Assembly (NCBI RefSeq): GCF_017094465.1
Contig: NZ_CP064791.1
Coordinates: 1,116,001 to 1,180,000 of the forward strand
DNA: 64,000 nt
Origin: Halapricum desulfuricans
Lineage (GTDB): Archaea; Halobacteriota; Halobacteria; Halobacteriales; Haloarculaceae
Direction of reading: 5' to 3'
The position numbers and the translations under genes are program-made. Within the stretch, counting starts at the first letter, position 1. Each line of letters starts with the position of its first letter. The notes beneath the pieces were generated by a model, which saw only the letters and a program-made list of their open reading frames with translations, did not search any database and was not told the origin of the DNA. This document shows positions 1 to 64,000 of the stretch, one piece after another.

Positions 1-1
1 C

Positions 2-1030
2 ACGCGCGAGGAGTTCGAATCGTTCGTCGAGACCTGCCACGACCACGGGGTCCGGGTCGTCTTCGATCTCGTCGTCAACCACACGTCGAAACACCACCGG
101 AACTTCCAGCTGGCCTCGGCGGGCGTCGAGGACTACGAGCAGTGGTATCGCTTCGACGACGACGGTAACGCCGAAAACTACTTCGCCTGGAATTCGATTC
201 CGAACCTGAACTACGACTCGCTGGCCGTCCGCGAGCATATCCTGTCGGTCGTCGATGAGTGGGCGCCGGTCGTCGACGGGTTCCGGTGTGACGTCGCCTG
301 GGGCGTCCCCCACGGCTTCTGGCAGGAAGTGCGGGACCGCGTGACGGCCGAAGACAGCGAGTTCCTGTTGCTCGACGAGACCATCCCCCGTGATCCGCTG
401 GCCCACGAGAACGCCTTCGACCTGCACTACGACACGACCCTGTACGGTCGCCTGCTGGAGATCGGTCGGGGCGACCGGCCGGCCGAGTCGCTGCTTGAGG
501 CGGTTCGGGCCGAGCAGCGCGAGGGGTTCCCGCCGCGGTCGATGCAGCTCCGATACATCGAGAACCACGACGAGGACCGCTACCTGGCCGAACACGGTCG
601 TGACGCCCAGCGTGCCGCCGCGGCGGCTACGCTCACGCTACCAGGGATGCCGATGGTCTACTACGGCCAGGAGACGGGGATGACCCACTTCCGAAAGCCC
701 ATGGAGTGGGACGGCGACGACGAACTGACCCGGTTCCACCGCCGTCTGATACAGACACGAAACGAACACGGGGTCTTGCGCCGCGGCGACCTCGAAGACG
801 TGGCCTTCGAGAGCGAGACGGACCGCGCCGTCGCGTTCGCTCGCGAGTATCAGGGACGACGCGTGGTCGTCCTGTTGCACTTCGGGAACGGAGCCGCCTC
901 GGTGTCCGTCCGGGAGTCACTCGCAGCAACGGATCTCGTGACCGGCGACGCGATCGATGTCGCACGCGCCGGCGGGGAGACGACCGTTTCCGTGGCGACT
1001 GTCGCTGTACTCGAAGTCGTGGGCGAGTAG
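2..1030 (+). CDS. GH13 alpha-amylase family glycosidase, C-terminal part (5' end outside window)
   Basis: The frame is open from base 2 and lacks its beginning. It shows the ordered GH13 signatures: region I DLVVNHTS (bases ~68-91), region II GFRCDVAW with the catalytic Asp (~279-302), region III LLLDETIP with the acid/base Glu (~366-389), and region IV ENHDEDR (~560-580). A short C-terminal beta domain follows, so the TIM barrel and C-domain end are intact. The family hydrolyses or transfers alpha-glucosidic bonds in starch, maltodextrin or trehalose-type substrates. The exact substrate cannot be read without the N-terminus. No signal peptide can be judged. The next gene starts about 70 bp downstream on the same strand. 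Confidence 0.9.
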   Translation, partial: TREEFESFVETCHDHGVRVVFDLVVNHTSKHHRNFQLASAGVEDYEQWYRFDDDGNAENYFAWNSIPNLNYDSLAVREHILSVVDEWAPVVDGFRCDVAWGVPHGFWQEVRDRVTAEDSEFLLLDETIPRDPLAHENAFDLHYDTTLYGRLLEIGRGDRPAESLLEAVRAEQREGFPPRSMQLRYIENHDEDRYLAEHGRDAQRAAAAATLTLPGMPMVYYGQETGMTHFRKPMEWDGDDELTRFHRRLIQTRNEHGVLRRGDLEDVAFESETDRAVAFAREYQGRRVVVLLHFGNGAASVSVRESLAATDLVTGDAIDVARAGGETTVSVATVAVLEVVGE

Positions 1031-1101
1031 CTGTCGTCGCGGCAGACGCCTGGCTGACGCTCGCCGTCACCTTTGATACTGATGCGCCCCTATCTCTAGG
1101 C

Positions 1102-1344
1102 ATGCACGGGACGCCGGGAGACGTCTTCGAGCACGACCGACTCCAGGCGATCTACGAGGCGCGGTCGCTACTGATCATCGCGTTCGTCCTGGCGAACCTG
1201 GTGGGGTTGCAGCTGCTCAGGCTCGGCTTCCCGACGGCCGCCAATGCGGTCGTCACCGTCGCGGCGCTGCCGCTGGTGATCGTCGTCATCGGACTACTGC
1301 GAGAGACCGGTCGCTGGATCGGTCGTCACTGGCTGGTCGGCTGA
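1102..1344 (+). CDS. small two-helix membrane protein, unknown function
   Basis: An 80-residue protein starting at the ATG at 1102, about 70 bp after the glycosidase. A short hydrophilic N-terminus (to about residue 20) is followed by two hydrophobic stretches, roughly residues 22-41 and 46-64, and a basic C-terminus containing RETGRWIGRHW. This pattern fits a small integral membrane protein with a short loop. The reading frame stays open upstream to 706, but that extension overlaps the glycosidase and is very Arg-rich, so it was discarded. No family is recognised. It ends convergently with sdhA on the other strand, leaving about 60 bp between them. Confidence 0.6.
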   Translation: MHGTPGDVFEHDRLQAIYEARSLLIIAFVLANLVGLQLLRLGFPTAANAVVTVAALPLVIVVIGLLRETGRWIGRHWLVG

Positions 1345-1405
1345 TCACAGTCGCTGGCCAGAATCGGTGGCTGACCACCAACTACGGGCGTCGAGCGGAA
1401 CCCCC

Positions 1406-3232
1406 TCAGTACGAGCGCTCTTTGGGTTCGTAGGTTTCCTCGTCGCCCTCGAGGATGACGGGCTTGTAATAGAGTTCGGGCGACCCCTCGTTCCAGGCGA
1501 GCATGGTGTGTTTGATCCACTCGTCGTCCTTTCGCTCCTGATGGGCTTTCCGCCAGTGTGCGCCGCGGAACTCCTCGCGGGCGAGCGCGCCGACGGTGAT
1601 CGCCTCGGCCAGATCGAGGATGTTGCGGGTTTCGATCGTGTGGATGAGATCGGTGTTGTACGTCCGTGAAGGGTCGGCGACGGCGACGTCCCGGTAGGCT
1701 TCTCTGGCGCGCTGGAGTTCCTCGAGTGCCTGTTGCAGGCCGTCCTCCTGCCGGAAGACGTTGACGTACTCGGTCATCGTCTCCTGGACGTCCGCCCGGA
1801 CTTCCGCGTGGTTTGTCCCGTCTTCCTCGAGCAGTTGTTCGACGCGTTCGCGTTCACGCTCGACGGCGGTGTCCAGCACCGCCTCGGGTGCAGTCATCGC
1901 GCCATCGGCCGCGACGTCGCCTTCCGAGCCGTCGACGGCGCCGAGTTCGACAGACGCGTCGACGGCGGCGTCCTCGCTTCTGGCCGACGGACCGGTCTCG
2001 ATTTTCGCTTTGGCCATGTCGCCTCCGGCAGCGTGCTTGCCGGCGCGCGCGCCGAACACGAGCAGTTCCGGCAGCGCGTTGCCGCCCAGCCGGTTCGCAC
2101 CGTGCAGAGAGACGCAGGCGTTCTCGCCGGCGGCGTACAGGCCGTCGATGCAGGTCTGGCCGTTTTCGTCGGTCTCGATGCCGCCCATCGCGTAGTGTTG
2201 GCCCGGCTTGACCGGCATCGGCTCTTCGAGCCCGTCGACCCCTTCGAAGTCCTCCGCGAGGTGGAGGATGTTCTCCAGGCGATCGACGATGCGCTCCTCG
2301 CCGAGATGACGCATATCCAGGTGGACGTACTCGTCTTCGATGCCCCGTCCCTCCTGGACTTCGGTCAGCTCGGAGCGCGAGACCACGTCCCGGGAGGCCA
2401 GTTCCCCCTCATTGTTGGCGTACCCGCGTTCGAACATGAACCGCTCGCCGTCGTCGTTGTAGAGGATCCCGCCCTCGCCGCGAACCCCTTCGGAGATGAG
2501 CACGCCCGTCGACGGCAGGGTCGTCGGGTGGAACTGGATCATCTCCATGTCCTCGAGGGGGACGCCGGCGCGGTAGGCCATCGCCGCGCCGTCACCGGTG
2601 TTCGCGACGGCGTTCGTCGTGTGGTCGAACACCTGGCCCAGGCCGCCCGTTGCCAGGACGACGCCGTTCCGCGCGTGGAAGCCGGCGATCTCGCCGGATT
2701 TGATCTCGTAGGCGACGGCGCCGTGACACTCCCGATCCTCCGGGTCGTCGTGATCGGTCACGGCGAGATTCATCACGTACCACTCGTCGTAGACGTCGAT
2801 CCCCCGTTTGACGACCTGCTCGTACATCGTGTGCAGCAGGTGATGGCCGGTCTCGGCACCGGCATAGGTCGTCCGCGGGAAGGACAGCCCGCCGAAGGGG
2901 CGCTGGGAGACCCGACCGTCGTCCTCTCTAGAGAAGGGCATCCCCCAGTGTTCCAGCTGGATCACCTCGTCGGGCGCGCTCTTGGCGAAGGTGTCGATCG
3001 CCGGCGCGTCGCCCAGATAGTCCGACCCCTTCATCGTGTCGTAGGCGTGCAGTTCCCAGTCGTCGCCCTCTCGAAGCGCGGCGTTGATACCGCCTTCCGC
3101 CGCGCCGGTGTGGCTGCGGACGGGATGGAGCTTCGTGACGAGCGCCACGTCCGCGCCTTCCTCGTGGGCCGCGATAGCCGCCCGAAGGCCGGCGCCGCCG
3201 GCACCGACCACGATCACGTCGTACTCGTACAT
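1406..3232 (-). CDS. sdhA: succinate dehydrogenase flavoprotein subunit (SdhA)
   Basis: A 608-residue flavoprotein of complex II, oxidising succinate to fumarate in the TCA cycle on the cytoplasmic face of the membrane. The Rossmann FAD motif VIVVGAGGAGLRAA (residues 7-20) and the RSHTGAAEGGIN segment with the FAD-linking His41 are present, as are the HGANRLGGNALPELLVFGARAG active-site region and the C-terminal EFRGAHWR motif. Length and the acidic insertion before the C-terminal helical domain fit haloarchaeal SdhA. L-aspartate oxidase is a relative but is usually shorter. The other complex II subunits (sdhC, D, B), usually directly upstream in haloarchaea, are absent; the upstream neighbour on this strand is gshA. 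Confidence 0.93.
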   Translation of the reverse strand: MYEYDVIVVGAGGAGLRAAIAAHEEGADVALVTKLHPVRSHTGAAEGGINAALREGDDWELHAYDTMKGSDYLGDAPAIDTFAKSAPDEVIQLEHWGMPFSREDDGRVSQRPFGGLSFPRTTYAGAETGHHLLHTMYEQVVKRGIDVYDEWYVMNLAVTDHDDPEDRECHGAVAYEIKSGEIAGFHARNGVVLATGGLGQVFDHTTNAVANTGDGAAMAYRAGVPLEDMEMIQFHPTTLPSTGVLISEGVRGEGGILYNDDGERFMFERGYANNEGELASRDVVSRSELTEVQEGRGIEDEYVHLDMRHLGEERIVDRLENILHLAEDFEGVDGLEEPMPVKPGQHYAMGGIETDENGQTCIDGLYAAGENACVSLHGANRLGGNALPELLVFGARAGKHAAGGDMAKAKIETGPSARSEDAAVDASVELGAVDGSEGDVAADGAMTAPEAVLDTAVERERERVEQLLEEDGTNHAEVRADVQETMTEYVNVFRQEDGLQQALEELQRAREAYRDVAVADPSRTYNTDLIHTIETRNILDLAEAITVGALAREEFRGAHWRKAHQERKDDEWIKHTMLAWNEGSPELYYKPVILEGDEETYEPKERSY

Positions 3233-3313
3233 TGATTATCGTCCATACGGATCAGCGTGACTTCAGGTTTTGCACTACACGGTGGCTCCGGTCGTCCCTG
3301 GCGGGGTTGCACG

Positions 3314-4405
3314 TCACTGGAGTTCGAGACGGAGCGAGTCACAGAGCGCGTCGACACCTTCTTGGTCCCGGATACGGCGCTGGCGATCCGCGCCGCTCTC
3401 GCCTTCGTACAGCTCGCGGATGCCATCGACGCCCAGCCGATCCGCTTCTCGGTGGACGACCTCGCCGAGATCGACCGTCCCGTCGCCGTCACGGGCAAGA
3501 AACGACGCGTCGTGGCCGTGACGGGTCGCTCGCCATTTGTTCTCATCAAGTAGTTCGCGCCGCATGTCGGTCCCGGATTCGCCGTCGTCGTATCGGGCAG
3601 CCAGGTCGAGCACGAGCGCGTGAGCGTACTCGACGAACGCCATCGTCCGATCGGGGTCGGCCTGTCCGTCCGGCGCACGGACCTCGACGGTACCGTATTC
3701 GGTGTGGGGACGCACGTCGAACCACAGTTCCCCACGATCGTTGATCGAATCCGTCTCCAGCATCCGTCGTTCGAACGCCCGGTACTCTTCGATCGAGTCG
3801 AAGGCCGTCGGCACGCCCGTGTTGGGCAGCCCCTCGAAGATCTTCGCTCGCGCCGAGGCGAGTCCCGTGTCGTATCCGTTCCAGTAGGGGGAGTTGGCCG
3901 ACAGCGCCAGCATGATCGGCAGGTACCACCGGAGTTCGTTCGAGATCCACATGGCCTTGTCACCGTCGTCGACGCCGACGTGGACGTGGACGCCGGCGGT
4001 CGTGTTGCGGTGCTGCGGGTACTGGATCCGGTCGAGTTGCTCCCGGTAGCGCGGCTTCTCGGCATGTTCGAGTTCCCGCCATTTCGCCAGCGGATGCAAC
4101 CCCGCGGCCGCGATGCCGAACCCGTGGTTGCGCGCGTGTTCGAGCAGCGCGTTCCGGATCTCGAGGACGGCCTCGCGTGCGTTTTCCGGCTCCTCGATCA
4201 GTCGTGTCCGGGTCTCGATGACTGTCTTGAAGAGTTCGTGGTCGATGCGGTCTTCGAGCACGGCGGGCGGATCGGATTCGTAGACCAGTTCGTCCGATCC
4301 GGCGGTCGGCCGGCCCGCGTCGTCGACGACGTAGAACTCCTCCTCGATGCCCAGCGTTCCCAGGCGGGTGAACGGCGACTCCGTGCCCGTATCCATCGCT
4401 ACCAC
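3314..4405 (-). CDS. gshA: glutamate-cysteine ligase, GCS2/carboxylate-amine ligase family
   Basis: A 363-residue member of the GCS2 family. Haloarchaea use such an enzyme to make gamma-glutamylcysteine, their main low-molecular-weight thiol, from Glu, Cys and ATP. Visible signatures are [13 protein letters not shown] near residues 17-29 (ATP/metal-binding Glu residues), [12 protein letters not shown], and the [15 protein letters not shown] segment. Two Met codons are possible (4405 and 4396); both leave the family N-terminus intact. The gene lies 81 bp upstream of sdhA and ends 43 bp from the flpA stop, all on the same strand, with no sign of functional coupling. Family assignment is sure; the substrate rests on haloarchaeal precedent. 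Confidence 0.85.
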
Positions 4406-4448
4406 GCGTTTGGTTTCGGCCGGCTAAAACCTTCCCGTTACTGTCGGG

Positions 4449-5078
4449 TTATTGCCGCGGGGTCGCAACGACGCCCAGGTGATCGTCGTGGTACGGTTCC
4501 AGACGCCCGCGGTCGAGGATCTCGTAGCCCGAGGAGAGTGTCTCACAGACCCCCTCGAAGACGCTCTCTGGATCGGCCGTGACGTCTTCGCTGCGGGCCT
4601 TGATCGCCATGAGCAGGCGACCGTCGGGTTCGAGGAACTGTCGGTTCGCGAGCGCAACCTCTGCCTGGCCGCGCGTGGCAACGTCTTGGACGAGCACCTC
4701 GACCGGCTCGACGACGTGGGCGTAGGTCTCGGGCTTGCGAGCGTCTTTCAACAGCGGAAACAGCCGGTCGCGGTCGGCGGCGACCTCGATCAGATCGCGG
4801 GTCGGTCGCGGGGCGAACTCGACGGCGTAGGTCGGGCCAGCGAAGTCAGCGATGTGACTGACGGTCGTCCCGCTTGCGGCACCGAGATACAGCACGCGCT
4901 CGCCGCCCTCGAGGCCGTGCTCCAGGCCGTCTTCGAACATCGCGCCGACCTTCGAGCGGTCAGGATCCCAGCGTCGCCACCCGTCGACGGTCGGCTCCTC
5001 GGAGACCTGCGGCCCGCGTGTCGCGAGCGACTCCCGGCCGTCGAACGAGCGGCGCTGAACGCCCTCTGGGAGGCTCAT
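4449..5078 (-). CDS. flpA: fibrillarin-like rRNA/tRNA 2'-O-methyltransferase
   Basis: A 209-residue fibrillarin, the methyl-transferring subunit of archaeal box C/D RNPs that 2'-O-methylate rRNA and tRNA under guide RNA direction. The SAM-binding strand-loop RVLYLGAASGTTVSHIAD lies at residues 61-78, followed by TYAVEFAPRPTRDL and a C-terminal EPYHDDHLGVVA segment typical of the family. Its ATG overlaps the stop of nop5 by 4 bp (ATGA), so the two are co-transcribed and probably translationally coupled. Length matches archaeal fibrillarins. Residues 1-40 are less conserved. Confidence 0.95.
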   Translation of the reverse strand: MSLPEGVQRRSFDGRESLATRGPQVSEEPTVDGWRRWDPDRSKVGAMFEDGLEHGLEGGERVLYLGAASGTTVSHIADFAGPTYAVEFAPRPTRDLIEVAADRDRLFPLLKDARKPETYAHVVEPVEVLVQDVATRGQAEVALANRQFLEPDGRLLMAIKARSEDVTADPESVFEGVCETLSSGYEILDRGRLEPYHDDHLGVVATPRQ

Positions 5079-5911
5079 TCGTTCTCACCTCGCGCCCGAA
5101 TCGTCGCGATGCGGTCGTCGAGTTCGGCCTCAAGTTCGGGCCGGCGCTCGCCGCTGTAGTGGTCGACGCGGGCAGCGAGCGTCAGTTTGCCCGCCAGCGC
5201 CCGCGCCGCCGAGCCGCGATGTTCGGGGTCGGTCCCGCGGACGTACTCGTGGGTGTAGATGACCCCGTGTTTCGGCGAGGGAGCGTCCCCCCGTAGGTGG
5301 GCAAAGAGCGCGTCCTCGGCACCCAGGACCTGGACCGTGCCGCTGGTCGAACGGGCCAACTGCTTGAGCCCGCCCGAGAGCGCGATCAGCCGCGCCGCGA
5401 GCACCGGTCCAGCCATCGAGGAAAGGTTCGGCGCGACCTCCGGCGTGAACCGCTCGATCGACGCTCGGAGTTCGGTGGCCCGCTCGTCGAGGTCGACCAC
5501 CTGTTCGGCGAGCGCACGCAGTTGTTCGTCGAGGTCGCTATCTGGTTCGTGCTCGGTAATCTCGCGGGCGAAGGCGACACCGCCGCCGGACTTGCCGACC
5601 CGGCTCCCGCCCCACTCGGCGACCCGCTCGGCCAGCTCGTTCGCGGTGCGTTCACAGTCGTCCATGGCCCGAACGGCGTGCACGAGTTGCTGGTCGTCGG
5701 CGCGCTCGCGCTGGGCGACGGCCTCGCGAGCAGTCTCGATGGTCGCCTCACGCAGTTTGTCGTAGTAGTCGTCCGCGTCACTGGCGAAGCCCGACGCGAT
5801 CGCTCTGTCGGGCCACGCTGCCGGGGATTCGGCAGTCCCGTCTTCGATCGCGTCGCGAGCGTCGAGAACCTCGGGATCGACGCCCTCGAACCAGCCTGTG
5901 TCCGTGGTCAT
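5075..5911 (-). CDS. nop5: Nop5/Nop56-type C/D RNP scaffold protein
   Basis: A 278-residue Nop-domain protein, the scaffold that holds fibrillarin and L7Ae on box C/D guide RNAs. The coiled-coil region is at about residues 50-150, and the Nop domain (about 150-270) contains NLSSMAGPVLAARLIALSGG and the hallmark PKHGVIYTH (213-221). The N-terminal domain is shortened, as is common in haloarchaea. It is the first gene of the nop5-flpA operon (4-bp overlap). A TATA-like box sits about 27 nt before the ATG at 5911, which supports a leaderless start there. Confidence 0.95.
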   Translation of the reverse strand: MTTDTGWFEGVDPEVLDARDAIEDGTAESPAAWPDRAIASGFASDADDYYDKLREATIETAREAVAQRERADDQQLVHAVRAMDDCERTANELAERVAEWGGSRVGKSGGGVAFAREITEHEPDSDLDEQLRALAEQVVDLDERATELRASIERFTPEVAPNLSSMAGPVLAARLIALSGGLKQLARSTSGTVQVLGAEDALFAHLRGDAPSPKHGVIYTHEYVRGTDPEHRGSAARALAGKLTLAARVDHYSGERRPELEAELDDRIATIRARGENE

Positions 5912-5933
5912 TGTCGGAGTGTATACGTTCCCC

Positions 5934-5942
5934 CCGTATATC
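5934..5942 (-). promoter_or_regulatory. TATA-like box for nop5-flpA
   Basis: Read on the minus strand, a GATATAC-type box lies 23-31 nt upstream of the nop5 ATG at 5911. That is the spacing seen for leaderless haloarchaeal transcripts. Confidence 0.5.
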
Positions 5943-5962
5943 GGTTCCCGAGTCGGTGTCGG

Positions 5963-6508
5963 TCACAGCGTCGCCAGTACTGCCTGGACGTAGCTGTTCG
6001 CGCCCCAACTTCGGTGCGGAGCGATCGTCTCGACGAGCCGGCGGGCCTGTTCCTCGCGCATGTGTCCGACTCGGGCGTAGTCGCGGAGCAACCGCGGCGT
6101 CGGCACGAGTGTCGCGCCCTCGATCAGCGCGTGGACCCGAGCGAGGTTGGTGAACTCGTCGGTGAGGAGGGCGTCTACGCCGAGGGCGTTCGCGAGCACG
6201 ATCGCGGCTGTCTCGCCCTCGTCGAGCCCGTAGGCCGGCAGCGCGTCGTCGGCGTCTTCCCGATCTAACGGATCGACGACCCGATAGTGCTCGTCTGCCG
6301 CGCGGACGTTCGTCGCGGCCGCAGCGTGAACGTCGTCGTACCCAGCCATCTCTTGTAGCTCGGTCTCGACTTGCGTCGGGACGAAAACATCGCTCCCTGT
6401 CAGGAGGTACTGCAGCGGATCGGGTTCGGAAGCCGTGTCGTAACTCGACACGGACCGTGGAATCGCCAGACTCGCCAGTGCACACGTGTCGGCGACGACT
6501 GTCTCCAT
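5963..6508 (-). CDS. PIN-domain protein, VapC-like putative toxin RNase
   Basis: A 181-residue protein with a PIN-type nuclease layout: Asp7 in VVADTCALASLA, Glu50 in ETELQEM, an acidic stretch GLDEGETAAIVLAN (94-107), and Asp117 in ALLTDEFTNLARV. These four acidic positions would bind the metal ions of a VapC-type endoribonuclease. It follows a ribbon-helix-helix gene by 3 bp, the usual antitoxin-toxin order. The protein is longer than typical VapC (about 130 residues); the C-terminal extension contains LLRDYARVGHMREEQARRLVETI. A non-toxin PIN protein with a DNA-binding partner remains possible. Confidence 0.7.
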   Translation of the reverse strand: METVVADTCALASLAIPRSVSSYDTASEPDPLQYLLTGSDVFVPTQVETELQEMAGYDDVHAAAATNVRAADEHYRVVDPLDREDADDALPAYGLDEGETAAIVLANALGVDALLTDEFTNLARVHALIEGATLVPTPRLLRDYARVGHMREEQARRLVETIAPHRSWGANSYVQAVLATL

Positions 6509-6511
6509 TGA

Positions 6512-6871
6512 TCAGTCCTCTGGATCGACGGTCGCCGTCTCGCCGTCGTAGACATCGGTGTCTTTGTCTGGTTCCGGGACGTCCAGGGGGTCGCTCTCCA
6601 GATCGCGTTTCAGTAGCTGAAGCGTCCGTGCTCGTTCGGTCCCGACTAGCGTCTCGACAAGGTCGTATTCGATCCGATTGTCGTAATAGGCCTCGGCGAC
6701 GTGCTCGCGAAACTGCTCGTTCTGGCGATGTTCCTGCAGATACTCCTGCAGGGCCTCGATGATAACGTCTGTCCGATCCTTCCCTTCGATGTCTGCCAGC
6801 GCGTCTGCCTGCTTGACGAGCTCCTCGGGCGAGAGAAAGTGGACGCGCTTGCGCTTGGAATCTGCAGCCAT
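6512..6871 (-). CDS. ribbon-helix-helix protein, putative antitoxin of the PIN pair
   Basis: A 119-residue protein whose first half is a clear RHH/CopG-like fold. A short beta strand (KRKRVHFLSPEE, residues 6-17) is followed by two helices covering ALADIEGKDRTDVIIEAL and onward. The C-terminal half is acidic and could cap the PIN active site. RHH antitoxins bind their own promoter as dimers. The gene is 3 bp upstream of the PIN gene, and its start faces the CRISPR-like remnant 80 bp away. Antitoxin function is inferred from the pairing. Confidence 0.65.
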   Translation of the reverse strand: MAADSKRKRVHFLSPEELVKQADALADIEGKDRTDVIIEALQEYLQEHRQNEQFREHVAEAYYDNRIEYDLVETLVGTERARTLQLLKRDLESDPLDVPEPDKDTDVYDGETATVDPED

Positions 6872-6951
6872 ATGTGCAAAGTATGTGTGTCAGAAATGTA
6901 AATGTGTGCATGGCGTGTGCGTATACACCCCTTAGAAGTTCCACTCAGCTA

Positions 6952-7030
6952 GTTTCAGACGGACTCTTGTGGGGTTGAAGCGCGCCGACGGGCTCGCCAA
7001 AGCCACGCCAGACGAGTTTCAGACGGACTC
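6952..7030. CRISPR. degenerate single-spacer CRISPR remnant (type I-B-like haloarchaeal repeat)
   Basis: A full 30-nt repeat at 6952-6981 begins GTTTCAGACGGACTC and ends GGGGTTGAAGC, matching the well-known haloarchaeal repeat family (GTTTCAGACGAACCC...GTTGAAGC). After a 34-nt spacer (6982-7015) the first 15 nt of the repeat recur exactly (7016-7030). The sequence then diverges into CGCCAATATC, so the second repeat is truncated. Spacer length is within the haloarchaeal range. No cas genes or further repeats are visible nearby. It lies between the RHH/PIN pair and the truD stop, so it is best read as the eroded end of an old array or a solo CRISPR-like unit. Confidence 0.75.
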
Positions 7031-7068
7031 CGCCAATATCTCGCCCAAACCCAAATCACGCCACTGAA

Positions 7069-8412
7069 TTACGCGAGTGCGTCAGGATCAGCTTTCATGT
7101 ATTCTCGCAGCAGGACAGTAGCGTAGGACCCTTTCGGAAGCGAAAACTCAAACGTCGGAGGGTCGCCTGAGACCGTCAGATTCGTCCGGACCAGGATCGC
7201 CCGACGCGTTCCGGAGGATTCGAACTCGCCGGGCAGATCGAAGTCGGCGGGTTCGATATCGAGATCAGCGAGCACCTCCTGGGCGATCTCAGCCGGTTCA
7301 CCTTCGCCAAACTCGGTATCGGTCCCGACCAGCGGTGCGGTCACGAACGCTCGCCCGCGGTCGACGTGTCGCCGAGCCGTGTCGAGACGCGACTTGTTGA
7401 CAACCTGGGTTCGGTCGGCATCGGGTAATTCGAGATCCGGCGGCGCGTCCCGGTCGCCGAAACAGATCACGTCGCCCGCGACCGGTTCGTCGAAGGGGAG
7501 TCCACGTCGAAGTCGCTCCGAGCAGATCCGGTTGAACACGTACGACTGGGCGGCGTTGACGAACAGCCGCTGCAGGTTCGTCGGGAGCGCGGTCAGCGCC
7601 GCCCGGAAGTCGGCTGGTTCGTCGCCGTCGATCTCGGCGAGGCGCTGTACCATCGCGCGCTCGTATCCGAGATACCCTGGCAGTGCTTCCGTTGCTCGTC
7701 CCCACTCCCGGTCGTCCCAGCATTCCTCGACGGTCGCCCGCGCGTCGCGCGTCGACTCGCGTTCGCGCTCGCTCGGGTTCCCGACGTACGTCCGGACCGC
7801 ACCCTCCCAGTCCCGGCGGACAATCGCCAGTCCGACCTCGTGTGTGATCGCCCGTCGGCTCCCGAACCGCTGCTGGCCGAAGACGTTGGGCACGCCGACG
7901 CGGTCGTCGCTCCCGCCGAAGGCCCGGAGATCGCCGGTGATCGCCTCGATCGTCTCGACCTGTTCGGGCTCGGAGACCGTGATCTCGAAGCGATTGCCCG
8001 CGAGGTCGCCAAAGGTCAGTCCCCGGCCGGTCCGTCCGAGCACGTCGATGTCGGCACCCGCGAGGTCGACGCTCGCGACGGCCTCGGGATCGGCGTTCCG
8101 GACCGTGAACAGCTGGGTCGTGATCGCGTACTTGTCCTTCGTCCCGGCCCAGTCGACGCGTTCGCGGCTGATCCCCAGTCGATCCGACAGGGCACTCGCG
8201 AAGTCGTTGGTATCCCACTCTCGCAGTGTCGCCCGCAGCAGAATATGCGGATATCCGCCGGCATCAGCCTCGATGGGCTCCGGTTCGACGGTCTCGATCT
8301 CCTCGACCCGAAAGTGATCGGGCGAAGCACGGAGTTGCCCACCGATCCCCTCGGCGTCGCTGACGTAATAGTCGATTCCGACCGCCGCCTCGAGTGGGTG
8401 TGCGTCACGCAT
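7069..8412 (-). CDS. truD: tRNA pseudouridine synthase D
   Basis: A 447-residue TruD-family enzyme that isomerises uridine 13 of tRNA, and in archaea possibly other sites. The catalytic Asp93 lies in [12 protein letters not shown] (89-100). The TRUD insertion domain (about residues 175-330) contains [22 protein letters not shown], and the C-terminal part includes [13 protein letters not shown]. Archaeal TruD proteins have this length. The start at 8412 keeps the usual N-terminal [11 protein letters not shown]-like segment. It stands alone, about 100 bp from korB, and peptidyl-tRNA hydrolase is not next to it. Confidence 0.94.
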
Positions 8413-8511
8413 CGCGTCGCTCGAACCGTGCGGCGGCGGGAGTAAAGCACTGTCGCAACAGTTAGGACCGCCGTCGTGCCAGATATCTTTACGAACGTGT
8501 CGCCACCAGTA

Positions 8512-9375
8512 TCAATAGAACTCCCTGACGAGATCCGTCGCCCCGTCAGGCGCGCCGTCCGGAATCTCGGCTTTGTTGGATCCGATTCCCTCCCGTTCCA
8601 CGTAGGGCGTGCTGTCTTCGTCCTGGTAGAGGATGCCGATGTACTCTTTGTCGCTGTCGAGAACCCGGTCTTTGGCCTGGTCGAAACTGCCCGGATCGTG
8701 GTCGGTATCCTCCAGATCGACGATCGAGTCCCGGAAGTAGTCGTAGGTGTCGACGTCGTTGAACGTCACGCAGGGGCTGTAGACGTTGACGAAGCCAAAG
8801 CCGTCGTGTTCGATGGCCTGTTTGACGAGTTCGGTGTGTCGCTGGGAGTCCGATGAAAAGGACTGCGCGATGAAAGTCCCGCCGGCCGACAGCGCCAGCG
8901 CCTTCGGGTTGACCGGCGGAACGCTCGTCCCATCCGGGGAGGTCGCGGTCTCGAATCCCTCCTGGGAAGTCGGCGAAGCCTGTCCCTTCGTCAATCCGTA
9001 GATCCGGTTATCCATGACGACGTAGGTCATATCGACGTTCCGGCGGACGGCGTGGATGAAATGCCCGACGCCGATCGAGTAGCCGTCGCCGTCGCCGCCG
9101 GCGACCATCACCTCCAGGTCAGGATTGGCCAGCTTCACGCCGGTCCCGACCGGCAACGCGCGACCGTGGACCCCGTGCAGCGCGTAGCTGTGCATGTAGG
9201 TCCCGATCTTGCCGGAGCAGCCGATCCCCGCGACGAGGAACGTCTCGTCGGGGTGGTTGCCGGTTTCGGCGAGGGCTTTCATCATGCCGTTCATCGTCCC
9301 GAAATCGCCACAGCCGGGACACCAGGTCGGTTGCTTATCGGATTTGAAGTCCGTGAATCGAACGTCGGAACTCAT
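8512..9375 (-). CDS. korB: 2-oxoacid:ferredoxin oxidoreductase beta subunit (probably 2-oxoglutarate)
   Basis: A 287-residue thiamine-diphosphate-binding subunit that with KorA decarboxylates a 2-oxoacid to acyl-CoA and reduces ferredoxin; haloarchaea use this in place of dehydrogenase complexes. Visible are the CPGCG segment (19-23), GIGCSGKIG (51-58), and the TPP/Mg motif GGDGDGYSIGVGH (93-105) completed by DNRIYGLTKGQ. Its ATG overlaps the korA stop by 4 bp. The size pattern (584 and 287 residues) fits Kor better than the longer Por pair, but substrate preference is inferred. Confidence 0.9.
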   Translation of the reverse strand: MSSDVRFTDFKSDKQPTWCPGCGDFGTMNGMMKALAETGNHPDETFLVAGIGCSGKIGTYMHSYALHGVHGRALPVGTGVKLANPDLEVMVAGGDGDGYSIGVGHFIHAVRRNVDMTYVVMDNRIYGLTKGQASPTSQEGFETATSPDGTSVPPVNPKALALSAGGTFIAQSFSSDSQRHTELVKQAIEHDGFGFVNVYSPCVTFNDVDTYDYFRDSIVDLEDTDHDPGSFDQAKDRVLDSDKEYIGILYQDEDSTPYVEREGIGSNKAEIPDGAPDGATDLVREFY

Positions 9376-11126
9376 TGTGGTACCTCCGTCTTCGCGACGG
9401 CGTCACGGATCGCTTCGGCCAGTTCGTCGGCCTTGAACCGGACGCCCGTGTACTTGTTGATGCGCTGGACGCGTTCCAGCGTGTCCTGTTCGATCAGGTC
9501 CGCGAACTGCCCGGTCGCGTTCGCCTCGACGACGAGCACGTCTTCGGCGGCCTCGACCGCCTCGGTGAGGTCCGGCCGCGGATGGATGTACGGCACTGAC
9601 AGCAACCGGACTGACACCCCGTCCAGTTGCGTCATCGCTTCGCGGATCGCCCCCTCGTTAGAGCCCCACGTGAGCACGAGCGTATCGGCGTCCGGATCGC
9701 CGAACTCCCTGGGCTCGAAGGTCTCCCGTTCGCGCGCAGTCTCGACTTTCCGTTCGCGTTTGTCGACCTGTTCGACCCGCACGTCCTCGTCCTCGGTCCG
9801 GCGGCCGAGTTCGTCGTGTTCGAGCCCGGTCGTCATGTGCGCGCCGTCGGCCGTCCCCGGGAACGCACGCGGGCTGATGCCGTCTTCGGTCGCTGCGTGC
9901 GCGCGGAACCGTCCCTTCTCGTCGAGCCACGCCTCGACGTCTTCCTCGTCGACGACCTTCCCGCGCTCGATCTCGACGGCGTCCATGTCGAACTCCTCGG
10001 GTTCGTAGGTACGCTCGGTCACGGCCATCGAGAGGTCTGCCGTCAGATAGACCGGCACCTGGTACTTCTCGGCGAGGTTGAACGCCTCGATCGTCTTGTG
10101 GAAACACTCCGCAATCGTCGTCGGCGCGATAACGAATCGCGGAATCTCGCCGTGCCCGCCGTAGAGCATCATGTTCAGGTCCTCCTGTCCCTGTTTGGTC
10201 GGCATCCCCGTCGAGGGGCCCGAGCGCATCACGTTGGCTATCACCAGCGGCGTCTCCGTCGTTGCCACGAGTCCGAACGTCTCGCTCATCAGGTCGATTC
10301 CCGGGCCCGAAGTGCCCGTCATCGCCCGCGCGCCGGCCCGGGCGGCCCCCAGCGCCAGGTTGATCGCCGCGAGTTCGTCCTCGGCCTGGACGACCGCCCC
10401 GCCGAACTCCTCGATCCGGCCCGTGAGATACTCCATGATGTCGGTCGCCGGCGTGATCGGATAGCCGGCGTAGAACCGACACCCGGCGGCGATCGCGCCC
10501 ATGCCGATCGCCTCGTCACCGTTCAGCAGGACGTAGTCGTTGTCGGTCGTTTCGAGATCGTATTCGAAGTCGTACTCGTAGTTCTCTCGGACGTACTCCT
10601 GCCCGAGCCGGGCCGCTTCCTTGTTGTTCTGGACGATTGCCCTACCCTTGTCGCCGAAGCGCTTTTCGAGCGCTTCGTCGAGGTTCTCGATCGGGAACGC
10701 CGCCACTTCGCAGGCTGCCCCGAGCGCGACGACGTTGCGCATGATCGCGCCGCCAGCCTCCTCGCCGAGCCCCTGTAGGGGCACTTCCAGCCCGATCATC
10801 CCCTCGGGCACCTCGACGTCCTGCATCGTCGTCTGCTCGCCGTCGTAGATGATGACACTCCCCTCGTGGAGTTCATCGAGGTTCTCGTCGATGGTCCGCT
10901 CTGTCAGCGCGATCAACACGTCGAGCCGGTCGACGACGCTCTCGACCGGATCGATCGCTGTGCGGACCTTGTAGGCCGTGTACCCCCCGCGGATGCGTGA
11001 GGCGAAATCCTTCGAGGTGTAGACGTGGCGGCCGGCACGTGACAGCGCGCGAGCGAAAATCTTGCCCGTCGAGTCGATCCCGTCGCCGGCCTCGCCACCG
11101 ATGGCCCAGTTGAGATCCTCATGCAT
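9372..11126 (-). CDS. korA: 2-oxoacid:ferredoxin oxidoreductase alpha subunit with fused gamma domain
   Basis: 584 residues from the ATG at 11126, where the protein begins MHEDLNWAIGGEAGDGID, the expected start of the gamma domain. Upstream in-frame codons to 11372 were rejected because they cross into the divergent promoter region and look unlike the family. Residues 1 to about 190 form the gamma domain (SRIRGGYTAYKVR). The alpha domain starts around YAGYPITPATDIMEYL and contains the conserved TGTSGPGIDLMSE stretch. It forms a coupled operon with korB, catalysing CoA-dependent oxidative decarboxylation with ferredoxin as acceptor. Confidence 0.9.
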   Translation of the reverse strand: MHEDLNWAIGGEAGDGIDSTGKIFARALSRAGRHVYTSKDFASRIRGGYTAYKVRTAIDPVESVVDRLDVLIALTERTIDENLDELHEGSVIIYDGEQTTMQDVEVPEGMIGLEVPLQGLGEEAGGAIMRNVVALGAACEVAAFPIENLDEALEKRFGDKGRAIVQNNKEAARLGQEYVRENYEYDFEYDLETTDNDYVLLNGDEAIGMGAIAAGCRFYAGYPITPATDIMEYLTGRIEEFGGAVVQAEDELAAINLALGAARAGARAMTGTSGPGIDLMSETFGLVATTETPLVIANVMRSGPSTGMPTKQGQEDLNMMLYGGHGEIPRFVIAPTTIAECFHKTIEAFNLAEKYQVPVYLTADLSMAVTERTYEPEEFDMDAVEIERGKVVDEEDVEAWLDEKGRFRAHAATEDGISPRAFPGTADGAHMTTGLEHDELGRRTEDEDVRVEQVDKRERKVETARERETFEPREFGDPDADTLVLTWGSNEGAIREAMTQLDGVSVRLLSVPYIHPRPDLTEAVEAAEDVLVVEANATGQFADLIEQDTLERVQRINKYTGVRFKADELAEAIRDAVAKTEVPQ

Positions 11127-11259
11127 GATGAGGAAGGTTTCAAAGCGACCGACGAAAAGCCTTCTGGAACCCCACCCCGATGCCGCCGGCCCGGACGTTT
11201 TGTTACCTCGAATTGCACCTTCCGAAAGGACCATCCACCGCCCGCTCGGACTATCGGGC

Positions 11260-11904
11260 ATGGACACGACGGATCTCACTATCGCGGCACTCGAATCGGT
11301 CGGCCCGGACGCGATCGCAATCACGTTCGACACGCCAGCCGGGTTCTCGGCGTATCCCGGACAGTTCGTCAAATTGACGCTCGATACCGACGACGGCGAG
11401 CAGTCTCGCTTCTATACGATCTCTTCGCCCGATGTCGCGGACACGTTCGAGATCACGGTCGGAATCGATCCCGAGGGCGAGGTGGCTCCGCTGCTCGCCG
11501 ATCTGGAGCCCGGGGACGCTGTCTCCGTCGCCGGCCCGTTCGGCGACGCCTATTACCAAGGAAACACGGACGCGGTCGTACTCGCCGGCGGTCCCGGCGT
11601 CGGACCGGCGGTCGGCATCGGCGAACGTGCCCTCGACCACGGCAACGGTGCTGCTATCATCTATCAGGACCGCGATCCCATCCATCGCGACCGCCTCGAC
11701 GATCTGTCCGAATCGGGTGGTTTCGTCCGTATCGTCGGGGAGGATGCCGATCTGAGCGAGTCTGTCGTGGCCGCACTTGACGCGGTCGATGACGACGCGC
11801 AGGTGTTCGTCTACGGCTTCGCGGACTTCCTGGACGGTGCGATGGACGCCCTCGAAGTGGCCGGCGGCGATCCCGAAACGGCAAAGGTCGAGAACTTCGG
11901 TTGA
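11260..11904 (+). CDS. FAD/NAD(P)-binding ferredoxin-reductase-like protein
   Basis: 214 residues from the ATG at 11260. The N-terminal FAD barrel has PGQFVKL and the FAD-binding RFYTISS (50-56). The nucleotide-binding half has VVLAGGPGVGPAVGIGERAL (106-124) and a C-terminal VFVYGFADFLDGAMDAL segment. The protein is one of the short flavin reductases of the ferredoxin-NADP reductase superfamily and has no iron-sulfur domain of its own. It is transcribed divergently from korAB, which makes ferredoxin a plausible partner; this is inference from position. The in-frame extension to 11062 would overlap korA and is not supported. Confidence 0.8.
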   Translation: MDTTDLTIAALESVGPDAIAITFDTPAGFSAYPGQFVKLTLDTDDGEQSRFYTISSPDVADTFEITVGIDPEGEVAPLLADLEPGDAVSVAGPFGDAYYQGNTDAVVLAGGPGVGPAVGIGERALDHGNGAAIIYQDRDPIHRDRLDDLSESGGFVRIVGEDADLSESVVAALDAVDDDAQVFVYGFADFLDGAMDALEVAGGDPETAKVENFG

Positions 11905-12180
11905 AAGCCCTCGCGGCGGTCTGGCGACCGCCGCTCGCCCTTTTCATGTCCGCCAGGGCCGCCTTGCGGTGCCGCGCCGATCGGCGCGGCATCCGCCTGG
12001 GTTACGCCGACGCTTTTCGCAGTCGCGGCCGCCGTGGCCGCGACAAACCGTCCTGTGGCCGCCCCGCTACTGCGGCCGCGCCCCGTTCCTCCCCAGGCGC
12101 GCGGCTGAAACCGCGCGCTGGCGTCCTGACTGTCTTGCATACGGTCTCAGTCGGTTCTTTGGTGAACTCTGGAGTTGCTA
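11905..12180. other. hairpin-rich intergenic stretch between convergent genes
   Basis: 276 bp with no convincing gene but a run of GC hairpins: 8-bp arms GCGGCGGT/ACCGCCGC at about 11914-11935; a perfect 22-bp palindrome at 11970-11991; 9-bp arms GTCGCGGCC/GGCCGCGAC at 12022-12044; 6-bp arms at 12057-12077; and 8-bp arms GCGCGCGG/CCGCGCGC at 12097-12118. It lies between two stop codons (the flavin reductase-like gene on + and the CofE-like gene on -), so bidirectional termination is likely. The number and size of the hairpins exceed what termination needs. A 62-codon minus-strand frame here (12002-12190) looks non-protein-like. Confidence 0.7.
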
Positions 12181-13038
12181 TCAGAACCATTCACGGGCCT
12201 TCAGGCGAGCCGTCAACTGTATGCTCTTGCGAAGTCCGCGGCGGACGACCCCGCCTGAATTCGGCACACCCTCTCCATCCTCATACTCCAGTCCGCGGAC
12301 GACCGTGACGGGGATCTGTTCGTCCGCCTGTCCGAACAGCAATGCTGACCCGGCAGTAAGTTCGTCTGCGATGAGGTCAACGCCGCCGACCTTCGGCGCA
12401 CCATATAGATCTGTCTGTCCAAAGTTGCTATCGATCGCTTCGATCCCTGCACAGCCGATCGCCAGATCCATCGAACCCGGGCCGGCAATTTCCGAGTCAG
12501 CCAGGACGACGGCCACGTCTGCGTCTGTCTGTGCTTCGATCCCTTCGCGGAGGCGACGGGCACTCTCGTCGGGATCGTCCGGCAGCAGCGTCATCATCCC
12601 GTCCGGACTGTTTGACCAATCGACACCCGCGTTCGTACAGAGTCGACCGTTACGCTCGGTCACGAGCATCGCTGGAACGTCAGCAAGTGCTTCCTGCGCC
12701 GCTTCAGGGTCGACAGCGTGTTCCAACAGCACGTCTTCGCCGATCTCTGCGATCGGGACCGCACCGATGACCTCGCTTTCATCGTAGATGACGGCCACTT
12801 CCCGTGGATCAATGCCGGTGACATCGGCCACTCGGTGGTCGCGGTCAGTAACTTCGACCTCATCAGCTTCGACAAGTCGATTCTCGGCGAACGATACGAC
12901 CTTCGCGGTAACGACGACGATGTCACCGTCTGCCAGGGGATACTCTTCAGCCGTCGTTTCGACGATACGGCCGACGAGATCGTCGTTTGGCTGGACCCGC
13001 CCAATATCAAGCCCGTGGAATGTTAGTTCTGACATCAT
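12181..13038 (-). CDS. CofE-like coenzyme F420 gamma-glutamyl ligase family protein
   Basis: 285 residues of the F420_ligase family (CofE), which adds glutamate to F420-0 using GTP. Recognisable segments are LADGDIVVVTAKVVSFAENR near the N-terminus, NAGVDWSNSP, MDLAIGCAGIEAID, and DLYGAPKVGGVDLIADELTAGSALLFGQ followed by PVTVVRG. The usual TDSFGRPWR-type motif reads VLADSEIAGPGSM here, so a residue set normally near the active site is altered. It may be a paralog with another acceptor rather than the housekeeping CofE. Two adjacent Met codons (13038, 13035) are possible starts. It stands alone, 125 bp from the HTH gene. Confidence 0.72.
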   Translation of the reverse strand: MMSELTFHGLDIGRVQPNDDLVGRIVETTAEEYPLADGDIVVVTAKVVSFAENRLVEADEVEVTDRDHRVADVTGIDPREVAVIYDESEVIGAVPIAEIGEDVLLEHAVDPEAAQEALADVPAMLVTERNGRLCTNAGVDWSNSPDGMMTLLPDDPDESARRLREGIEAQTDADVAVVLADSEIAGPGSMDLAIGCAGIEAIDSNFGQTDLYGAPKVGGVDLIADELTAGSALLFGQADEQIPVTVVRGLEYEDGEGVPNSGGVVRRGLRKSIQLTARLKAREWF

Positions 13039-13163
13039 TTAAATATCGGAAATAGCACCCTTCAACGCTGGGAAGATTGCATATCGATGAGAATAGACGA
13101 GATCTTTCGAGATACGTTCGCTCAGTCAGCCGATTATATTGAGAGAATACTAACTATATCTCG

Positions 13164-13442
13164 TCATCGCTCGAGTGGAGCTCGTGTATCAGTCGGAATG
13201 GGCGTCCCGGCTGGCTCTGTATCAGCGACATCAGTGTCCGCGGGGACGACCCAGACGCGCTCGTTTCCGAATGTTTTGCTTTCGATAGCTCCGTCCCGTT
13301 CCAGATCACGTAACTTCTCGGCCACCGTCTCGTAGGAGTCCGAGACGACATCCGCAACATCTTGCGTTGTCGTCATCCCCCCAGCATCAGTCATCTCCCC
13401 TTCTTTCACCGCCTTGAGAAGTGTTTGTGGGTCTGTTGTCAT
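13164..13442 (-). CDS. small winged-helix/HTH DNA-binding protein
   Basis: A 92-residue protein from the ATG at 13442 (MTTDPQTLL). The frame continues upstream to 13511, but that part has no protein character. Residues 20-70 look like a winged helix: a first helix, a recognition helix in VADVVSDSYETVAEKLRDLERDG, and a wing strand pair around IESKTFGNERVWVV. The C-terminus is a short Pro/Thr-rich tail. Such single-domain wHTH proteins are common haloarchaeal transcription regulators of unknown target. It is a single-gene unit on the minus strand between the CofE-like gene and the divergent metallo-hydrolase. Confidence 0.65.
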   Translation of the reverse strand: MTTDPQTLLKAVKEGEMTDAGGMTTTQDVADVVSDSYETVAEKLRDLERDGAIESKTFGNERVWVVPADTDVADTEPAGTPIPTDTRAPLER

Positions 13443-13602
13443 TATACAATGTGGTATGAGTTGACAAGGAATAACTCTGCTGGTCACGTAATTGACCGGT
13501 TCAGGCTCCATACGTAGCTATTCTGTCTAGGTCGGTCCGTCTACACGGCCGCCGCTCAGCCGGTCCGAAACGCTTAGCCGTGCCCGCGGCGGATCGACTG
13601 GT

Positions 13603-14430
13603 ATGGTACACAGCGACTGGGGAGACTGGCTCCCGCGTGCGATTGAGGACGCTGATCCCGACGGCGTCGCGATCTGGTATCTCGGCTGCAACGGCTTCGC
13701 TCTCAAGGCCGACGACGGGACGACGCTGTTCGTCGATCCCTATCTCGGCACTGGTGATCCGCCCCGAACAGTCCGGATGATTCCGGTACCGTTCGATCCC
13801 GAGGACGTCGGTCCCGTCGACGCGGTACTGGCCACTCACGAACACAGTGACCACGTCCACGGCGAGTCGACCGCGCCACTCCTCGCCGATTCGGACGCAT
13901 CCTTCTACGCACCGGACGACAGCCTCGCGGTCGCACGCGAGGCGGGCTGGGACGATCGGTGGGATCTCGATACCGATCAGTACGTCGAGGTCGAGGACGG
14001 CGATACCTTCGAACTCGGATCGCTGACGGTCAACGTCGAGCCCGCGAACGACCCGGACGCGACCCACCCTGTCGCCTACGTTTTCGAACACGACGCCGGA
14101 ACGTTCGTCCACGGCGGCGACGCCCGTCCCGGGGCCTTCGAGTCCGTCGGCGAGACCTACGACATCGATGTGGGGGCACTGGCGTTCGGCAGCGCCGGGA
14201 TGATTCAGGACAAACAGACTCGCGAACCCAAATACACCAAGTGGTACAACGACGAAAACGAGATTATTGAGGCCGCGACCGAGCTCCAACTTGAGACGCT
14301 CGTGCCGACTCACTGGGATATGTGGAAAGGATTGAATGCCGATCCAGCCGTTCTGCATCACCATGCTCGGAGTTTCGAGTATCCCGAGCAGGTCAACGTC
14401 ATCGAGATCGGCGATCGATTCGACCTGTAG
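13603..14430 (+). CDS. metallo-beta-lactamase-fold hydrolase, UlaG-like
   Basis: 275 residues. After an N-terminal segment, VAIWYLGCNGFALKADDGTTLFVDPYLG matches the UlaG-like branch of the metallo-beta-lactamase fold. The metal motif THEHSDHVHG gives His79, His81, Asp83 and His84; VHGGDARPG supplies a further His/Asp, and PTHWDMWKG a late His. The family includes lactonases and other hydrolases, so the substrate is unknown. The last 34 codons (14329-14430) are duplicated 182 bp downstream. The first 35 bp of this tail are identical to the copy while the rest differs at 14 positions, suggesting the 3' end was exchanged by recombination. Confidence 0.85.
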   Translation: MVHSDWGDWLPRAIEDADPDGVAIWYLGCNGFALKADDGTTLFVDPYLGTGDPPRTVRMIPVPFDPEDVGPVDAVLATHEHSDHVHGESTAPLLADSDASFYAPDDSLAVAREAGWDDRWDLDTDQYVEVEDGDTFELGSLTVNVEPANDPDATHPVAYVFEHDAGTFVHGGDARPGAFESVGETYDIDVGALAFGSAGMIQDKQTREPKYTKWYNDENEIIEAATELQLETLVPTHWDMWKGLNADPAVLHHHARSFEYPEQVNVIEIGDRFDL

Positions 14431-14455
14431 GGCTGGGGCGGGGCGGTCTTTTTCC

Positions 14456-14501
14456 CCACGTTTTTGCGCGAGTGACCGGCGGGAACGAGCGGAAAAAGTG
14501 G
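14456..14501. repeat. 46-bp inverted-repeat element between duplicated gene ends (T-run/A-run type)
   Basis: Arms CCACGTTTTT and AAAAAGTGG flank a core containing GCGAGTG, GGAACG and GAGCG. A further CTTTTT lies just upstream (14448-14453). The layout closely parallels the two 61-bp elements downstream of argF (61074-61134 and 61241-61301), where arms CCAGCTTTTT/AAAAAGGTGG enclose a similar core when read in gene sense. It may act as a terminator in either direction. Its place exactly between two copies of a gene's 3' end is what stands out. Confidence 0.6.
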
Positions 14502-14510
14502 TCTCGGAAG

Positions 14511-14612
14511 GGATTGAATGCCGATCCAGCCGTTCTGCATCACCACGCCCAGAGCTTCGAGTACCCCAACCAGGTCAACGTCGTCGAGATCGGCGACCGG
14601 TTTAATTTGTAG
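14511..14612 (+). pseudogene. duplicated 3' end of the metallo-hydrolase gene (34 codons)
   Basis: A 102-bp copy of 14329-14430 ending at the same stop codon. It encodes the same tail with four amino-acid changes (Arg/Gln, Glu/Asn, Ile/Val, Asp/Asn); most other differences are synonymous, showing that both versions were once under coding selection. It has no start or upstream coding part. The identical first 35 bp followed by a diverged 67 bp marks a recombination boundary. It is probably what is left of an older allele or paralog. Confidence 0.85.
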
Positions 14613-14700
14613 TAGCGTGTCATAGAGACGTTCTTGACCTCTCTCCTGTCGGGTAGTACGAGTGAACTGATTGCTCACCTTCCCGGTCATATTCCATAGC

Positions 14701-14707
14701 TATATTA
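14701..14707 (+). promoter_or_regulatory. TATA box of the universal stress gene at 14733
   Basis: TATATTA centred 29 nt before the ATG at 14733, supporting a leaderless transcript and that start codon. Confidence 0.6.
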
Positions 14708-14732
14708 TCCTTCCCGTGTCATTTTCTGACAG

Positions 14733-15146
14733 ATGTACCGGGCGCTGATGCCGATTGATGGGAGTGAGTCACGCGGGGAGGCACAGGCCGAGGCAGTCAT
14801 TGGGCTCCCGAATGCAACAGAGAGCGTCACCGTAACACTGCTGTACGTGTTTGACGACGCAGACCAGATGGAGACGACTGCTCCCGACGAACTCGACGGT
14901 GGACGGGTAGCAGCGACCCGATTACAGGACGCAGGCATCGCCGTTGAGCAATCCTCCCGTGTGGGCGATCCGGCGACGGAAATCCTTGCTGCAGCCGACG
15001 AGCTCGACGCCGATCAAATCGTTCTGGGCGGCCGAAAGAGATCACCGGTCGGCGCGATTCTCTTCGGTAGCGTCAGCCAATCCGTGATCGTTGACGCTGA
15101 TCGACCGGTCACCATCACGGGCGACGCAACGTCACACTCTGCGTAA
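14733..15146 (+). CDS. universal stress protein, UspA family
   Basis: A 137-residue single Usp domain. The N-terminus MYRALMPIDGSESR is the usual first strand and nucleotide-contacting Asp. The C-terminal ATP-binding signature G-2x-G-9x-G-(S/T) reads GGRKRSPVGAILFGSVSQSVI. ATP-binding Usp proteins respond to stress and growth arrest; a specific role is not known. It has its own promoter 29 nt upstream and stands alone between the duplicated metallo-hydrolase tail and a Tat lipoprotein. A second Usp lies at 31102. Confidence 0.88.
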   Translation: MYRALMPIDGSESRGEAQAEAVIGLPNATESVTVTLLYVFDDADQMETTAPDELDGGRVAATRLQDAGIAVEQSSRVGDPATEILAAADELDADQIVLGGRKRSPVGAILFGSVSQSVIVDADRPVTITGDATSHSA

Positions 15147-15204
15147 CGCACCCGGCGAGAAGGGCGGTCTTATCGAATCTGATCAATGTGTGCTATAGCC
15201 ACAA

Positions 15205-15212
15205 CTTATATA
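15205..15212 (+). promoter_or_regulatory. TATA box of the lipoprotein gene at 15237
   Basis: CTTATATA centred 28 nt before the ATG at 15237. This spacing decides for 15237 over the upstream in-frame ATG at 15186, which would place the promoter inside the gene. Confidence 0.65.
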
Positions 15213-15236
15213 CTCGCACTACATATAATATTAGTG

Positions 15237-17066
15237 ATGGATAAAGCACGTCACACAAATACCAAAACGCTAGATCGCACCGACAGTATCCCACTGGCGA
15301 CGCGTCGGGCGGTCCTCGCAGCGGGTGGCGCTGTCAGTCTCGGGAGTCTCGCTGGCTGTACTGCGCTCGATGGGCTCCTCGACCGAGCCAGTGAGGAAGC
15401 GGTTGGGACCAAGATGGCGTCGCCAGCCGGCTTCTACGCCGGTGGCGAGATCGACGGCGTGACGGCGTACAGGAGCGGACCGGTCGACGTCCGGTTCGTC
15501 CCACCGAGCCTGCGGGCCGAGGACCGACGCATCGACGTCGACGGCTGGAGCACGACCACGACCACGAAGGCCCAGGATTACAACTCCTCGCGCTCGAACA
15601 AGCCGAGTTCGATCTGGGTCCCTGACCCCCGCGACGAGGACTCCGACGACGACGGTATCGGGACGCTCGCGGGGGTGCTGGATACCGAACGGGCGCTGTT
15701 GGTCTACGCGGACGCCGCCATCGAAGCCATCGACGGCCGGTCGGGCGACGACGCGACGGCCGCGCTCGAGGCGTTCAGCAAGGCGACGACGACGGTGCGG
15801 GGCGCGCTCGAAGACTGCCCCTCCGAGACCTGCAAGACCGTTTACGAACACGCGGACGGACGGAAGGACCTCGCCCAAGACGCAAGCGACGCCGTGGGCG
15901 CAGGCGAGTGGGACAGCGCGCGACGGTCCATGCAACAGGCTCGCCGGATCGTCCAGGGCGACATCGAGCGAATCCGCGGCGATCTCGACAGCGACGGCGA
16001 CGGACTCCTCGACGGCACGGAGCCCCTCTACAACTACCTCGACGGGGAGCCGACGATCGGCGAGCACTTCGTCGTCAGTCTCCCGGACGCCAGCGTGCGG
16101 GGCGGCGGTCCGGCACTGGCCGAGGAACTCACGCCCGAGCGCGTCCTCGCATACTTCTTCGGCGAACGGGACGCCGATAGCTGTGGCGAGAGCGACCGGA
16201 CCGTCGCGGTCCACCGGGATCTATCCTGCCGGGACCTCCTCACGTCGACGCTCGAACTCGACGACGGCTTCGACCTCGGCCGGCCCGACGACATCGACAA
16301 GAAGGATATCCGTCGCGGCGTCGCCGCCTTCGGAACCTCGGGCGGCGTCGTCGTCACCGGGGCATCGCCGGCGGCGGTCGCCGAGCCGATGGCGCGGGTC
16401 TCGGGCCGATTGCCTGGGGAGAGCGATTGTTGCTTCGACTATAATAATTCCTGGGGCGAGGAGACCACCTCCGGGGAGGCCGCCGTGTCCGAGACGTTCG
16501 TCATCCCTGTGGCGGCGACGCCGGCGGACAGTCCGCTCGCGATGCCCGCGCTATTCTTCGTGCGTCGGATCCGCCACGAGGACCAGCTGCTGTTTGTCGG
16601 CGGCTGGCAGATCGACGACGGCGCGCTCTACGAGAACAGCGCGACGCTGTTGACCGCCGACGGTCCGAACGTCGTCGCGGGGGTCACGCGTTCGGACATC
16701 GAGGACGGCGGTATCGACCTCGAGAAGATAGTAAGCGACGACAGAGTCGTTCGGAAAAAACCCGGGCGGACGAAATACTCGAACATCACGCTACAGAGCC
16801 AGTACGACCCGGACGCCGAGTACTTGCCCGCGGGTGCCCACTCAGTGTGCAGGGACGACGGCGACCTGTACTGCTGGGGAGTCCAGTCCCACGAATCACT
16901 CGCACGGCACGACACTCGCGACTGTGACGACGACGACGCCGATGTCCGCCCATCGGCCGTCACAACGGCGCTCGATGCACCGGTACTGCACCTCGTCGGG
17001 GCTGGCAAGGCATCGAACGACGTGAAGTTCAAGGCGGGGGCGGAGCTGTCGAAATCAGTCAACTGA
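15237..17066 (+). CDS. large Tat-exported lipoprotein, unknown function
   Basis: 609 residues from the leaderless ATG at 15237. The N-terminus has a twin-arginine (ATRRAVLAAGG), a hydrophobic stretch and the lipobox LAGC, so it is exported folded and lipid-anchored outside the cell, as typical for haloarchaea. The mature part contains two Asp-rich, calcium-loop-like segments (DPRDEDSDDDGIG and DLDSDGDGLLDG) and several Cys residues (e.g. EDCPSETC, ESDCCFDY, CRDDGDLYCWG) that could pair outside the cell. No catalytic family is recognised. It sits where S12/S7 ribosomal genes normally follow nusA, but on the opposite strand. Confidence 0.75.
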   Translation: MDKARHTNTKTLDRTDSIPLATRRAVLAAGGAVSLGSLAGCTALDGLLDRASEEAVGTKMASPAGFYAGGEIDGVTAYRSGPVDVRFVPPSLRAEDRRIDVDGWSTTTTTKAQDYNSSRSNKPSSIWVPDPRDEDSDDDGIGTLAGVLDTERALLVYADAAIEAIDGRSGDDATAALEAFSKATTTVRGALEDCPSETCKTVYEHADGRKDLAQDASDAVGAGEWDSARRSMQQARRIVQGDIERIRGDLDSDGDGLLDGTEPLYNYLDGEPTIGEHFVVSLPDASVRGGGPALAEELTPERVLAYFFGERDADSCGESDRTVAVHRDLSCRDLLTSTLELDDGFDLGRPDDIDKKDIRRGVAAFGTSGGVVVTGASPAAVAEPMARVSGRLPGESDCCFDYNNSWGEETTSGEAAVSETFVIPVAATPADSPLAMPALFFVRRIRHEDQLLFVGGWQIDDGALYENSATLLTADGPNVVAGVTRSDIEDGGIDLEKIVSDDRVVRKKPGRTKYSNITLQSQYDPDAEYLPAGAHSVCRDDGDLYCWGVQSHESLARHDTRDCDDDDADVRPSAVTTALDAPVLHLVGAGKASNDVKFKAGAELSKSVN

Positions 17067-17153
17067 GAGCATTGACGGCCGCCCGGGTGAACTTTAGACG
17101 GGTGTTTCCCTCGTGACTGGCCCGATCGACAATAGAACGGAGGTCGCGTCCGG

Positions 17154-17579
17154 TCAGGTCAACTCGACGCCGTCGATATCGAAGTGTCGTTTCGCCAGCG
17201 TTCGCGCGGCATCGATGTTGCGGCCGTCCTTGCCGATCGCGACGCCGGTGTCTTCCTGATCGACTTCGACGTAGGCGACGGTGTCGTCGTTCTCGCTGAT
17301 CGTGACGTTGTACACCGCGGCGGGAGCGAGTGCGCTGGCGATGACGTCCTCGGCTGCGGGACCGTCCTCGACGAACTTGATCGACCGGTCGAGTTGCGAT
17401 TCGAGTTCACGGACAGTTTCGCCGCCAGGGCCGATCGCCCGTGCCATCTCGCCGGCTTTCACCAGCACGAGCAGCCGATCGAACGTCTCGTCGATCACGC
17501 AATCGCGGACGGTCGCACCGGTCTCGTCCTCGATAATCGGGATGAGCTGGCGCGCTTCGTCGCTGAGCGTGATCGTCAT
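17154..17579 (-). CDS. nusA: NusA-like transcription elongation/termination factor (KH domains)
   Basis: 141 residues with two KH-type RNA-binding folds. The first contains VKAGEMARAIGPGGETVRELE (GxxG at GPGG), the second VDQEDTGVAIGKDGRNIDAARTLAK (GKDG). Archaeal NusA lacks the bacterial S1 and N-terminal RNAP-binding domains, so the short length is normal. It is the last gene of the RNA polymerase operon, 1 bp after the rpoA2 stop. The ribosomal S12 gene that often follows in archaea is not here. Confidence 0.93.
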   Translation of the reverse strand: MTITLSDEARQLIPIIEDETGATVRDCVIDETFDRLLVLVKAGEMARAIGPGGETVRELESQLDRSIKFVEDGPAAEDVIASALAPAAVYNVTISENDDTVAYVEVDQEDTGVAIGKDGRNIDAARTLAKRHFDIDGVELT

Positions 17580-17580
17580 A

Positions 17581-20283
17581 TCAGTCTGCGGAGCCGCCCT
17601 TGCCGGGGTTCATCCGCAGGTCCACGTCGCCGGTACCGAGCTTGATCGGCTTGCCGACGATGACGTTCTCAGTGACACCGTCGAGTCCGTCGACCTCGCC
17701 GTGGATCGCGGCGTCGAGCAGGTGCGAGACGGTGACTTCGAAGGCCGCTCGCGCCAGGACGCTGTCCTTGTTGCCGGAGATGCCGTGGCGACCGATCGAC
17801 TCGATCTCGCCATCGTTGGTCATGATGTCCGCGACCAACATCAGGTGACGGACGTTGACGTCGTCAAGCCCCTGTTCCGCGAGGGTGTCCATCGTCTCGT
17901 TGATAATCGCCTCGCGGGCGGCCTCGACGCCCAGCTGGCGATAGATCTCGTGGATGTTGTTACACGTCGTCCGGGAGGCGTCGACGCCCTCGATGTCCAG
18001 GACGTCGCCGAGGGCTGATCCCTCGGTGTACAGGACGAACTCCTCGCCCTCTTCCGTGTCCTCCTTGCGGATGACGACGCGGGAGACGTCCTCGATCCCC
18101 TTGAAGACGATCTCACGCAGGTCCTCGACCAGCTGCAGCAGGTCCCGGTAGGACGGCTCCTCGGGACCGAACTCGATGGCTGTGCCGGACTGGCGAGTCT
18201 GGACGCCCAGCGCGCCCTCGATAGTCGAGGCGATCTCCTCGGCGACGACCTCGACGTCGTCGACCGTTGGCCACCGTTCAGCCAGTGTGTCGGGATTGAG
18301 GTCGATCTGGACGAGCATGTCCGCGACGTTCGTCGAGATGTCCCCCAGTGCGAGGATCTTTGTCGCCTCGATCTTCCAGACGACCTCGTGGGCACGCTCG
18401 CGCTCGGTCGCGTACTCGTCCTCGAGGTGGACCGTCATCATCGGGGTGTCCGGGGTCTTCCGGGCGTCCACCAGTTCGATGAGTCGCGGCAGCCCCTGGG
18501 TCACGTCGATCTCGGCGACCCCCGCGTAGTGGAACGTGTTCATGGTGTTGTGGGTCACGACGCCCTGTGCCGTGGTGAACGTCTCCAGTCCGGTCACCGA
18601 GAAGTCGTAGACGTACTCGTGGTTGGGTTCGATCGTCTCGATCGATTCGATCCGTTCCCAGACGATATCGCCATCGACAGCCTGTTCAAGTGTGTCGAGT
18701 TCCGACGGATTCTCGTCAGTCCGCTCGTCGATCATCTCGACGAGCGAAGCAAGACGGTTGCGCCCGATCCGCTGGCGCTTGTGGGCACTGTTGATCTGAC
18801 GCGAGGGAATTCCAGCTTCCTTGGCAGCGGTTTTCAGCGACTCGCCGAAGTTCGGAATCTGGTCACTCGCGTCCGGTCCGTCGACATCGACTTCAGTGGC
18901 CAGCGCAGCCAGTTCGCTGCCACGCTCGCCGACCATCCCAACTCGATCCGCGAATGCCGGGACGAACTTCTTCGGGACGCGAAGCGTCTTGGAATCGTCC
19001 TGCTGCCCGAAGGTCGCGTAGATGTCGAATCGTGACAGGAGCAGGGAAACACCATCGACCAGTTCGTCGCTTGTCGAACTGGCCCGAACGGCGTTTTTGC
19101 TGACGTTCCCGTCGCCGCTGAAGTAGCCTGAGAGCAGGCCACGGACAAACTCAGTCGTCGCACCGAACGCGAAGTCCGGAACGACCTTCGAACCGTCCTC
19201 AGTACAGGTGGCTCGCAGGAAGTCCACCAGAACGGTGCCGTTGACGCGGATGTCATAGCCAGTCGCGAATCCGCTGTCGTTCTCGTACTCGTTCACCGAG
19301 AGGTCGAAGCGCCCAGCGAACGCGCGAACGCGATTCTGGAACGTCTCTTCGACGTTCGAAATCGAGACGTAGTGATCTGTCAGGCTCCCTTCAGCGAGGA
19401 ACGCGCCGAGGAAGAATCCGGTCTCCTCGTCGAGCGGGAACCGTTCGGGTAGCCCTACAGTTCCCTGTACCGGGTAGACGGCGTGTTCGTCGAGGTCGCC
19501 AGCTTCGAGCGCCTGGCGTTTGTTCCGGATCTGATCTTCACCACCCGGCAGTGTGGCTGTCCCGCCATCGGTCAGCGCCGACGTGTACCAGTAGTCGCTC
19601 GTCGGGAGGTGCTCGCGAAGGTCGACAGTTTCCTGCTGGTCGCTGTCAAACGACCGGACGACTGGCAGCCAGTCGCCCTCGTCGAGGTCATCGCCCGCGA
19701 CGGGTACGACCTCGTTGTCCTGTCGAGTCACGAACGAGTGTGCTCTCGTCGCTCGGATCGACCGCCCCGATTCAAGCTCGAACCGGAGCAGTTCGTCCGG
19801 TGCTTCGTGGCGACTCACCTGTTCGAGCGGTTTCCATTCGGTACGCTCGTCTGCACGCAACGAGAGCACTTCCATGCCCTCTGGGCCGGACGTAACTTCG
19901 TGACCGTCGACGTCGGCGGTCTCACGTACGTCCATGAGGCCATCGATCAGCGAGCCGATCTCGGTGACGTCAGTCTCGCCGTCGCGCCGGACGAGAACGT
20001 CCTCATCGTAGGGAACGCTCATCTGCGTTCCGGGTTCCCCGATCGACTGGGCGGAGACGGTCCCGACCGGATCCAGTGGGTCGACGCGCGTGTCGACGTA
20101 CCTGGATTCGACTGCGGAGGCAATCTCCTCAACGGCGTCGAGGTCCATCCCGCCGCGGTCGTCGATCGTCTCGTAGAGTTCGTTCTTCAGGCGGCGCGGC
20201 AGATCCGTGTCCTCGACGAGAACTTCGACGTCCTCGTCGACGTACTCGAATCGATCCGTAGCGTGGTATTGTGTTTCGCTCAT
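17581..20283 (-). CDS. rpoA2: RNA polymerase subunit A'' precursor, interrupted by an intein
   Basis: A 900-residue precursor. Residues 1-88 and 580-900 are the A'' exteins, which join to a 409-residue subunit of ordinary size. Residues 89-579 are an in-frame intein. The insertion point is after SIGEPGTQM and before [12 protein letters not shown], i.e. the trigger-loop region that moves at each nucleotide addition. Without splicing the polymerase would be inactive. The C-extein carries the conserved A'' segments through [15 protein letters not shown] and [12 protein letters not shown]. The ATG shares one base with the rpoA1 stop (TGATG). Confidence 0.95.
18547..20019 (-). mobile_element. LAGLIDADG (DOD) homing-endonuclease intein in rpoA2
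   Basis: 491 residues. It starts with Ser89 (block [15 protein letters not shown]). Block B has the TxxH motif T179-R-A-H182. Two dodecapeptide motifs of the endonuclease are present, [10 protein letters not shown] (291-300) and [10 protein letters not shown] (383-392), both keeping the acidic residue. The end is block F ([16 protein letters not shown]) and block G VVTHN, with Thr as the +1 residue. All splicing residues are plausible (Ser1, His-Asn end, Thr+1). The endonuclease would cut intein-less rpoA2 alleles. RpoA'' inteins are known in other archaea, for example Methanocaldococcus jannaschii. Confidence 0.94.
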
Positions 20284-23195
20284 CAGTCATCACCCTCCGC
20301 GAGCCACCAGTCGTCGGCGTGCTCCGAGAGGTTGGTCGGTCGCTTCTCGGTGCCAAGGAACTGCTGTTTTTCCGTCTCGTCTTCGAACTCTTCGTCGAGG
20401 ATCCGGTCGGTGATGTCCTCGACGTCGACGGCAGCTTCTTCCTCCGCGGAGGAGACGTCGACGGGCGAGGTGCCGTCCTCGCCGAACTCGAACTGGACGA
20501 TCGTGTCCGACGTATCCCGGACGGTGCCGTCGTACTGCGTCTCCAGTTCGGAGAGGGCGTTAATCAGGCGTCGCTGCAGGTAGCCGGACTTGGAGGTACG
20601 AACGGCGGTGTCGACCAGGCCCTCGCGGCCACCCATCGCGTGGAAGAAGAACTCCTTGGGTTCCAGCCCCTCGCGATAGGAGTGTTCGACGAACCCGTGG
20701 GCGTCCGCGCTGAGGTCGTTCGGCCGGTAATGTGAGAGCGTGCGGTCCTCGTAGCCGCGGTTGATCCGCTCGCCCCGAACCGCCTGCTGGCCGACCGCGC
20801 CGGCCATCTGGGTGAGGTTCAGCATCGACCCACGCGCCCCCGAGTCGGCCATGATGACCGCGGGGTTGTCGTCGGCGAAGTGATCCTCGGCGATGTCACC
20901 CGCGGAGTCGCGGGCCTTGCCGAGCGTCTGCATGATCTTCATCTCGAGGGTCTCGTCGACCGTGCGACCCGGCAGGGATTCGAGTTCGCCCCGTTCGTAG
21001 GTCTCGATGAGTTCCTGGACGCGCTCGTAGGCGTTCTCGATGGCCTCGTCGACCTGTTCCTGGGCCTCCGGCGGGATCGACTCGTCGTCGATCCCGATCG
21101 AGAACCCGAAGTGCATGATCGTTCGGATCGCAAGCGTCCCGATCTCGTTGATGAAGATCCGGGCACGGGTCTTGTCGTACTGTTTTGCGATCGTGTCGAC
21201 GATCTCCCCGCCGAAGGCGCCGACCGCGTCCTCGTCGATCGTGCCTTCGAGGTGCTGGCCGTCCTCGATGAGAACGGTATCACCCGCACTGGAGGTGAAC
21301 TCCAGGTCGAGCCCGTCCGGCAGCAGCTCCGAGAAGATCGAGCGGCCGGTCCAGTAGGGCGTGCCGTCTTCCTCACCGTCGGGTTCGGGCAGCGTGTCGA
21401 CGCTGGTCGCCCGCAGCAGATCCAGCGCTTGGGTCTCGTTGAAATGGGGGTTCTCGTGAGTTAGCAGGTACGTCGCGGAGATGTGGTCCTGGATGGCTCC
21501 GAGGATGTTCTCCCCGAAGCGCGGACTGAGCATCTGCTCCTGGACGCGCATCAGCACGCGTGCCTCCGCACGGGCCTCCTCGTTCTGGAGGGCGTGCATG
21601 TTCATCTCGTCGCCGTCGAAGTCCGCGTTGTACGGCGGGCAGACGACGGTGTTCAGCCGGAAGGTCTTGTACGGCATCACGACCACTTCGTGGGCCATGA
21701 TGGACATCCGGTGCAGCGACGGCTGGCGGTTGAAGATCACGATGTCGCCGTCGACGAGGTGTCGGGAGACCTCCCAGCCGGCCTCGACCTTCTCGGCGAG
21801 TTCCTCGCAGTTCTTCTCGGTCACTTTCAGCCGGCGATCGTCCGGTCGGCGGACGTAGTTCGCGCCCGGATGGCTCTCCGGACCGTTTCGGACGTACCGT
21901 CGCGCCTCTTCGAGGTTGCGCTCGGTGACGTTCATCGTCTGGGTCATCTCCGTGGCGACCCGGTCCGGGACCCCGACCTCGTTCAGACTAAGGGTCGGGT
22001 CCGGCGAGATGACCGTCCGCGCGGAGAAGTTGACACGCTTCCCGGACAGCGACCCGCGGAAGCGACCTTCCTTGCCTTTCAGGCGTTGAGAGAGGGTCTT
22101 GAGCGGCCGACCCGAGCGGTGTCGAGCCGGTGGCGTCCCGCTGATCTCGTTGTCCATGAAGGTGGTGACGTGGTACTGCAGCAGTTCCCAGAGGTCCTCG
22201 ATGATCAGCTGGGGCGCGCCGGCCTCGCGGTTCTCCATGAACCGCTGGTTGATCCGGATGATGTCCACCAGCTTGTGGGTGAGGTCGTCCTCGCTACGCT
22301 GGCCGTTGTCCAGCGTGATCGACGGTCGTGCCGTGACCGGCGGGACCGGCAGCACAGTCAGGATCATCCACTCCGGCCGGGACTTCTCGGCGTCGATCCC
22401 CAGCACTTTCAGGTCCTCGTCCGGGATGTCCTCGAACCAGTCCCGGATGTCGCTGGGCATCAGCTTGTCCATGTCCTCCTCGGTCAGATCGACATCCAGG
22501 GCCTTCTCGATGGCCCGGCGGTCCTCCTCTCGGGGGCGGAACTCCCCGGAGAGGATGTCCTGGATCCGGCTGTCGTCGATTCCGGTTTCCTCAGCGAGCT
22601 CGTGTGGCGCAATCGGCTCCTCGTCCTCCTCGTCGGGCTCCATCGCGGCGGCGATTAGCTGGGGATACTCCGAGGAGAGCACCTGCTTGACCTCGTAGTA
22701 GGTCGTGGGTTTCTCGTGGTTGATGTCGTACTGGACCGCGCCACAGTGGGGACAGTAGTCCTTCTTGCGGGCCTGGCGGATCGCGGCCTTGGTGACGTCG
22801 TTGAGATCGTCGCCGAGCTCGCGCGTCCGGTCGAGGCGGTCGCGGAACTCCTGGCGTTCGTTCTCGTCGAGGGTGAGCCGCGAGCACTCACGGCAGGTTC
22901 CGCGCAGCAGCCGGCGAATGAGCTTCGAGAAGCCGACGTGGATCACGGGGGCGGCCAGCTCGATGTGGCCGAAGTGGCCGTTGCACGATCCGCTGTGCTT
23001 GCCGCAGGTCTTACATTCCAGCCCGGGGTCGATCACGCCCAGACGCGGGTCCATCAACCCCATGTCGATGGGGAACCCGTCGTCGTCGTAGGTGTCGGCC
23101 GTGATGACCTTGGTCGCGCTCATATCCCGATACTCCTCGGGGTCCATCAGCCCGAAGCTGAGACTTCCGATCGATTTTGGTGCGTGGCCTGACAT
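20283..23195 (-). CDS. rpoA1: RNA polymerase subunit A'
   Basis: 970 residues, the larger half of the split largest subunit. It holds the catalytic Mg motif [12 protein letters not shown] (about residues 517-528), an N-terminal zinc site CKTC...CNGH (61-74) and a second CRECS/CPHCG pair (roughly 99-145). No intein is present here. It lies 2 bp after the rpoB1 stop and overlaps rpoA2 by one base, so the subunits are made from one transcript. Confidence 0.97.
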
Positions 23196-23197
23196 TG

Positions 23198-25024
23198 TTA
23201 GACTGCGTCCTCCAGTTCGATCCGCGGTGCGATGCCCAGCGCCTTCATCTCGTCCAGCAGCAACTTGAACGCGTAGCTCATCTCGATCTCGTGGACATCC
23301 GTCTCCTCACCGCAGTTCGGACAGTAGACCCGGCGCTGGTCGACGTTCTCGACGGCGGCCATCCCACACTCAGCACAGATTGGGATGAACTCCCGGTCGG
23401 ACTCATCGAGCAGCCGTTCCTTGAGGGTCATCGCTGCCCCGTGACCGATGAAGACGTCCCGTTCCATCTCCCCGATCCGGAGCCCGCCTTCCCGGGCACG
23501 ACCCTCGGTGGGCTGGCGGGTCAGCACCTGCACCGGGCCGCGCGAGCGAGCGTGAATCTTGTTCGAGACCATGTGGTAGAGCTTCTGGTAGAAGATATCC
23601 CCGACGAAGATGTCGGCCTCGATCTTCTCGCCGGTAACACCGGAGTACATGGTTTCCTTGCCGCTGGAGTCGAATCCGTGTTCCTCCAGCGAGTCGCGCA
23701 GTTCCTCCTCGTCTTCGCCGGTGAAGGCGGTGCCGTCGACCCGGCGACCTTCCAGCGCGCCGACCTTCCCTCCGATCATCTCGAGGATGTGTCCGACCGT
23801 CATCCGCGAGGGCAGCGCGTGGGGATTGAGGATGAGATCCGGCACGACGCCCTCCTCGGTGAAGGGCATGTCCTCCTGGGGTGCGATGTGACCGACGACG
23901 CCCTTCTGGCCGTGTCGGGACGCGAACTTGTCCCCCAGTTCGGGGATCCGTTCGTCCCGGACTTTGACCTTCGAGAGCTTCGAACCGTCCTCGCCTTCCA
24001 TCAGCGTGACGGTGTCGACGATGCCGGACTCGCCCGAGCGCATCGTCACCGACGTTTCGCGGCGCTTCTGCGGGGAGAGCCCACCCATGTCGTCCGGTTC
24101 TTCGAGGAACCGCGGCGGTGAGGTCTTCCCGAGGAGGACCGCGTTCTCGTCGACGCGGGTCTCGGGGTTGACCAGTCCGTCTTCGTCTAGATGGGTGTAC
24201 GCGTCCTCGCCGCGAGCACCGCGGACTTCGTCATCCGGGATCTCGAAGCGATCCTCCTGGCCGCCGGGGTAGCGCCGTTCCTCGCCTTCGTAGGTCCGGA
24301 AGAAATGCGAGCGAGCGAGTGCCCGCTCGACGCTGCCCTTGTTCATGACCAGCGCGTCCTCGATGTTGAACCCCTCGTAGGACATGACGGCGACGACGAA
24401 GTTCTGTGCGGCGGGCCGGTCGTCGTAGCCGATCTGTTCGGTCGTCTGGGTCTTGACCATCGACAGCTGCGGGTAGTGCAGCAGGTGCTGGCGGGTATCG
24501 GGTCGGACCCGGTAGTTCGCGCTCGGCAGCCCGAGGGACTGCTTGATCATCCCTGACCCCATCGTAATCCGGGGACTGGCGTTGTGCTCGGGGTAGGGGA
24601 TCATCCCCGCGCCGATCCCGAAGATGAGCTGGGGATCGACTTCGAGGTGCGTGTGATCCTCGGTGAGTTCCTCGCGTTCGACAGCGACGAGGATGTCCTC
24701 CTCTTCCTCGGCGTCGATGAACTCGATGTAGCCGCGATCGACCAGGTCCTGGAAGTCGATCTCGTCCGCTTCGAGAAGTTCGACTTCCCGCTCGGTCAAC
24801 AGCGGTTCGCCGTCCTCGACGACGATCAGCGGTCGTCGTGCCCGGCCGGCGTCGGCGTTGACGATGACCTCGTCGGTGCGGTCTTTGACCGAGACGTTGA
24901 CCATCTCGCTGACCTCACCGCGGCGGCGGGCCTGGCGGATCTGTTCGGCGAGCTGTTCGGGGTCGGGATGCGTGCCGACCAGACTTCCGTTGACGTAGAC
25001 TTTCGCGTCGCGTCCCTGACTCAT
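23198..25024 (-). CDS. rpoB1: RNA polymerase subunit B'
   Basis: 608 residues, the C-terminal half of the split second-largest subunit. Landmarks are GYNIEDALV-like [29 protein letters not shown], the [15 protein letters not shown] segment near the end, and a C-terminal zinc site CAECG...CPNCG. The split of B into B'' and B' is usual in haloarchaea and methanogens. It starts 1 bp after the rpoB2 stop. Confidence 0.97.
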
Positions 25025-25025
25025 A

Positions 25026-26591
25026 TTAATCGTCCGCGGGCTGTGTTTCGATGCTCTCGATGCCGGGGATGCCCTGAACTCCCATATCGGCGAGCGACTG
25101 TTTCAGATTCTGTTCGTTTTCGACGTTCTGGCTCAGCTCCATCGCCTGCGCGAAGTTCTTCACGAGCCCACAGTTCGGACCCTCCGGCGTCTCGGAGGGA
25201 CAGATACGACCCCACTGGGTGGCGTGCAGGTCCCGCGCTTCGAAGTGTGGCTGGCTGCGACTGAGTGGCGAGCGAAGCCGCCGGAGGTGAGAGAGAACGC
25301 CCATGAAGTCCGTCCGATCGACGAGCTGGCTCACACCGGAGCGGCCACCGACCCAGTTGCCGGTCGCGAGTGGGTGCTCCAGTCGCTCCGTGAGAACGTC
25401 CGATCGGACGACCGTCGAAACCGAAAGCTGACGGTTGCGCATGTTGGCGCGTTCGAGCTGGTATTTCACGTCGCGCGCCAGCTTGTTCAGCGCCGTCCGG
25501 AAGAGGTCCCGCATGAGGTCGCCGGAAACCTTCAGGCGCTTGTTGGCGTAGTGGTCCTTGTCGTCGGACTCTCGCCGATCCAGCGCCAGCTCGAAGCAGG
25601 CCTCGGCCATCCGACAGAGGTAGTAGGCCTTGTTGATCCGGACTTCCTCCTCGTCGATGCCGTCCTCGTGAAGGTGCGGCAGGAGATAGCGATCGATGAC
25701 GTAGTTGGCACGTTTGAGCTGGTAGTTTTTGCCCTGGCCCGAGGCGACCCGTTTCCCGAGCTTCTCGATGGCCTCCTCGGTCGTCTGGACGTCGGCGGCC
25801 TCCAGGTTCTCCAGCATGAACTTCACGATCTCGGGGTCGTCGCTGACGCGGTGGACGATCTCCTCGTCGGATTCCAACCCGAGCGCACGTACGAGCGTGA
25901 CGAAGTCGACCGAGCCCGAGACCGAGGGGAACGACACTTCCAGCAATCCGTCGCGGGTGCGTTCGGTCAACACCAGCGCGCGATAGCCCCGGCGCTGTGA
26001 GAAGGTCTTTGCGACCTGGACCTCGTCGCCGTACTTGCTGTCGTATTCTGCGAGGATCTTGTTCGGGGCGAGGTCCTCGCTGGTCATCAGCACTCGCTCG
26101 GACCCGTTGACGATGAAGTAGCCACCGGGGTCGGCGGGGTCCTCGCCAATGTCGATTAGTTCCTCGTCGGAGAAGCCGGCGATGTTACACTTCTCGGACC
26201 CGACCATGATCGGCATGCGACCGATCTTGGTCTCGGTCTGGTCGACGACCCGCTCTTCCTCTTCCTCGCCGCCCTTGACGATAGCCATCTCCATGAAGAC
26301 CGGCGCGGAGTAGGTGATGTTCCGCAACCTGGCTTCCTGGGGGTACAGCAGTTCCTCGCTACCGTCGGCCTCACGAACCCGGGGCGTGACGACGCGGACG
26401 TCGCCCAGTTCGACCCAGACGGGCTCCTGGCCTTCCTTGTCCCCGATATCGGTTTCGATGGTCGCCTTCTCGTCGACGACCTCCTGCATCCCCCGTTCGA
26501 GGAAGGCGTTGAACGAGCGGAAGTGGTGTTCGGCGAGGCGATCCTTCGAGAAGTATTCCCGTGAAATGGTTCGGCGTTGTTCTGTATCCAT
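25026..26591 (-). CDS. rpoB2: RNA polymerase subunit B''
   Basis: 521 residues, the N-terminal half of the split B subunit, including protrusion, lobe and fork regions. Landmarks are [59 protein letters not shown]-type fork sequence, and [16 protein letters not shown] near its end. It begins 2 bp after rpoH. Confidence 0.97.
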
Positions 26592-26593
26592 GC

Positions 26594-26821
26594 TTACTCG
26601 ATTACGAGTCGATAGACGACCGCTCGGTCTGTGGTTCGCGAATCGCGCTCGACCTTGATCACGTCGCCAACCCCGGCGTCATCCGGCAGCCCGGGATCGG
26701 TTCGTTTGATCTTCGGCAGATCAGTCTTTTTGATGTCGTACTCTGCGAGCACGTCCTCGAGTTCGTCGCTGTCGAGGACGGTGTGGTCCGGGACGAGTTC
26801 GTGTTGGCTTACATCTACCAT
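26594..26821 (-). CDS. rpoH: RNA polymerase subunit H
   Basis: 75 residues, the archaeal RPB5 C-terminal-domain homologue (subunit H), first gene of the RNA polymerase operon. Signature segments are [21 protein letters not shown] and [22 protein letters not shown]. Archaeal H has no N-terminal domain, so the small size is normal. The start at 26821 gives [13 protein letters not shown], as in relatives. Confidence 0.96.
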
Positions 26822-27052
26822 GTGTGGTGTGGGTTGACCGACTAGAGAAGGCTGTTCGAGATACTACAGCTACCTATTGGCGGCATCCATTTAACCCTTG
26901 CCAAAACCGCCTGCAACAGCTATCGACGACCCCGCGAACGGTACCCGTGTGTACGAGGACCACTATCAAAGGTGTTGGGGTCCGAGCCGCCGTGGCCGCG
27001 CCACGTCCGCCCCGGGCCGATCGCATCGCCCCGATTGCCTCTTCCACGATGA

Positions 27053-27062
27053 TTATTCATAA
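27053..27062 (+). promoter_or_regulatory. TATA-like box before the acyl-CoA synthetase gene
   Basis: An AT-rich TTATTCATAA lies about 26 nt before the ATG at 27082, selecting that start over the upstream in-frame codons. The rest of 26822-27081 holds the divergent rpoH promoter region and shows no gene. Confidence 0.45.
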
Positions 27063-27081
27063 GGGATTCGAACAGCCGGGT

Positions 27082-29034
27082 ATGGACACGCGGAGCTGGC
27101 GTGACGCGGAACGGGAGCACACAGACGCGGTGGTCGGGCGGGACACGCTCGCGGAGATGTTCGAAGGGGCGGCCGATCGCAACGCGGCGCAGGACGCGCA
27201 GCTGTACAAGACGGGCTGTTACGAGCGGACGCTGCCGGCGACCGAGACGCCGGGTTCGGAGTCCGGTCGCTACCGGGCGCTGACGTACGCGGAGATGCGC
27301 GAGAGCGTCCGCCATCTGGCGGCGGGGTTTCGCGAACTCGGGGTAGGCAGCGACGATCGGGTCGGCATCTTCGCGAACACGCGCATGGAGTGGGCCCAGA
27401 CCGATTTCGCGCTGCTCGCGGCTGGCGGTGTCGTCACGACCGTCTATACCGAGTCCTCGCCACAGCAGGTCGGGTTCCTGCTGGGCGATCCCGATGCGAT
27501 CGGGGTCGTCGTCGAAAACGGCGACCTGCTCGATCGCGTGCTGGAGGTCGAAGACGACCTCGACTTGGAGTTCATCGTCGCTATGGACGAGATCTACGGT
27601 CACGGCGACCGCGAGGACATCTACACGCTGGGCGAGGTCGCACGCCTCGGCGCGGACGCGTTCGAGGAGTCCGCCTATCGGGGCTGGCTGGGAGAGCGCG
27701 ACCCCGGGGACCTGGCGACGCTGATCTACACCTCTGGGACGACGGGCACGCCCAAAGGCGTGAAACTCACCCACTGGAACCTCCGGTCGAACGTCAACCA
27801 GACCCGCAAGCGGATCGGGCCACGCCCCGACAAGCCCGAGGATGTCCCCACTCTGGATAGCGGTACGCGGACGATCTCGTTTCTCCCGCTGGCGCACGTC
27901 TTCGAGCGGACCGCGGGCCACTTCCTCATGTTCGCCACTGGCGCGACTGTCGGGTACGCCGAGAGCCCGGACACCATTCCGGAGGACATCAACAAGATCC
28001 GGCCACAGACCGGGACGAGCGTCCCGCGGATCTACGAACGGATCTTCGGCCGGATGCGGGACACGGCCGGCGAGACGGCGACCAAGCAGCGGATCTTCGA
28101 GTGGGCAGTCGACGTGGCCCGAGCCTATGCCCGGGCGGATCCGCCGGGACCGTTGCTTCGGGCCAAACATCGGCTGGCGGACTATCTGGTCTACGAGAGC
28201 GTCCGGAGCCGGCTCGGTGGCAACGTCGAGTTCATGGTCAGCGGCGGTGGGAGCCTCGGTACCGAACTGGCCGAGCTGTTCCTCGGGATGGGACTTCCGA
28301 TCCTGGAGGGGTACGGTCTGACTGAAACGTCGCCGGTCGTGTCCGTCAACCCACCTGAGGACGTCCGACCCGGGACGCTCGGACCGCCGGTCGTCGACGT
28401 GGAGACGCGTCTCGACACGGAACTGGTCACCGACGAGGAGTTTCCGGACGCCGAGGGCGAAGTCGGAGAGCTACAGGTCAAGGGCCCGAACGTCTATCCC
28501 GGGTACTGGGAGCTTCCCGAGGACACAGAGCGCGTGTTCACCGACGACGGCTGGTTCCGGACTGGCGACATCGTCGAGCAGACCGCTGATGGGTATCTGA
28601 TCTATCGCGACCGGATGAAACAGATCCTCGTGCTCGATACGGGCAAGAACGTCGCCCCGGGCCGGATCGAAAACGAGTTCGCCACCAGCGAACGGGTCGA
28701 ACAGATCATGGCCGTCGGCGACGGCCAGAAGTTCGTCAGTGCGCTCATCGCGCCGAACTTCGAGCGACTCGAACGCTGGGCTGAGCGGGAGGGGATCGAC
28801 CTGCCGGACGATCGCACGCGGCTCTGTCAGGACGAGCGCGTCCGCCAGTGGATCGGCGAAGAAGTCGAACGGGTCAACGAGAACCTCGAACCGGTCGAGC
28901 AGGTCAAACAGTTCCGACTCACGCCGGAGGAGTGGACGCCCGACAACGAGCTGTTGACGCCCTCGCTGAAGAAAAAGCGCCGGACGATCCTCCAGCGGTT
29001 CAACAACCAGGTCGAGGATATCTACGAGGAGTAG
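27082..29034 (+). CDS. long-chain acyl-CoA synthetase (AMP-forming)
   Basis: 650 residues from 27082 (MDTRSWRDAEREH). The ANL-family AMP-binding signature LIYTSGTTGTPKGVKLTH is at about residues 213-230. It is followed by LPLAHVFERTAGHF, the GYGLTETSPVVSVN adenylate motif, GWFRTGDIV, and DRMKQILVLDTGKNVAP of the hinge and C-terminal domain. The enzyme activates a fatty acid to acyl-CoA with ATP. The FadD15-like length and the IPEDINKIRPQTGTSVPRIYERI segment fit long-chain substrates; the substrate is inferred. The frame extends upstream to 26824 without protein-like sequence. It ends 15 bp before the convergent photolyase. Confidence 0.9.
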   Translation: MDTRSWRDAEREHTDAVVGRDTLAEMFEGAADRNAAQDAQLYKTGCYERTLPATETPGSESGRYRALTYAEMRESVRHLAAGFRELGVGSDDRVGIFANTRMEWAQTDFALLAAGGVVTTVYTESSPQQVGFLLGDPDAIGVVVENGDLLDRVLEVEDDLDLEFIVAMDEIYGHGDREDIYTLGEVARLGADAFEESAYRGWLGERDPGDLATLIYTSGTTGTPKGVKLTHWNLRSNVNQTRKRIGPRPDKPEDVPTLDSGTRTISFLPLAHVFERTAGHFLMFATGATVGYAESPDTIPEDINKIRPQTGTSVPRIYERIFGRMRDTAGETATKQRIFEWAVDVARAYARADPPGPLLRAKHRLADYLVYESVRSRLGGNVEFMVSGGGSLGTELAELFLGMGLPILEGYGLTETSPVVSVNPPEDVRPGTLGPPVVDVETRLDTELVTDEEFPDAEGEVGELQVKGPNVYPGYWELPEDTERVFTDDGWFRTGDIVEQTADGYLIYRDRMKQILVLDTGKNVAPGRIENEFATSERVEQIMAVGDGQKFVSALIAPNFERLERWAEREGIDLPDDRTRLCQDERVRQWIGEEVERVNENLEPVEQVKQFRLTPEEWTPDNELLTPSLKKKRRTILQRFNNQVEDIYEE

Positions 29035-29049
29035 TTCCCTCATCGAGAC

Positions 29050-30501
29050 CTACGACGAGGGGCCATCGAAGTGCATGTTGGGGTCGACTATTGGCTCGGG
29101 GTACTCGACCCTGAGTTCGACACCGTAGCGCGCCTGTTCGTCGGCGTCCATCCGCCAGGGCTCGTGGGCGTACCGGGGTGGGAGATCCGCTAACTCGGGC
29201 ACCCAGTGACGGACGTACTCGGCGTCGGGGTCGTAGTTGTGTGCCTGCCAGAGCACGTCGAACGCCCGGTCGCGCGAATCGGTTCCGACGCCGGCGACGT
29301 ACGCCCAGTTGCCGTAGTTCGAGGCGACGTCGTAATCGAGTAGACTGGATTCGTAGTAGGCAGCCCCCCAGCGCCAGTCGATCCGGAGCGTGTTCGCCAG
29401 AAAGGAAGCGGCGTTCTGACGGGCGCGGTTGCTCTGATAGCCCGTCGCTGCCAGCTCCCGCATGGCCGCGTCGACGAACGGGAAGCCGGTCTCACCGTCG
29501 GCCCACCGCCGGAAGGCAGTCTCGTCGCGGTTCCAAACGATCTCACGGTCCTGGATTCCGCCGGGCGTGAAGTACGCGTCGCCGTGTTTCGCGAGCTGGA
29601 ACTGGAAGAAGTCACGCCAGCGCAACTCGAACACCAGCCAGTACGTCGAGTCGTTCGAGACGCGCTCGCGCTCGTATCGATCGACCGCCCGCTTGACCCG
29701 TCGCGGCGACAGACAGCCCTGTGCGAGCCACGGCGAGAACTTCGAGGAGAAGTCCATCCCGAGCAATCCGTTTCGCGTCTCACGGTACTCCCGCAGCCGG
29801 TCGCGCTCGAAAATATACGTCTGCAGTCGCTCCAGGGCCGCCGACTCCCCGCCGGGGACGGGCATCGGCGTGTCGTCGCCGGGTGTGTCATCCGTCCGTT
29901 CGTCGTATCCCAGCTCCGACAGCGTCGGGATCGACCCCCCATCCATGTCGGGTGTGGGAACCGACTCGGGCGGAGCCAGTGGCTCGGGAACTGACGAGTT
30001 CGCTTCCACGCTGTCTTTCCAGGGCGTGAACGTGTCCTGGACGTGCTCGATTGCCGTCGGCAGGTCTTCGATCGCGTGTAGCGTGTGGGTCCAGTGGGTC
30101 GTCAGATCGACGCCGACTGATTCGAGTTCGCTCTCGACGGCGGATGCAGTCCGACGCTCCTCAGTTCCGGGAAGCCGCTGGGCGTGGACTGCGTCGGCGT
30201 CGACGGACTCGGCGACGGCGGGAACGACTGACCCGGGATCGCCGTGGCGGACGAGCAACTCGCCGTCGCGTTCGTGCATTCGCTGTCGAAGGTCCTGAAC
30301 GCTCTCGCGGACGAACCGCGCTCGGCGGCGTCCGATCCGAGGTTCGTCGATCCAGCGGCTCCTGGCTCCGAACAGCCCAGGTTCGAACGTGTATAGCGGG
30401 ACGACGCGGTCGTTTTCTTCGAGGGCCCGCTGGAGCGTCGGGTTATCGTGGACGCGAAGGTCGCGGCGAAACCAGACAACTGCCACATCTGCCATATCCA
30501 T
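29050..30501 (-). CDS. phr: deoxyribodipyrimidine photolyase (CPD photolyase, class I type)
   Basis: A 483-residue photolyase/cryptochrome. The N-terminal antenna-binding domain begins VAVVWFRRDLRVHDNPTLQRAL. The FAD domain has TYWLVFELRWRDFFQFQLAKHGDAYF, and the flavin/DNA region FPFVDAAMRELAATGYQSNRARQNAASFLANTLRIDWRWGAAYYESSLLDYDVASNYGNW ends with a conserved Asp/Asn. It uses blue light to split UV cyclobutane dimers. A central acidic insertion (roughly residues 170-205) is haloarchaeal style. A second in-frame ATG at 30495 is also possible. Confidence 0.93.
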   Translation of the reverse strand: MDMADVAVVWFRRDLRVHDNPTLQRALEENDRVVPLYTFEPGLFGARSRWIDEPRIGRRRARFVRESVQDLRQRMHERDGELLVRHGDPGSVVPAVAESVDADAVHAQRLPGTEERRTASAVESELESVGVDLTTHWTHTLHAIEDLPTAIEHVQDTFTPWKDSVEANSSVPEPLAPPESVPTPDMDGGSIPTLSELGYDERTDDTPGDDTPMPVPGGESAALERLQTYIFERDRLREYRETRNGLLGMDFSSKFSPWLAQGCLSPRRVKRAVDRYERERVSNDSTYWLVFELRWRDFFQFQLAKHGDAYFTPGGIQDREIVWNRDETAFRRWADGETGFPFVDAAMRELAATGYQSNRARQNAASFLANTLRIDWRWGAAYYESSLLDYDVASNYGNWAYVAGVGTDSRDRAFDVLWQAHNYDPDAEYVRHWVPELADLPPRYAHEPWRMDADEQARYGVELRVEYPEPIVDPNMHFDGPSS

Positions 30502-30566
30502 TGCTGGGCACTACAGCCCCCTTACCACCATGCCGAAACAGTTTGATGTCGGGCCGATCGCACGAA

Positions 30567-30634
30567 ATCTGGCCGTTCGCTATGTATCGACGACTGTGAT
30601 ATCTGGCCGTTCGCTATGCATCGACGACTGTGAC
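30567..30634. repeat. 34-bp tandem duplication covering the 3' end of the YjbQ gene
   Basis: Units 30567-30600 and 30601-30634 are adjacent and differ at only two positions (19 and 34). The unit next to the gene contains its last six codons and stop (read on the minus strand) plus 15 bp of trailer. The second unit repeats that end again, including an in-frame stop. It is the smallest of three gene-end duplications in the window. Confidence 0.9.
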
Positions 30635-31001
30635 CCGAAGTTCGCGCGTACGAGGTCCGTCACACTCGACCAACAGTGCTGATTGCCAGGTGCCGAGATC
30701 AAGCTGGCCGTCGCTGACGGGAACGGTCACGCTCGGCCCGACGAGTAGCGCCCGGACGTGACCGTCAGCGTTGTCGTCGATCTCGTCGTGTGCCCACCCC
30801 GTATCCGGAACGAGCTGATCCAGCGCGTCGGCCAGATCCCCGAGGAGGTCAATCCGCTTCGTTGACTGTCACCCCAGCGGTCGTGTGCTGCACGAACACC
30901 GTCGCGACTCCGTCCGCGTTCTCCGGCAGCGCTTCGGTGACAGCGTCCGTTACGTCTAAAACCTCCGATCGGTCGTTCGTCTCGACCGAAACTGTCGGCA
31001 T
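30614..31001 (-). pseudogene. YjbQ/UPF0047 family protein, broken by a frameshift
   Basis: Reading from the ATG at 31001, the first 50 codons give MPTVSVETNDRS...TVFVQHTTAGVTVNEAD and then a TGA at 30849-30851. A neighbouring frame continues directly with LLGDLADALDQLVPDTGW, HDEIDDNADGHVRALLVG, PSVTVPVSDGQLDLGTWQ and ends ELRVTVVDA at the TAG at 30614-30616. Together they form a full YjbQ protein (secondary thiamine-phosphate synthase-like fold; HTTAG and DDNADGH are family motifs). The join needs two extra bases, or one fewer, near 30850. It is either a real inactivating mutation or a sequencing error. Its AT-rich promoter region is shared with the divergent usp gene. Confidence 0.85.
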
Positions 31002-31068
31002 ACCCGCTGCATCGCAAGTTGACGGTATAAACACAGTTGATAGATAGAAAATATACTAATTAATAGAA

Positions 31069-31078
31069 ATATATAATA
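31069..31078 (+). promoter_or_regulatory. TATA box of the usp gene at 31102
   Basis: ATATATAATA centred 29 nt before the ATG at 31102, in a very AT-rich 60-bp patch between divergent genes. Confidence 0.65.
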
Positions 31079-31101
31079 ACTAATAGGACGAACGTTCGGG
31101 C

Positions 31102-31659
31102 ATGGACACGATAACGATCCTCATCGCTGTCGGACAGGAAGACAGGGAACGAGCCGAGCGGATGGCCAAGACGGTGCGCACGGTCGTCGGCGATCGGGAA
31201 TCGCGGGTGCTCGTCGGACACGTGCTGACCGAATCCGAATACGAGCAGACGGCCGAGCGGCTGGAACCGGCGACAGACGCCGAGACTAAAGCCATGTCAG
31301 CGGCGCGGCCCGAAACGAGCGTGGCGTACGCCGGTACAGCCGGCGAAACGTCGGCCCCGGGTGAAGCCGAGCTACCGACCGAAGCAGCCGTCAAGCGGGT
31401 CATCGGCCAGCGGACAGTCGTTCGCGATCTGGTCGAGACACTTCAGGAGGCCGGATTCGAGCCCGAAGTGCTCGGCGGCGTCGGTGATCCCGCCGAGGGC
31501 ATCGTCGCGATGATCGACGACCACGACGCGGATTTCGTCGTAATTGGTGGCCGCGACCGCTCGCCGACCAGACAGGCGATGTTCGGCAGCGTCTCTCAGG
31601 AGATCCTTCGATCCGCGCGTTGTCCGGCCATCTCCGTGCGAGGGATGGACGAAGTCTGA
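31102..31659 (+). CDS. universal stress protein, UspA family (long variant)
   Basis: 185 residues. The start MDTITILIAVGQEDRERAERMA is the first Usp strand, although the usual nucleotide-contacting Asp at the strand end is replaced (AVGQED). The C-terminal ATP loop is kept: VVIGGRDRSPTRQAMFGSVSQEIL. A roughly 45-residue Ala/Glu/Thr-rich insertion (about residues 50-95) enlarges the middle of the domain. Its loop resembles that of the Usp at 14733, so they may be paralogs. It ends convergently, 1 bp before the spoVR stop. Confidence 0.82.
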   Translation: MDTITILIAVGQEDRERAERMAKTVRTVVGDRESRVLVGHVLTESEYEQTAERLEPATDAETKAMSAARPETSVAYAGTAGETSAPGEAELPTEAAVKRVIGQRTVVRDLVETLQEAGFEPEVLGGVGDPAEGIVAMIDDHDADFVVIGGRDRSPTRQAMFGSVSQEILRSARCPAISVRGMDEV

Positions 31660-31660
31660 C

Positions 31661-33694
31661 TCAACGCAGCCACTCGTCCGGTTTCGTGTCGTAGTCGATG
31701 TCGGTCGCCGCGAGGTGCTCGACGTCCTCCCAGGGGACGTCCTCGACGGTGACGTGCGCACCGTCGTAGCGCAGCCGGCGGCCGACTTCGGTCGGGTCGG
31801 GCTCTCGGTCCCGGCGTCGGGCGACCTCGACGTCGCTCTCGTCGTACTCCTTGTCGATGGTCAGCAAGTTCACGGGCCGTCCCCAGAGTTCGAACACGCG
31901 CTTGAGTACCTCCGTGGCCCGTTTGTCGTCGAGGACGACCCCGTTGTACCGGTGGGCCAACAGCAGCTCGCCGGCGTTGTCGTAGTTACCGTCCGCGACG
32001 ACGATCGTGGGCTTCCCGAAGTTGGTGAACTGCAACAGCAGCTTCTTTTTGACGTCCTCGTGATCGGTCGAGGAGACGCGGAACTCCCCCGACTTCTGGG
32101 AGTGTTCGTATGCGAAGTAGTCGTTCGCATCGACGAACTCTTCGGTGAGAAACGCCTCCAGGAACGTCACGTCGTTGTGGCTCTGGCGGACCTCGCGCAT
32201 CCGGTCCCAGCCGCGAGCGTACTCGACATCGGCGAGTGCCGCCTCGACGCTTCCATAGCGGCTGTCGTCGAAGAGGTAGCGGCTGATCCGCTCTAGCTCT
32301 TCCAGACCGATCCGGCCCAGGAACCCGCGGTTCTGTGCCTGGACCAGCGAGTAATGTCGCTGGACCAGTCCGTCGTAGGTGAGGACCGTCCAGGGGTAGG
32401 TCTCGACGTCGATCGCTCCGCTTCGAGCGCGTTCGAGTGCCTTCGCGTCGATACGTGGATCGTCCGGGTCGATCTCGTCGAGATGGCCCGGCACGTCTTC
32501 GAGCCACGCCGGCGGCTCCAGGACCGACCGGACCGCACCGAAGTCGACGGTATCACGGAAGTTCCGCCAGGTGATCCCGTCGACTTTGAGGAGTCGCTCG
32601 ACGACTTCCCGCCGGTTGGCGGTGTTCTCGACGTACTGCCACAACTCCAGTCCGAGTTTGTACGGGTTGAGTCCGCCCGAGCCGAGCACCTTCGACATGT
32701 GATCGGCGTAGGTGACAAACTCGTCGTCGGCCGCAAAGCCCTCACCGACCATCATGACCGACTCCCAGTAGCTAGCCCACCCCTCGTTGAGCACCTTCGT
32801 CATCTTCTGGGGGGCGAAGTAGTAGGATTCCCGACGGACGATCTCCAGGACCTCCTTCTGCCAGTCGGTCATCTCGATGGCCTTCCCGGCTCCCTCGTCG
32901 TGCTGCTTGCCGTGTTTTCGGAGGAATCCGACGACGTCTCTCTCGGGAGTGTCCGGGAACGAGACTGACCCGTCGTCGTCACTCTGGGTGTCGAGCCACT
33001 CCTCGTCGAACACCTGCTGGCGCACCTCTTCGGTGAGATCCAGATCGTCCAGGTGATCGGCCACGTCGGCGGTGTCGAGGTCCTCGGTCCTCTCGTCGGT
33101 CACGACGGGCGCGTACGGGCGGTGCTGGTCGATGGTGTCCTCCAGACAGAGAACGTGATCGATCCACTTTTCGACCTCACCCCGGTCGATCTCGGGGTCG
33201 GTCATGTATTCCTCGATCGTCTCGGCGTGGCGGGCGAGCATCGCCGTGGCGTCCGGCCCCGACTCCGGCCGAGCGTCGGATCGGTTGTCCGGCGCTTCGT
33301 CCCGGCCGGTGAACAGTCCGAACCACTCGTTGTTCGCGAAGAAATCGGCGTGGGCCTCGACGTGAGTGATGACCGCCTTCTGGTCGGCCAGGGTGTTTGA
33401 CTCTTGGAGGAACGCGTGGGCCGGGTTGTCGTTGTTGACGATCTCGAAGGCCTTCCCGCCGAGGAACTGGCTCTGCTTTCGCTGGCGGTCGTACTGCATG
33501 CCCCACCGCCAGTGGGGGTATCGCTCCTGGAACCCGCCGTAGGCGATCAACTCGTTCATCTCGTCGTAATCGACGATCCAGTAGTTGACCGGATACGGGG
33601 TCAAGCCGAGTTTTTCGGCGAGCTCACCGGCTTTCTCGACTGGTTCTTGCAGGTTGTCCGCGATCCGTTGGGCTTCGATGCGTTCGTCTATCAT
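31661..33694 (-). CDS. SpoVR family protein
   Basis: 677 residues from the ATG at 33694 ([20 protein letters not shown]); the frame stays open further upstream but overlaps the DUF444 gene. Family landmarks are [55 protein letters not shown], the [13 protein letters not shown] motif, [10 protein letters not shown], and the [43 protein letters not shown] block. In bacteria SpoVR/YcgB genes sit beside prkA (yeaG) and yeaH, exactly as here; the molecular function is unknown. The start overlaps the preceding stop by 4 bp (ATGA). Confidence 0.93.
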
Positions 33695-34998
33695 GACTGT
33701 TCGTCCGTGCTGAGGATCTCGTAGATGGCGTCGACCACGTCCCCTGGTCCGTTGACGTAGGCCACGGCGACGTCGTCGGCGTCCCGGAAGTGCCGCTCGA
33801 CCTCTTCGGCGTGGGTCGCGTTGATCGCGTTCCCGCTGGGCTGAGTCTCGACGTAGGCGTGGAGATTCGCCGGGATCGCTTCCATCAGCGGGATTACCTT
33901 GTCCTCGGTGTCGTTCGACGAGTTTTCGCTGTCGCCGGCGGCGAAGACGTAGCGGTTCCACTCGCTCCAGGGATAGGCTTCGTCGAGCGCTGTCATCGCC
34001 AGCTCGTAGGCGCTAGAGATGCGAGTCCCGCCGCCGCTGCGGATGCCGAAGAACTCCTCGCGGTTGACCTCCCAGGCCTCGGCGTCGTGGGCGATGTAGA
34101 CGAACTCGGCGTTGTCGTACTTGCCCTGGAGATACCAGTCAAGCGGGGTGAAGGTCCGCTCGACTAGCTCGCGTTTCTGCTGGCGCATACTCCCGGAGAC
34201 GTCGCGGATGTTGACCACGACGACGTTGCGCTCTTTCTCCTCGATGATCTCGGGGTAGCGATAGCGTTCGTCCTGACGCCGAAAGGGGATCTCGTTGATC
34301 CCTTCCCGGCGAATGCGCTGGGCTGCACTCTCGTGCTCGACGCGTTCGGTCATCTCCTCGATGGATCCCCACCGGTCGCGCTCGTCAGCAGGCATCCCCT
34401 CGTAAGCGTCCTCGATCCACGCTCGGGAGACGGGGATGTTCTCCCCGCGGGCCCACTCGTAGACCGTCGCCGGGCCCCAGCCGGCGACTCGCAGGGCCTC
34501 ACGGACGTACGCCTCGTCGAAGTCCATCGCCATCTTGCGCTTGAGCCCCTCCTTGAACAGCCGCTCGAAATCCAGCGTCGAGGACGGTCCGGTCCGGGTG
34601 ATGTCGGTGAAATCCCCTTCTGTCTCCTCGACCACCTTCTTGCCCTTGGGATCGAGATCCAGCCCGAGCTGTTCGTCCAGTTCCCGGGCAAACTCCTCGG
34701 GATCCATCTCGTAGTACTCGTGATCGCCGCCCTCCTCGCCGGGGTCGCCGTCCTCGTCGCCGTCGTCCGGCTGTGGCTGTTCGACGGGGTCACCTTCTTC
34801 GGCGCCCTCGCCCTGGCCGACCCCGCCCCGGTCGCGCCGGTCGTAGACGAACTCCGGCAGATCGACGATCTTGATCGGGATCCGGACCGAATCCGCCCGG
34901 GACTTCCCGAGGTCACCGTACTGGATAAACTCCGCGAGATCCTGGCGGCGCTTCTCGCCGACCTCGCGGTAGCGTTCGAGGTCGTCTCTCAGTCCCAT
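33691..34998 (-). CDS. DUF444 (YeaH-like) protein with VWA-type domain
   Basis: 435 residues from the ATG at 34998 ([18 protein letters not shown]); the long Arg/Gly/Pro-rich upstream extension is a shadow of the kinase gene. The N-terminal part is charged, with a low-complexity Gly/Glu/Asp linker (about 85-110). The C-terminal half has the VWA-like MIDAS sequence [21 protein letters not shown] (about 260-280) and [16 protein letters not shown]. Bacterial YeaH is genetically linked to the kinase YeaG. It overlaps both neighbours (10 bp with the kinase, 4 bp with SpoVR), so the proteins probably act together. Confidence 0.92.
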
Positions 34999-37268
34999 CT
35001 GTAGCTCACCTGTCCCATGACGTGGCGGCTGGTCAGCTCCGCGCCGGCTTCGCTGTACTCGAACAGATCGGTCATGTTCTCGATCGTCCGCGCCTTGACA
35101 CGGGCCGTCTCGGTGTTCGCCGGCGGGTCGTCCCACTGCCGCGGATCGAAGTCCTCGTGGGTCCGCTTGACGTCGGCCCAGTCGTGGCTGCCAAGCACGG
35201 TTCGGATCACCGGGATCTCCTTCGGATTGACGTCGCCGACCTGGAACTGTTCGTCGCGGTTGTGCCAGGCGTAGCGGTTCAACGCGGTGATGATCCGGTC
35301 TGTCCGGAACTGCTCGACGTTCCGGGTGGGCTCGTTGCCGTGATAGTCCCGCTCCTCGAAGCGGCCGAGGTGCTCGATCTCGAAGACCTTCATCTTCAGC
35401 GGGTCCGGGTCGACACGTTCGCCCCGTTCGTTTTCGATTCGTTCGTCGGTCGCCCACGCGTAGACGTGCTCGATGTACTCCTCGACAGTGGACTCCTCGA
35501 CGCGCTTCTCGCGCATGATCGCCGCCAGCACGTCCTCCTCCTGCCGGTTGAAGATGTGGTTTTTGACCGGGACGACCCGTTCTTCGAATTCTGCAACTTC
35601 CTTCGTCGAGAAGACCGGTGCCGTTCGGAGGCCGGTAGCCATCGCGTCTAGCACGTCTCTCGGCATAATGATGTCCTCGACGGGCAACTCGGCGTGATAC
35701 CGCTCGGTCTCGGTCTGGAGCAGGTCGGCGATGACGTCTCTGGTGTAGGTGACCGGGATCCCGCGTTCGCCATCGCTCGCGCTGTCGGAGAACGCGAAGG
35801 CGTCGATCTCGCGGCGCTCGTCGCCGTCCTGGAGGTAGCCGCGGTCGAACAGCAGGGCCTTCTCGACCGGATCCAGTTCGCTCGGGAGGTCGCTATCGTC
35901 CAGTCGGGACACCACGTCGTACAGCGCCGCCGCTTCGAGGGTGTGCGGCGCGAGTTCGCGCTCGCGAACGCCGTGTTCCCGGCGCACGTCCACTCCGGCA
36001 GGGCTGCGGATGCGCCCGTCCAGTTCCGTCCAGGAGTCGGCCTGCCAGACCGTCGTGTCGTTGGTCAGTTCCCGCCGGAGGAGTTGCGTCTCCAGCGAGA
36101 GGTTCGTCAGGTAGCCGAAGCGGTGTTTGTTCAGCCGCCGTTTGAGCGCCTTCAGTGGGTCCTGGCCCTCGCGGTCGGCGTGCTGGTTCAGCGTCGCTTC
36201 CAGGTCCGGGTTGGAGATGATGACCAGCTGGGTGTCGATGTCCATCCCGATCCCCCGGTCCAGCTTGACCGCACCTTCGTCGGGGACGTTCAGCAGCTTC
36301 TGCAGGAGGTCGGCGTGCTGGGCGGCGTCCTCGACGATCGTCAGCAGGCCGTTCCCCTGGCTCAACACGCCGTCGTAGGAGAACGCCTGGGGGTTCTTCC
36401 GCCCGCGGGAGTCAAGCTCCCGCAACATCCCGGCCATCCAGGAACCGACGAGTCGTTCCTTGGGGCTCCCTTCGTCCTCGCTGTGGAGGACGCCGATCCC
36501 CTGTCCGACGTCGACGACGTAGTTTTTCACCCGGAGATGGCGCGGGCTCGTCACCGCCGAGAACAGATCCGCGACACCCTCGCGGCGGTACTGCTCCTCG
36601 AGGTACTCGTAGGCTTCCCGGGAGAAGGGGTCGAGATCGCCCTCGACGGAGACGCTGTCGTGCTCGTCTAGTTGCCCGTTGATCGCTTCGAGCAGCTCCG
36701 CTCGGACCGTCTGCGGGAAGACCGTCAGGGGGTGGACCTGCACCGGACTCTCGTACCAGTCGTCCTCGTCGCTGACCTGCCGGTCGCCGTAGGTGAGGCC
36801 GGTGGCTTCCCCGTCGGCCCCGGCGACGTTCCACTCGACGGTGTATCGCCGGCCGGCGTCGGTCCTGGAGTAGGCCCGCAGCCCGTTGATGAGACAGCGC
36901 TTGAGCTCGGACTTGCCGGTGGCTGTCGGCCCTTCCAGCCAGACAATCTTCTCGTCTTTCCCGCGGCGAGCGGCGATCGATCGCAGGTCGTCCACCAGCC
37001 CGTTTAGTACCTCGGTGTTGCCGAGGATCGCGTGTTCGCCGTCGTTGTGCGGGTCGTCGAAGAAGCGATAGCGCTCGCGTTCTTCCCCCTCCTCGATGAC
37101 CGTGCGGGTGCCGGCGTCCTCGATAGCGTCGAGCAGGTACTTCGAGGCGTGGGCGGCCAGTTCCGGCCGGTCGAGCAGCAGGTCGACGTAGCCCGGCAGC
37201 GACAGCGGCTCCTGGTAGGTCGCGTCCAGTTCCCGGTCGGCCGCGGTGATGAATTGCTCCCCGTCCAT
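34989..37268 (-). CDS. PrkA-type serine protein kinase, second paralog
   Basis: 759 residues from the ATG at 37268 ([20 protein letters not shown]). The AAA-like N-terminal domain has a variant Walker A, GPTATGKS (113-120), where the neighbour has [32 protein letters not shown] is the following Walker B/sensor region typical of PrkA. The C-terminal PrkA domain carries [17 protein letters not shown] and the long helical tail. PrkA/YeaG proteins are serine kinases active in stationary phase or starvation in bacteria. It overlaps the first paralog by 1 bp (TGATG) and DUF444 by 10 bp. Confidence 0.88.
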
Positions 37269-39340
37269 CAGTCTTCCATCTCGCTTTTCGCGACTTCCGC
37301 GCCGGCGAACTCCAGCACCTCCCTGGCACCCTCCTGGCTGTAGCCCTGATCGATCAGCGCCTCGATCCACGCTGACCGCTCGTCGTCGTCCATCTCGCCG
37401 GAGGACACCAGCGCCGAGAAGTTGATGTTGTGTTTCTTGTCTTCCCAGAGCTTGCGCTCTAAGGCGCGGCGCAGTCGGTCGTTGTCCTGTGGGTCGAAGC
37501 TCGACCCTTCACGAGCCCGACGGGAGACCCAGTTAGCGACCTCCTGGCGGAAGTCGTCCTTGCGGTCCTCGGGCAGGCTCAGCTTCTCCTCGACGCTGCG
37601 GAGGAACTGCTCGTCGGGTTCCTGCTCGCGGCCCGTGATCTCGTCCTCGACGGTGTCGTCGTCGATGTAGGCCATCACGTGGTCCATGTACTTCTCGCCC
37701 TGGCGCTGGATCTCCTCGACGTCGTAGGCCAGGGCGTGGCGGACGTCCTCGATGGCGCGGTCCTTGTACTCCTCCCGGACCAGTTCGAGATAGCGGTAGT
37801 AGGTATCGAACTGCTCTTCGGCGATCGAGCCGTGGTGTTCGAGGTTCGCTTCGAGGTGGTTGAACGTCGTCAGCGGCGAGAGGAACTCCCGATCGCGGTG
37901 CATCGAGTCCATGATCGCCTCGGCGATCTCGTCGCCGATGAACCGCGGGCTGACGCCCTCCATCCCCTCGCCGATCTCGGCGGTCGCGTCACCCTCCTCG
38001 CGGAGCTTCTTTACGTCGACGTCGTCGGTCGCATCGATCTCGCCGTTGTAGGCCTTGGCTTTCTGGATCAGGTCGATCTTCCCGGCATCGGGCTCTTCGA
38101 TCCGGGTCAACACGCCGAACAGCCCCGCCATCTCCAGGGTGTGGGGTTCGACGGAGATGTCAGGCAGATCGGCGTTGCGTAGCATCTTCCGGTAGATCAT
38201 CGCCTCGTCTTCGTAGCCCAACACGTACGGAAAGTCGATGCGCTTGGTCCGGTCGTTGAACGCCTCCATCTTCTCGTCGCCCTTCTTCTCTTTGTACTCG
38301 GGCATGTTGGTCCGGCCGACGATCACCTGGTCGATGTCGATCCGAGGGTTGTTCTTGGGTTTGATCGTCTGTTCCTGGGTCGCGTGCAGGAAGTCATAGA
38401 GGAACTCCCGCTGGAGTTTCAGGAGCTCCTCCCCGGAGAACAGCCCCCGGTTGGCGTTGCAGAACGCGCCCGAGTAATCGAACGCCCGCGGGTCACTCTC
38501 GCCGTAGATCGCGATCTTCGAGTAGTTGACGTCACCGGTCAGCTCGGTTTCGTCCTGGTTTTTCTTGTCTTTGGGCTCGAAGGTCTCGATAGCCTGTCGC
38601 ATGTTCTCGTCGGCCACGAGGCGGACGATTTCGACGTGGCCCTCCAGCACGGTCTCTAGGTCGTCGTCGTAGTACGCCAGCAGCCGATCCATGTAGAACT
38701 CGCTGGCGGGGTCCAGGGCCTGCTCGTTGCGGATCGTGTACGGCGCATCCAGCAGCTCGTTGATGTCGTCGAGGATGTCCTGGCGTTGCTGTTCGGGGAT
38801 CAACACCAGCGGGTCCTGGTTCATCGGCGATCGGACTGTGTCGTCGGCGGGGTCCTGATCGGGGATGACGTCACAGAGGTTCGTCCACCGGAAGGTGTAC
38901 ATCCGCCCCTCATCCCGGCGGGTGTAATCCTCGAAGTACCGCCGGACCTGCCGGTCGAAGTCGGACTTCCCCGATCCGACTGGACCGAGCAGGAGTTTGA
39001 TTCGCTTTTGGGGCCCGAGTCCGCGCGCGCCGCTTTTGACCTTGTTGACGAACTCGTGGATCGACTCGTGGATGACACGGCCGTAAAAGGTGTTCTCGCC
39101 GTCGTTGATCGGGTCCTCGGAGGCGAGTTTGTACTCGACGAGGCCGGCGTCTTCGTCGTACTCGGTACCGTAGTAGTCGAACATATCGGCGACGCGCTGA
39201 TGGGCGCTACGGGCGACCGCCGGCTCCTCGTACAACTGATCGAGGTACCACTCGAAGTCGTGGTGATCACGGAGGTCGGCGGGGATCGAGGCCCGGTAAT
39301 CGTCGCTCAGTTCTGACAGAGTGTCTGGATTGCTTGTCAT
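37268..39340 (-). CDS. prkA: PrkA-type serine protein kinase, first paralog
   Basis: 690 residues. The N-terminal AAA module has Walker A LLLGPVGSGKSDFDR (GPVGSGKS, 119-126). Later come NRGLFSGEELLKLQREFLYDFLHATQEQTIKPKNNPRIDIDQVIVGRTN, a hallmark of PrkA, and the PrkA C-terminal segment SPRFIGDEIAEAIMDSM. It is closer to bacterial YeaG than the second paralog. As the first gene of a four-gene overlapping operon (prkA, prkA-like, DUF444, spoVR) it sets expression of the set. A TATA-like TTTAAGTA on the minus strand near 39578-39585 would give a leader of about 215 nt. Confidence 0.92.
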   Translation of the reverse strand: MTSNPDTLSELSDDYRASIPADLRDHHDFEWYLDQLYEEPAVARSAHQRVADMFDYYGTEYDEDAGLVEYKLASEDPINDGENTFYGRVIHESIHEFVNKVKSGARGLGPQKRIKLLLGPVGSGKSDFDRQVRRYFEDYTRRDEGRMYTFRWTNLCDVIPDQDPADDTVRSPMNQDPLVLIPEQQRQDILDDINELLDAPYTIRNEQALDPASEFYMDRLLAYYDDDLETVLEGHVEIVRLVADENMRQAIETFEPKDKKNQDETELTGDVNYSKIAIYGESDPRAFDYSGAFCNANRGLFSGEELLKLQREFLYDFLHATQEQTIKPKNNPRIDIDQVIVGRTNMPEYKEKKGDEKMEAFNDRTKRIDFPYVLGYEDEAMIYRKMLRNADLPDISVEPHTLEMAGLFGVLTRIEEPDAGKIDLIQKAKAYNGEIDATDDVDVKKLREEGDATAEIGEGMEGVSPRFIGDEIAEAIMDSMHRDREFLSPLTTFNHLEANLEHHGSIAEEQFDTYYRYLELVREEYKDRAIEDVRHALAYDVEEIQRQGEKYMDHVMAYIDDDTVEDEITGREQEPDEQFLRSVEEKLSLPEDRKDDFRQEVANWVSRRAREGSSFDPQDNDRLRRALERKLWEDKKHNINFSALVSSGEMDDDERSAWIEALIDQGYSQEGAREVLEFAGAEVAKSEMED

Positions 39341-39755
39341 GCTATCACGAACGGGGTGGAGGACAGTCGAGCCCGTCGGTTACGGGACCCTCCACTGTTC
39401 TCGGAGTCGTGTGCCGACCGACGGCTCGTCCCACGGGAGGGCAGACTCGCTGACTGATGCCGTCCACCGCACGATACGGCGGCGCGACTGTCGCGACCGA
39501 AACCTGCATAGTGACAACCTGATCCGTGATACCGTGTGGCACATTTTCCGATACTGTAATACCTAAGGGACTCTCATATACTTAAACCCTCGTTTCATTC
39601 GGGATGTGAGTAACACCCGTGGTCGCAGGAAATCGGATTATAGGACCGCTCCGAAACCACATTCGGTTATTCCTGATTGCTGCGCCTCGCAGTCATTTAT
39701 AAACCCACTCCGGCCGACCGGGAAGCTCTTTTCCGTAGGGCCGGTGAAGCGGAAC
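39341..39755. other. intergenic promoter region between the prkA operon and the gene at 39756
   Basis: 415 bp without a convincing gene. A minus-strand TATA-like TTTAAGTA at about 39578-39585 could drive the prkA operon. A plus-strand TTTATAAA at 39696-39703 lies 53-60 nt before the ATG at 39756 and would give a short leader. The open frame from 39606 is only the upstream extension of the gene at 39756. The long spacing suggests room for regulators of the kinase operon. Confidence 0.55.
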
Positions 39756-40145
39756 ATGGATCTCGCGGACGCGCTGCCGACGGACTGGTCGCTCTGGAAC
39801 GAGGAGGCCGGGCGGGTCGTGATGGTCTATCGGCCGGACGTCTTCGACAGTGAGGCGTTCCCACCGCCGTGTTTGCCGACGCTGTATCTCACGAAAGGGT
39901 CGCGAGGTCGCCGCCCGGGCAGGCCACAGCCGGATCCCGACGATCCCTGGTACCTGACGCTGTCGCTGGAGCCGGACGTGACCGCCGACCGGCGGGAGTT
40001 CGACGGTCGAAAGGCGGCGATGGACGGTGCCGTCGAGTTGGCGAATACATTCTCCGACGGAGAGATCGACTATCGGTCGCTGTATCAGGTACCTCGGGAG
40101 GCGTATCTGGCGAAGCTCGACGAGTTGACCGGGCGGGAAGCTTAA
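39756..40145 (+). CDS. haloarchaeal protein of unknown function (DUF5820-like)
   Basis: 129 residues from the ATG at 39756 (MDLADALPTDWSLWNEE). It is compact and soluble, with Trp-rich and Pro-rich segments (GRVVMVYRPDVFDSEAFPPPCLPTLYLTKG) and a C-terminal helix ending LAKLDELTGREA. There are no membrane segments or metal motifs. I recall similar haloarchaeal proteins under the name DUF5820, but this label is from memory only. It is 26 bp upstream of the UPF0179 gene on the same strand and probably co-transcribed with it. Confidence 0.6.
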   Translation: MDLADALPTDWSLWNEEAGRVVMVYRPDVFDSEAFPPPCLPTLYLTKGSRGRRPGRPQPDPDDPWYLTLSLEPDVTADRREFDGRKAAMDGAVELANTFSDGEIDYRSLYQVPREAYLAKLDELTGREA

Positions 40146-40171
40146 TCGGCTCGGGAGAGTACCGACAGTCG

Positions 40172-40624
40172 ATGGCGCAACTCACGCTCGTCGGCACGCG
40201 TCTGGCGGAAGTCGGACAGACGTTCGTCTATCAGGGGGCTGCAGCGGCCTGCGAGGGGTGTCCCTACCGCGATCAGTGTCTCAATCTCACAACGGGGCGC
40301 AAATACGAGGTCGTCGAAGTCCGGGACAACGCCAGCGTCCTCGACTGTGGCGTGCACGATACCGGCGTGCAGGCCGTCGAAGTCAAGCCCGCGCCGATCC
40401 AGGCCAACGTTGCCTCACAGGGAGCGTACGCCGGGAGCAAAGCCGCGCTCGAAGGCCCCTGTCCGTACACGGACTGTCCCAGCCACGGGTACTGTGAACC
40501 CGCCGGCGCGGCGTTCGACGAACAGTACACGATCGACGAAGTGCTCGGCGACCCACCCCACGACTATTGCATGCTCGATCGCGATCTGACGCTGGTCGAA
40601 CTGGCACCGCCGGACGACGCGTGA
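40172..40624 (+). CDS. UPF0179 family Cys-rich protein
   Basis: 150 residues from the ATG at 40172 (MAQLTLVGTRLAEVGQTFVYQG). Conserved cysteines occur in CEGCPYRDQCLNL, LDCGVHD, CPYTDCPSHGYC and DYCMLD, a pattern suited to iron-sulfur or zinc binding. UPF0179 is found across archaea; no function is established. The in-frame extension back to 39869 overlaps the preceding gene and is Arg-rich. Confidence 0.88.
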   Translation: MAQLTLVGTRLAEVGQTFVYQGAAAACEGCPYRDQCLNLTTGRKYEVVEVRDNASVLDCGVHDTGVQAVEVKPAPIQANVASQGAYAGSKAALEGPCPYTDCPSHGYCEPAGAAFDEQYTIDEVLGDPPHDYCMLDRDLTLVELAPPDDA

Positions 40625-40646
40625 GATCGATCGCGGGATTGCGCCG

Positions 40647-41435
40647 CTACGCGGAACTGTCCACTTTCTCTGCCACGTACCCGAAGACGTCCTCATAACC
40701 GTATGCCGAGAGTAACACGGGATAAAACGGCTCGTCCGCGACAACGGTGTCGCCATCCGCGGCGGCGAAGGGGTCGCCGGCCTCGACACGTTCGAAGTTC
40801 GAGACGAACACCTCGTATTCGTCGGCGTCGTCTTTCGGGACGACGTCTTTGAGTGCGTACACCCCGTGTTCGCGCGGAGCAAGCGGCGGCTCGTCGGCCA
40901 GCACACCGGTCGCTCGCAGGAACTCCCGGACGATCCGGGTGGCGTTGTCCGCGGCGACTGTCGATCCCTGATAGCCAGCCTCGACCTCCACGAGCGTCTC
41001 GACCGACTGAAAGAGCCGTCCGTCGTCGAACGGGCCGGTTTCGACGATTGCATCGACGGACAGTTGCCGTGCGAGCTCTTCGGACGGGCTACCCGCCCGC
41101 TCGACGATCGCGAACGGCCCCTCGTAAGACTGTGTCGAGTGCAACGCTAGGGTCGTACACCCTTCGAGTTCGGCCGTCAGCTCGGCCGCGAGCCGCGATT
41201 CGTGCGTCGGCCCGTCGGGATCACCCGGGAACGTTCGGTTGAGGTCCTCCTCGCAGTAGCGCTGCTCGGCCGCCAGCGCCCGCTCGTTCGCGACGATCAA
41301 CTTCACAGGTCGCTCGATGGGTGGGTCAGACGCCAGTAGACGGTCGATCGCCGTCACGCCACACGGTTCGTCACCGTGAATTGCGCCGACGACAGCGACG
41401 GACGGTTCGCCAGCACCGAGCTGTTCGATCCGCAT
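40647..41435 (-). CDS. succinylglutamate desuccinylase/aspartoacylase family zinc hydrolase
   Basis: 262 residues of the M14-like AstE/ASPA family. The zinc site is His20 and Glu23 in GAIHGDEPCG, with a third ligand in ALHSTQS (about residue 98). EDLNRTFPGD gives the substrate-binding Asn/Arg pair, and Glu in VEVEAGYQG is a likely catalytic base. Family members remove acyl groups from amino acids; the substrate here is not known. It is convergent with the UPF0179 gene (22 bp gap) and lies 55 bp downstream of ahcY. Confidence 0.85.
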   Translation of the reverse strand: MRIEQLGAGEPSVAVVGAIHGDEPCGVTAIDRLLASDPPIERPVKLIVANERALAAEQRYCEEDLNRTFPGDPDGPTHESRLAAELTAELEGCTTLALHSTQSYEGPFAIVERAGSPSEELARQLSVDAIVETGPFDDGRLFQSVETLVEVEAGYQGSTVAADNATRIVREFLRATGVLADEPPLAPREHGVYALKDVVPKDDADEYEVFVSNFERVEAGDPFAAADGDTVVADEPFYPVLLSAYGYEDVFGYVAEKVDSSA

Positions 41436-41490
41436 TACTACCGGATTAGGCAGTCGGTCATTTATATTGCTCGTCTGCGCGACCAGTCGC

Positions 41491-42771
41491 TCACGTCCCG
41501 TGCTGCCAGGAGTCCATGTACTCGCGCTGTTCGGGCGTCAGATCGTCGATATCGATCCCCTCCGCGTCCAGTTTGATCTCCGCGACTTCACGATCGAGTC
41601 GGTCGGGAATATTGTGGACGCCGGCGTCGTACCGCTCGCCGTTCGTCGCCATCTCGCGGGCGGCGACCGCCTGGATCCCGAAGCTCTGGTCCATGACCTC
41701 GACGGGGTGGCCCTCGGCTTTCGGCGCGGCGAGGTTGACCAGCCGCCCCTCAGCGAGGACGTTGAGCTGGCGGCCGTCGGGCATGACGTAGCCGGTGACG
41801 CCGTCGCGAGCCTCGATGACTTCCTCGGCCATCGCGTCGAGGTCCTCGAGGTTGATCTCCACATCGAAGTGACCCGCGTTCGCCAGCAGCGCGCCGTCCT
41901 GCATATTCTCGAAGTGCTCCTCGGTGATGACGTCGCGGTTGCCGGTCGTCGTCACGAAGATGTCACCCTCGCGGGCGGCCTCGTCCATCGTCGTGACCTC
42001 GAAGCCCTCCATGTGGGCCTCCAGTGCCTGGCGCGGGTCGATCTCGGTGACGATCACGTCGGCGTTCATGCCCGAGGCCTTCTTGGCGACGCCCTTGCCA
42101 CACTGACCGTAGCCGCCGACGACGACGGTCTTGCCCGCGATCGCGAGGTTCGTCGTCAGTTCGATCGCGACCATCGAGGCCTCGCCGGTCCCGTGGACGT
42201 TGTCGAACAGCCGCTTCATCGGCGTGTCGTTGACGGCGAACATCGGATACTCCAGCGCGCCGTCCTCGTCCATCGCCCGCAGGCGGTGAACGCCCGTGGT
42301 GGTCTCCTCGCAGCCGCCGATGATCGAGTCGATCAGTTCGGGGTACTCCTCGTGGACGAGAAAGACCAGATCCGCGCCGTCATCGATCGTGATCGTCGGA
42401 TCGTGATCGATCACGGCGTGCATGGCCTCGTAGTACTGTTCGTCGTCGACGCCGCGTTTGGCGTAGGAGGTGATCGACTCGTGGGCGTCAAGCGCCGCAC
42501 TCACATCGTCGTGCGTCGAGAGGGGGTTACACCCCGTGATCGCGACCTCCGCGCCCGCCGCCGCGAGCGCCTCCGTCAGGACGGCCGTCGTGGCCTCGAC
42601 GTGCATCGCCATCGCGACGGTCTCGCCCGCCAGTGGCTGTTCGTCCTCGAAATCCTCGCGGAGCGACTCGACGATCGACATGTGCTGGCGCGCCCAGTCG
42701 ATCTTCTTGCGTCCTGATTCGACTGCCGACTCGACGTCCTCAAGCTGCTGGGTAATCGGCTGTCCGGTCAT
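41491..42771 (-). CDS. ahcY: adenosylhomocysteinase (S-adenosylhomocysteine hydrolase)
   Basis: 426 residues from the ATG at 42771 ([20 protein letters not shown]); an alternative GTG at 42789 adds six residues. The enzyme splits S-adenosylhomocysteine to adenosine and homocysteine. NAD-binding motif [19 protein letters not shown], substrate residues in [16 protein letters not shown] and [24 protein letters not shown], and the C-terminal region around [15 protein letters not shown] are all present. The C-terminus ends [10 protein letters not shown]; the Lys-Tyr end of eukaryotic enzymes is missing, as in many archaeal forms. Confidence 0.95.
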
Positions 42772-42863
42772 ACCCCTATCAATGGACACCGGGGAGAAAA
42801 CCTTGCCGAAGCACTCCGGTCAGAATATGGCTGCGGTAGCGAGACGAACGTTCGATGCTCGCG

Positions 42864-43778
42864 TCACCGACCGCCGCGAGCGTGCGACGGTGGGCCACGT
42901 CGACGGTCGTCGTCTTCGGTTTCATCGTCGCTCGACGGACCCATGTCTCCAGGTGGACCCTGAGTCACGTTCCCGGACGGCCCCCGGGTCGTGTTATCGG
43001 ACGGACCAGCACCTTCAGGCGGGCCCTGGGTCACGTTCCCGGACGGCCCCCGGGTCGTGTTTTCGGACGGGCCAGCGTGTTCTGGCGGGCCCTGAGTCTT
43101 GTTTTCGGGCGGACCAGCGTGTTCGGGCGGGCCCTGGCCCGGGTTGAACGTCGTCACGAACGACGAGACGGTCTGGCCCATCGGGCCGGAGACGTTCTCG
43201 CTCATCACGGTCTGGACGAACGCGCCGACGTAGAGCCCGAACGGTTCGCTGTCGTTGACCGTGACGTTGCTGTGGTCGACTTCGCCGTCGTCGATGGAGA
43301 CGTCGAGGTCGAGGTCGAACAGCCGATCGGCTTCCCCATCAGTTTCGTTGGTGTCACGGTCGCCAGTCTCGTTCTCTAGGTCATCATCCTCGCTCTCGTT
43401 TACGTCACGCTCGTCTGTCTCGTTCTCAGCAATCGATTCCGCGATCAAATCGGCCGTCGTCGTGGCGGAATCGTTATCAACAGTGGCCGTGACCGTGACC
43501 GTCACGTTCTCGTCCGGTGCCGACAGTTCGACGAGGCCCTCGTCGTCTGTCGTGTAATTACCGGCCTCTTCGTACGTCGTATTTCCATCAGCAACAGTCA
43601 CGTTCGCGTCGGCGACGGCAGTACTGTTTTCAGTACTGTGCTCCGTCACCGAAACCGTGACGTCGTCGCCCTCCTGAGTCACCGACACATCCAGTCCATC
43701 CGCGGCCGCAGCTGGCCCGACGACGGAGAGGGCCACGACGGCGACCACGGCAACTGTTAGAAGCTGTTTCGCGTGCAT
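42864..43778 (-). CDS. secreted protein with Gly-Pro-rich, sequon-rich C-terminal repeats
   Basis: 304 residues. There is a Sec signal peptide (KQLLTVAVVAVVALSVVGPAAA, cut near residue 26) but no lipobox or C-terminal anchor. The mature part starts with a beta-type region (DGLDVSVTQEGDDVTVSVTEH) and has a very acidic linker. It then has a tandem block at about 42938-43140 built on a 22-residue unit with QGPPE, AGPS, NTT, RGPSGNVT. At least a dozen N-x-S/T sequons make heavy N-glycosylation likely. The tail is RRRGPPSHARGGR. Function is unknown; a surface or matrix protein is the natural guess. Confidence 0.7.
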   Translation of the reverse strand: MHAKQLLTVAVVAVVALSVVGPAAAADGLDVSVTQEGDDVTVSVTEHSTENSTAVADANVTVADGNTTYEEAGNYTTDDEGLVELSAPDENVTVTVTATVDNDSATTTADLIAESIAENETDERDVNESEDDDLENETGDRDTNETDGEADRLFDLDLDVSIDDGEVDHSNVTVNDSEPFGLYVGAFVQTVMSENVSGPMGQTVSSFVTTFNPGQGPPEHAGPPENKTQGPPEHAGPSENTTRGPSGNVTQGPPEGAGPSDNTTRGPSGNVTQGPPGDMGPSSDDETEDDDRRRGPPSHARGGR

Positions 43779-43950
43779 CTCACTCCGTACTCACCCCTAT
43801 ATCCACATAAACACGCAATCCCGTTCAATCCGTTCAGCTGCGAGTCCGAGCGCACAAGAAGGTCAGAGATTAGCTTGTAAAGTTTAAAAATATCTCTGGA
43901 TGTTTATTTCATACTATACCAACTGATGCCGGCATGTCGTCACGTTTTTG

Positions 43951-43980
43951 TTTATCGATAGGTCCTGACTAACTAGTCAG
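43951..43980 (+). promoter_or_regulatory. promoter with operator-like palindrome before the MATE gene
   Basis: TATA-like TTTATCGATA at 43951-43960 is followed by the inverted repeat CTGACT-AACT-AGTCAG at 43965-43980. The palindrome covers the stretch between TATA box and expected transcription start (about 43980), a place where a bound repressor would block transcription. The shape resembles TetR/AcrR-type operators. No regulator gene is adjacent. Confidence 0.55.
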
Positions 43981-43981
43981 T

Positions 43982-44035
43982 ATGTTGGCCGTGAGCCGAG
44001 TTCCGCAGTGGGAGGGTGACGCGCGTGTCGACTGA
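43982..44035 (+). other. possible 17-codon upstream ORF overlapping the MATE start
   Basis: An ATG at 43982, right where transcription should begin, opens a 17-codon frame (MLAVSRVPQWEGDARVD) ending in TGA at 44033-44035, past the GTG start of the MATE gene in another frame. It may be a regulatory leader ORF or chance. Confidence 0.3.
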
Positions 44036-45653
44036 CGAGTCCGGGCGCTCGGTCAATCTCACCGAGGGATCACTATTACGTCCACTCATAGCGCTGTCGC
44101 TGCCGATCGTCGCGTCTCAGTTACTGCAGGTGATGTACAATCTCGCTGACACGTTCTGGGTCGGGCGTCTCGGACAGAACGCGGTGACGGCGCTGTCGCT
44201 GTCGTTGCCTTTCGTCTTCCTGATGATCAGTCTCGGCGGCGGGTTGACCGTCGCCGGCACGGTGCTGGTCTCCCAGAATACCGGTGCGGGCAACACCGAA
44301 CGCGTCAGTCACGTCGCCGGCCAGACCATCGCGTTCGTCTCGCTGGTGTCGATCGGGCTGGCTGCAATCGGATTCGTCCTCTCGCCGGTGTTGTTGCCGC
44401 TGATCGGTGGTTCAGCCGACGCCGAAGCGATCCGGCTGGCAGTCGTCTACACGCGGATCATCTTCGTCGGCGTCATCTTCATGTTCGGCTTTCAGATCTT
44501 CCAGGCGCTGTTGCGCGGGTACGGCGACACGGTGACACCGATGTATCTGATGGGCGCGAGCGTGACGATGAACATCCTGCTCGATCCGATCTTGATCCTG
44601 GGATTCAAGAACAACCTTCTGTTCGAGCTACTCCACGACGCGCCGCTGCTCGGCAATCTCGGCTGGATCGACGCGCTCCCGTATCTGACCAGTCCCGAGT
44701 GGCTCCACAACCTGCCGTTTCTGGACGTGAACTTCCTCGCGCTGCAGGCCGACCTCTTCGCGGCGACTGGATTCACCGGGATGGGCGTGACCGGCGCGGC
44801 GGTCGCGACGGTCGTCTCCCGGGGCGTCGCGGCGATGATCGGCTTCTGGCTGATCTTCTCCGGCCGCCTGGAGTTGACGGTCTCGCTGTCGGATCTCCGG
44901 CTGGAGCTGGAGACCGTCAGGAAGATCGTCGACATCGGCGTCCCGACGGCCGCCGAACAGAGCGCCAACTCGCTGGCCTACACGGTGATGACTTCCCTGG
45001 CAGCGATGGTCAGTGGCCCCGCAGTCGCGGCCTACGGGATCGGCAACCGGATCAACACGTTCGTGTTCCTGCCGGCGGTCGGGCTCGCCCGCGGGACCGA
45101 AACGGCCGTCGGCCAGAACCTCGGTGCCGAACAGAACGCCCGGGCCAAACGGGCGGTCCTGCTCTCGACGGGGATCGTCGCTGTAGTCTTCGGCGTGGTG
45201 AGCGTGCTCGTGTTCCTGCTCGCTCGCCCGCTGGTGACGGTGTTCATCCCCGGCGACCCGACGGTCATCAACCTCGGGACGGACTACTTCAAGATCATCG
45301 GCCCGACCTACGTGTTTATGGGCGCGTTCCAGGTCATCAACGCCGGGTTCCGCGGTGCCGGCAGCACGCGGACGGCGATGGCCTTCTCGATCGTCTCTCA
45401 GTGGGGTGTCCGGATCCCGCCGACGTTCCTGCTGATCACCGTTGCCGGCGTCGGCGCGATGGGCGTCTGGGGCGGGATCGCCTTCTCGCACATCGCCGCC
45501 GCGGCGGCTGTCGGCGTCTGGTACGTCTACGGCGACTGGGCCGACAACGTGCTGGACGAAGACGAACCGGGCGAGGAAATAGCTGCGGACGACCAGGCCG
45601 CCGATCCGAACGGGGACGGCCAGCCAGAGGGCGAGCCGGCCGTCGACGACTGA
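44016..45653 (+). CDS. MATE family multidrug/Na+ antiporter
   Basis: 545 residues from a GTG at 44016; a second GTG at 44025 is possible, since no ATG occurs before the first helix. About 12 membrane helices in two MatE halves are visible: SLPIVASQLLQVMYNLADTFWVGRLG opens the first and GVPTAAEQSANSLAYTVMTSLAAMVSG the second. The family exports drugs or organic cations against Na+ or H+. A long insertion with AFKNNLLFEL-type sequence separates the halves, and the tail is acidic. The upstream palindrome suggests regulation by a TetR-like factor, fitting drug export. Confidence 0.9.
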   Translation: MTRVSTDESGRSVNLTEGSLLRPLIALSLPIVASQLLQVMYNLADTFWVGRLGQNAVTALSLSLPFVFLMISLGGGLTVAGTVLVSQNTGAGNTERVSHVAGQTIAFVSLVSIGLAAIGFVLSPVLLPLIGGSADAEAIRLAVVYTRIIFVGVIFMFGFQIFQALLRGYGDTVTPMYLMGASVTMNILLDPILILGFKNNLLFELLHDAPLLGNLGWIDALPYLTSPEWLHNLPFLDVNFLALQADLFAATGFTGMGVTGAAVATVVSRGVAAMIGFWLIFSGRLELTVSLSDLRLELETVRKIVDIGVPTAAEQSANSLAYTVMTSLAAMVSGPAVAAYGIGNRINTFVFLPAVGLARGTETAVGQNLGAEQNARAKRAVLLSTGIVAVVFGVVSVLVFLLARPLVTVFIPGDPTVINLGTDYFKIIGPTYVFMGAFQVINAGFRGAGSTRTAMAFSIVSQWGVRIPPTFLLITVAGVGAMGVWGGIAFSHIAAAAAVGVWYVYGDWADNVLDEDEPGEEIAADDQAADPNGDGQPEGEPAVDD

Positions 45654-45683
45654 CTGTCAGCCTTCTGGTCCCCGCACAACCTA

Positions 45684-45896
45684 TTAAATCGGGTTGCTGG
45701 TTATTCCCTCGTATATAAGATATATGATCACTATCGCGCATAGCACGCTGATAACAGATCCAACTATCCCGACAACAACGCTTCCGTCGAGTAACTGCCT
45801 TGCTGCACCGAGGCTGAAAATCCCTAGAAGAGCCAATAAAACGCCGAGTATCGTCCTATCAATGGAATCAGACAAGTTTCCCATTTCGTTCGCCAT
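45684..45896 (-). CDS. small two-helix membrane protein, unknown function
   Basis: 70 residues starting MANEMGNLSDSIDRTILGVLLALLG, with two membrane segments (about 15-30 and 38-60) and a short tail EGITSNPI. The ATG at 45896 is chosen because a minus-strand AATATAAG box lies 26 nt upstream at 45918-45925, giving a leaderless mRNA. Longer starts at 45932 or 46007 would place the TATA box inside the gene. It is convergent with the MATE gene (30 bp apart). Confidence 0.6.
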   Translation of the reverse strand: MANEMGNLSDSIDRTILGVLLALLGIFSLGAARQLLDGSVVVGIVGSVISVLCAIVIIYLIYEGITSNPI

Positions 45897-46222
45897 ATGT
45901 TTCTTAGCCTCGCTACCCTTATATTTCTTCATTAATAAACATCCGCCACCGCGTCGATACCTGTGAGTCGGAGCAGTAACTGGAAATCGCAGCGGAGGGT
46001 GGCGCAATGGGACACCTGACGCTGATCAACTCCCGGAGCAATAAACCGAATGGCTCTTACCGAAGACAGTGAAACACAGATATCTATCTCGGAATTGGTA
46101 GATGGGGCTGTGCAAGATACAACGCGCATAGTCAGCACACCCCGGTCACGATACTGGTGAGCAAACGAGGCAGAGAGGATCTTCGACATCAGCGTTGACC
46201 CTGGTAGCATCGACGAGGTATG

Positions 46223-46512
46223 GAGTCTCCCTGTCTCTGCATCGTGTAACAGCCTGGTACATACTCTATAACAAGGTAGTATCGTAATCTGGTTACGGAT
46301 ATGAGTTGCGCTAATTGTGACACCGAGATCAAGGCGTACACGCTTCGGGTACACCCTGAGGGGTCCGACTCGCCCGTCGACATCTCGTTCTGCTCGACCG
46401 ACTGTCTCGCAACCTGGGTGTAAGCCACTCCCTGTTTCCGGAACCCCATTTGCTCTGGTGGACAGACGAGATACGACCTCGGTGATCTGGTAGAGACAGG
46501 GGACTCACGTAC
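46223..46512. repeat. imperfect inverted repeat pair bracketing a zinc-finger mini-gene
   Basis: Left arm GAGTCTCCCTGTCTCT (46223-46238) and right arm AGAGACAGGGGACTC (46492-46506) are complementary apart from one bulged base. Pairing continues outward with small gaps (GTATG against CGTAC). The 290-bp interval contains the 40-codon zinc-finger gene at 46301. The arms could be ends of a miniature inserted element or a long-range regulatory stem. The remaining sequence from 45933 to 46300 shows no reliable gene. Confidence 0.5.
46301..46423 (+). CDS. 40-residue CxxC zinc-finger microprotein
   Basis: ATG at 46301, TAA at 46421-46423. The protein begins MSCANCDTEIKAYTL and ends VDISFCSTDCLATWV, giving Cys pairs CANC and CSTDC about 30 residues apart, a treble-clef/zinc-ribbon-like arrangement seen in haloarchaeal small CPxCG-related zinc-finger proteins (I recall the DUF7576 group). 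A CTATA box about 33 nt upstream (46266-46270) fits a nearly leaderless mRNA. It probably mediates protein or nucleic-acid contacts; the function is unknown. Confidence 0.65.
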   Translation: MSCANCDTEIKAYTLRVHPEGSDSPVDISFCSTDCLATWV

Positions 46513-46586
46513 TGTTGCATCCCCCAATCCATATGAGAGATACATGAGTATTGATACAATGACGAGAGAACTCTCCGTTGGTACTA

Positions 46587-47888
46587 TCAGGTGAAAACGT
46601 ATGCCGCTACTGTATTCTCACTGCCATGCCCCCATCCGGCTCCGAGGAGGGCAGTCGGTCCATTGCTGGCCAGCGCCACTGTCAAGCCGACTGCATCATT
46701 GTGGTCACTATTGTCGGGGGCGAGTTTCCCCTGTTGGGTCCACGAGTCATCACTGCGGGAAAATACGTACATTGACCCCGTGTCTACGCCAGTATCGTAG
46801 GCGCCGATAAGTGCGGTTGATCTGTCATCGGCTAGTGCTACCGACCTTCCAAAGTATTCCTCTTCGTTTCCGTTTTCAGCGGAGAGTTTAGCCTGTTGGG
46901 TCCAGTCCCCACTATCACGGATAAATACATACGCTGATCCCGGGCTCTTTCCGTTGGAATCCTCGTCGCTCACGGCCCCGATAAGAGCAGCCCTCCCGTC
47001 GCCAGTGACTGCTACCGGAGAGCCGAAGTTGTCGTTGCTATCCCCGTCGCCAGGAACAAGCTTGGCTCGGCGGATCCACGATCCGTCACGGTAAGTGAAC
47101 ACGTATACTGACCCCGATTCGTTCCCGTGCGGTGTTTCATCCTGGGGGGCACCGACCAGAGCGACGGTTCCGTCGGCCGACAGCGCCACCGATGCGCCGA
47201 AGCTGTCGCCTCCGTCTCCGTTCTCGGGAACGAGCTTTGCCTGTTGGGTCCAGGACCCATTCGCTCTCGAAAACACGTACGCTGATCCCGCGCCCTTCCC
47301 ATTGGGATCTCCGTCGTGTTCTGCCCCGATAAGAACACTCAAGCCATCGTCAGCTACCGCTACCGCAAAGCCGAATGTATCCCCACTATCGCCGTCGTTA
47401 GGAAGGAGTTTGGCCTGTTGGGCCCACGATCCGTCACTCCGGGTAAACACATACACTGCTCCCGCCCTTTCTCCATTGGAATTATTATCAGACAACGCTC
47501 CGATGATGGCAGTTTTCCCGTTGTCAGCCAGCGCCACCCCGTCACCGAAGTAGTCACCCTCGTGGCTCTCGTCAGGGGCAAGTGTGGTCTGCCGTGTCCA
47601 AGATTCCGTTCCCTGTGCGAACACATGGACCTCTCCTTTCAAGGATCCATGTGGATCGTCGCCGCTGAAGGTGCCGATGAGCGCAGTTTCACCATTTTCA
47701 GCCAGCGCGACTGACTGGATAGCAATGATGCTGCTAGCCCCTTCATTAGGGACGAGTGTCCCTTGTTGGGAATCGAATGGGGCAGCAACTGTTCCCGGAT
47801 TAGATTCAGCAAGACTACTACAACCGGCGAGGATGGCCAGACTAGATCCTCCCGCCAATTGGAGAAGTCGTCGCCGTTTCCGATCCAT
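46587..47888 (-). CDS. Tat-exported lipoprotein with FG-GAP-type beta-propeller repeats
   Basis: 433 residues from the ATG at 47888. MDRKRRRLLQLAGGSSLAILAGCSS is a twin-arginine signal followed by the lipobox LAGC. The mature part consists of about seven repeats of 50 residues. Each has an FG..VA(V/L)A.(D/N)G stretch, an LIGA or LVGA strand, then AGSAYVF and SWTQQAKL, the pattern of integrin-like FG-GAP propellers. It would be a surface-anchored propeller of unknown ligand. The frame is open back to 48059 without signal-like sequence. It lies in an AT-richer stretch than its surroundings, and repeated units make it prone to recombination. Confidence 0.8.
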   Translation of the reverse strand: MDRKRRRLLQLAGGSSLAILAGCSSLAESNPGTVAAPFDSQQGTLVPNEGASSIIAIQSVALAENGETALIGTFSGDDPHGSLKGEVHVFAQGTESWTRQTTLAPDESHEGDYFGDGVALADNGKTAIIGALSDNNSNGERAGAVYVFTRSDGSWAQQAKLLPNDGDSGDTFGFAVAVADDGLSVLIGAEHDGDPNGKGAGSAYVFSRANGSWTQQAKLVPENGDGGDSFGASVALSADGTVALVGAPQDETPHGNESGSVYVFTYRDGSWIRRAKLVPGDGDSNDNFGSPVAVTGDGRAALIGAVSDEDSNGKSPGSAYVFIRDSGDWTQQAKLSAENGNEEEYFGRSVALADDRSTALIGAYDTGVDTGSMYVFSRSDDSWTQQGKLAPDNSDHNDAVGLTVALASNGPTALLGAGWGHGSENTVAAYVFT

Positions 47889-48335
47889 AGGCTCAGATTG
47901 GATTGTCGATGAAAAATAATTTGTGGGGAACTGAGGATTATCCGACCGATGTGAGCCGAGGGCAGATGTTAAAGCGCGGACTCTGTCTCGGCAACCATAG
48001 ATTCGAACATGAGACTCATTAGCCAGCGTGTCGCAACACGTCGGCCCTATGTTGAGCAATTCTTTGTGTTCTCAAGAATCTTTCTGAGCTTCTGGATACG
48101 CGCCTTGCACGTTACGAGAACCAAGACATCATTCAATTCTGATAGTCTGCTTTCTGTTCGATATGCAGGCTCGTTCTACCGGCCGACTCACAAAAACGGA
48201 TTGAGAAATAACGGACGTGCTGTGATGGATACAACCTCTATATCTTGCACACCACTCTGTACCAATATCACGTATTCTATGATTGTTTCACCAGATTTGG
48301 CAAGAGCCAACTGAATTACTAAGAGCTGGGTGATT
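47889..48335. other. AT-rich intergenic stretch, no supported gene
   Basis: 447 bp, noticeably richer in A and T than the flanks. A plus-strand 101-codon frame (48009-48314) exists, but its composition (few acidic residues, many Ser, Arg, Thr) is unlike a haloarchaeal protein, and no promoter spacing supports it. It may be eroded coding DNA. I see no RNA gene or repeat here. Confidence 0.5.
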
Positions 48336-48461
48336 CTAGGGTGATTCCCGCAACTCGCCGCGACAGTCCGGACACGCTGCCCAGTACGACGCCGGGACAA
48401 CAGATTTTCCGCAATCCACACATTCGAATCGCACTCTACTGGACGCTTGTTTGGAACTCAT
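48336..48461 (-). CDS. 41-residue zinc-ribbon microprotein (rubrerythrin-like domain type)
   Basis: ATG at 48461 (reverse strand), TAG at 48336-48338. The sequence has FECVDCGKSVV followed by WAACPDCRGELRESP, i.e. two CxxC knuckles 16 residues apart, a rubredoxin/zinc-ribbon fold. It resembles the very short haloarchaeal proteins annotated as rubrerythrin-like domain proteins (DUF7129 group, from memory). Family-like spacing and the Gly-Glu-Leu after the last knuckle support a real gene despite its size. It is a likely zinc-binding adaptor. Confidence 0.7.
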   Translation of the reverse strand: MSSKQASSRVRFECVDCGKSVVPASYWAACPDCRGELRESP

Positions 48462-48554
48462 CGGGAGAAGCTCCGCTACCGTCGCTAATAAAGGTTTTCG
48501 GAAAATAACTATATCCGACTAGATGCCCTGATATATCCTAATATTGTAATCGAG

Positions 48555-49841
48555 TTAGTCTGCACGGCCGACGAGTGACTGCGCTCGCTCGCTCGCCCGC
48601 TCCCGCACGGCTTGCTCGTCGAAGACCGTCACCTCGCGATCGCGCATCAACACCTGTCCGTCGCAGACGGTGTGTCGCACGTCGCTCCCGCGGGCGGCGT
48701 ACGCCAGGTGACTGACGAGGTCGTGGGCGGGCGTCAGATGCGGTGCGTCGAGGTCGATCACGGCCAGGTCGGCGTTCGCTCCCGGTTCGATCCGGCCCGA
48801 GTCGAACCCGAGAATCTCGGCACTGCCGCGGGTCGCCATCTCGACGACGCTATACGCATCGACGGCGCTTGCGTCCCCGGCGGCGAGTTTGCCCAGCATT
48901 GCGGCGTCACGCATCTCGTCGAACATGTCCAGATCGTTGTTCGAGGCCGCGCCGTCGGTGCCCAGTCCGACCGCCACGCCCGCATCGAGCAGGTCCTGGA
49001 TCGGTGCCATCCCCGAGGCGAGCTTCATGTTCGAGGCCGGGCAGTGGACCACGCCCGCGCCGCGCTCGGCCAGCAGGTCGATCTCGCCGTCGTCGAGGTG
49101 GACGCCGTGGGCCAGATAGTCCTCTGACTCGAGCAGTCCCAGATCGGCGGCGTACGCCAGCGGGCGCTGTCCGTGCTCGTCGACGATCGGGTCGACCTCG
49201 TCGGTCGTCTCGTTCGCGTGCAGATGGATCGGCACGCCGGCCTCGCGGGCCTCGGGCACGAACTCCCGGTAGTACTCTTCGCCGACAGTCGTCAACGAGT
49301 GGGGCATAAACGCGGTCCGGATCCGTCCGTCGGCAGCACCGTCGTACTCGCGGGCGAACGCGAGGCTATCTCGCATCTCCTCGCGGGCGGCCTCGTCGTC
49401 GTTCCCGATTGTGATCGCCCCGTAGCCCAGCCGTGCGCGCATACCGGCCGCCTCGACGGCGTCGGCGACCTCCGACATGAAGAAGTACATGTCGTTCAGG
49501 GCAGTCGTCCCCGACTTGATCATCTCGACCAGTCCGAGTTCCGCGCCGGCCCGGACGTCCTCGGCGGTGAGTTCGGCCTCGGCCGGCCAGATGTCCTCCT
49601 GGAGCCACGCGTCGAGTTGTTTGTCGTCGGCGTAGCCACGCAAAAGCGTCATCGCGACGTGGGTGTGTGCGTTGACGAGTCCGGGGATCACGAGCCCGCC
49701 CGCCGCGTCGAGTTCGTCGTCGCCTGAGAGATCACCGATGTCGATAATCTCGCCGCTGTCCTGATCGAGCAGTACGTCCGTACGCTCGACGGAGTGGTCG
49801 GGACGCAAGACCTGACCGCCCGAAACGAGGAGTTCGCTCAT
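48555..49841 (-). CDS. amidohydrolase, SAH/MTA/5'-deoxyadenosine deaminase type
   Basis: 428 residues from the ATG at 49841 ([17 protein letters not shown]). Metal ligands of the amidohydrolase barrel are visible: [16 protein letters not shown] (His-x-His), HLHANET with a Glu, and [16 protein letters not shown] (Asp). [16 protein letters not shown] is typical of the MtaD/DadD branch, which deaminates S-adenosylhomocysteine, methylthioadenosine or 5'-deoxyadenosine. The precise substrate cannot be told from motifs. The upstream extension in frame overlaps hisG and was dropped. Start codons of this gene and hisG are divergent, 94 bp apart. Confidence 0.88.
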
Positions 49842-49935
49842 GCCTGTTCGTTCGTCGGGGGATACTTTGAACCGTTGGGTTCGTCGCTCGCCGCCGGAGG
49901 GAAAAGCAATTGCCCGCCCGCCTCCACGTTCCGGT

Positions 49936-50784
49936 ATGCGCATCGCCGTCCCCAACAAGGGCCGTCTCCACGAGCCGAGCGTCGAGTTGCTCGAACGCGC
50001 CGGACTGCACGTCGTCGACGGGGCCGACCGCAAACTCCACGCTGAAACGGTCGATCCCGAGGTGACGATCCTGTTCGCCCGCGCGGCCGACATTCCCGAG
50101 TACGTTTCCGAGGGGGCCGCCGACGTGGGCATCACCGGCTTCGATCAGGTCGCCGAAGCACAGCGGGACAACCTCGTCGAACTGCTCGATCTGGAGTTCG
50201 GGAGCTGCAAGCTCGTCCTCGCTGCGCCCGAAGACGACGATATCGAGTCCGTCTCCGATCTCGACGGTGGGACGGTCGCGACCGAGTTTCCGAACATTAC
50301 CCGGGAGTTCCTCGACGAGCAGGGCGTCGACGCCGATATCACCGAGGTTTCGGGCGCGACGGAACTCACGCCGCACGTCGATATCGCCGACGCGATCGTC
50401 GATATCACCTCGACCGGGACGACCCTGCGGATGAATCGCCTGGAAGTCATCGCGGACGTGCTCGAATCGTCAGTGCGACTGTTCGCCCGCGAGGACGCTC
50501 GCGACGACGAGAAAGTCCAGCAGATCGAAACCGCGCTTGGGTCAGTGCTGTCCGCTGAGGGGAAACGCTATCTGATGATGAACGCTCCTGCGGACGCCCT
50601 TGACGCAGTCAAGGAGGAACTCCCTGGCATGGGCGGACCGACGGTGATGGACATCGCCGGCACCGACGATGTCGCGGTCCACGCAGTCGTCGACGACAGC
50701 GAGGTCTTCGAGACGATCAACGCGCTGCAGTCAGTCGGTGCGAGCGACATTCTCGTAACCGAAATCGAGCGGCTCGTCGAGTGA
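49936..50784 (+). CDS. hisG: ATP phosphoribosyltransferase (long form)
   Basis: 282 residues from the ATG at 49936 ([19 protein letters not shown]), the first enzyme of histidine synthesis. [15 protein letters not shown] and the PRPP-binding segment [16 protein letters not shown] are present. The C-terminal regulatory domain (about 210-282, [40 protein letters not shown]) marks the hexameric, His-feedback-controlled long form, which does not need HisZ. It is isolated from other his genes, as usual in haloarchaea. Confidence 0.95.
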
Positions 50785-50805
50785 TCGTCTGCGGTTTCGG
50801 CGTGG

Positions 50806-51456
50806 TCACTTGACGATATCGGTCGAGGCGGTCGTGTCCTCTCTGACGTCCGTGTCGAGGTCGATATCCGTGATGAGCTCGACGAGTTCCTGCAGACGGG
50901 GGAACGTGTAGGCCGTGAGTTCGACGTCGGTGTCGTCGGCGACGATATCCGAGTCGACGACGAAGACGATGTCCTCGTCCGGCCAGCCGCCCATCTCGTC
51001 GACGATATTGCTGGCGGGACCGTACATAAACGAGGGCGTCGAGATGTCGATCGTCGTGTCCAGGACGTTCGCCCACCCGTCGATGTAGCCGGAGGTCATG
51101 ATGTTGCCAATCTCCTGCATGGCCGACCGTTCCATGTCGGTAAAGAGGCCATCCGCAGGCTCGTCGTTGCCCATGCCACCGACCATCTGTTCGACGAGTT
51201 GCTTGCTGTCCGCCGGGTCGATCAGAAAGAGTACGTATCCGTGTGGCGAATCGACCAGTTCGACGAAGATCCCGACTTGCTTCTGGGACCCGATATGCGT
51301 TTTCACGTCCTCGATATCGAGAAAGTTGATCTTCGAGACTTCGATGCTGGCGTCGAGGCCCGCCATCTGACTGAGGTGATCGGCGACCGTCTCCGATCCT
51401 TCTCTGGCCATCTGGTTGAACAGATCCAGCTTTCGAACGTCGACACGGAGGCTCAT
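50806..51456 (-). CDS. cheC: chemotaxis protein CheC
   Basis: 216 residues of the CheC/CheX/FliY fold. The phosphatase motif (D/S)-x3-E-x2-N-x22-P is seen in ERSAMQEIGNIMTSGYIDGWAN followed by STPSFMYGP. The first half carries a degenerate copy (LDLFNQMAREGSETVADHLSQM). CheC proteins remove phosphate from CheY-P or partner with CheD in archaellum control. The C-terminus is acidic. Other che and arl genes are not adjacent. Confidence 0.85.
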   Translation of the reverse strand: MSLRVDVRKLDLFNQMAREGSETVADHLSQMAGLDASIEVSKINFLDIEDVKTHIGSQKQVGIFVELVDSPHGYVLFLIDPADSKQLVEQMVGGMGNDEPADGLFTDMERSAMQEIGNIMTSGYIDGWANVLDTTIDISTPSFMYGPASNIVDEMGGWPDEDIVFVVDSDIVADDTDVELTAYTFPRLQELVELITDIDLDTDVREDTTASTDIVK

Positions 51457-51557
51457 ACCTGGTACTGTGTTCCCACGATTGTAAGATTGCCGTCCCTCGG
51501 CTACGACAGTCTCGTCCTCGGCTGGCGGCCACTACAGCGTGCCAATCACGGCAATTT

Positions 51558-51857
51558 ATGCCGGTCCGTATCCCAGGTGTACGTACGTCGGACGATCCGG
51601 CGGTGGACATCGTGAGTTCGAAACTAGGATACGCGGAGATCGCACTCGGAACCGCGATCGCGTTCTGGGGGACCGTGCAGGTGCTGGTCTCGTTCGGCGA
51701 CACGGCGACAGTGTTGCTGTGGGGGGTTGCCGTCCTGCTCGGGTTGTTCGTCAGCGCGTACGGCGTCGTCTCGGTAATGCGTACCCACGACGCCGACGAG
51801 GCGGCCGACCCCGACCAGGCGATCAGCAAGACGGATTCGCGCTTCGGTCGCAACTAG
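51558..51857 (+). CDS. small two-helix membrane protein, unknown function
   Basis: 99 residues if started at the ATG at 51558; an in-frame GTG at 51603 would give 84 and removes a stretch without clear structure. Two hydrophobic segments (ALGTAIAFWGTVQVLVSF and TVLLWGVAVLLGLFVSAYGVVSVM) are followed by an acidic cytoplasmic-type tail. It ends 4 bp from the convergent ctaA stop. Confidence 0.55.
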   Translation: MPVRIPGVRTSDDPAVDIVSSKLGYAEIALGTAIAFWGTVQVLVSFGDTATVLLWGVAVLLGLFVSAYGVVSVMRTHDADEAADPDQAISKTDSRFGRN

Positions 51858-51861
51858 TGGG

Positions 51862-52704
51862 CTAGCGAGCGAACGACCCGCTCATCGGAGCATCCCCGTC
51901 AGCCGCGCGGAAGGCGAACCACGCGGCCCCGAGTAACACGACAAAGACCAGCCCCGCAACGCTGTCGGCAACGAGCAATCCTTGCGGATCGAGTCCGTGG
52001 CGGCCGAGTACCATCTGAACAGCCAGCAGGGCGGCGGCCACCAGACTCAGATACCCCTGTCTGATTGCGTCGCGATCGCCCGTCGCGCGCGTCCAGGTCC
52101 CGATCGCGACCAGCAGGGCGAACAACACGAGTGCCAGCCCGTAGTAGACGATCTGGACCTCCGGCGTGTAGGAAAAGACCGTCCCGAAGCTGAACAGATG
52201 CCCCAGCGGGACGAGCGCGAGCGCGACCACCGCGCCAGTGCGGAGCCGTGCGGTGTCGGCACGGTTGTACTGTACTGCTGTCGCATAGACGATCAGCGTG
52301 AAAATCGTCAGTGCGGCCAGATAGTGAGCCGCCTGAACCGGTGGCGAGTAGCCCCACGGGAACAGGCCACCGACCGTGACCGTGAGCGCGCCCAGACCGA
52401 TCTGGACGGGGAGCAACGCGATCGCCGCGACGAGGCTGTACCTGACCCGGCGGCTCGCGCCGCGCGTCCACGCGAGGCCGGTAATCCCGAGTAACACGAA
52501 CCCGGTCACCATCGCGACCAGCCGGTGGAACCACTCGACGAAGCTCATCCAGTTTGCGGGAAACAGGCCGAATACGGCCCCGTCACAGAACGGCCACCGG
52601 GCGCCGCAGGTGAGACCGGCCCCGACTCCCGCCGTGTACACACCCAACAGCATGAGGACGAACGTCAGTCCGGTCGCGCCCGCCAGCAATCGCCGGAGTT
52701 GCAT
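51862..52704 (-). CDS. ctaA: heme A synthase, COX15/CtaA family
   Basis: 280 residues with eight membrane helices. The first half has the Cys33/Cys40 pair (TCGARWPFC), and Glu57 and His60 in EWFHR, all key for CtaA. Further His residues sit in VQAAHYLAAL and LGHLF, and in VLGRHGLDPQG. The enzyme oxidises the C8 methyl of heme O to the formyl group of heme A for terminal oxidases. ctaB is not adjacent. Single gene, convergent with the small membrane protein. Confidence 0.9.
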   Translation of the reverse strand: MQLRRLLAGATGLTFVLMLLGVYTAGVGAGLTCGARWPFCDGAVFGLFPANWMSFVEWFHRLVAMVTGFVLLGITGLAWTRGASRRVRYSLVAAIALLPVQIGLGALTVTVGGLFPWGYSPPVQAAHYLAALTIFTLIVYATAVQYNRADTARLRTGAVVALALVPLGHLFSFGTVFSYTPEVQIVYYGLALVLFALLVAIGTWTRATGDRDAIRQGYLSLVAAALLAVQMVLGRHGLDPQGLLVADSVAGLVFVVLLGAAWFAFRAADGDAPMSGSFAR

Positions 52705-52918
52705 GCCAGACAGTCAGTGCCCTGGCCACTTAGAAGCGTTCGGTATTGGACTGTGTTGCCGCTTGATAGTGGCCGTCGTAACTCTGTTCCGGGTCGAACG
52801 CAGTCGTGCGGTCGCACCGGTCAATCGTTACAACGGTCACTGTGACTCGACACTGTTCTGAAACCGGAAGTCCTCTTGGATGGCCTAGATTTTTGGTTCC
52901 CCCTGACAGCCATCACCC

Positions 52919-55165
52919 ATGGGACTCGACGAGGACGCACTCGACTACCACCGGCAGGAACCGCCCGGCAAGATCGCGATCGAGACGACCAAGCCGACCA
53001 ACACCCAGCGAGACCTCTCGCTGGCGTACTCGCCGGGGGTCGCGGCCCCTTGTCGGGAGATCCGGGACGACCCCGAGTCGGTGTTCGAGTACACGGCCAA
53101 GGGCAACCTCGTGGCCGTCGTCTCGGACGGCAGCGCGACGCTCGGGCTCGGCGATATCGGACCCCAGGCGTCAAAGCCGGTCATGGAGGGCAAGGGCGTG
53201 CTGTTCAAGCGGTTCGCCGACATCGACGTGTTCGATCTGGAATTGGATACGTCCGAACCCGAGGGGATGATCCAGGCGGTCACGGCGATGGAGCCGACGT
53301 TCGGGGGGATCAACCTGGAGGACATCAAGGCGCCCGAGTGTTTTGAGGTCGAGTCACGACTGCGCGATCGACTCGATATCCCGGTCTTCCACGACGACCA
53401 GCACGGGACCGCGATCATCTCCGGCGCCGCGCTGTTGAATGCCGCCGAACTGGCGGGCAAGGACCTCGACGAACTGGAGGTCGTCTTCTCCGGGGCCGGC
53501 GCCAGCGCGATCGCTAGCGCGCGATTTTACGTCTCGCTCGGGGTCGAACGGGAGAACATCACGATGTGTGACTCCTCGGGGATCATCACCGAATCGCGCG
53601 CCGAGGCTATCAATCGGTTCAAACAGGAGTTCGCCAGCGACAGTGCCGAGGGGGATCTGGCGGACGCGATGGATGGTGCGGACGTGTTCGTCGGGCTGTC
53701 GGTCGGCGGGATCGTCGACCAGGGGATGATCCGATCGATGGCCTCGAACCCGATCGTCTTCGCGATGGCCAACCCCGATCCCGAGATCGGCTACGAGGAG
53801 GCTAAATCCGCCCGCGAGGATACGGTCATCATGGCAACCGGTCGCTCGGACTACCCCAATCAGGTCAACAACGTGCTCGGATTCCCCTTCATTTTCCGGG
53901 GCGCGCTGGACGTGCGGGCGACCGAGATCAACGAAGCGATGAAGGTCGCGGCTGCGCGGGCGCTTGCCGACCTCGCACGGCAGGACGTACCGGACGCGGT
54001 CGTCAAGGCCTACGGCGACGAACCGCTGCAGTTCGGGCCGGAGTACATCATTCCGAAGCCGCTTGATCCCCGAGTGCTGTTCGAGGTGACGCCCGCCGTC
54101 GCCGAGGCCGCGATCGAGTCGGGCTGTGCCCGGACGGAGCTAGACACAGACACCTACGTCGCACAGCTCGAAGGACGCCTCGGCAAGTCCCGCGAGATGA
54201 TGCGGGTCGTGTTGAACAAGGCCAAAAGCGACCCCAAACGCGTCGTGCTGGCCGAAGGCGCCGACGAGAAGATGATCCGTGCGGCCTACCAGCTCGTCGA
54301 TCAGGGCATCGCGCGCCCGCTTTTGATCGGCGATCGCGACCGGATCGAAGCGATCGTCGAGACGCTGGGGCTGTCGTTCGAGCCGGACATCCTCGATCCG
54401 GACGAAACGGACCTCCAGCGGTATGCCGAATGGCTGTACGAGCAGCGCCAGCGCAAGGGCGTCACGCGGCGTGAGGCTACCGAGCTGGTACAGAACGGTG
54501 ATTACCTGGGGAGCGTCCTCGTGGCGACGGACGAGGCCGACGCACTGTTGACCGGCCTCACCCATCATTATCCGTCGGCGCTCCGGCCGCCGCTCGAGGT
54601 CGTCGGAACGGCTCCGGACACCGAGTACGCGGCCGGCGTGTACATGTTGACGTTCAAAAACCGCGTCGTCTTCTGTGCCGACGCGACGGTGAACGTCGCC
54701 CCCGACGCGGACGTGCTCGCGGAAGTGACGTGCCACACTGCCGAACTGGCCAGGGAGTTCAACGTCGAGCCCAGAGCGGCGTTGCTATCGTATTCGGACT
54801 TCGGCAGTGTCGACACTGACGGGGCCGCGGTACCACGCGAGGCCGCCGAGAAACTGCGCTCGGATCGGAGCGTCGATTTCCCGGTCGACGGGGAGATGCA
54901 GGCCGACACGGCGCTCGTCGAGGAGATGCTCACCGACAGCTACGAGTTTGCCGAACTCGACGAGCCGGCGAACGTGCTCGTCTTCCCGAATCTCGAGGCC
55001 GGTAACATCGGCTACAAGTTGCTCCAGCGGCTCGGTGGAGCCGACGCGATCGGGCCGATGCTCGCCGGGATGGACAAGCCCGTCCACATCATCCAGCGCG
55101 GCGACGAGGTCAAAGACATCGTCAATCTCGCCGGGGTGGCAGTCGTCGACGCCCAGCAGCAGTGA
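52919..55165 (+). CDS. maeB: malic enzyme fused to a phosphotransacetylase-like domain (MaeB type)
   Basis: 748 residues from the ATG at 52919. Residues 1 to about 425 form malic enzyme: [50 protein letters not shown] with the metal acids, [10 protein letters not shown], and the NAD(P) fold [17 protein letters not shown]. From about 430 on comes a phosphate acetyltransferase-like domain ([19 protein letters not shown] to [33 protein letters not shown]) that in other MaeB enzymes binds acetyl-CoA and regulates activity. It decarboxylates malate to pyruvate, feeding gluconeogenesis and NADPH supply. Confidence 0.94.
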
Positions 55166-55234
55166 TGTCGCTCCGAGTCAGGCCGAAAAACATCTTCGGG
55201 ACTTAATTTCCCGACCCGCAGGGATAATGGTTAG

Positions 55235-55242
55235 ATATATAT
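55235..55242 (+). promoter_or_regulatory. TATA box of the esterase lipoprotein gene
   Basis: ATATATAT at 55235-55242, about 28 nt before the ATG at 55267, supporting that start as leaderless. Confidence 0.65.
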
Positions 55243-55266
55243 GTCCGTTCGCTGTCCCTTCCGGTT

Positions 55267-56298
55267 ATGCGTTTGAAAAAAGCGGCAGCAATCGCTGCTA
55301 CATGTGTCGTAATCATATTCGCGCTGGCCGGTTGTTCGGCGCCGACGGACGATGGTTCGACGACAGTCGGTTCGCAGACGGACGCTGTGGAGACGACCGA
55401 CACGGACACGAAAACGGACGGCGAGAGCGGGACGGAAACTACTTCGGACGAACAGTCGACGGAGACAACGGCCGATGGGGAGAGAGACGGTGAGACGACC
55501 ACGTCGAGCGACGATGCTCCGGCGTACCCGACTGGGGAGATCACCACGATGTCAGTCGAGATGCCCCAGTTCGACAATCGAACGCGGACTGTGCGCGTCT
55601 ACACGCCGCCGGGCTATTTCGAGAGCGATCGGTCGTATCCGGTCGTGTACATGCAGGACGGGCAGAACCTCTTCGACAACGAGACGGCATACAACGTGGA
55701 GTGGCAAGTAGACGAGACGATGGATCGCCTGGCACACGAGAAGAACCGTTCGGCAATCGTCGTCGGGGTCGACAACGGGGGCGGCGATCGGATCACGGAG
55801 TACGTACCACCGGAATTAGGAGAACCGGGTCAAACTAAGAACGGAGATCGATATGCCGCGTTCCTGGCGGAGACGGTCAAGCCAATGATCGACGAGACGT
55901 ACCGCACACAGCCGGACCGGGCGGCGATCATGGGCTCGTCGCTGGGCGGATCGATCTCAGTCTACACGGCCTTCGAGTACCCGGAGACGTTCCCGTACGC
56001 GGCCGGGCTGAGTACGGCGAGTCCGCCTGCCAACGTGACCGCGTCGTATCTGAACGAGACGGGTGCCGGGCCCGAGCGGGTCTACATGGACTGGGGGCTC
56101 GAAGAGGGTCCGCGGTCGGAGATGTTCGCTCAGCGCAATCAGGCGTTCGCAACGAACATCCAGCATCTGGGCTACGAACCAGGTGAAACGCTGCTGACAG
56201 TCATCGACGAGGACGGGACCCACAGTGAATTTGCGTGGCGCGAGCGCTTCCCGCGCGCCGTACAGTGGATACTGACCGGCGAGGATCCCGCAGCCTGA
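55267..56298 (+). CDS. lipid-anchored alpha/beta-hydrolase (esterase D/Fes-like)
   Basis: 343 residues. A Sec-type lipoprotein signal (KKAAAIAATCVVIIFALAGC) is followed by a Thr/Asp/Glu-rich linker of about 75 residues, a typical tether holding an enzyme outside the cell. The catalytic domain starts near residue 95 and has YPVVYMQDGQNLFD, the nucleophile elbow GSSLGG (around 220), and a late His in EDGTHSEFAWRERFP. The closest group is the esterase D/enterochelin-esterase type. The substrate is unknown. Confidence 0.85.
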   Translation: MRLKKAAAIAATCVVIIFALAGCSAPTDDGSTTVGSQTDAVETTDTDTKTDGESGTETTSDEQSTETTADGERDGETTTSSDDAPAYPTGEITTMSVEMPQFDNRTRTVRVYTPPGYFESDRSYPVVYMQDGQNLFDNETAYNVEWQVDETMDRLAHEKNRSAIVVGVDNGGGDRITEYVPPELGEPGQTKNGDRYAAFLAETVKPMIDETYRTQPDRAAIMGSSLGGSISVYTAFEYPETFPYAAGLSTASPPANVTASYLNETGAGPERVYMDWGLEEGPRSEMFAQRNQAFATNIQHLGYEPGETLLTVIDEDGTHSEFAWRERFPRAVQWILTGEDPAA

Positions 56299-56332
56299 CA
56301 GTCACTGCGTTTCACAGCAGTGGCGGATTCCT

Positions 56333-57013
56333 CTACCGGGGGAGAGACGACAACGCGCTCGGGAGTTCGCCGGGGGAGTTGACACTCGCGACCGGTTCGA
56401 CCGGGCCGTCGGCCGGTGGCTCCCCGACGAACACGGACGGCAGATCCGCCGCCGCGGCACCGAGGACGTCAGTCTCGTAGTTGTTCCCGACGTAGACCGC
56501 ACGATCGGACGGAACATCGAGTGCTTCAAGCGCACGCTCGAACGGTTCCGGATCGGGCTTTGCCGGCAGGTCGTAGCCGGCGTAGACGACAGTATCGAGA
56601 TAGGGTTCGATCCCAAGCGATTCGAGCTTTGGATCCTGCATGTCCGGGCCACCGTTTGTTACCATCGCGAGCGGGAAGCGCTCGGCCAGTCGCTCGATCG
56701 CTTGCGCCCCGCCGTCCAGGAATCGGACGTTGCTGTGATCGCGTTCGGCAGCGTAGGCGTCGGCGACTTCGCGGCCGAGCTGGCGGTCGTGGCCGTTCTC
56801 CGCGGCCAGATCGGCGAAACACAGTCGGCGCCGCTCCAGCATCGAGTCGGCCCGGTCGGCGTAGCTATCGACACGCTCGACGTACGCTTCGGGCGAGAAT
56901 ATCGGTTCGACGCCGACCGCGTCAAACGCGGCCGGCAGCAGTTGCTCGGTCCCCCGGGTGTACTCACAGAGCGTCCCGTCCAGATCCAGCAGGACAGCGT
57001 CGTATTTCGTCAT
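56333..57013 (-). CDS. HAD superfamily hydrolase
   Basis: 226 residues from the ATG at 57013 (MTKYDAVLLDLDGTLCEYTRG). Motif I is DLDGT (Asp10, Asp12), motif II VTNGG, motif III the Lys in LPAKPDPEPF, and motif IV VGNNYETDVLGA. A helical cap lies between motifs I and II, so it is a subfamily I, phosphoglycolate-phosphatase-like enzyme. The substrate is not known. It is 55 bp downstream of the EamA gene on the same strand. Confidence 0.88.
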   Translation of the reverse strand: MTKYDAVLLDLDGTLCEYTRGTEQLLPAAFDAVGVEPIFSPEAYVERVDSYADRADSMLERRRLCFADLAAENGHDRQLGREVADAYAAERDHSNVRFLDGGAQAIERLAERFPLAMVTNGGPDMQDPKLESLGIEPYLDTVVYAGYDLPAKPDPEPFERALEALDVPSDRAVYVGNNYETDVLGAAAADLPSVFVGEPPADGPVEPVASVNSPGELPSALSSLPR

Positions 57014-57068
57014 GTACGCGCCTCCGTGCTGCGATCGTAGGTGATTTGCGGTTCGCCTGCGCTCGCTG

Positions 57069-57965
57069 TCATGGATTCGGTCGGGCACGTGCGGTGAGCA
57101 CGATCCCGACGAGCACGACGACACCGCCGACGGCCGTCATCGCAGGCGGCACTTCTCCGAGCAACAGCAGTGCCAGGAGCGTGCTCCCGACGGGTTCGCC
57201 GACCAGCGTGACGCTGACGACGCTCGACTCGACATGTGCGAGCGCCCAGTTGACGACGGTGTGTCCGAAAATCCCCGGGCCGACCGCCATCGCGAGAAAC
57301 AGCATCCACTCCCGCGGTGGATACGGGCCAAGCGACGCACCCTGGCCGACAGTCCAGACGAGCAGTCCGATCGCGCTGACGGTGTACACGACGATCACGT
57401 ACGGGATCAGCGGCAGTCGCTGGCGGAGTGATCGCCCGGCGAGGACGTAGCCCGCGGCCGCGAGTGCGCCCACGAGTGCGAGCGCGTCGCCGTACAGCGG
57501 GTTCGAGCCGGCGAACGCGCCGCCGGAGAGCAAGTCCCCGACCGACAGGAGCACGCTCCCGGCGAGCGCGACTCCGATGCCAACGACGATACGCCGGTTC
57601 AACCGCTCTTCGAGCAGCCAGGCGGCCCCGAGCGCGACGAACACCGGCTGTGTCTGGACCAGCGTGACCGAGGCGGCGACGCTGGTCCACTCGAGGCTCT
57701 CGAACCAGGCCGCGAAGTGTGCTGCCAGCGCGAGTCCGGACGAGGCGGCGACCAACCAGTCGCGCATCGATAGACGGGCAAAGGCCTCGCGATAGCGGAC
57801 GACCGCGACGGGTGCGAGCAACAGCGTCGTGAACAACACGCGATAGAAAGCAGCGACTGACGAGGGTGCGCGACTCCAGCGGATCAAGATCGCGCTGGTA
57901 CTGACTGCGACGACTGCGAGCGCGAGCGCAGCCAGCGGCGGAACGACGGGGGTGTCGCTGTCCAC
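57069..57965 (-). CDS. EamA/DMT superfamily transporter
   Basis: 298 residues with about ten membrane helices in two EamA repeats (first ALALAVVAVSTSAILIRWSRAPSS to about 145, second PYVIVVYTVSAIGLLVWTVGQG onwards). The second repeat carries FGHTVVNWALAHVESSVVSVTLVGEPVGSTLLALLLLGE, the usual EamA signature. The family moves metabolites or amino acids; the substrate is unknown. The start MDSDTPVVPPLAALAL leaves a short cytoplasmic N-terminus. Confidence 0.88.
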   Translation of the reverse strand: MDSDTPVVPPLAALALAVVAVSTSAILIRWSRAPSSVAAFYRVLFTTLLLAPVAVVRYREAFARLSMRDWLVAASSGLALAAHFAAWFESLEWTSVAASVTLVQTQPVFVALGAAWLLEERLNRRIVVGIGVALAGSVLLSVGDLLSGGAFAGSNPLYGDALALVGALAAAGYVLAGRSLRQRLPLIPYVIVVYTVSAIGLLVWTVGQGASLGPYPPREWMLFLAMAVGPGIFGHTVVNWALAHVESSVVSVTLVGEPVGSTLLALLLLGEVPPAMTAVGGVVVLVGIVLTARARPNP

Positions 57966-58001
57966 GGTTCGACCTCGGCCGCCGGCTGGTTCACCGTTTC
58001 G

Positions 58002-58487
58002 TTATGGTCTTTCGAGCAATTCTTTCGTCTTCCGGTGGCGATAGCGGAACATCGGTTCGAGTCCCACCCACGCGAGCGGGCTCCCGACGCGACCGACGGG
58101 GCCGCCGGGAAGGTCGTATTCGACGAAATCCCGGACGAGCGTCGCCGACCCGTCGCGGTAAAACGAGTGCGTGTGGACCCAGTGGGGGAACGGCCCCTCG
58201 GCCATCTCGTCGCGGAACATGGCGTAATCGTCCTTACGCTCGCGGGCGACAATCTCGGAGACCCATCGCTGGCGCGGCCCGACACCGAACGGCTGGATCG
58301 TCGAGACCACTGTCGATCCCGCTTCGAGGGTATCCGGGTCGGACTCGCCGTCGGGGCCGCGCTCGGCTTCGATCTGCAGATGCATCCACCCCGGTGTGAG
58401 TGCGACGAGCCCGTCGCCGGTTGCATGGAACTCCCAGACTTCCTCGAACGGAGCCTCGACCCGGACCGATCGCTTGTAGGTTGCCAT
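58002..58487 (-). CDS. SRPBCC/START-like family protein
   Basis: 161 residues from the ATG at 58487 (MATYKRSVRVEAPFEEVWEFHATGDG). The helix-grip fold is evident from the N-terminal strand-helix pair, the central beta strands (RQRWVSEIVARERKDDYAMFRDEM) and the long C-terminal region ending RHRKTKELLERP. The hydrophobic cavity of this fold binds small ligands; no specific function can be given. Fourteen extra codons upstream in frame were dropped because they overlap the likely promoter. Confidence 0.75.
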   Translation of the reverse strand: MATYKRSVRVEAPFEEVWEFHATGDGLVALTPGWMHLQIEAERGPDGESDPDTLEAGSTVVSTIQPFGVGPRQRWVSEIVARERKDDYAMFRDEMAEGPFPHWVHTHSFYRDGSATLVRDFVEYDLPGGPVGRVGSPLAWVGLEPMFRYRHRKTKELLERP

Positions 58488-58552
58488 AGCCGTTCGTTCG
58501 GGCCGCGCGACAAAACCACTTTTTACCACGGACCGAAATTCACGTTGGGTAT

Positions 58553-58559
58553 TTTATAT
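58553..58559 (+). promoter_or_regulatory. TATA box of the PAC2 gene
   Basis: TTTATAT centred 25 nt before the ATG at 58581, fixing that codon as start of a leaderless mRNA. Confidence 0.65.
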
Positions 58560-58580
58560 TTGGGGAACGATAGCTCTGGT

Positions 58581-59342
58581 ATGGTACCGGACCCCACATT
58601 CGAGATGAAGGTGTCGGGCGATCAGCGACCCGGAAGCTCACTCGTCGTGGGCCTGTCCCACTTCGGGATGGCCGGGCTCTCTGCCGTCGACTATCTCGTC
58701 AGACACACGGACGCCGAGCAGATCGGACACATTTCACCCGACGAGTTCCCCGCGATCGCGCCCTTCCAGAACGGCGAGCCGCGCCACCACACCCGGCTCT
58801 ATCACCTGTCGGACGTGAACATCTCGGTGCTGGTCGGCGAGTTGTTCGTGCCCGTCTGGGCGGCACACTCGTTCGCTGACGCGATCGTGGACTGGGTCGA
58901 CTCCGTGCCGATCGAGGAGATCGCGATCCTCCACGGCGTCCCGTACCCACACGGCCCGGACGAACACGGCGTCTTCCACGTCTCGACACCCACCTATCAC
59001 ACCCGACGGATCGCCGAGACCGACATTCAGCCGTTAGGCGGCGGCCTCTTCGATGGCGTCGTGGGCGAGATCGTCACTCGCAGTCTCGACGACCGGGCAC
59101 CACCGACCGGGGTGTACGTCACCCCGGCCCATCCACCCGGTCCCGATCTCGATGCCGCGCTCGTGCTGCTGGACGCCATCCAGGACATCTACGACATTTC
59201 GGTCGACGCGGAGGAACTGAAACAACGCTCGGAAGAACTCAAGCAGTACTACACCGAACTCTCGGAACGGATGCAGTCGATCAGCGACGGCGAGCAACCA
59301 CTCGGAAGCCGGGACTATCCAGACGACCGAATGTACATGTAA
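58581..59342 (+). CDS. PAC2 (proteasome assembly chaperone 2) family protein
   Basis: 253 residues. Typical PAC2 segments are SSLVVGLSHFGMAGLSAVDYLV near the N-terminus, HISPDEFPAIAPFQNGEPRHHTRLYHL, ILVGELFVP-like VLVGELFVPVWAAHSFADAI, and the later ATP-grasp-like GVYVTPAHPPGPDLDAALVLLDAIQDI. Archaeal PAC2 proteins are linked to proteasome assembly. The C-terminal coiled region (ELKQRSEELKQYYTELSERM) is usual. The long in-frame extension to 58035 overlaps the SRPBCC gene. Its TAA is directly followed by the right end of the IS1341-type element, so the insertion spared the gene. Confidence 0.88.
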   Translation: MVPDPTFEMKVSGDQRPGSSLVVGLSHFGMAGLSAVDYLVRHTDAEQIGHISPDEFPAIAPFQNGEPRHHTRLYHLSDVNISVLVGELFVPVWAAHSFADAIVDWVDSVPIEEIAILHGVPYPHGPDEHGVFHVSTPTYHTRRIAETDIQPLGGGLFDGVVGEIVTRSLDDRAPPTGVYVTPAHPPGPDLDAALVLLDAIQDIYDISVDAEELKQRSEELKQYYTELSERMQSISDGEQPLGSRDYPDDRMYM

Positions 59343-59560
59343 ACTACCCTCCCCTACTTCGCTCGGGGGCAATGGCCCCGCTCGCTTGTTGAGGGAAGGG
59401 CTTTCGCGTGGACTCCCGTTCTATGCCTCAGCTGAGGCAGGAGGGTTGTACTCCCCACTCACGTTCAGCGTCCCGCGATCTGCTCACGGCTTCGCCGTTC
59501 GCATGGTCCGAGGGATCTCCGATCCCTCGCTATTCAAGCGCACGTCTACAGGTGCGCCTC
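59343..59560 (-). ncRNA. probable omega RNA (reRNA/sotRNA) of the tnpB element
   Basis: TnpB guides derive from the 3' end of tnpB plus the right end of the element, with the flanking DNA as guide. Here the RNA would run leftward, overlap the last ~75 bases of tnpB, fold into hairpins around 59424-59439 and 59345-59401, and take its guide from the 3' end of the PAC2 gene. Sense overlapping transcripts of IS1341-type tnpB genes are documented in Halobacterium salinarum. Exact ends are inferred. Confidence 0.45.
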
Positions 59561-60740
59561 CGTCGTCTGCGTTTTGCCGACGTTGACGAGACGCGGAGCG
59601 TCTCGTTCGCACACCAGAAATCGAAGATTTCTGGGGACGCCGGAGATACTGAAGGCCGATGTTTTTCGCCGCGTTGTAGTCGGCGTGGTTCTGGTAGCCG
59701 CAATCCAGACACTCGAAGTCCTCACCGTCGCGGTTATCATCGTGGGTAAACCCACAGGTCGAACACCGCTTCGAGGTGTTCCGTGGGTCCACCTGGACGG
59801 CCTCGATGCCCTGCTCTCTGGCTTTATATTCGACGTACTCGTAGAGGCGGCGGAACGCCCACAGATGGTGCCACGACGCCTGTGGGACGTTCTCACGAAT
59901 GTCGGTCAGGTCCTCGAATACGATATGCGAACAGTCGTGTTCGACAGCTTCGGCTACAATTTCGTTGGCGACACGATGCAGGAATATCTCGAAGCGTCCG
60001 TCCTCCTTGCGCTCGACACCTGCTATCGCGTCGTGTGCCGCCCGTGTTCCACACTGCTGGAGGTCGCCCCGCCGCTGTTCGTACTCTTGCTTCCAGTGGG
60101 TGAACTCGTCTGCCGACCAGAACCGTCCGGTCGAAGCGACTGCGAGTTGGTTCACACCGAGGTCCACACCGAGGACTGTTCTGTGCCCGGTGGTGGGTTC
60201 GGTGTCGTCATCCTCTTTGAGCATCGACGCATGGAGATACCAGTCACTGTCGCGCCGATGTAGTGTTGCCCGCCGAAACTCGTAGTCCTCGTTGGCGACG
60301 TACTTCGTCGGCGGTGTCTTGGGATTTTCAGGGAGAATATAATCGCACTCGATTCGCCCGTCCGGTGTCGATAGCGAAACGTGGTCGCGGTGGAACGTGG
60401 CACTTCGCTTGTCGTAGACGGCGGTATCCGCCGTGAATTTCGGACGGGACGTATCTTGGTCGTTTTTGAGCCGTTCGACGCCGCTCTTGATGGATTCGAC
60501 GGCCTGATGAATCCCTTTCTGGACGAGATTCGCGGTCAACTCCGTGTCCTCGCGTAGCTGGTCGTACAGCGCATCTTCGGCCTTCGCCTTGGATGTGACG
60601 TGGTAGCCGTCGTCACCGTGCCAGCACCACTCGCTCGCGGTGTTGGAACAGTATTTGAATTGCTCGATAGTCTCCCGCAGGTGTTTATCCGCGCCTTCGG
60701 GCGTGTCGAGCTTGATAACGGCGGTACGACGGTACTCCAC
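59484..60740 (-). CDS. tnpB: TnpB RNA-guided nuclease of an IS1341-type element
   Basis: 418 residues. RuvC residues are all present: Asp193 in GVDLGVNQLAVAS, Glu276 in HIVFEDLTDIREN, Asp354 in NHADYNAAKNIG. The zinc ribbon has Cys326/Cys329 and Cys344/Cys347. The N-terminal REC/WED part (MEYRRTAVIKLDTPEGADKHLRETI) is complete, so this is an intact enzyme. TnpB proteins are omega-RNA-guided DNA nucleases, ancestors of Cas12. The C-terminal 50 residues after the catalytic Asp are Arg/Ser-rich and overlap the RNA-coding part. Confidence 0.93.
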   Translation of the reverse strand: MEYRRTAVIKLDTPEGADKHLRETIEQFKYCSNTASEWCWHGDDGYHVTSKAKAEDALYDQLREDTELTANLVQKGIHQAVESIKSGVERLKNDQDTSRPKFTADTAVYDKRSATFHRDHVSLSTPDGRIECDYILPENPKTPPTKYVANEDYEFRRATLHRRDSDWYLHASMLKEDDDTEPTTGHRTVLGVDLGVNQLAVASTGRFWSADEFTHWKQEYEQRRGDLQQCGTRAAHDAIAGVERKEDGRFEIFLHRVANEIVAEAVEHDCSHIVFEDLTDIRENVPQASWHHLWAFRRLYEYVEYKAREQGIEAVQVDPRNTSKRCSTCGFTHDDNRDGEDFECLDCGYQNHADYNAAKNIGLQYLRRPQKSSISGVRTRRSASRQRRQNADDGGAPVDVRLNSEGSEIPRTMRTAKP

Positions 60741-60825
60741 AATGTTTTCATATATTTTTGTAGTTACTTAATGGTTGGTGGCTAGTAGGCAATAGTCTGG
60801 AGGGTGGTCAGTACCGGGTCGGCTT

Positions 60826-60941
60826 CCCCACCCTACTCGCTTGTGCTTCCGCCGGGGCCGGAAGCCCGACGTCGTCCGAAAATCTCCGATTTTCGGGATC
60901 ACGAGAATCTTCGCTTCTCGAACGACTCCTTGAGGGTGGGG
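60826..60941. other. cloverleaf-like nested hairpin region upstream of tnpB
   Basis: A perfect 9-bp closing stem CCCCACCCT (60826-60834) / AGGGTGGGG (60933-60941) encloses three hairpins: GCTTCC/GGAAGC (60845-60865), CCGAAAATC/GATTTTCGG with a 3-nt loop (60876-60896), and CGAGAA/TTCTCG (60902-60920). It may be the left end of the IS1341-type element, which transposases of this group recognise as single-stranded hairpins, or a structured RNA. Confidence 0.6.
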
Positions 60942-60977
60942 CCTCCGCCTCGAATTAGGTGAAACCGCAACGTCATT

Positions 60978-61398
60978 CGGTCGCTCGTCCCTCGCGACCG
61001 GTCAGGACTGCTCGGACAGCCACACCAGCAGTCCCTTCTGGGCATGCAGCCGGTTCTCCGCCTGGTCCGGCAGCCACCTTTTTCTCGTCGGGTTTCGCTC
61101 ACTCCGTTCGCGAACCACTCCTCGAAAAAGCTGGAGCAAAAAGCCGGTCGCTCGTCCCTCGCGACCGGTCAGGACTGCTCGGACAGCCACACCAGCAGTC
61201 CCTTCTGGGCATGCAGCCGGTTCTCCGCCTGGTCCGGCAGCCACCTTTTTCTCGTCGGGTTTCGCTCACTCCGTTCGCGAACCACTCCTCGAAAAAGCTG
61301 GAGCAAAAAGCCGGTCGCTCGTCCCTCGCGACCGGTCAGGACTGCTCGGACAGCCACACCAGCAGTCCCTTCTGGGCATGCAGCCGGTTCTCCGCCTG
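60978..61398. repeat. perfect 167-bp tandem repeat (2.5 units) carrying the 3' end of argF
   Basis: Units start at 60978, 61145 and 61312. The first two are identical over all 167 bp; the third is cut at 87 bp, where it runs into the intact argF gene. Each unit holds the last 21 codons of argF with its stop, a CCGGTCGC/GCGACCGG terminator-like hairpin, and (units 1 and 2) an inverted-repeat element at 61074-61134 and 61241-61301. Perfect identity means the expansion is recent or kept uniform by conversion. No other gene lies between argF and the IS element. Confidence 0.95.
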
Positions 61399-62238
61399 AT
61401 CCCAGACGATTGCGTTGTCGCTCTCGACGACCTCGTCGGTCACCTCTTCGCCGCGATGTGCCGGCAGACAGTGCATCAGCTTCCGGTCGCCGACGAGCTC
61501 GGTCGTCACCTGAAAGCCGTCGAAGGCGTCGAGTTTCTCCTCGCGCTCGTCCTCTTCGCCCATACTGACAAACACGTCTGTGTAGACGACATCCGCGCCC
61601 GCGACCGCAGCCTCGGGGTCGTGGGTCGTCTCCGGGGCCGTTCCGAGTTCCGCGGCCCTATCGAGCACCTCGGCGTCAATCCCGTAATCCTCAGGCGTCG
61701 CAACGGTGAGCTCGAGTCCGACCATCGCCGCGCCGAGCACGAACGACTGGGCGACGTTGTTACCGTCACCGACCCACGCAACCCGGACCTCGTCGAAGCC
61801 GCCGAACTGTTCGCGGATCGTCAGTAGATCCGCCAGCGTCTGGCAGGGGTGGGCCTCGTCAGTCAGTCCGTTGACGAAGGGGACGGTCGCGTACTCGGCC
61901 AACTGTTCGGCGTCCTCGTGGTCGAACAGACGGGCCATGATCACGTCGACGTACCGTGAGAGCGCTCGGGCGGTGTCTTTGATCGGCTCGCCGTGGCCGA
62001 GGTGGATGTCGTCCGGACCCAGGAAGATCGCGTGGCCACCCAGCTGTGTCATGCCGGTCTCGAAGGAGACGCGGGTTCGGGTGCTGGGCTTCTCGAAGAT
62101 CATCCCGAGCGTCTGGTTGTCGAACGGTTCGTCGTCGGTCCCGGCCTCGTGGGCGGCCTTGCGGTCGGCCGCGCGGTCGAGGACGGTCAGCAGTTCGTCC
62201 GGCGAGAGGTCGTCGATGTCGAGCAGGTGGCGTGGCAT
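61336..62238 (-). CDS. argF: ornithine carbamoyltransferase
   Basis: 300 residues. The carbamoyl-phosphate loop STRTR (52-56) is in FEKPSTRTRVSFE, HPCQTLADLLTI is the second substrate site, and HCLPAHRGEEV (about 263-273) the ornithine-binding loop. It forms citrulline from ornithine and carbamoyl phosphate in arginine synthesis. It is the last gene of argD-lysK-argF, starting 1 bp after the lysK stop. Its final 21 codons are repeated twice more downstream; the gene itself is intact and ends LLVWLSEQS. Confidence 0.96.
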   Translation of the reverse strand: MPRHLLDIDDLSPDELLTVLDRAADRKAAHEAGTDDEPFDNQTLGMIFEKPSTRTRVSFETGMTQLGGHAIFLGPDDIHLGHGEPIKDTARALSRYVDVIMARLFDHEDAEQLAEYATVPFVNGLTDEAHPCQTLADLLTIREQFGGFDEVRVAWVGDGNNVAQSFVLGAAMVGLELTVATPEDYGIDAEVLDRAAELGTAPETTHDPEAAVAGADVVYTDVFVSMGEEDEREEKLDAFDGFQVTTELVGDRKLMHCLPAHRGEEVTDEVVESDNAIVWDQAENRLHAQKGLLVWLSEQS

Positions 62239-62239
62239 G

Positions 62240-63358
62240 TCAATCCTCCAGTAGGCTTTCGGTGGCGTCTTTCAGTACGGCGATCGAGCGGTCGTACTCC
62301 TCGAAGGGGAGGTGTTCGTTCGGGGAATGGTCAAGATCCGAATCACCAGGGCCGTAGGTGACCATCGGACAGTCCCACGCGTCGGCGTAGACGTTCATGT
62401 CGCTGGTGCCGGTCTTGCGCAGCAAGCGTGGGTCCCCGTCGTGCTTGCGGATCGCGGCCCGAAACGCTCGCCCCGGCCCGGTCCGGGGACTCATCATCAC
62501 CGGTTCGACCTGGTCGTCCCAGTGGACGGTCCCGTTCTCGAGGTGGCCGTCGGCGATCTCGCGGATCTCCTCGGTCGTGTACTCCGGCGGGACGCGCAAC
62601 TGCAGGCGCATCGTCGTCTCGACCGACAGTCCGTCCTCCGATATCCCGCCATCGATGCTGGTTGGTTTGGGCGTGACGCGCTCGAAGACCGGGACCCACT
62701 CGTCGTGATCGAACTCCTCTTCGACGCGACGCCACCAGTTGATGGCGTCCTGGATCGCGTTGTCGTCCGGCCGCGAGGAGTGTCCCGACTCGCTGGTGGC
62801 GACGTAGTTGCCGCCCAGCAGGCCCCGATACCCGAGCGTGATTCCCTCCCAGCCGGAGGGCTCGCCGTTGATGACGGCTTCGGGCTCGGATTCGCGGCTC
62901 TCGACGAGGTGATGTCCGCCTCGGGAATCGACCTCCTCGCCGACGACACCGGCGAAGGAAGCCCCGGTTTCGACGGCGACCGCCGCCATCGCGGCCAGCG
63001 GCCCCTTCGCATCGACGCTGCCACGACCCCACAGCACCTCGATCTCCTCGTCGGAATCCTCGCCGACCAGGTCGCCGCCGTATCGCGCCTCCGAGCGCGT
63101 GGTTTCCTCGACTCGCACGGGGATATCACCCGGGACGGTGTCGATGTGGCTCGTCAGGAGGACGCCGTCGTCGGCGGGTGCCCGGACGTTGCCGATGTCG
63201 TCGATCCAGACCTCCCGGTCGTGGCCCTCGAAGAAGTCCACGAGCACCTTCGCGGCCTCCGTTTCCTCGGGGGTGACCGACGGTGTCTCGACGAGGTCGA
63301 CGAGCAACTCACGAGCGTCGCCGGTCGGGACCGGCGCGGTGGGAATGGTGGTACTCAT
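62240..63358 (-). CDS. lysK: [LysW]-lysine/[LysW]-ornithine hydrolase (M20 family)
   Basis: 372 residues of the M20 metallopeptidase family. Metal site residues are in LLTSHIDTVPG (His, Asp), GRGSVDAKGPLAAM (Asp) and GVVGEEVDSRGGHH (Glu-Glu). It releases lysine or ornithine from the LysW (ArgW) carrier protein, replacing ArgE in archaeal arginine synthesis. Context (argD/lysJ before it, argF after it) makes ornithine the main product here. Its start overlaps the argD stop by 4 bp. Confidence 0.92.
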   Translation of the reverse strand: MSTTIPTAPVPTGDARELLVDLVETPSVTPEETEAAKVLVDFFEGHDREVWIDDIGNVRAPADDGVLLTSHIDTVPGDIPVRVEETTRSEARYGGDLVGEDSDEEIEVLWGRGSVDAKGPLAAMAAVAVETGASFAGVVGEEVDSRGGHHLVESRESEPEAVINGEPSGWEGITLGYRGLLGGNYVATSESGHSSRPDDNAIQDAINWWRRVEEEFDHDEWVPVFERVTPKPTSIDGGISEDGLSVETTMRLQLRVPPEYTTEEIREIADGHLENGTVHWDDQVEPVMMSPRTGPGRAFRAAIRKHDGDPRLLRKTGTSDMNVYADAWDCPMVTYGPGDSDLDHSPNEHLPFEEYDRSIAVLKDATESLLED

Positions 63359-64000
63359 GTGTCTGTCAGTAGCTCAGTGAGGGCCTCGACCACCTGATCG
63401 GCCTCGGATTCGGTGATCGTCAGCGGCGGAAGCAGCCGGATCACGGTCCGGCCCGCCGGCAGTGCCAGGATCCGGTGATCCATCGCCAGTTGCTTCAGAT
63501 AGCGGTTCGCGCCGCGTTTGACCTCGACACCGATCATCAGTCCTTCCCCGCGCACGTCGCGCACGTCGTCGCCGAGCGCGGCTTCGAGTTCGTCCTGGAG
63601 ATACTGACCGACCTTGCCGGCGTGAGCGGGGATCTCCTCTTCGACCATCGTCGAGACCGTCGCACCCGCGGCAGCGGAGATGACCGGCCCGCCCGAGAAC
63701 GTCGAGGCGTGGCTGCCGTAGTTCTCAGCGACCCAGTCGCGTACGAGCGTCGCGCCGACCGGGAAGCCGTTGCCCAGCCCCTTCGCCGAGGTGAGCATGT
63801 CGGGCACGACGCCGATCTGTTCGGCGGCCCACAGCGTCCCGGTCCGTCCCATACCCGTCTGGACCTCATCGAAGATCAGCGCCGCTCCGGCCTCCTCGGT
63901 GATCTCGCGGGCGTCCTGCAGGAACTGTCGGGTGGCGGGGTTGATCCCGCCCTCGCCCTGGACCGGTTCGACGATAAACGCCGCAGTGTCCTCGTCGACG
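63355..64000 (-). CDS. argD: acetylornithine/[LysW]-aminoadipate-semialdehyde aminotransferase, C-terminal part
   Basis: The gene runs off the right edge; 214 residues of its C-terminus are visible. FIVEPVQGEGG, DEVQTGMGRTG and the PLP-lysine motif SAKGLGNGFPVGA identify a class III aminotransferase of the ArgD/LysJ branch, followed by STFSGGPVISAAAGATV. It transaminates the LysW-bound semialdehyde to LysW-ornithine or LysW-lysine. It is co-transcribed with lysK and argF. Confidence 0.93.
   Translation of the reverse strand, partial: VDEDTAAFIVEPVQGEGGINPATRQFLQDAREITEEAGAALIFDEVQTGMGRTGTLWAAEQIGVVPDMLTSAKGLGNGFPVGATLVRDWVAENYGSHASTFSGGPVISAAAGATVSTMVEEEIPAHAGKVGQYLQDELEAALGDDVRDVRGEGLMIGVEVKRGANRYLKQLAMDHRILALPAGRTVIRLLPPLTITESEADQVVEALTELLTDT

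Follow-up and report, generated by a model that had tools for sequence, protein, structure and literature searches.

We analyzed a 64,000-nt stretch of the genome of Halapricum desulfuricans (hereafter, the window; positions are counted from its first letter), in which a metallo-hydrolase gene is followed by a second, diverged copy of its own 3΄ end. This locus raises the question of whether the second tail is the remnant of one exchange between alleles, as a sequence-only reading had proposed, or the product of a process that acts on many gene ends. As that reading had stated, the 102-bp tail at 14329-14430 recurs at 14511-14612 (start-to-start distance, 182 bp), with TAG at the end of both copies, identity at the first 35 positions and differences at 14 of the remaining 67. 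The differences had been called mostly silent, which holds, though not strongly, for the 12 changed codons (eight synonymous and four residue-changing). The true match begins 5 nt to the left of the start given there and covers 107 nt with 86% identity (Table 1). A search of the same genome with the protein of the gene returned only the gene and the second tail (E 1.8e-14), with no further copy of the tail elsewhere in that genome, and chance is therefore excluded as the source of tail 2. The gap between the two copies, D1 and D2, is only 75 bp and holds neither the integrase gene nor the cargo of an integrative element. The sequence-only reading missed that this spacer is one copy of a dispersed repeat, a stem-loop element that we call E; the 4 nt TCTC (14502-14505) separate it from tail 2, the offset from the GTGG of its right arm to the tail being exactly 4 nt.

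Table 1. Features at the metallo-hydrolase locus, in window coordinates
Feature	Position	Strand	Basis
Metallo-beta-lactamase-fold hydrolase gene (275 aa)	13603..14430	+	ORF; Pfam Lactamase_B_2 E 1.3e-17, Lactamase_B_3 E 2.9e-9
D1 (tail 1), the gene's own 3΄ end, upstream copy	14324..14430	+	Repeat comparison, 107 nt, 86% to D2
Short 3΄ untranslated stretch, stop codon to stem-loop	14431..14448	+	Sequence
E, dispersed stem-loop element	14449..14501	+	Arms: constant left TTTTTCCCCACGTTTTTGC, constant right AAAAAGTGG
D2 (tail 2), diverged second copy of the gene 3΄ end	14506..14612	+	Repeat comparison; protein search
Universal stress protein (UspA-like), downstream neighbor	14733..15146	+	Pfam Usp E 1.4e-20

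The window also contains, at 17581-20283 on the minus strand, an RNA polymerase Rpb1 domain 5 gene with an intein and a LAGLIDADG domain, which we take to be the A'' subunit.

E consists of TTTTTCCCCAnGTTTTTGC, a variable stem and then AAAAAGTGG, and is a dispersed haloarchaeal stem-loop, mostly 53-87 nt in length. A DNA search of the same genome with the region found five further places, which matched the spacer only, and the left arm (at most two mismatches) gave 115 matches in six Halapricum genomes, with G003 holding the most copies, compared with 0 for a reversed-pattern control. The 64,000 nt of the window contain a single copy (0 expected). With one mismatch, the left arm was present in 69 of 116 family genomes, and the right arm lay within 130 nt of it at 180 of 197 haloarchaeal matches as against 0 of 24 bacterial or viral-contig matches. 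A virus link was rejected, the four viral-contig matches grouping with the bacterial chance matches in this set of 24. E is common in Haloarculaceae and their relatives. No relevant Rfam match was obtained for positions 13000-16000 of the window or for nine loci.

The CCAC/TTTTT and AAAAA/GTGG arms of E pair with each other. Because the inner stems differ in length, the RNAalifold consensus comprised 12 pairs only, four of which had changes on both sides (weak covariation support), and we therefore folded single copies instead. Folded singly, the stems are strong (median z -4.5; 143 of 157 copies below -2); the copy in the window has a good folding energy, but its outer pairing is not the usual one. 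Long forms of about 120-143 nt (L041, L069, L072, L134, L236 and L242) have an additional, branched domain that includes stretches such as ATACCATGCGAACGG...CCGTGAGCAGA, for which Rfam gave no match.

We further located E relative to genes. Where a copy has no duplication and its right-hand neighbor is a minus-strand gene, the distance from GTGG to the stop codon of that gene is 0-7 nt in 36 of 48 cases in Halapricum and 47 of 61 in other genera, as counted by hand (60 of the 61 inspected) on genes called by a GC-bias rule, of which single calls may err. E combines a stable stem-loop with T-runs and stands directly behind genes, as in terminator-type structures; it is probably a short structured gene-end element and is predicted to act as a transcription terminator for both strands. 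The T-stretch/hairpin terminators of Haloferax volcanii, as described in the available part of the report (PMC7237163), likewise have T-runs behind genes and hairpins near 3΄ ends, but they are single signals, whereas E is one recognizable intergenic family linked to gene-end duplication. In Halapricum, E is often preceded by another post-stop module, GCATACG-hairpin-CGTTTCAC (e.g. L054, L057 and L085), which also occurs behind genes without E and is perhaps a separate gene-end signal.

The duplication of a gene end beside E is not confined to the metallo-hydrolase. In the same genome, a direct repeat also brackets the matching spacer at L002, L003, L004 and L006, and at L003, whose gene we take to be gyrA, this repeat is the gene 3΄ end. 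Among the 91 usable Halapricum copies (those with a right arm and flanks), 32 have to the right of E a direct repeat of upstream sequence, mostly of a gene 3΄ end, and the other 59 have no repeat above the threshold; the controls gave 34 of 1353 for mismatched flank pairs, a value inflated by related loci from different species, and 6 of 388 for random positions. A first test, on 106 distinct left arms in Halapricum loci (seven dropped for short flanks and 99 kept), placed 30 copies above the 99% point of mismatched flanks. A short-match test found a repeat at 32 of 88 copies in Halapricum (control, 6/261) and, by threshold, at 4 or 5 of 85 in other genera (control, 0 or 1 of 250). Other genera thus have few repeats (5/85) despite the frequency of E in them, indicating that a factor other than E plays a part. 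Five of 117 named and viral collection loci reached a score of 50, two of these being Halapricum loci already counted.

The geometry of these repeats is one-sided. All but one of the 32 begin no more than 12 nt from GTGG, most often 4 nt, and at duplication-bearing copies the second tail takes the position otherwise held by the stop codon of a right-hand minus-strand gene. The duplicated stretch is 24 to 160 bp long in the matches obtained, and its left boundary is ragged, with 0 to 158 nt between the end of D1 and the T-run. The fixed point is therefore the right end of E, and the left boundary of the duplication is variable. Several loci (L015, L020, L047, L094 and L100) contain tail-E-tail-E arrays. 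This recurrence pattern is well supported, and since about one-third of the E copies of Halapricum show the arrangement, a recurrent process, and not a one-off swap, seems to have produced the second tail. For 10 gene ends beside E without a duplication (G000 and G003), no convincing distant copy of the gene end was found, and an origin from a large integrated element whose second tail lies far off was rejected on this basis.

We compared seven gene ends (loci A to G) among six species, in total 41 sequences, with G004 cut by a contig end at locus A and left out at locus F. At loci A, B, D, F and G, the order gene-E-second tail in one species corresponds to a single tail without E before the same neighbor in another, and at loci B and G the second tails of two species do not share a starting point within the gene. 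In a further species at loci D and F, an alignable E stands at this gene, a second tail is absent and the right neighbor is a different one, so that three states are seen: gene-E-other neighbor, gene-native neighbor without E, and gene-E-tail 2-native neighbor. Judged from these alignments, the third state resembles a fusion of an allele carrying E with one lacking it. One locus reads gene-E-neighbor in G000 and (tail-E)x3 before the same neighbor in G001, a tandem duplication with the break at the right end of E. E-less sites may also arise by deletion between repeats, and the direction is therefore not fixed by single sites; at the metallo-hydrolase, the outgroups fix it.

The metallo-hydrolase gene is present in 111 of the 116 family genomes. 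Among the matches listed, only those of G000, the genome of the window, and G003 include a second tail, and these two score far above the weakest listed; the matches in G106 and G094 are pieces of split or paralogous genes. In 24 orthologues of other genera, read by eye, the gene is never followed by E and almost always has a similar gene beginning shortly behind it. G003 retains this family-wide neighbor, that is, the native 3΄ context, behind its second tail. In G004, neither E nor a second tail follows the gene, and its right neighbor is the one that stands past D2 in G003; in G002 a decayed E follows without a second tail. The gene has moved away from the family-wide neighbor in G000, G001, G002 and G005, into different neighborhoods and with no visible remnant at the old place. 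At L008 in G005, about 130-460 bp past the metallo-hydrolase stop codon and behind a partial E, we observed tandem repeats of a tRNA-like 3΄ sequence (AGAAGAGCCAGAGACGGGATTGTGAACC...) that adjoin an apparently intact tRNA; this is another gene-end duplication, of a probable tRNA.

G003 has the same two tails as G000, with the duplication beginning at the same codon and with the same junction letters GTGGTCTCGGAA, which speaks for one old event. The inner sequence of E at the metallo-hydrolase differs between the two genomes though the junction is the same, which needs either a replacement of the E loop or two events at one spot.

We tentatively favor, at a little under an even chance, the reading that breaks occur preferentially at the right foot of E, that the broken end is rejoined to a sister or allelic chromosome within the upstream gene, and that gene conversion then homogenizes the copies. 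The breakpoint would be the foot of the right arm (GTGG plus about 4 nt), and the broken end would now and then be joined 35-160 bp or more upstream, inside the preceding gene, with the sister chromosome or the other allele of a polyploid cell as the partner. A partner with E would give a tandem array (tail-E)n, and a partner without E would give gene-E-second tail-native neighbor, as in the window. The second tail would not be needed, and could be kept alike for a long time by gene conversion between neighboring copies and between chromosome copies. In Haloferax volcanii, which has up to 20 genome copies, cut plasmids are repaired by microhomology end-joining with 3-5 bp, according to the available part of the report (PMC2700283). 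The E/D2 junctions that could be compared by eye are nearly blunt (about 0-2 nt of microhomology), and plain microhomology joining therefore fits badly. Breaks and duplications provoked by palindromes resemble our model, so far as the accessible portions of PMC7999016 and other reports describe them, in that a hairpin is a fragile site and the rearrangements are local; at E, however, the breakpoint varies by only a few nucleotides among about 30 loci, and the products are retained and homogenized across species.

The main rival is transposition with long duplications, which we regard as possible but doubtful: E would be a small mobile element inserted behind gene ends by a putative mover enzyme, and tail 2 an unusually long and variable target-site duplication. 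Such insertion would account for the sites at loci A, B, F and G, and at the metallo-hydrolase in G004, that lack E and have the stretch only once, for the sharp right end mostly 4 nt past GTGG, and for the different duplication starts in two species at loci B and G, where the same gene was affected. It would not account for the ragged left end, nor for the tandem arrays that end in E beside the neighbor, which are not an insertion product. Moreover, reverse transcriptase was found in 0 of the 6 genomes, and no IS200-type transposase match in G003, the genome richest in E. The domain Y1_Tnp occurs in 4 of the 6 genomes, and its absence from G003 makes a Y1 transposase unlikely as the present mover of E.

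Duplications of this length are also unlike every class of haloarchaeal mobile repeat treated in the part of PMC3119063 available to us, where duplications are either set by the transposase or absent. The MITEs, PATEs and SMRs of Haloquadratum walsbyi described there are, like E, short, non-coding, dispersed, palindromic and without a transposase gene of their own. The target duplications of MITEs follow the parent transposon, and PATEs and SMRs make none, whereas E is accompanied by duplications of tens of bp up to 160 bp with one sharp end. The stretch has no fixed length, as it has in MITEs; the presence of duplications, together with the distribution of Y1_Tnp, sets E apart from PATEs and IS605-type elements; and its location between genes beside stop codons, with duplications at the proportion given above, sets it apart from SMRs. 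The REP and REPIN palindromes of bacteria, as far as the sources at hand cover them, are high-copy extragenic palindromes as E is, but E differs from them in its length, its T-run arms, the 4-nt offset to duplicated host sequence and the lack of a link to a Y1 transposase (none in G003).

We consider it rather unlikely that E is a new kind of haloarchaeal element with a right foot that a dedicated, putative activity cuts at one fixed site, so that it would keep re-duplicating the 3΄ ends of the genes before it, spread to further gene ends and act as a hotspot at which gene neighborhoods are rejoined. A limited literature search (repeats, target duplications and motif letters) found no description of E or its duplications, which is no proof of their being unpublished, and the string 'Halo' appears nowhere in the text of the RepRanger report (PMC12306157).

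The mosaic identity of the two tails bears on breakage followed by conversion and on the explanation given in the sequence-only reading, framed here as one recent replacement of the gene by an allele from a relative, with the old tail left behind and no role for the spacer. Tails 1 and 2 differ at 6 of 102 positions in G003 and at 14 in G000, compared with 28 differences between the first tails of G000 and G003. Similarly, D1 and D2 are more alike within a genome than D1 is between species for gyrA, loci C and D and the L002/L039/L066 set. The exception is the locus set labeled "E", in which no difference separates G001 from G005, and G002 shows a tie (86% within, 36/42 between), with its D2 nearer to the D2 of G001/G005 (38/42) than to its own D1. 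Since tails are more alike within a genome than first copies are between species, the 35-bp identical block resembles a tract of gene conversion; the simplest reading of the abrupt change at position 35 is that it marks the edge of such a tract between two old copies, and under the breakage model the 35 positions would be the latest tract. Equalization of chromosome copies by gene conversion is reported for Haloferax volcanii in the available parts of PMC8223754 and PMC11276520.

The comparison of each tail with the gene body, which the sequence-only reading had proposed, favored neither tail, the body being equally far from G001, G002 and G005 (120, 123 and 121 of 726). At the 67 variable positions, tail 1 has 8 differences to G001/G005 as against 15 to G002, and tail 2 lies at a similar distance from all three genomes (14, 14 and 13 differences). 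At 5 of the 14 differing sites, tail 1 has the G001/G005 base and tail 2 the G002 base, and the mosaic pattern, read together with these sites, lends some support to an origin from two alleles. The involvement of recombination thus stands, in view of these five sites and of loci D and F. A recent single exchange does not, in view of the same two tails and junction in G003, the native 3΄ context behind tail 2 there and the same arrangement at 31 other E copies in the genus, and we judge this explanation quite improbable. Because G003 shares the tails and the junction, and because the tails resemble each other most within each genome, the two-tail structure is probably old, shared and homogenized.

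Retroposition, in which an RNA copy of E would be integrated by target-primed synthesis with variable duplications and a ragged left end, matches the one sharp and one ragged end, the variable duplication length and the orientation of E, which is sense relative to the gene before it in 20 of 25 duplication-bearing Halapricum copies. A retroposon would call for a reverse transcriptase, however, and RVT_1 was matched in 0 of 6 Halapricum genomes as against 3 of 14 control genomes; we rejected it as the main model and consider it highly improbable. Assembly artefact or chance can be practically dismissed: E copies do lie at contig ends in the fragmented genome G004, so that assembly is disturbed by E, but G001, G003 and G005, each assembled as a single contig, and G000, with two contigs, also have the structure, its copies being diverged and its loci orthologous. 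In G004, left arms of E lie within about 70 nt of the starts of contigs C45, C72, C159, C191, C206, C251 and C259, and E therefore seems to break short-read assemblies.

With these results, what seemed an isolated gene mosaic becomes one case of a recurrent process that is defined by sequence and remodels the 3΄ ends of genes across the genus. They also caution that E can be the source of second gene tails, of partial ORFs and of contig breaks in such genomes. If E is mobile, its long one-sided duplications fit none of the mobile repeat classes compared. If the right foot of E is indeed a programmed breakpoint, haloarchaea would offer many natural replicates for the study of hairpin-induced duplication and concerted evolution in a polyploid microbe.

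Follow-up and report, generated by a model that had tools for sequence, protein, structure and literature searches.

The window, that is, the whole stretch of 64,000 nucleotides of Halapricum desulfuricans DNA that was analyzed, contains two unrelated loci at which a small structured element lies between a gene and a direct copy of the end of that gene. The first locus has the following features.

13603-14430, plus strand: gene A of locus 1, encoding a metallo-beta-lactamase-fold hydrolase (Pfam Lactamase_B_2, E = 1.3e-17)
14324-14430, plus strand: in-gene 3' end that was duplicated (direct repeat with 14506-14612)
14449-14501, plus strand: divergent member of the element family, with T-run, hairpin, A-run and GTGG (model R1, 24.8 bits)
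14506-14612, plus strand: copy of the hydrolase gene end, coding-like by its codon-position differences, with TAG at its end

The second locus is an array on the minus strand.

61336-62238, minus strand: gene A of locus 2, argF, encoding ornithine carbamoyltransferase (Pfam OTCace and OTCace_N, E < 1e-51)
61312-61402, minus strand: in-gene argF 3' end and terminator hairpin, the duplicated segment (direct repeats)
61241-61309, minus strand: element copy 1 behind argF (model R1, 87.3 bits)
61145-61235, minus strand: argF end and hairpin, copy 2 (direct repeats)
61074-61142, minus strand: element copy 2 behind argF, identical to copy 1 (model R1, 87.3 bits)
60978-61068, minus strand: argF end and hairpin, copy 3, followed by a tnpB-bearing region and no element (direct repeats)

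Direct repeat comparison showed that the last 107 nt of the hydrolase gene recur at 14506-14612 with 86% identity, the differences at codon positions 1, 2 and 3 numbering 2, 1 and 8. The intervening element is a weak, divergent match to the covariance model (24.8 bits). It is assigned to the family because in a congener (G004, L236) the orthologous hydrolase gene has a duplicated end and a canonical element whose junction (GTGGTCTCGGAA) is the same. The earlier note had claimed that the spacers behind the hydrolase gene and argF share order, arms and core words and that each is directly followed by a copy of the gene's end. Both statements were confirmed, with the G004 orthologue placing the two spacers in one family; the units of the argF array are 98.9-99.6% identical to one another.

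Behind argF, the order on the minus strand is element, end copy 2, element, end copy 3. The duplication of argF ends was thus read correctly, but there are three ends, not two. A gene for a TnpB-type protein with a Cas12f1-like TNB domain (window 59487-60740, minus strand) adjoins the array. In the congener G003, a single argF end is followed by the same downstream sequence as the third copy in H. desulfuricans, and because of this shared sequence, insertion of the tnpB region may have deleted the last element of the array. The possibility was considered that the G003 site is a pristine empty site. This was dropped, since its single end meets the same tnpB-adjacent sequence; an element there may have been cut by the insertion, or an array may have collapsed. 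Elsewhere in the window, a single match to the Rfam CRISPR-DR24 repeat was observed at 6952-6981 on the plus strand.

In the sense of gene A, the full element reads AGCATACG, hairpin H1, CGTTTCAC, hairpin H2, TTTTT, a spacer (GGTCCAG or CCCCACG), TTTTT, hairpin H3 and AAAAAG(G)TGG, and is about 125-160 nt long. The core had been identified in the earlier note, but the left limit had been set too far to the right, as the AGCATACG-hairpin-CGTTTCAC-hairpin portion lies further left. The H3 arms are invariant (GAG(Y)GG...CCCGA) and contain tandem G.A mismatches and one bulged pyrimidine, while the tip is variable. A kink-turn in the H3 inner loop was considered and rejected on sequence inspection, an uninterrupted helix with tandem G.A pairs and a single bulged base being a better fit. 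Terminal inverted repeats are lacking (the left end is AGCATACG and the right end G(G)TGG), and the inverted arms are those of the inner hairpin only. In many copies, the left end runs into the stop codon upstream and contributes its final letters (AG in TAG, A in TGA). Stem covariation was evaluated in 90 distinct sequences and gave 208 cells changed on both sides compared with 78 when shuffled, and a score of 0.300 compared with 0.076 shuffled and at most 0.047 slid. Calculation with DNA parameters showed that the top-strand H3 hairpin is the more stable in 103 of 114 elements. Rfam gave no match over the elements in the window or at seven loci. Since T-runs are present in both directions and T5C terminates transcription efficiently in Haloferax (PMC7237163), a role as a two-way terminator is probable, as predicted from the T-runs and the position of the element.

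When the DNA of the argF unit was used to search the H. desulfuricans genome, 11 places were found. The element lies behind unrelated genes at these places, and at several of them the end of the respective gene is repeated after it. The pattern TTTTTN{4,5}GAGYGGN{8,38}CCCGA had 21 matches in this genome and its reversed control had none. A covariance model, R1, was built from eight element copies and identified 33 copies in the genome at E < 0.01, in agreement with the proposal that a small element is dispersed at the 3' ends of genes. Of 59 genomes from the family and order scanned with the same model, 52 carried the element, in 1-44 copies each. In a phylum-wide draw of 197 genomes, all 25 genomes with matches belong to the order Halobacteriales, and the element was absent from all of the at least 163 genomes outside it. 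Exact matches to the core occur in Halarchaeum, Haloarchaeobius, Halegenticoccus, Halorhabdus and Haloparvum, among other genera. The element is an order-specific dispersed family of Halobacteriales. An element-like match was also noted on plasmid 2 of Natronococcus occultus (L345, 45390-45466), at two places on this haloarchaeal plasmid. A virus origin was considered and rejected: the only viral match (L293) is a chance 18-mer with none of the remaining element around it. A phage match, partial and in an unannotated record, was not taken as a sign of such an origin.

The position of the right end was classified in 123 non-redundant copies. It joins a direct copy of the 3' end of the upstream gene after 0-10 nt in 45 and lies within 12 nt of a convergent stop codon in 38 (within 5 nt in 32 of these). 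In nine others it was called as a tRNA 3' end. The 31 unclassified copies include several further tRNA ends, convergent stops cut by the sequence edge and weaker gene-end copies. The right end is therefore placed non-randomly, at gene-end copies or convergent stops, contrary to the random positions that the earlier note had named as a refuting case. The note had also proposed to test whether the gene end reappears after each match; it does so at the 45 copies but not at the roughly 60% without duplication, which are flush with a convergent stop or a tRNA end. At seven loci (L055, L056, L010, L128, L130, L132 and L233), partial tRNA 3' ends comprising the T-arm and acceptor were seen to the right of the element, followed by a hairpin (GAAGACGGTCCTGCTCGCT..GCGCGGGCTGCGACTTC or GGTCACTYC..GTTCCCT) and then by a second T-arm-like sequence, GGTTCRAATCC. 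These hairpins may belong to another small element, one by which tRNA ends are duplicated.

In 48 of 125 instances, about one being expected, the alignment score between the 300 nt before and the 300 nt after the element was higher than in 99% of mismatched pairs. Tight direct repeats, defined as at least 35 nt with at least 85% identity and a period of up to 450, were then scored in 269 kb of fetched flanks. Of 39 found, 38 span an element (five were recognized by hand), and the sole exception is a pair of related genes. The suggestion that the element is recombinogenic is borne out by both measurements. The only other such repeats in the window are a 52-bp direct repeat of 81% identity at 42978-43137 (period 108), with no recognized element, and further internal repeats of low identity at 46.6-47.8 kb.

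In essentially all of 44 non-redundant cases, the repeat runs through the stop codon and mostly begins 30-225 nt before it. Its length varies from about 30 to 260 nt, and there is no short target-site duplication of fixed length. The point within the gene at which the copy starts, p1, has no motif, so the idea that the element targets gene sequence found no backing. The right joint, on the other hand, is fixed at GTGG plus either 0 or typically about 4 nt of filler (mode 4 nt). One-sided repeats abut the right of the element in 46 cases and the left in one. In the 44 cases, the in-gene and outer copies show 19, 12 and 100 differences at codon positions 1, 2 and 3 rather than the ratio nearer 1:1:2 expected of a decaying outer copy, indicating that much of the divergence lies between coding alleles. 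At two proS loci (L057 and L058), the outer copy keeps the stop codon and the immediate neighbor of the convergent gene, and the in-gene end is fused to the element. The same genes are affected with different copy starts in different taxa, namely argF (in Halapricum and Haloparvum), nuoI, hisH, a gene ending in VERTPVA, and gatB (in Halapricum, Halorhabdus and others; this name and hemE below are presumed). The duplication of gene ends at the element is a recurrent and seemingly undescribed genome rearrangement.

The explanation tentatively favored, although it falls short of being probable, is that hairpin H3 is a hot spot for duplications formed by aborted repair copying and end joining. From the structure of the loci we infer a break, copying from a template and end joining. 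A double-strand break would occur at a random point p1 within the last 30-225 nt or so of gene A. The left end would invade a homologous chromosome carrying A followed by the element, haloarchaea being polyploid and able to exchange DNA, and copy the end of A together with the element. Immediately beyond H3, the nascent strand would fold into the H3 hairpin with its tandem G.A mismatches and leave the template 0-6 nt beyond GTGG. It would then be end-joined, without homology, to the opposite end of the break, again at p1, giving A, the element, a second A end and the original downstream DNA. If the template were a sister that already carries an element, a tandem arrangement (A, element, A', element, B) would result. 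Later homologous recombination between the repeats could homogenize the units, expand them, as at argF and in arrays of six, or remove them.

Several features are consistent with this repair model, among them the excess of flanking direct repeats, the allelic-type divergence of the copies, the lack of a motif at p1, the empty site of L087 described below, the greater similarity of repeats within a species than between species, and the tandem arrays. The duplicated ends at hemE of G003 (L103) and at nuoI of G001 each lie between two elements with unlike hairpins, as expected if the template was foreign. The single nuoI element of G003 corresponds to the outer element of G001, suggesting that a new element was added upstream of the older one together with a second gene end. 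The asymmetry of one-sided repeats between right and left, along with the more stable top-strand H3 in most elements, supports repair synthesis that aborts past H3. Furthermore, the order of gene A with the end of one allele, the element, the end of the native allele and native downstream DNA fits coupled homologous and end-joining repair, in which one joint would be homologous, one illegitimate and the broken segment duplicated, provided that repair synthesis regularly aborts just beyond H3; repair of this kind producing proximal duplications has been described in vertebrates (PMC2671141). However, the model does not explain well why the element lies within 0-5 nt of convergent stops and leaves the short filler unexplained. 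It would also have to be supplemented by another means of dispersal to account for the near-identical elements at unrelated genes.

At the gatB locus L087, the outer copy runs into native DNA and the in-gene end is altered, while a sister genome, G009 (L297), has a contiguous, uninterrupted site. In G069, the gatB unit was deleted and left a trace. A foreign donor allele was considered for L087 and set aside; the altered end is common to G078 and G069, and the left joint possibly lies later in the gene. The gene of L108 likewise runs contiguously into its downstream DNA in G003 and G005. The elements of L094 and L099, at unrelated genes in sister species, are 96% alike, matching from H2 to H3 and differing in H1, and L121 is an inverted pair of elements that are 98% alike. 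Such similarity at unrelated gene ends suggests at least occasional movement of elements, or of their right halves, from one locus to another. The earlier suggestion of mobility is thus supported in part, by the near-identical elements at non-homologous genes (L094/L099 and L121) and the empty site in G009. Inverted pairs of similar elements, 0.5-1.5 kb apart, were observed to flank short stretches in L121 (1579-2679), L148 (1502-3094) and L137 (1541-2183) and could be cassette-like units.

These observations bear on the main rival of the repair model, a dedicated mobile element whose enzyme would insert it at gene 3' ends by staggered cuts 30-225 bp apart, with gap filling producing a very long target duplication of variable length that leaves the gene whole. 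Such an element would install a two-way terminator at gene ends by a new insertion mechanism for which no enzyme is known. It would accommodate the empty site, where both junctions are seen, the close similarity of elements at unrelated genes, the fixed right and variable left ends, and the clean insertions of the full element between nearly identical repeats (L076, L078 and L125). However, the ends are not inverted repeats (AGCATACG compared with GTGG), and known target-site duplications are usually short and fixed in length. The H. desulfuricans genome has no reverse transcriptase and none of its five Y1 transposases lies beside an element. Additionally, divergence of the allelic type between the two copies is not predicted. 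This explanation is possible but rather unlikely.

The repeats show concerted evolution, those within one species being more alike than orthologues between species. The argF joint is shared by H. desulfuricans and G001, and the repeats differ at 1 position in 67 within the former, compared with 8-9 differences between the species. When the copies were compared with congeners to identify the native one, they proved to be homogenized within species. Tandem arrays of two to six units were found, including a near-perfect array of about six 154-bp units of gene end and element (L337, G105:C2:818300-820900). Exchange between repeats explains the homogenization, expansion and loss of units. The argF junction GGTGG/CTGCCGGACCAGG is identical in another genus (L342), indicating that some copies are old or were transferred and need a reason to persist. 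A pair of divergent elements, present in H. desulfuricans (L043, 1019290-1019688) and G004 (L247), has a spacer that is by eye more alike between these two genomes than the flanking genes are; the stops there are TAG, and those of element-less congeners TGA. This pair was likely transferred between species by recombination.

The tandem arrays, the T-runs that match the haloarchaeal terminator signal (PMC7237163) and the roughly 60% of copies that lie between convergent stops with no duplication would also be expected of ordinary convergent-gene terminators, the tandem copies arising by slippage or unequal exchange and the element marking GC-rich, slip-prone hairpins. This account is improbable, and slippage is disfavored as the source of the duplications, as it leaves unexplained the fixed right junction, the two different elements around one duplicated end (L103 and nuoI), the native DNA behind the outer copy and the near absence of such repeats elsewhere in the 269 kb. 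An attC-like site, at which a tyrosine recombinase would recognize the folded strand and join gene ends at the right end of the element, would be in keeping with the imperfect hairpin with its bulged pyrimidine, conserved mismatches and variable tip, the exchange point at one foot and the flush stop codons. However, the GTTRRRY core is missing at the right end, which reads AAAAAG(G)TGG, the joints vary by 0-10 nt and the partner site p1 has no motif, making this very improbable. Retro-insertion, in which an RNA ending at the right end of the element would be reverse-transcribed at a nick, has in its favor that a constant right end, combined with a left end and a duplication length that vary, is the signature of target priming, but it is scarcely to be expected, as the H. 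desulfuricans genome encodes no RVT_1 protein and there is no poly-A or other RNA hallmark.

The element thus represents a family of predicted two-way terminators spread through a haloarchaeal order that was missed by Rfam and is absent from the papers searched, and at its defined hairpin gene ends have been duplicated time and again. If the repair model holds, the loci naturally document the way in which broken archaeal chromosomes are mended. The duplications supply markers for recombination between species and account for odd tandem gene tails that are possibly misread in annotation, and the elements are compact candidate two-way terminators for haloarchaeal genetics. If the process is instead driven by an enzyme, it would be a new mode of DNA insertion that spares the target gene.

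Among known systems, the attC sites of integrons are folded imperfect palindromes with an extrahelical base and a variable tip that lie next to stop codons. The haloarchaeal element differs in having no core site at its right end. The open-access literature searched contained no described element bordered by duplicated gene ends, as the earlier note had stated for its author's knowledge. The elements of PMC10969869 are likewise short, non-coding, multicopy and structured and have both empty and filled sites; the haloarchaeal element, in contrast, lacks the terminal inverted repeats and the short target-site duplication of fixed length that mark a MITE, its duplications of 30-225 bp being variable, and none of the five Y1 transposases of H. 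desulfuricans lies beside a copy. The intrinsic T-stretch terminators of Haloferax volcanii resemble it in having T5C runs downstream of genes, sometimes after hairpins, but neither a conserved three-hairpin, two-way element nor duplicated gene ends were reported in that study (PMC7237163). The vertebrate duplications attributed to synthesis-dependent annealing and end joining are also proximal and of similar size, with a median of 147 bp and with filler and microhomology at the joints; they are scattered, whereas the haloarchaeal ones always have one joint at a defined hairpin (PMC2671141). The nearest described counterpart is SPRITE, which with RUP and BOX is one of the small dispersed hairpin repeats of Streptococcus pneumoniae (PMC3049150). 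SPRITE is bacterial, has a single T-tract direction, and has neither a reported gene-end duplication nor an established target duplication (PMC3049150). However, it is terminator-like with AAAA/TTTT ends, occurs 30 times and lies preferentially near the 3' ends of genes (PMC3049150), and the haloarchaeal element has the properties of a terminator-like dispersed repeat of this type, being multicopy, structured, non-coding, furnished with a T-tract and located near gene 3' ends.
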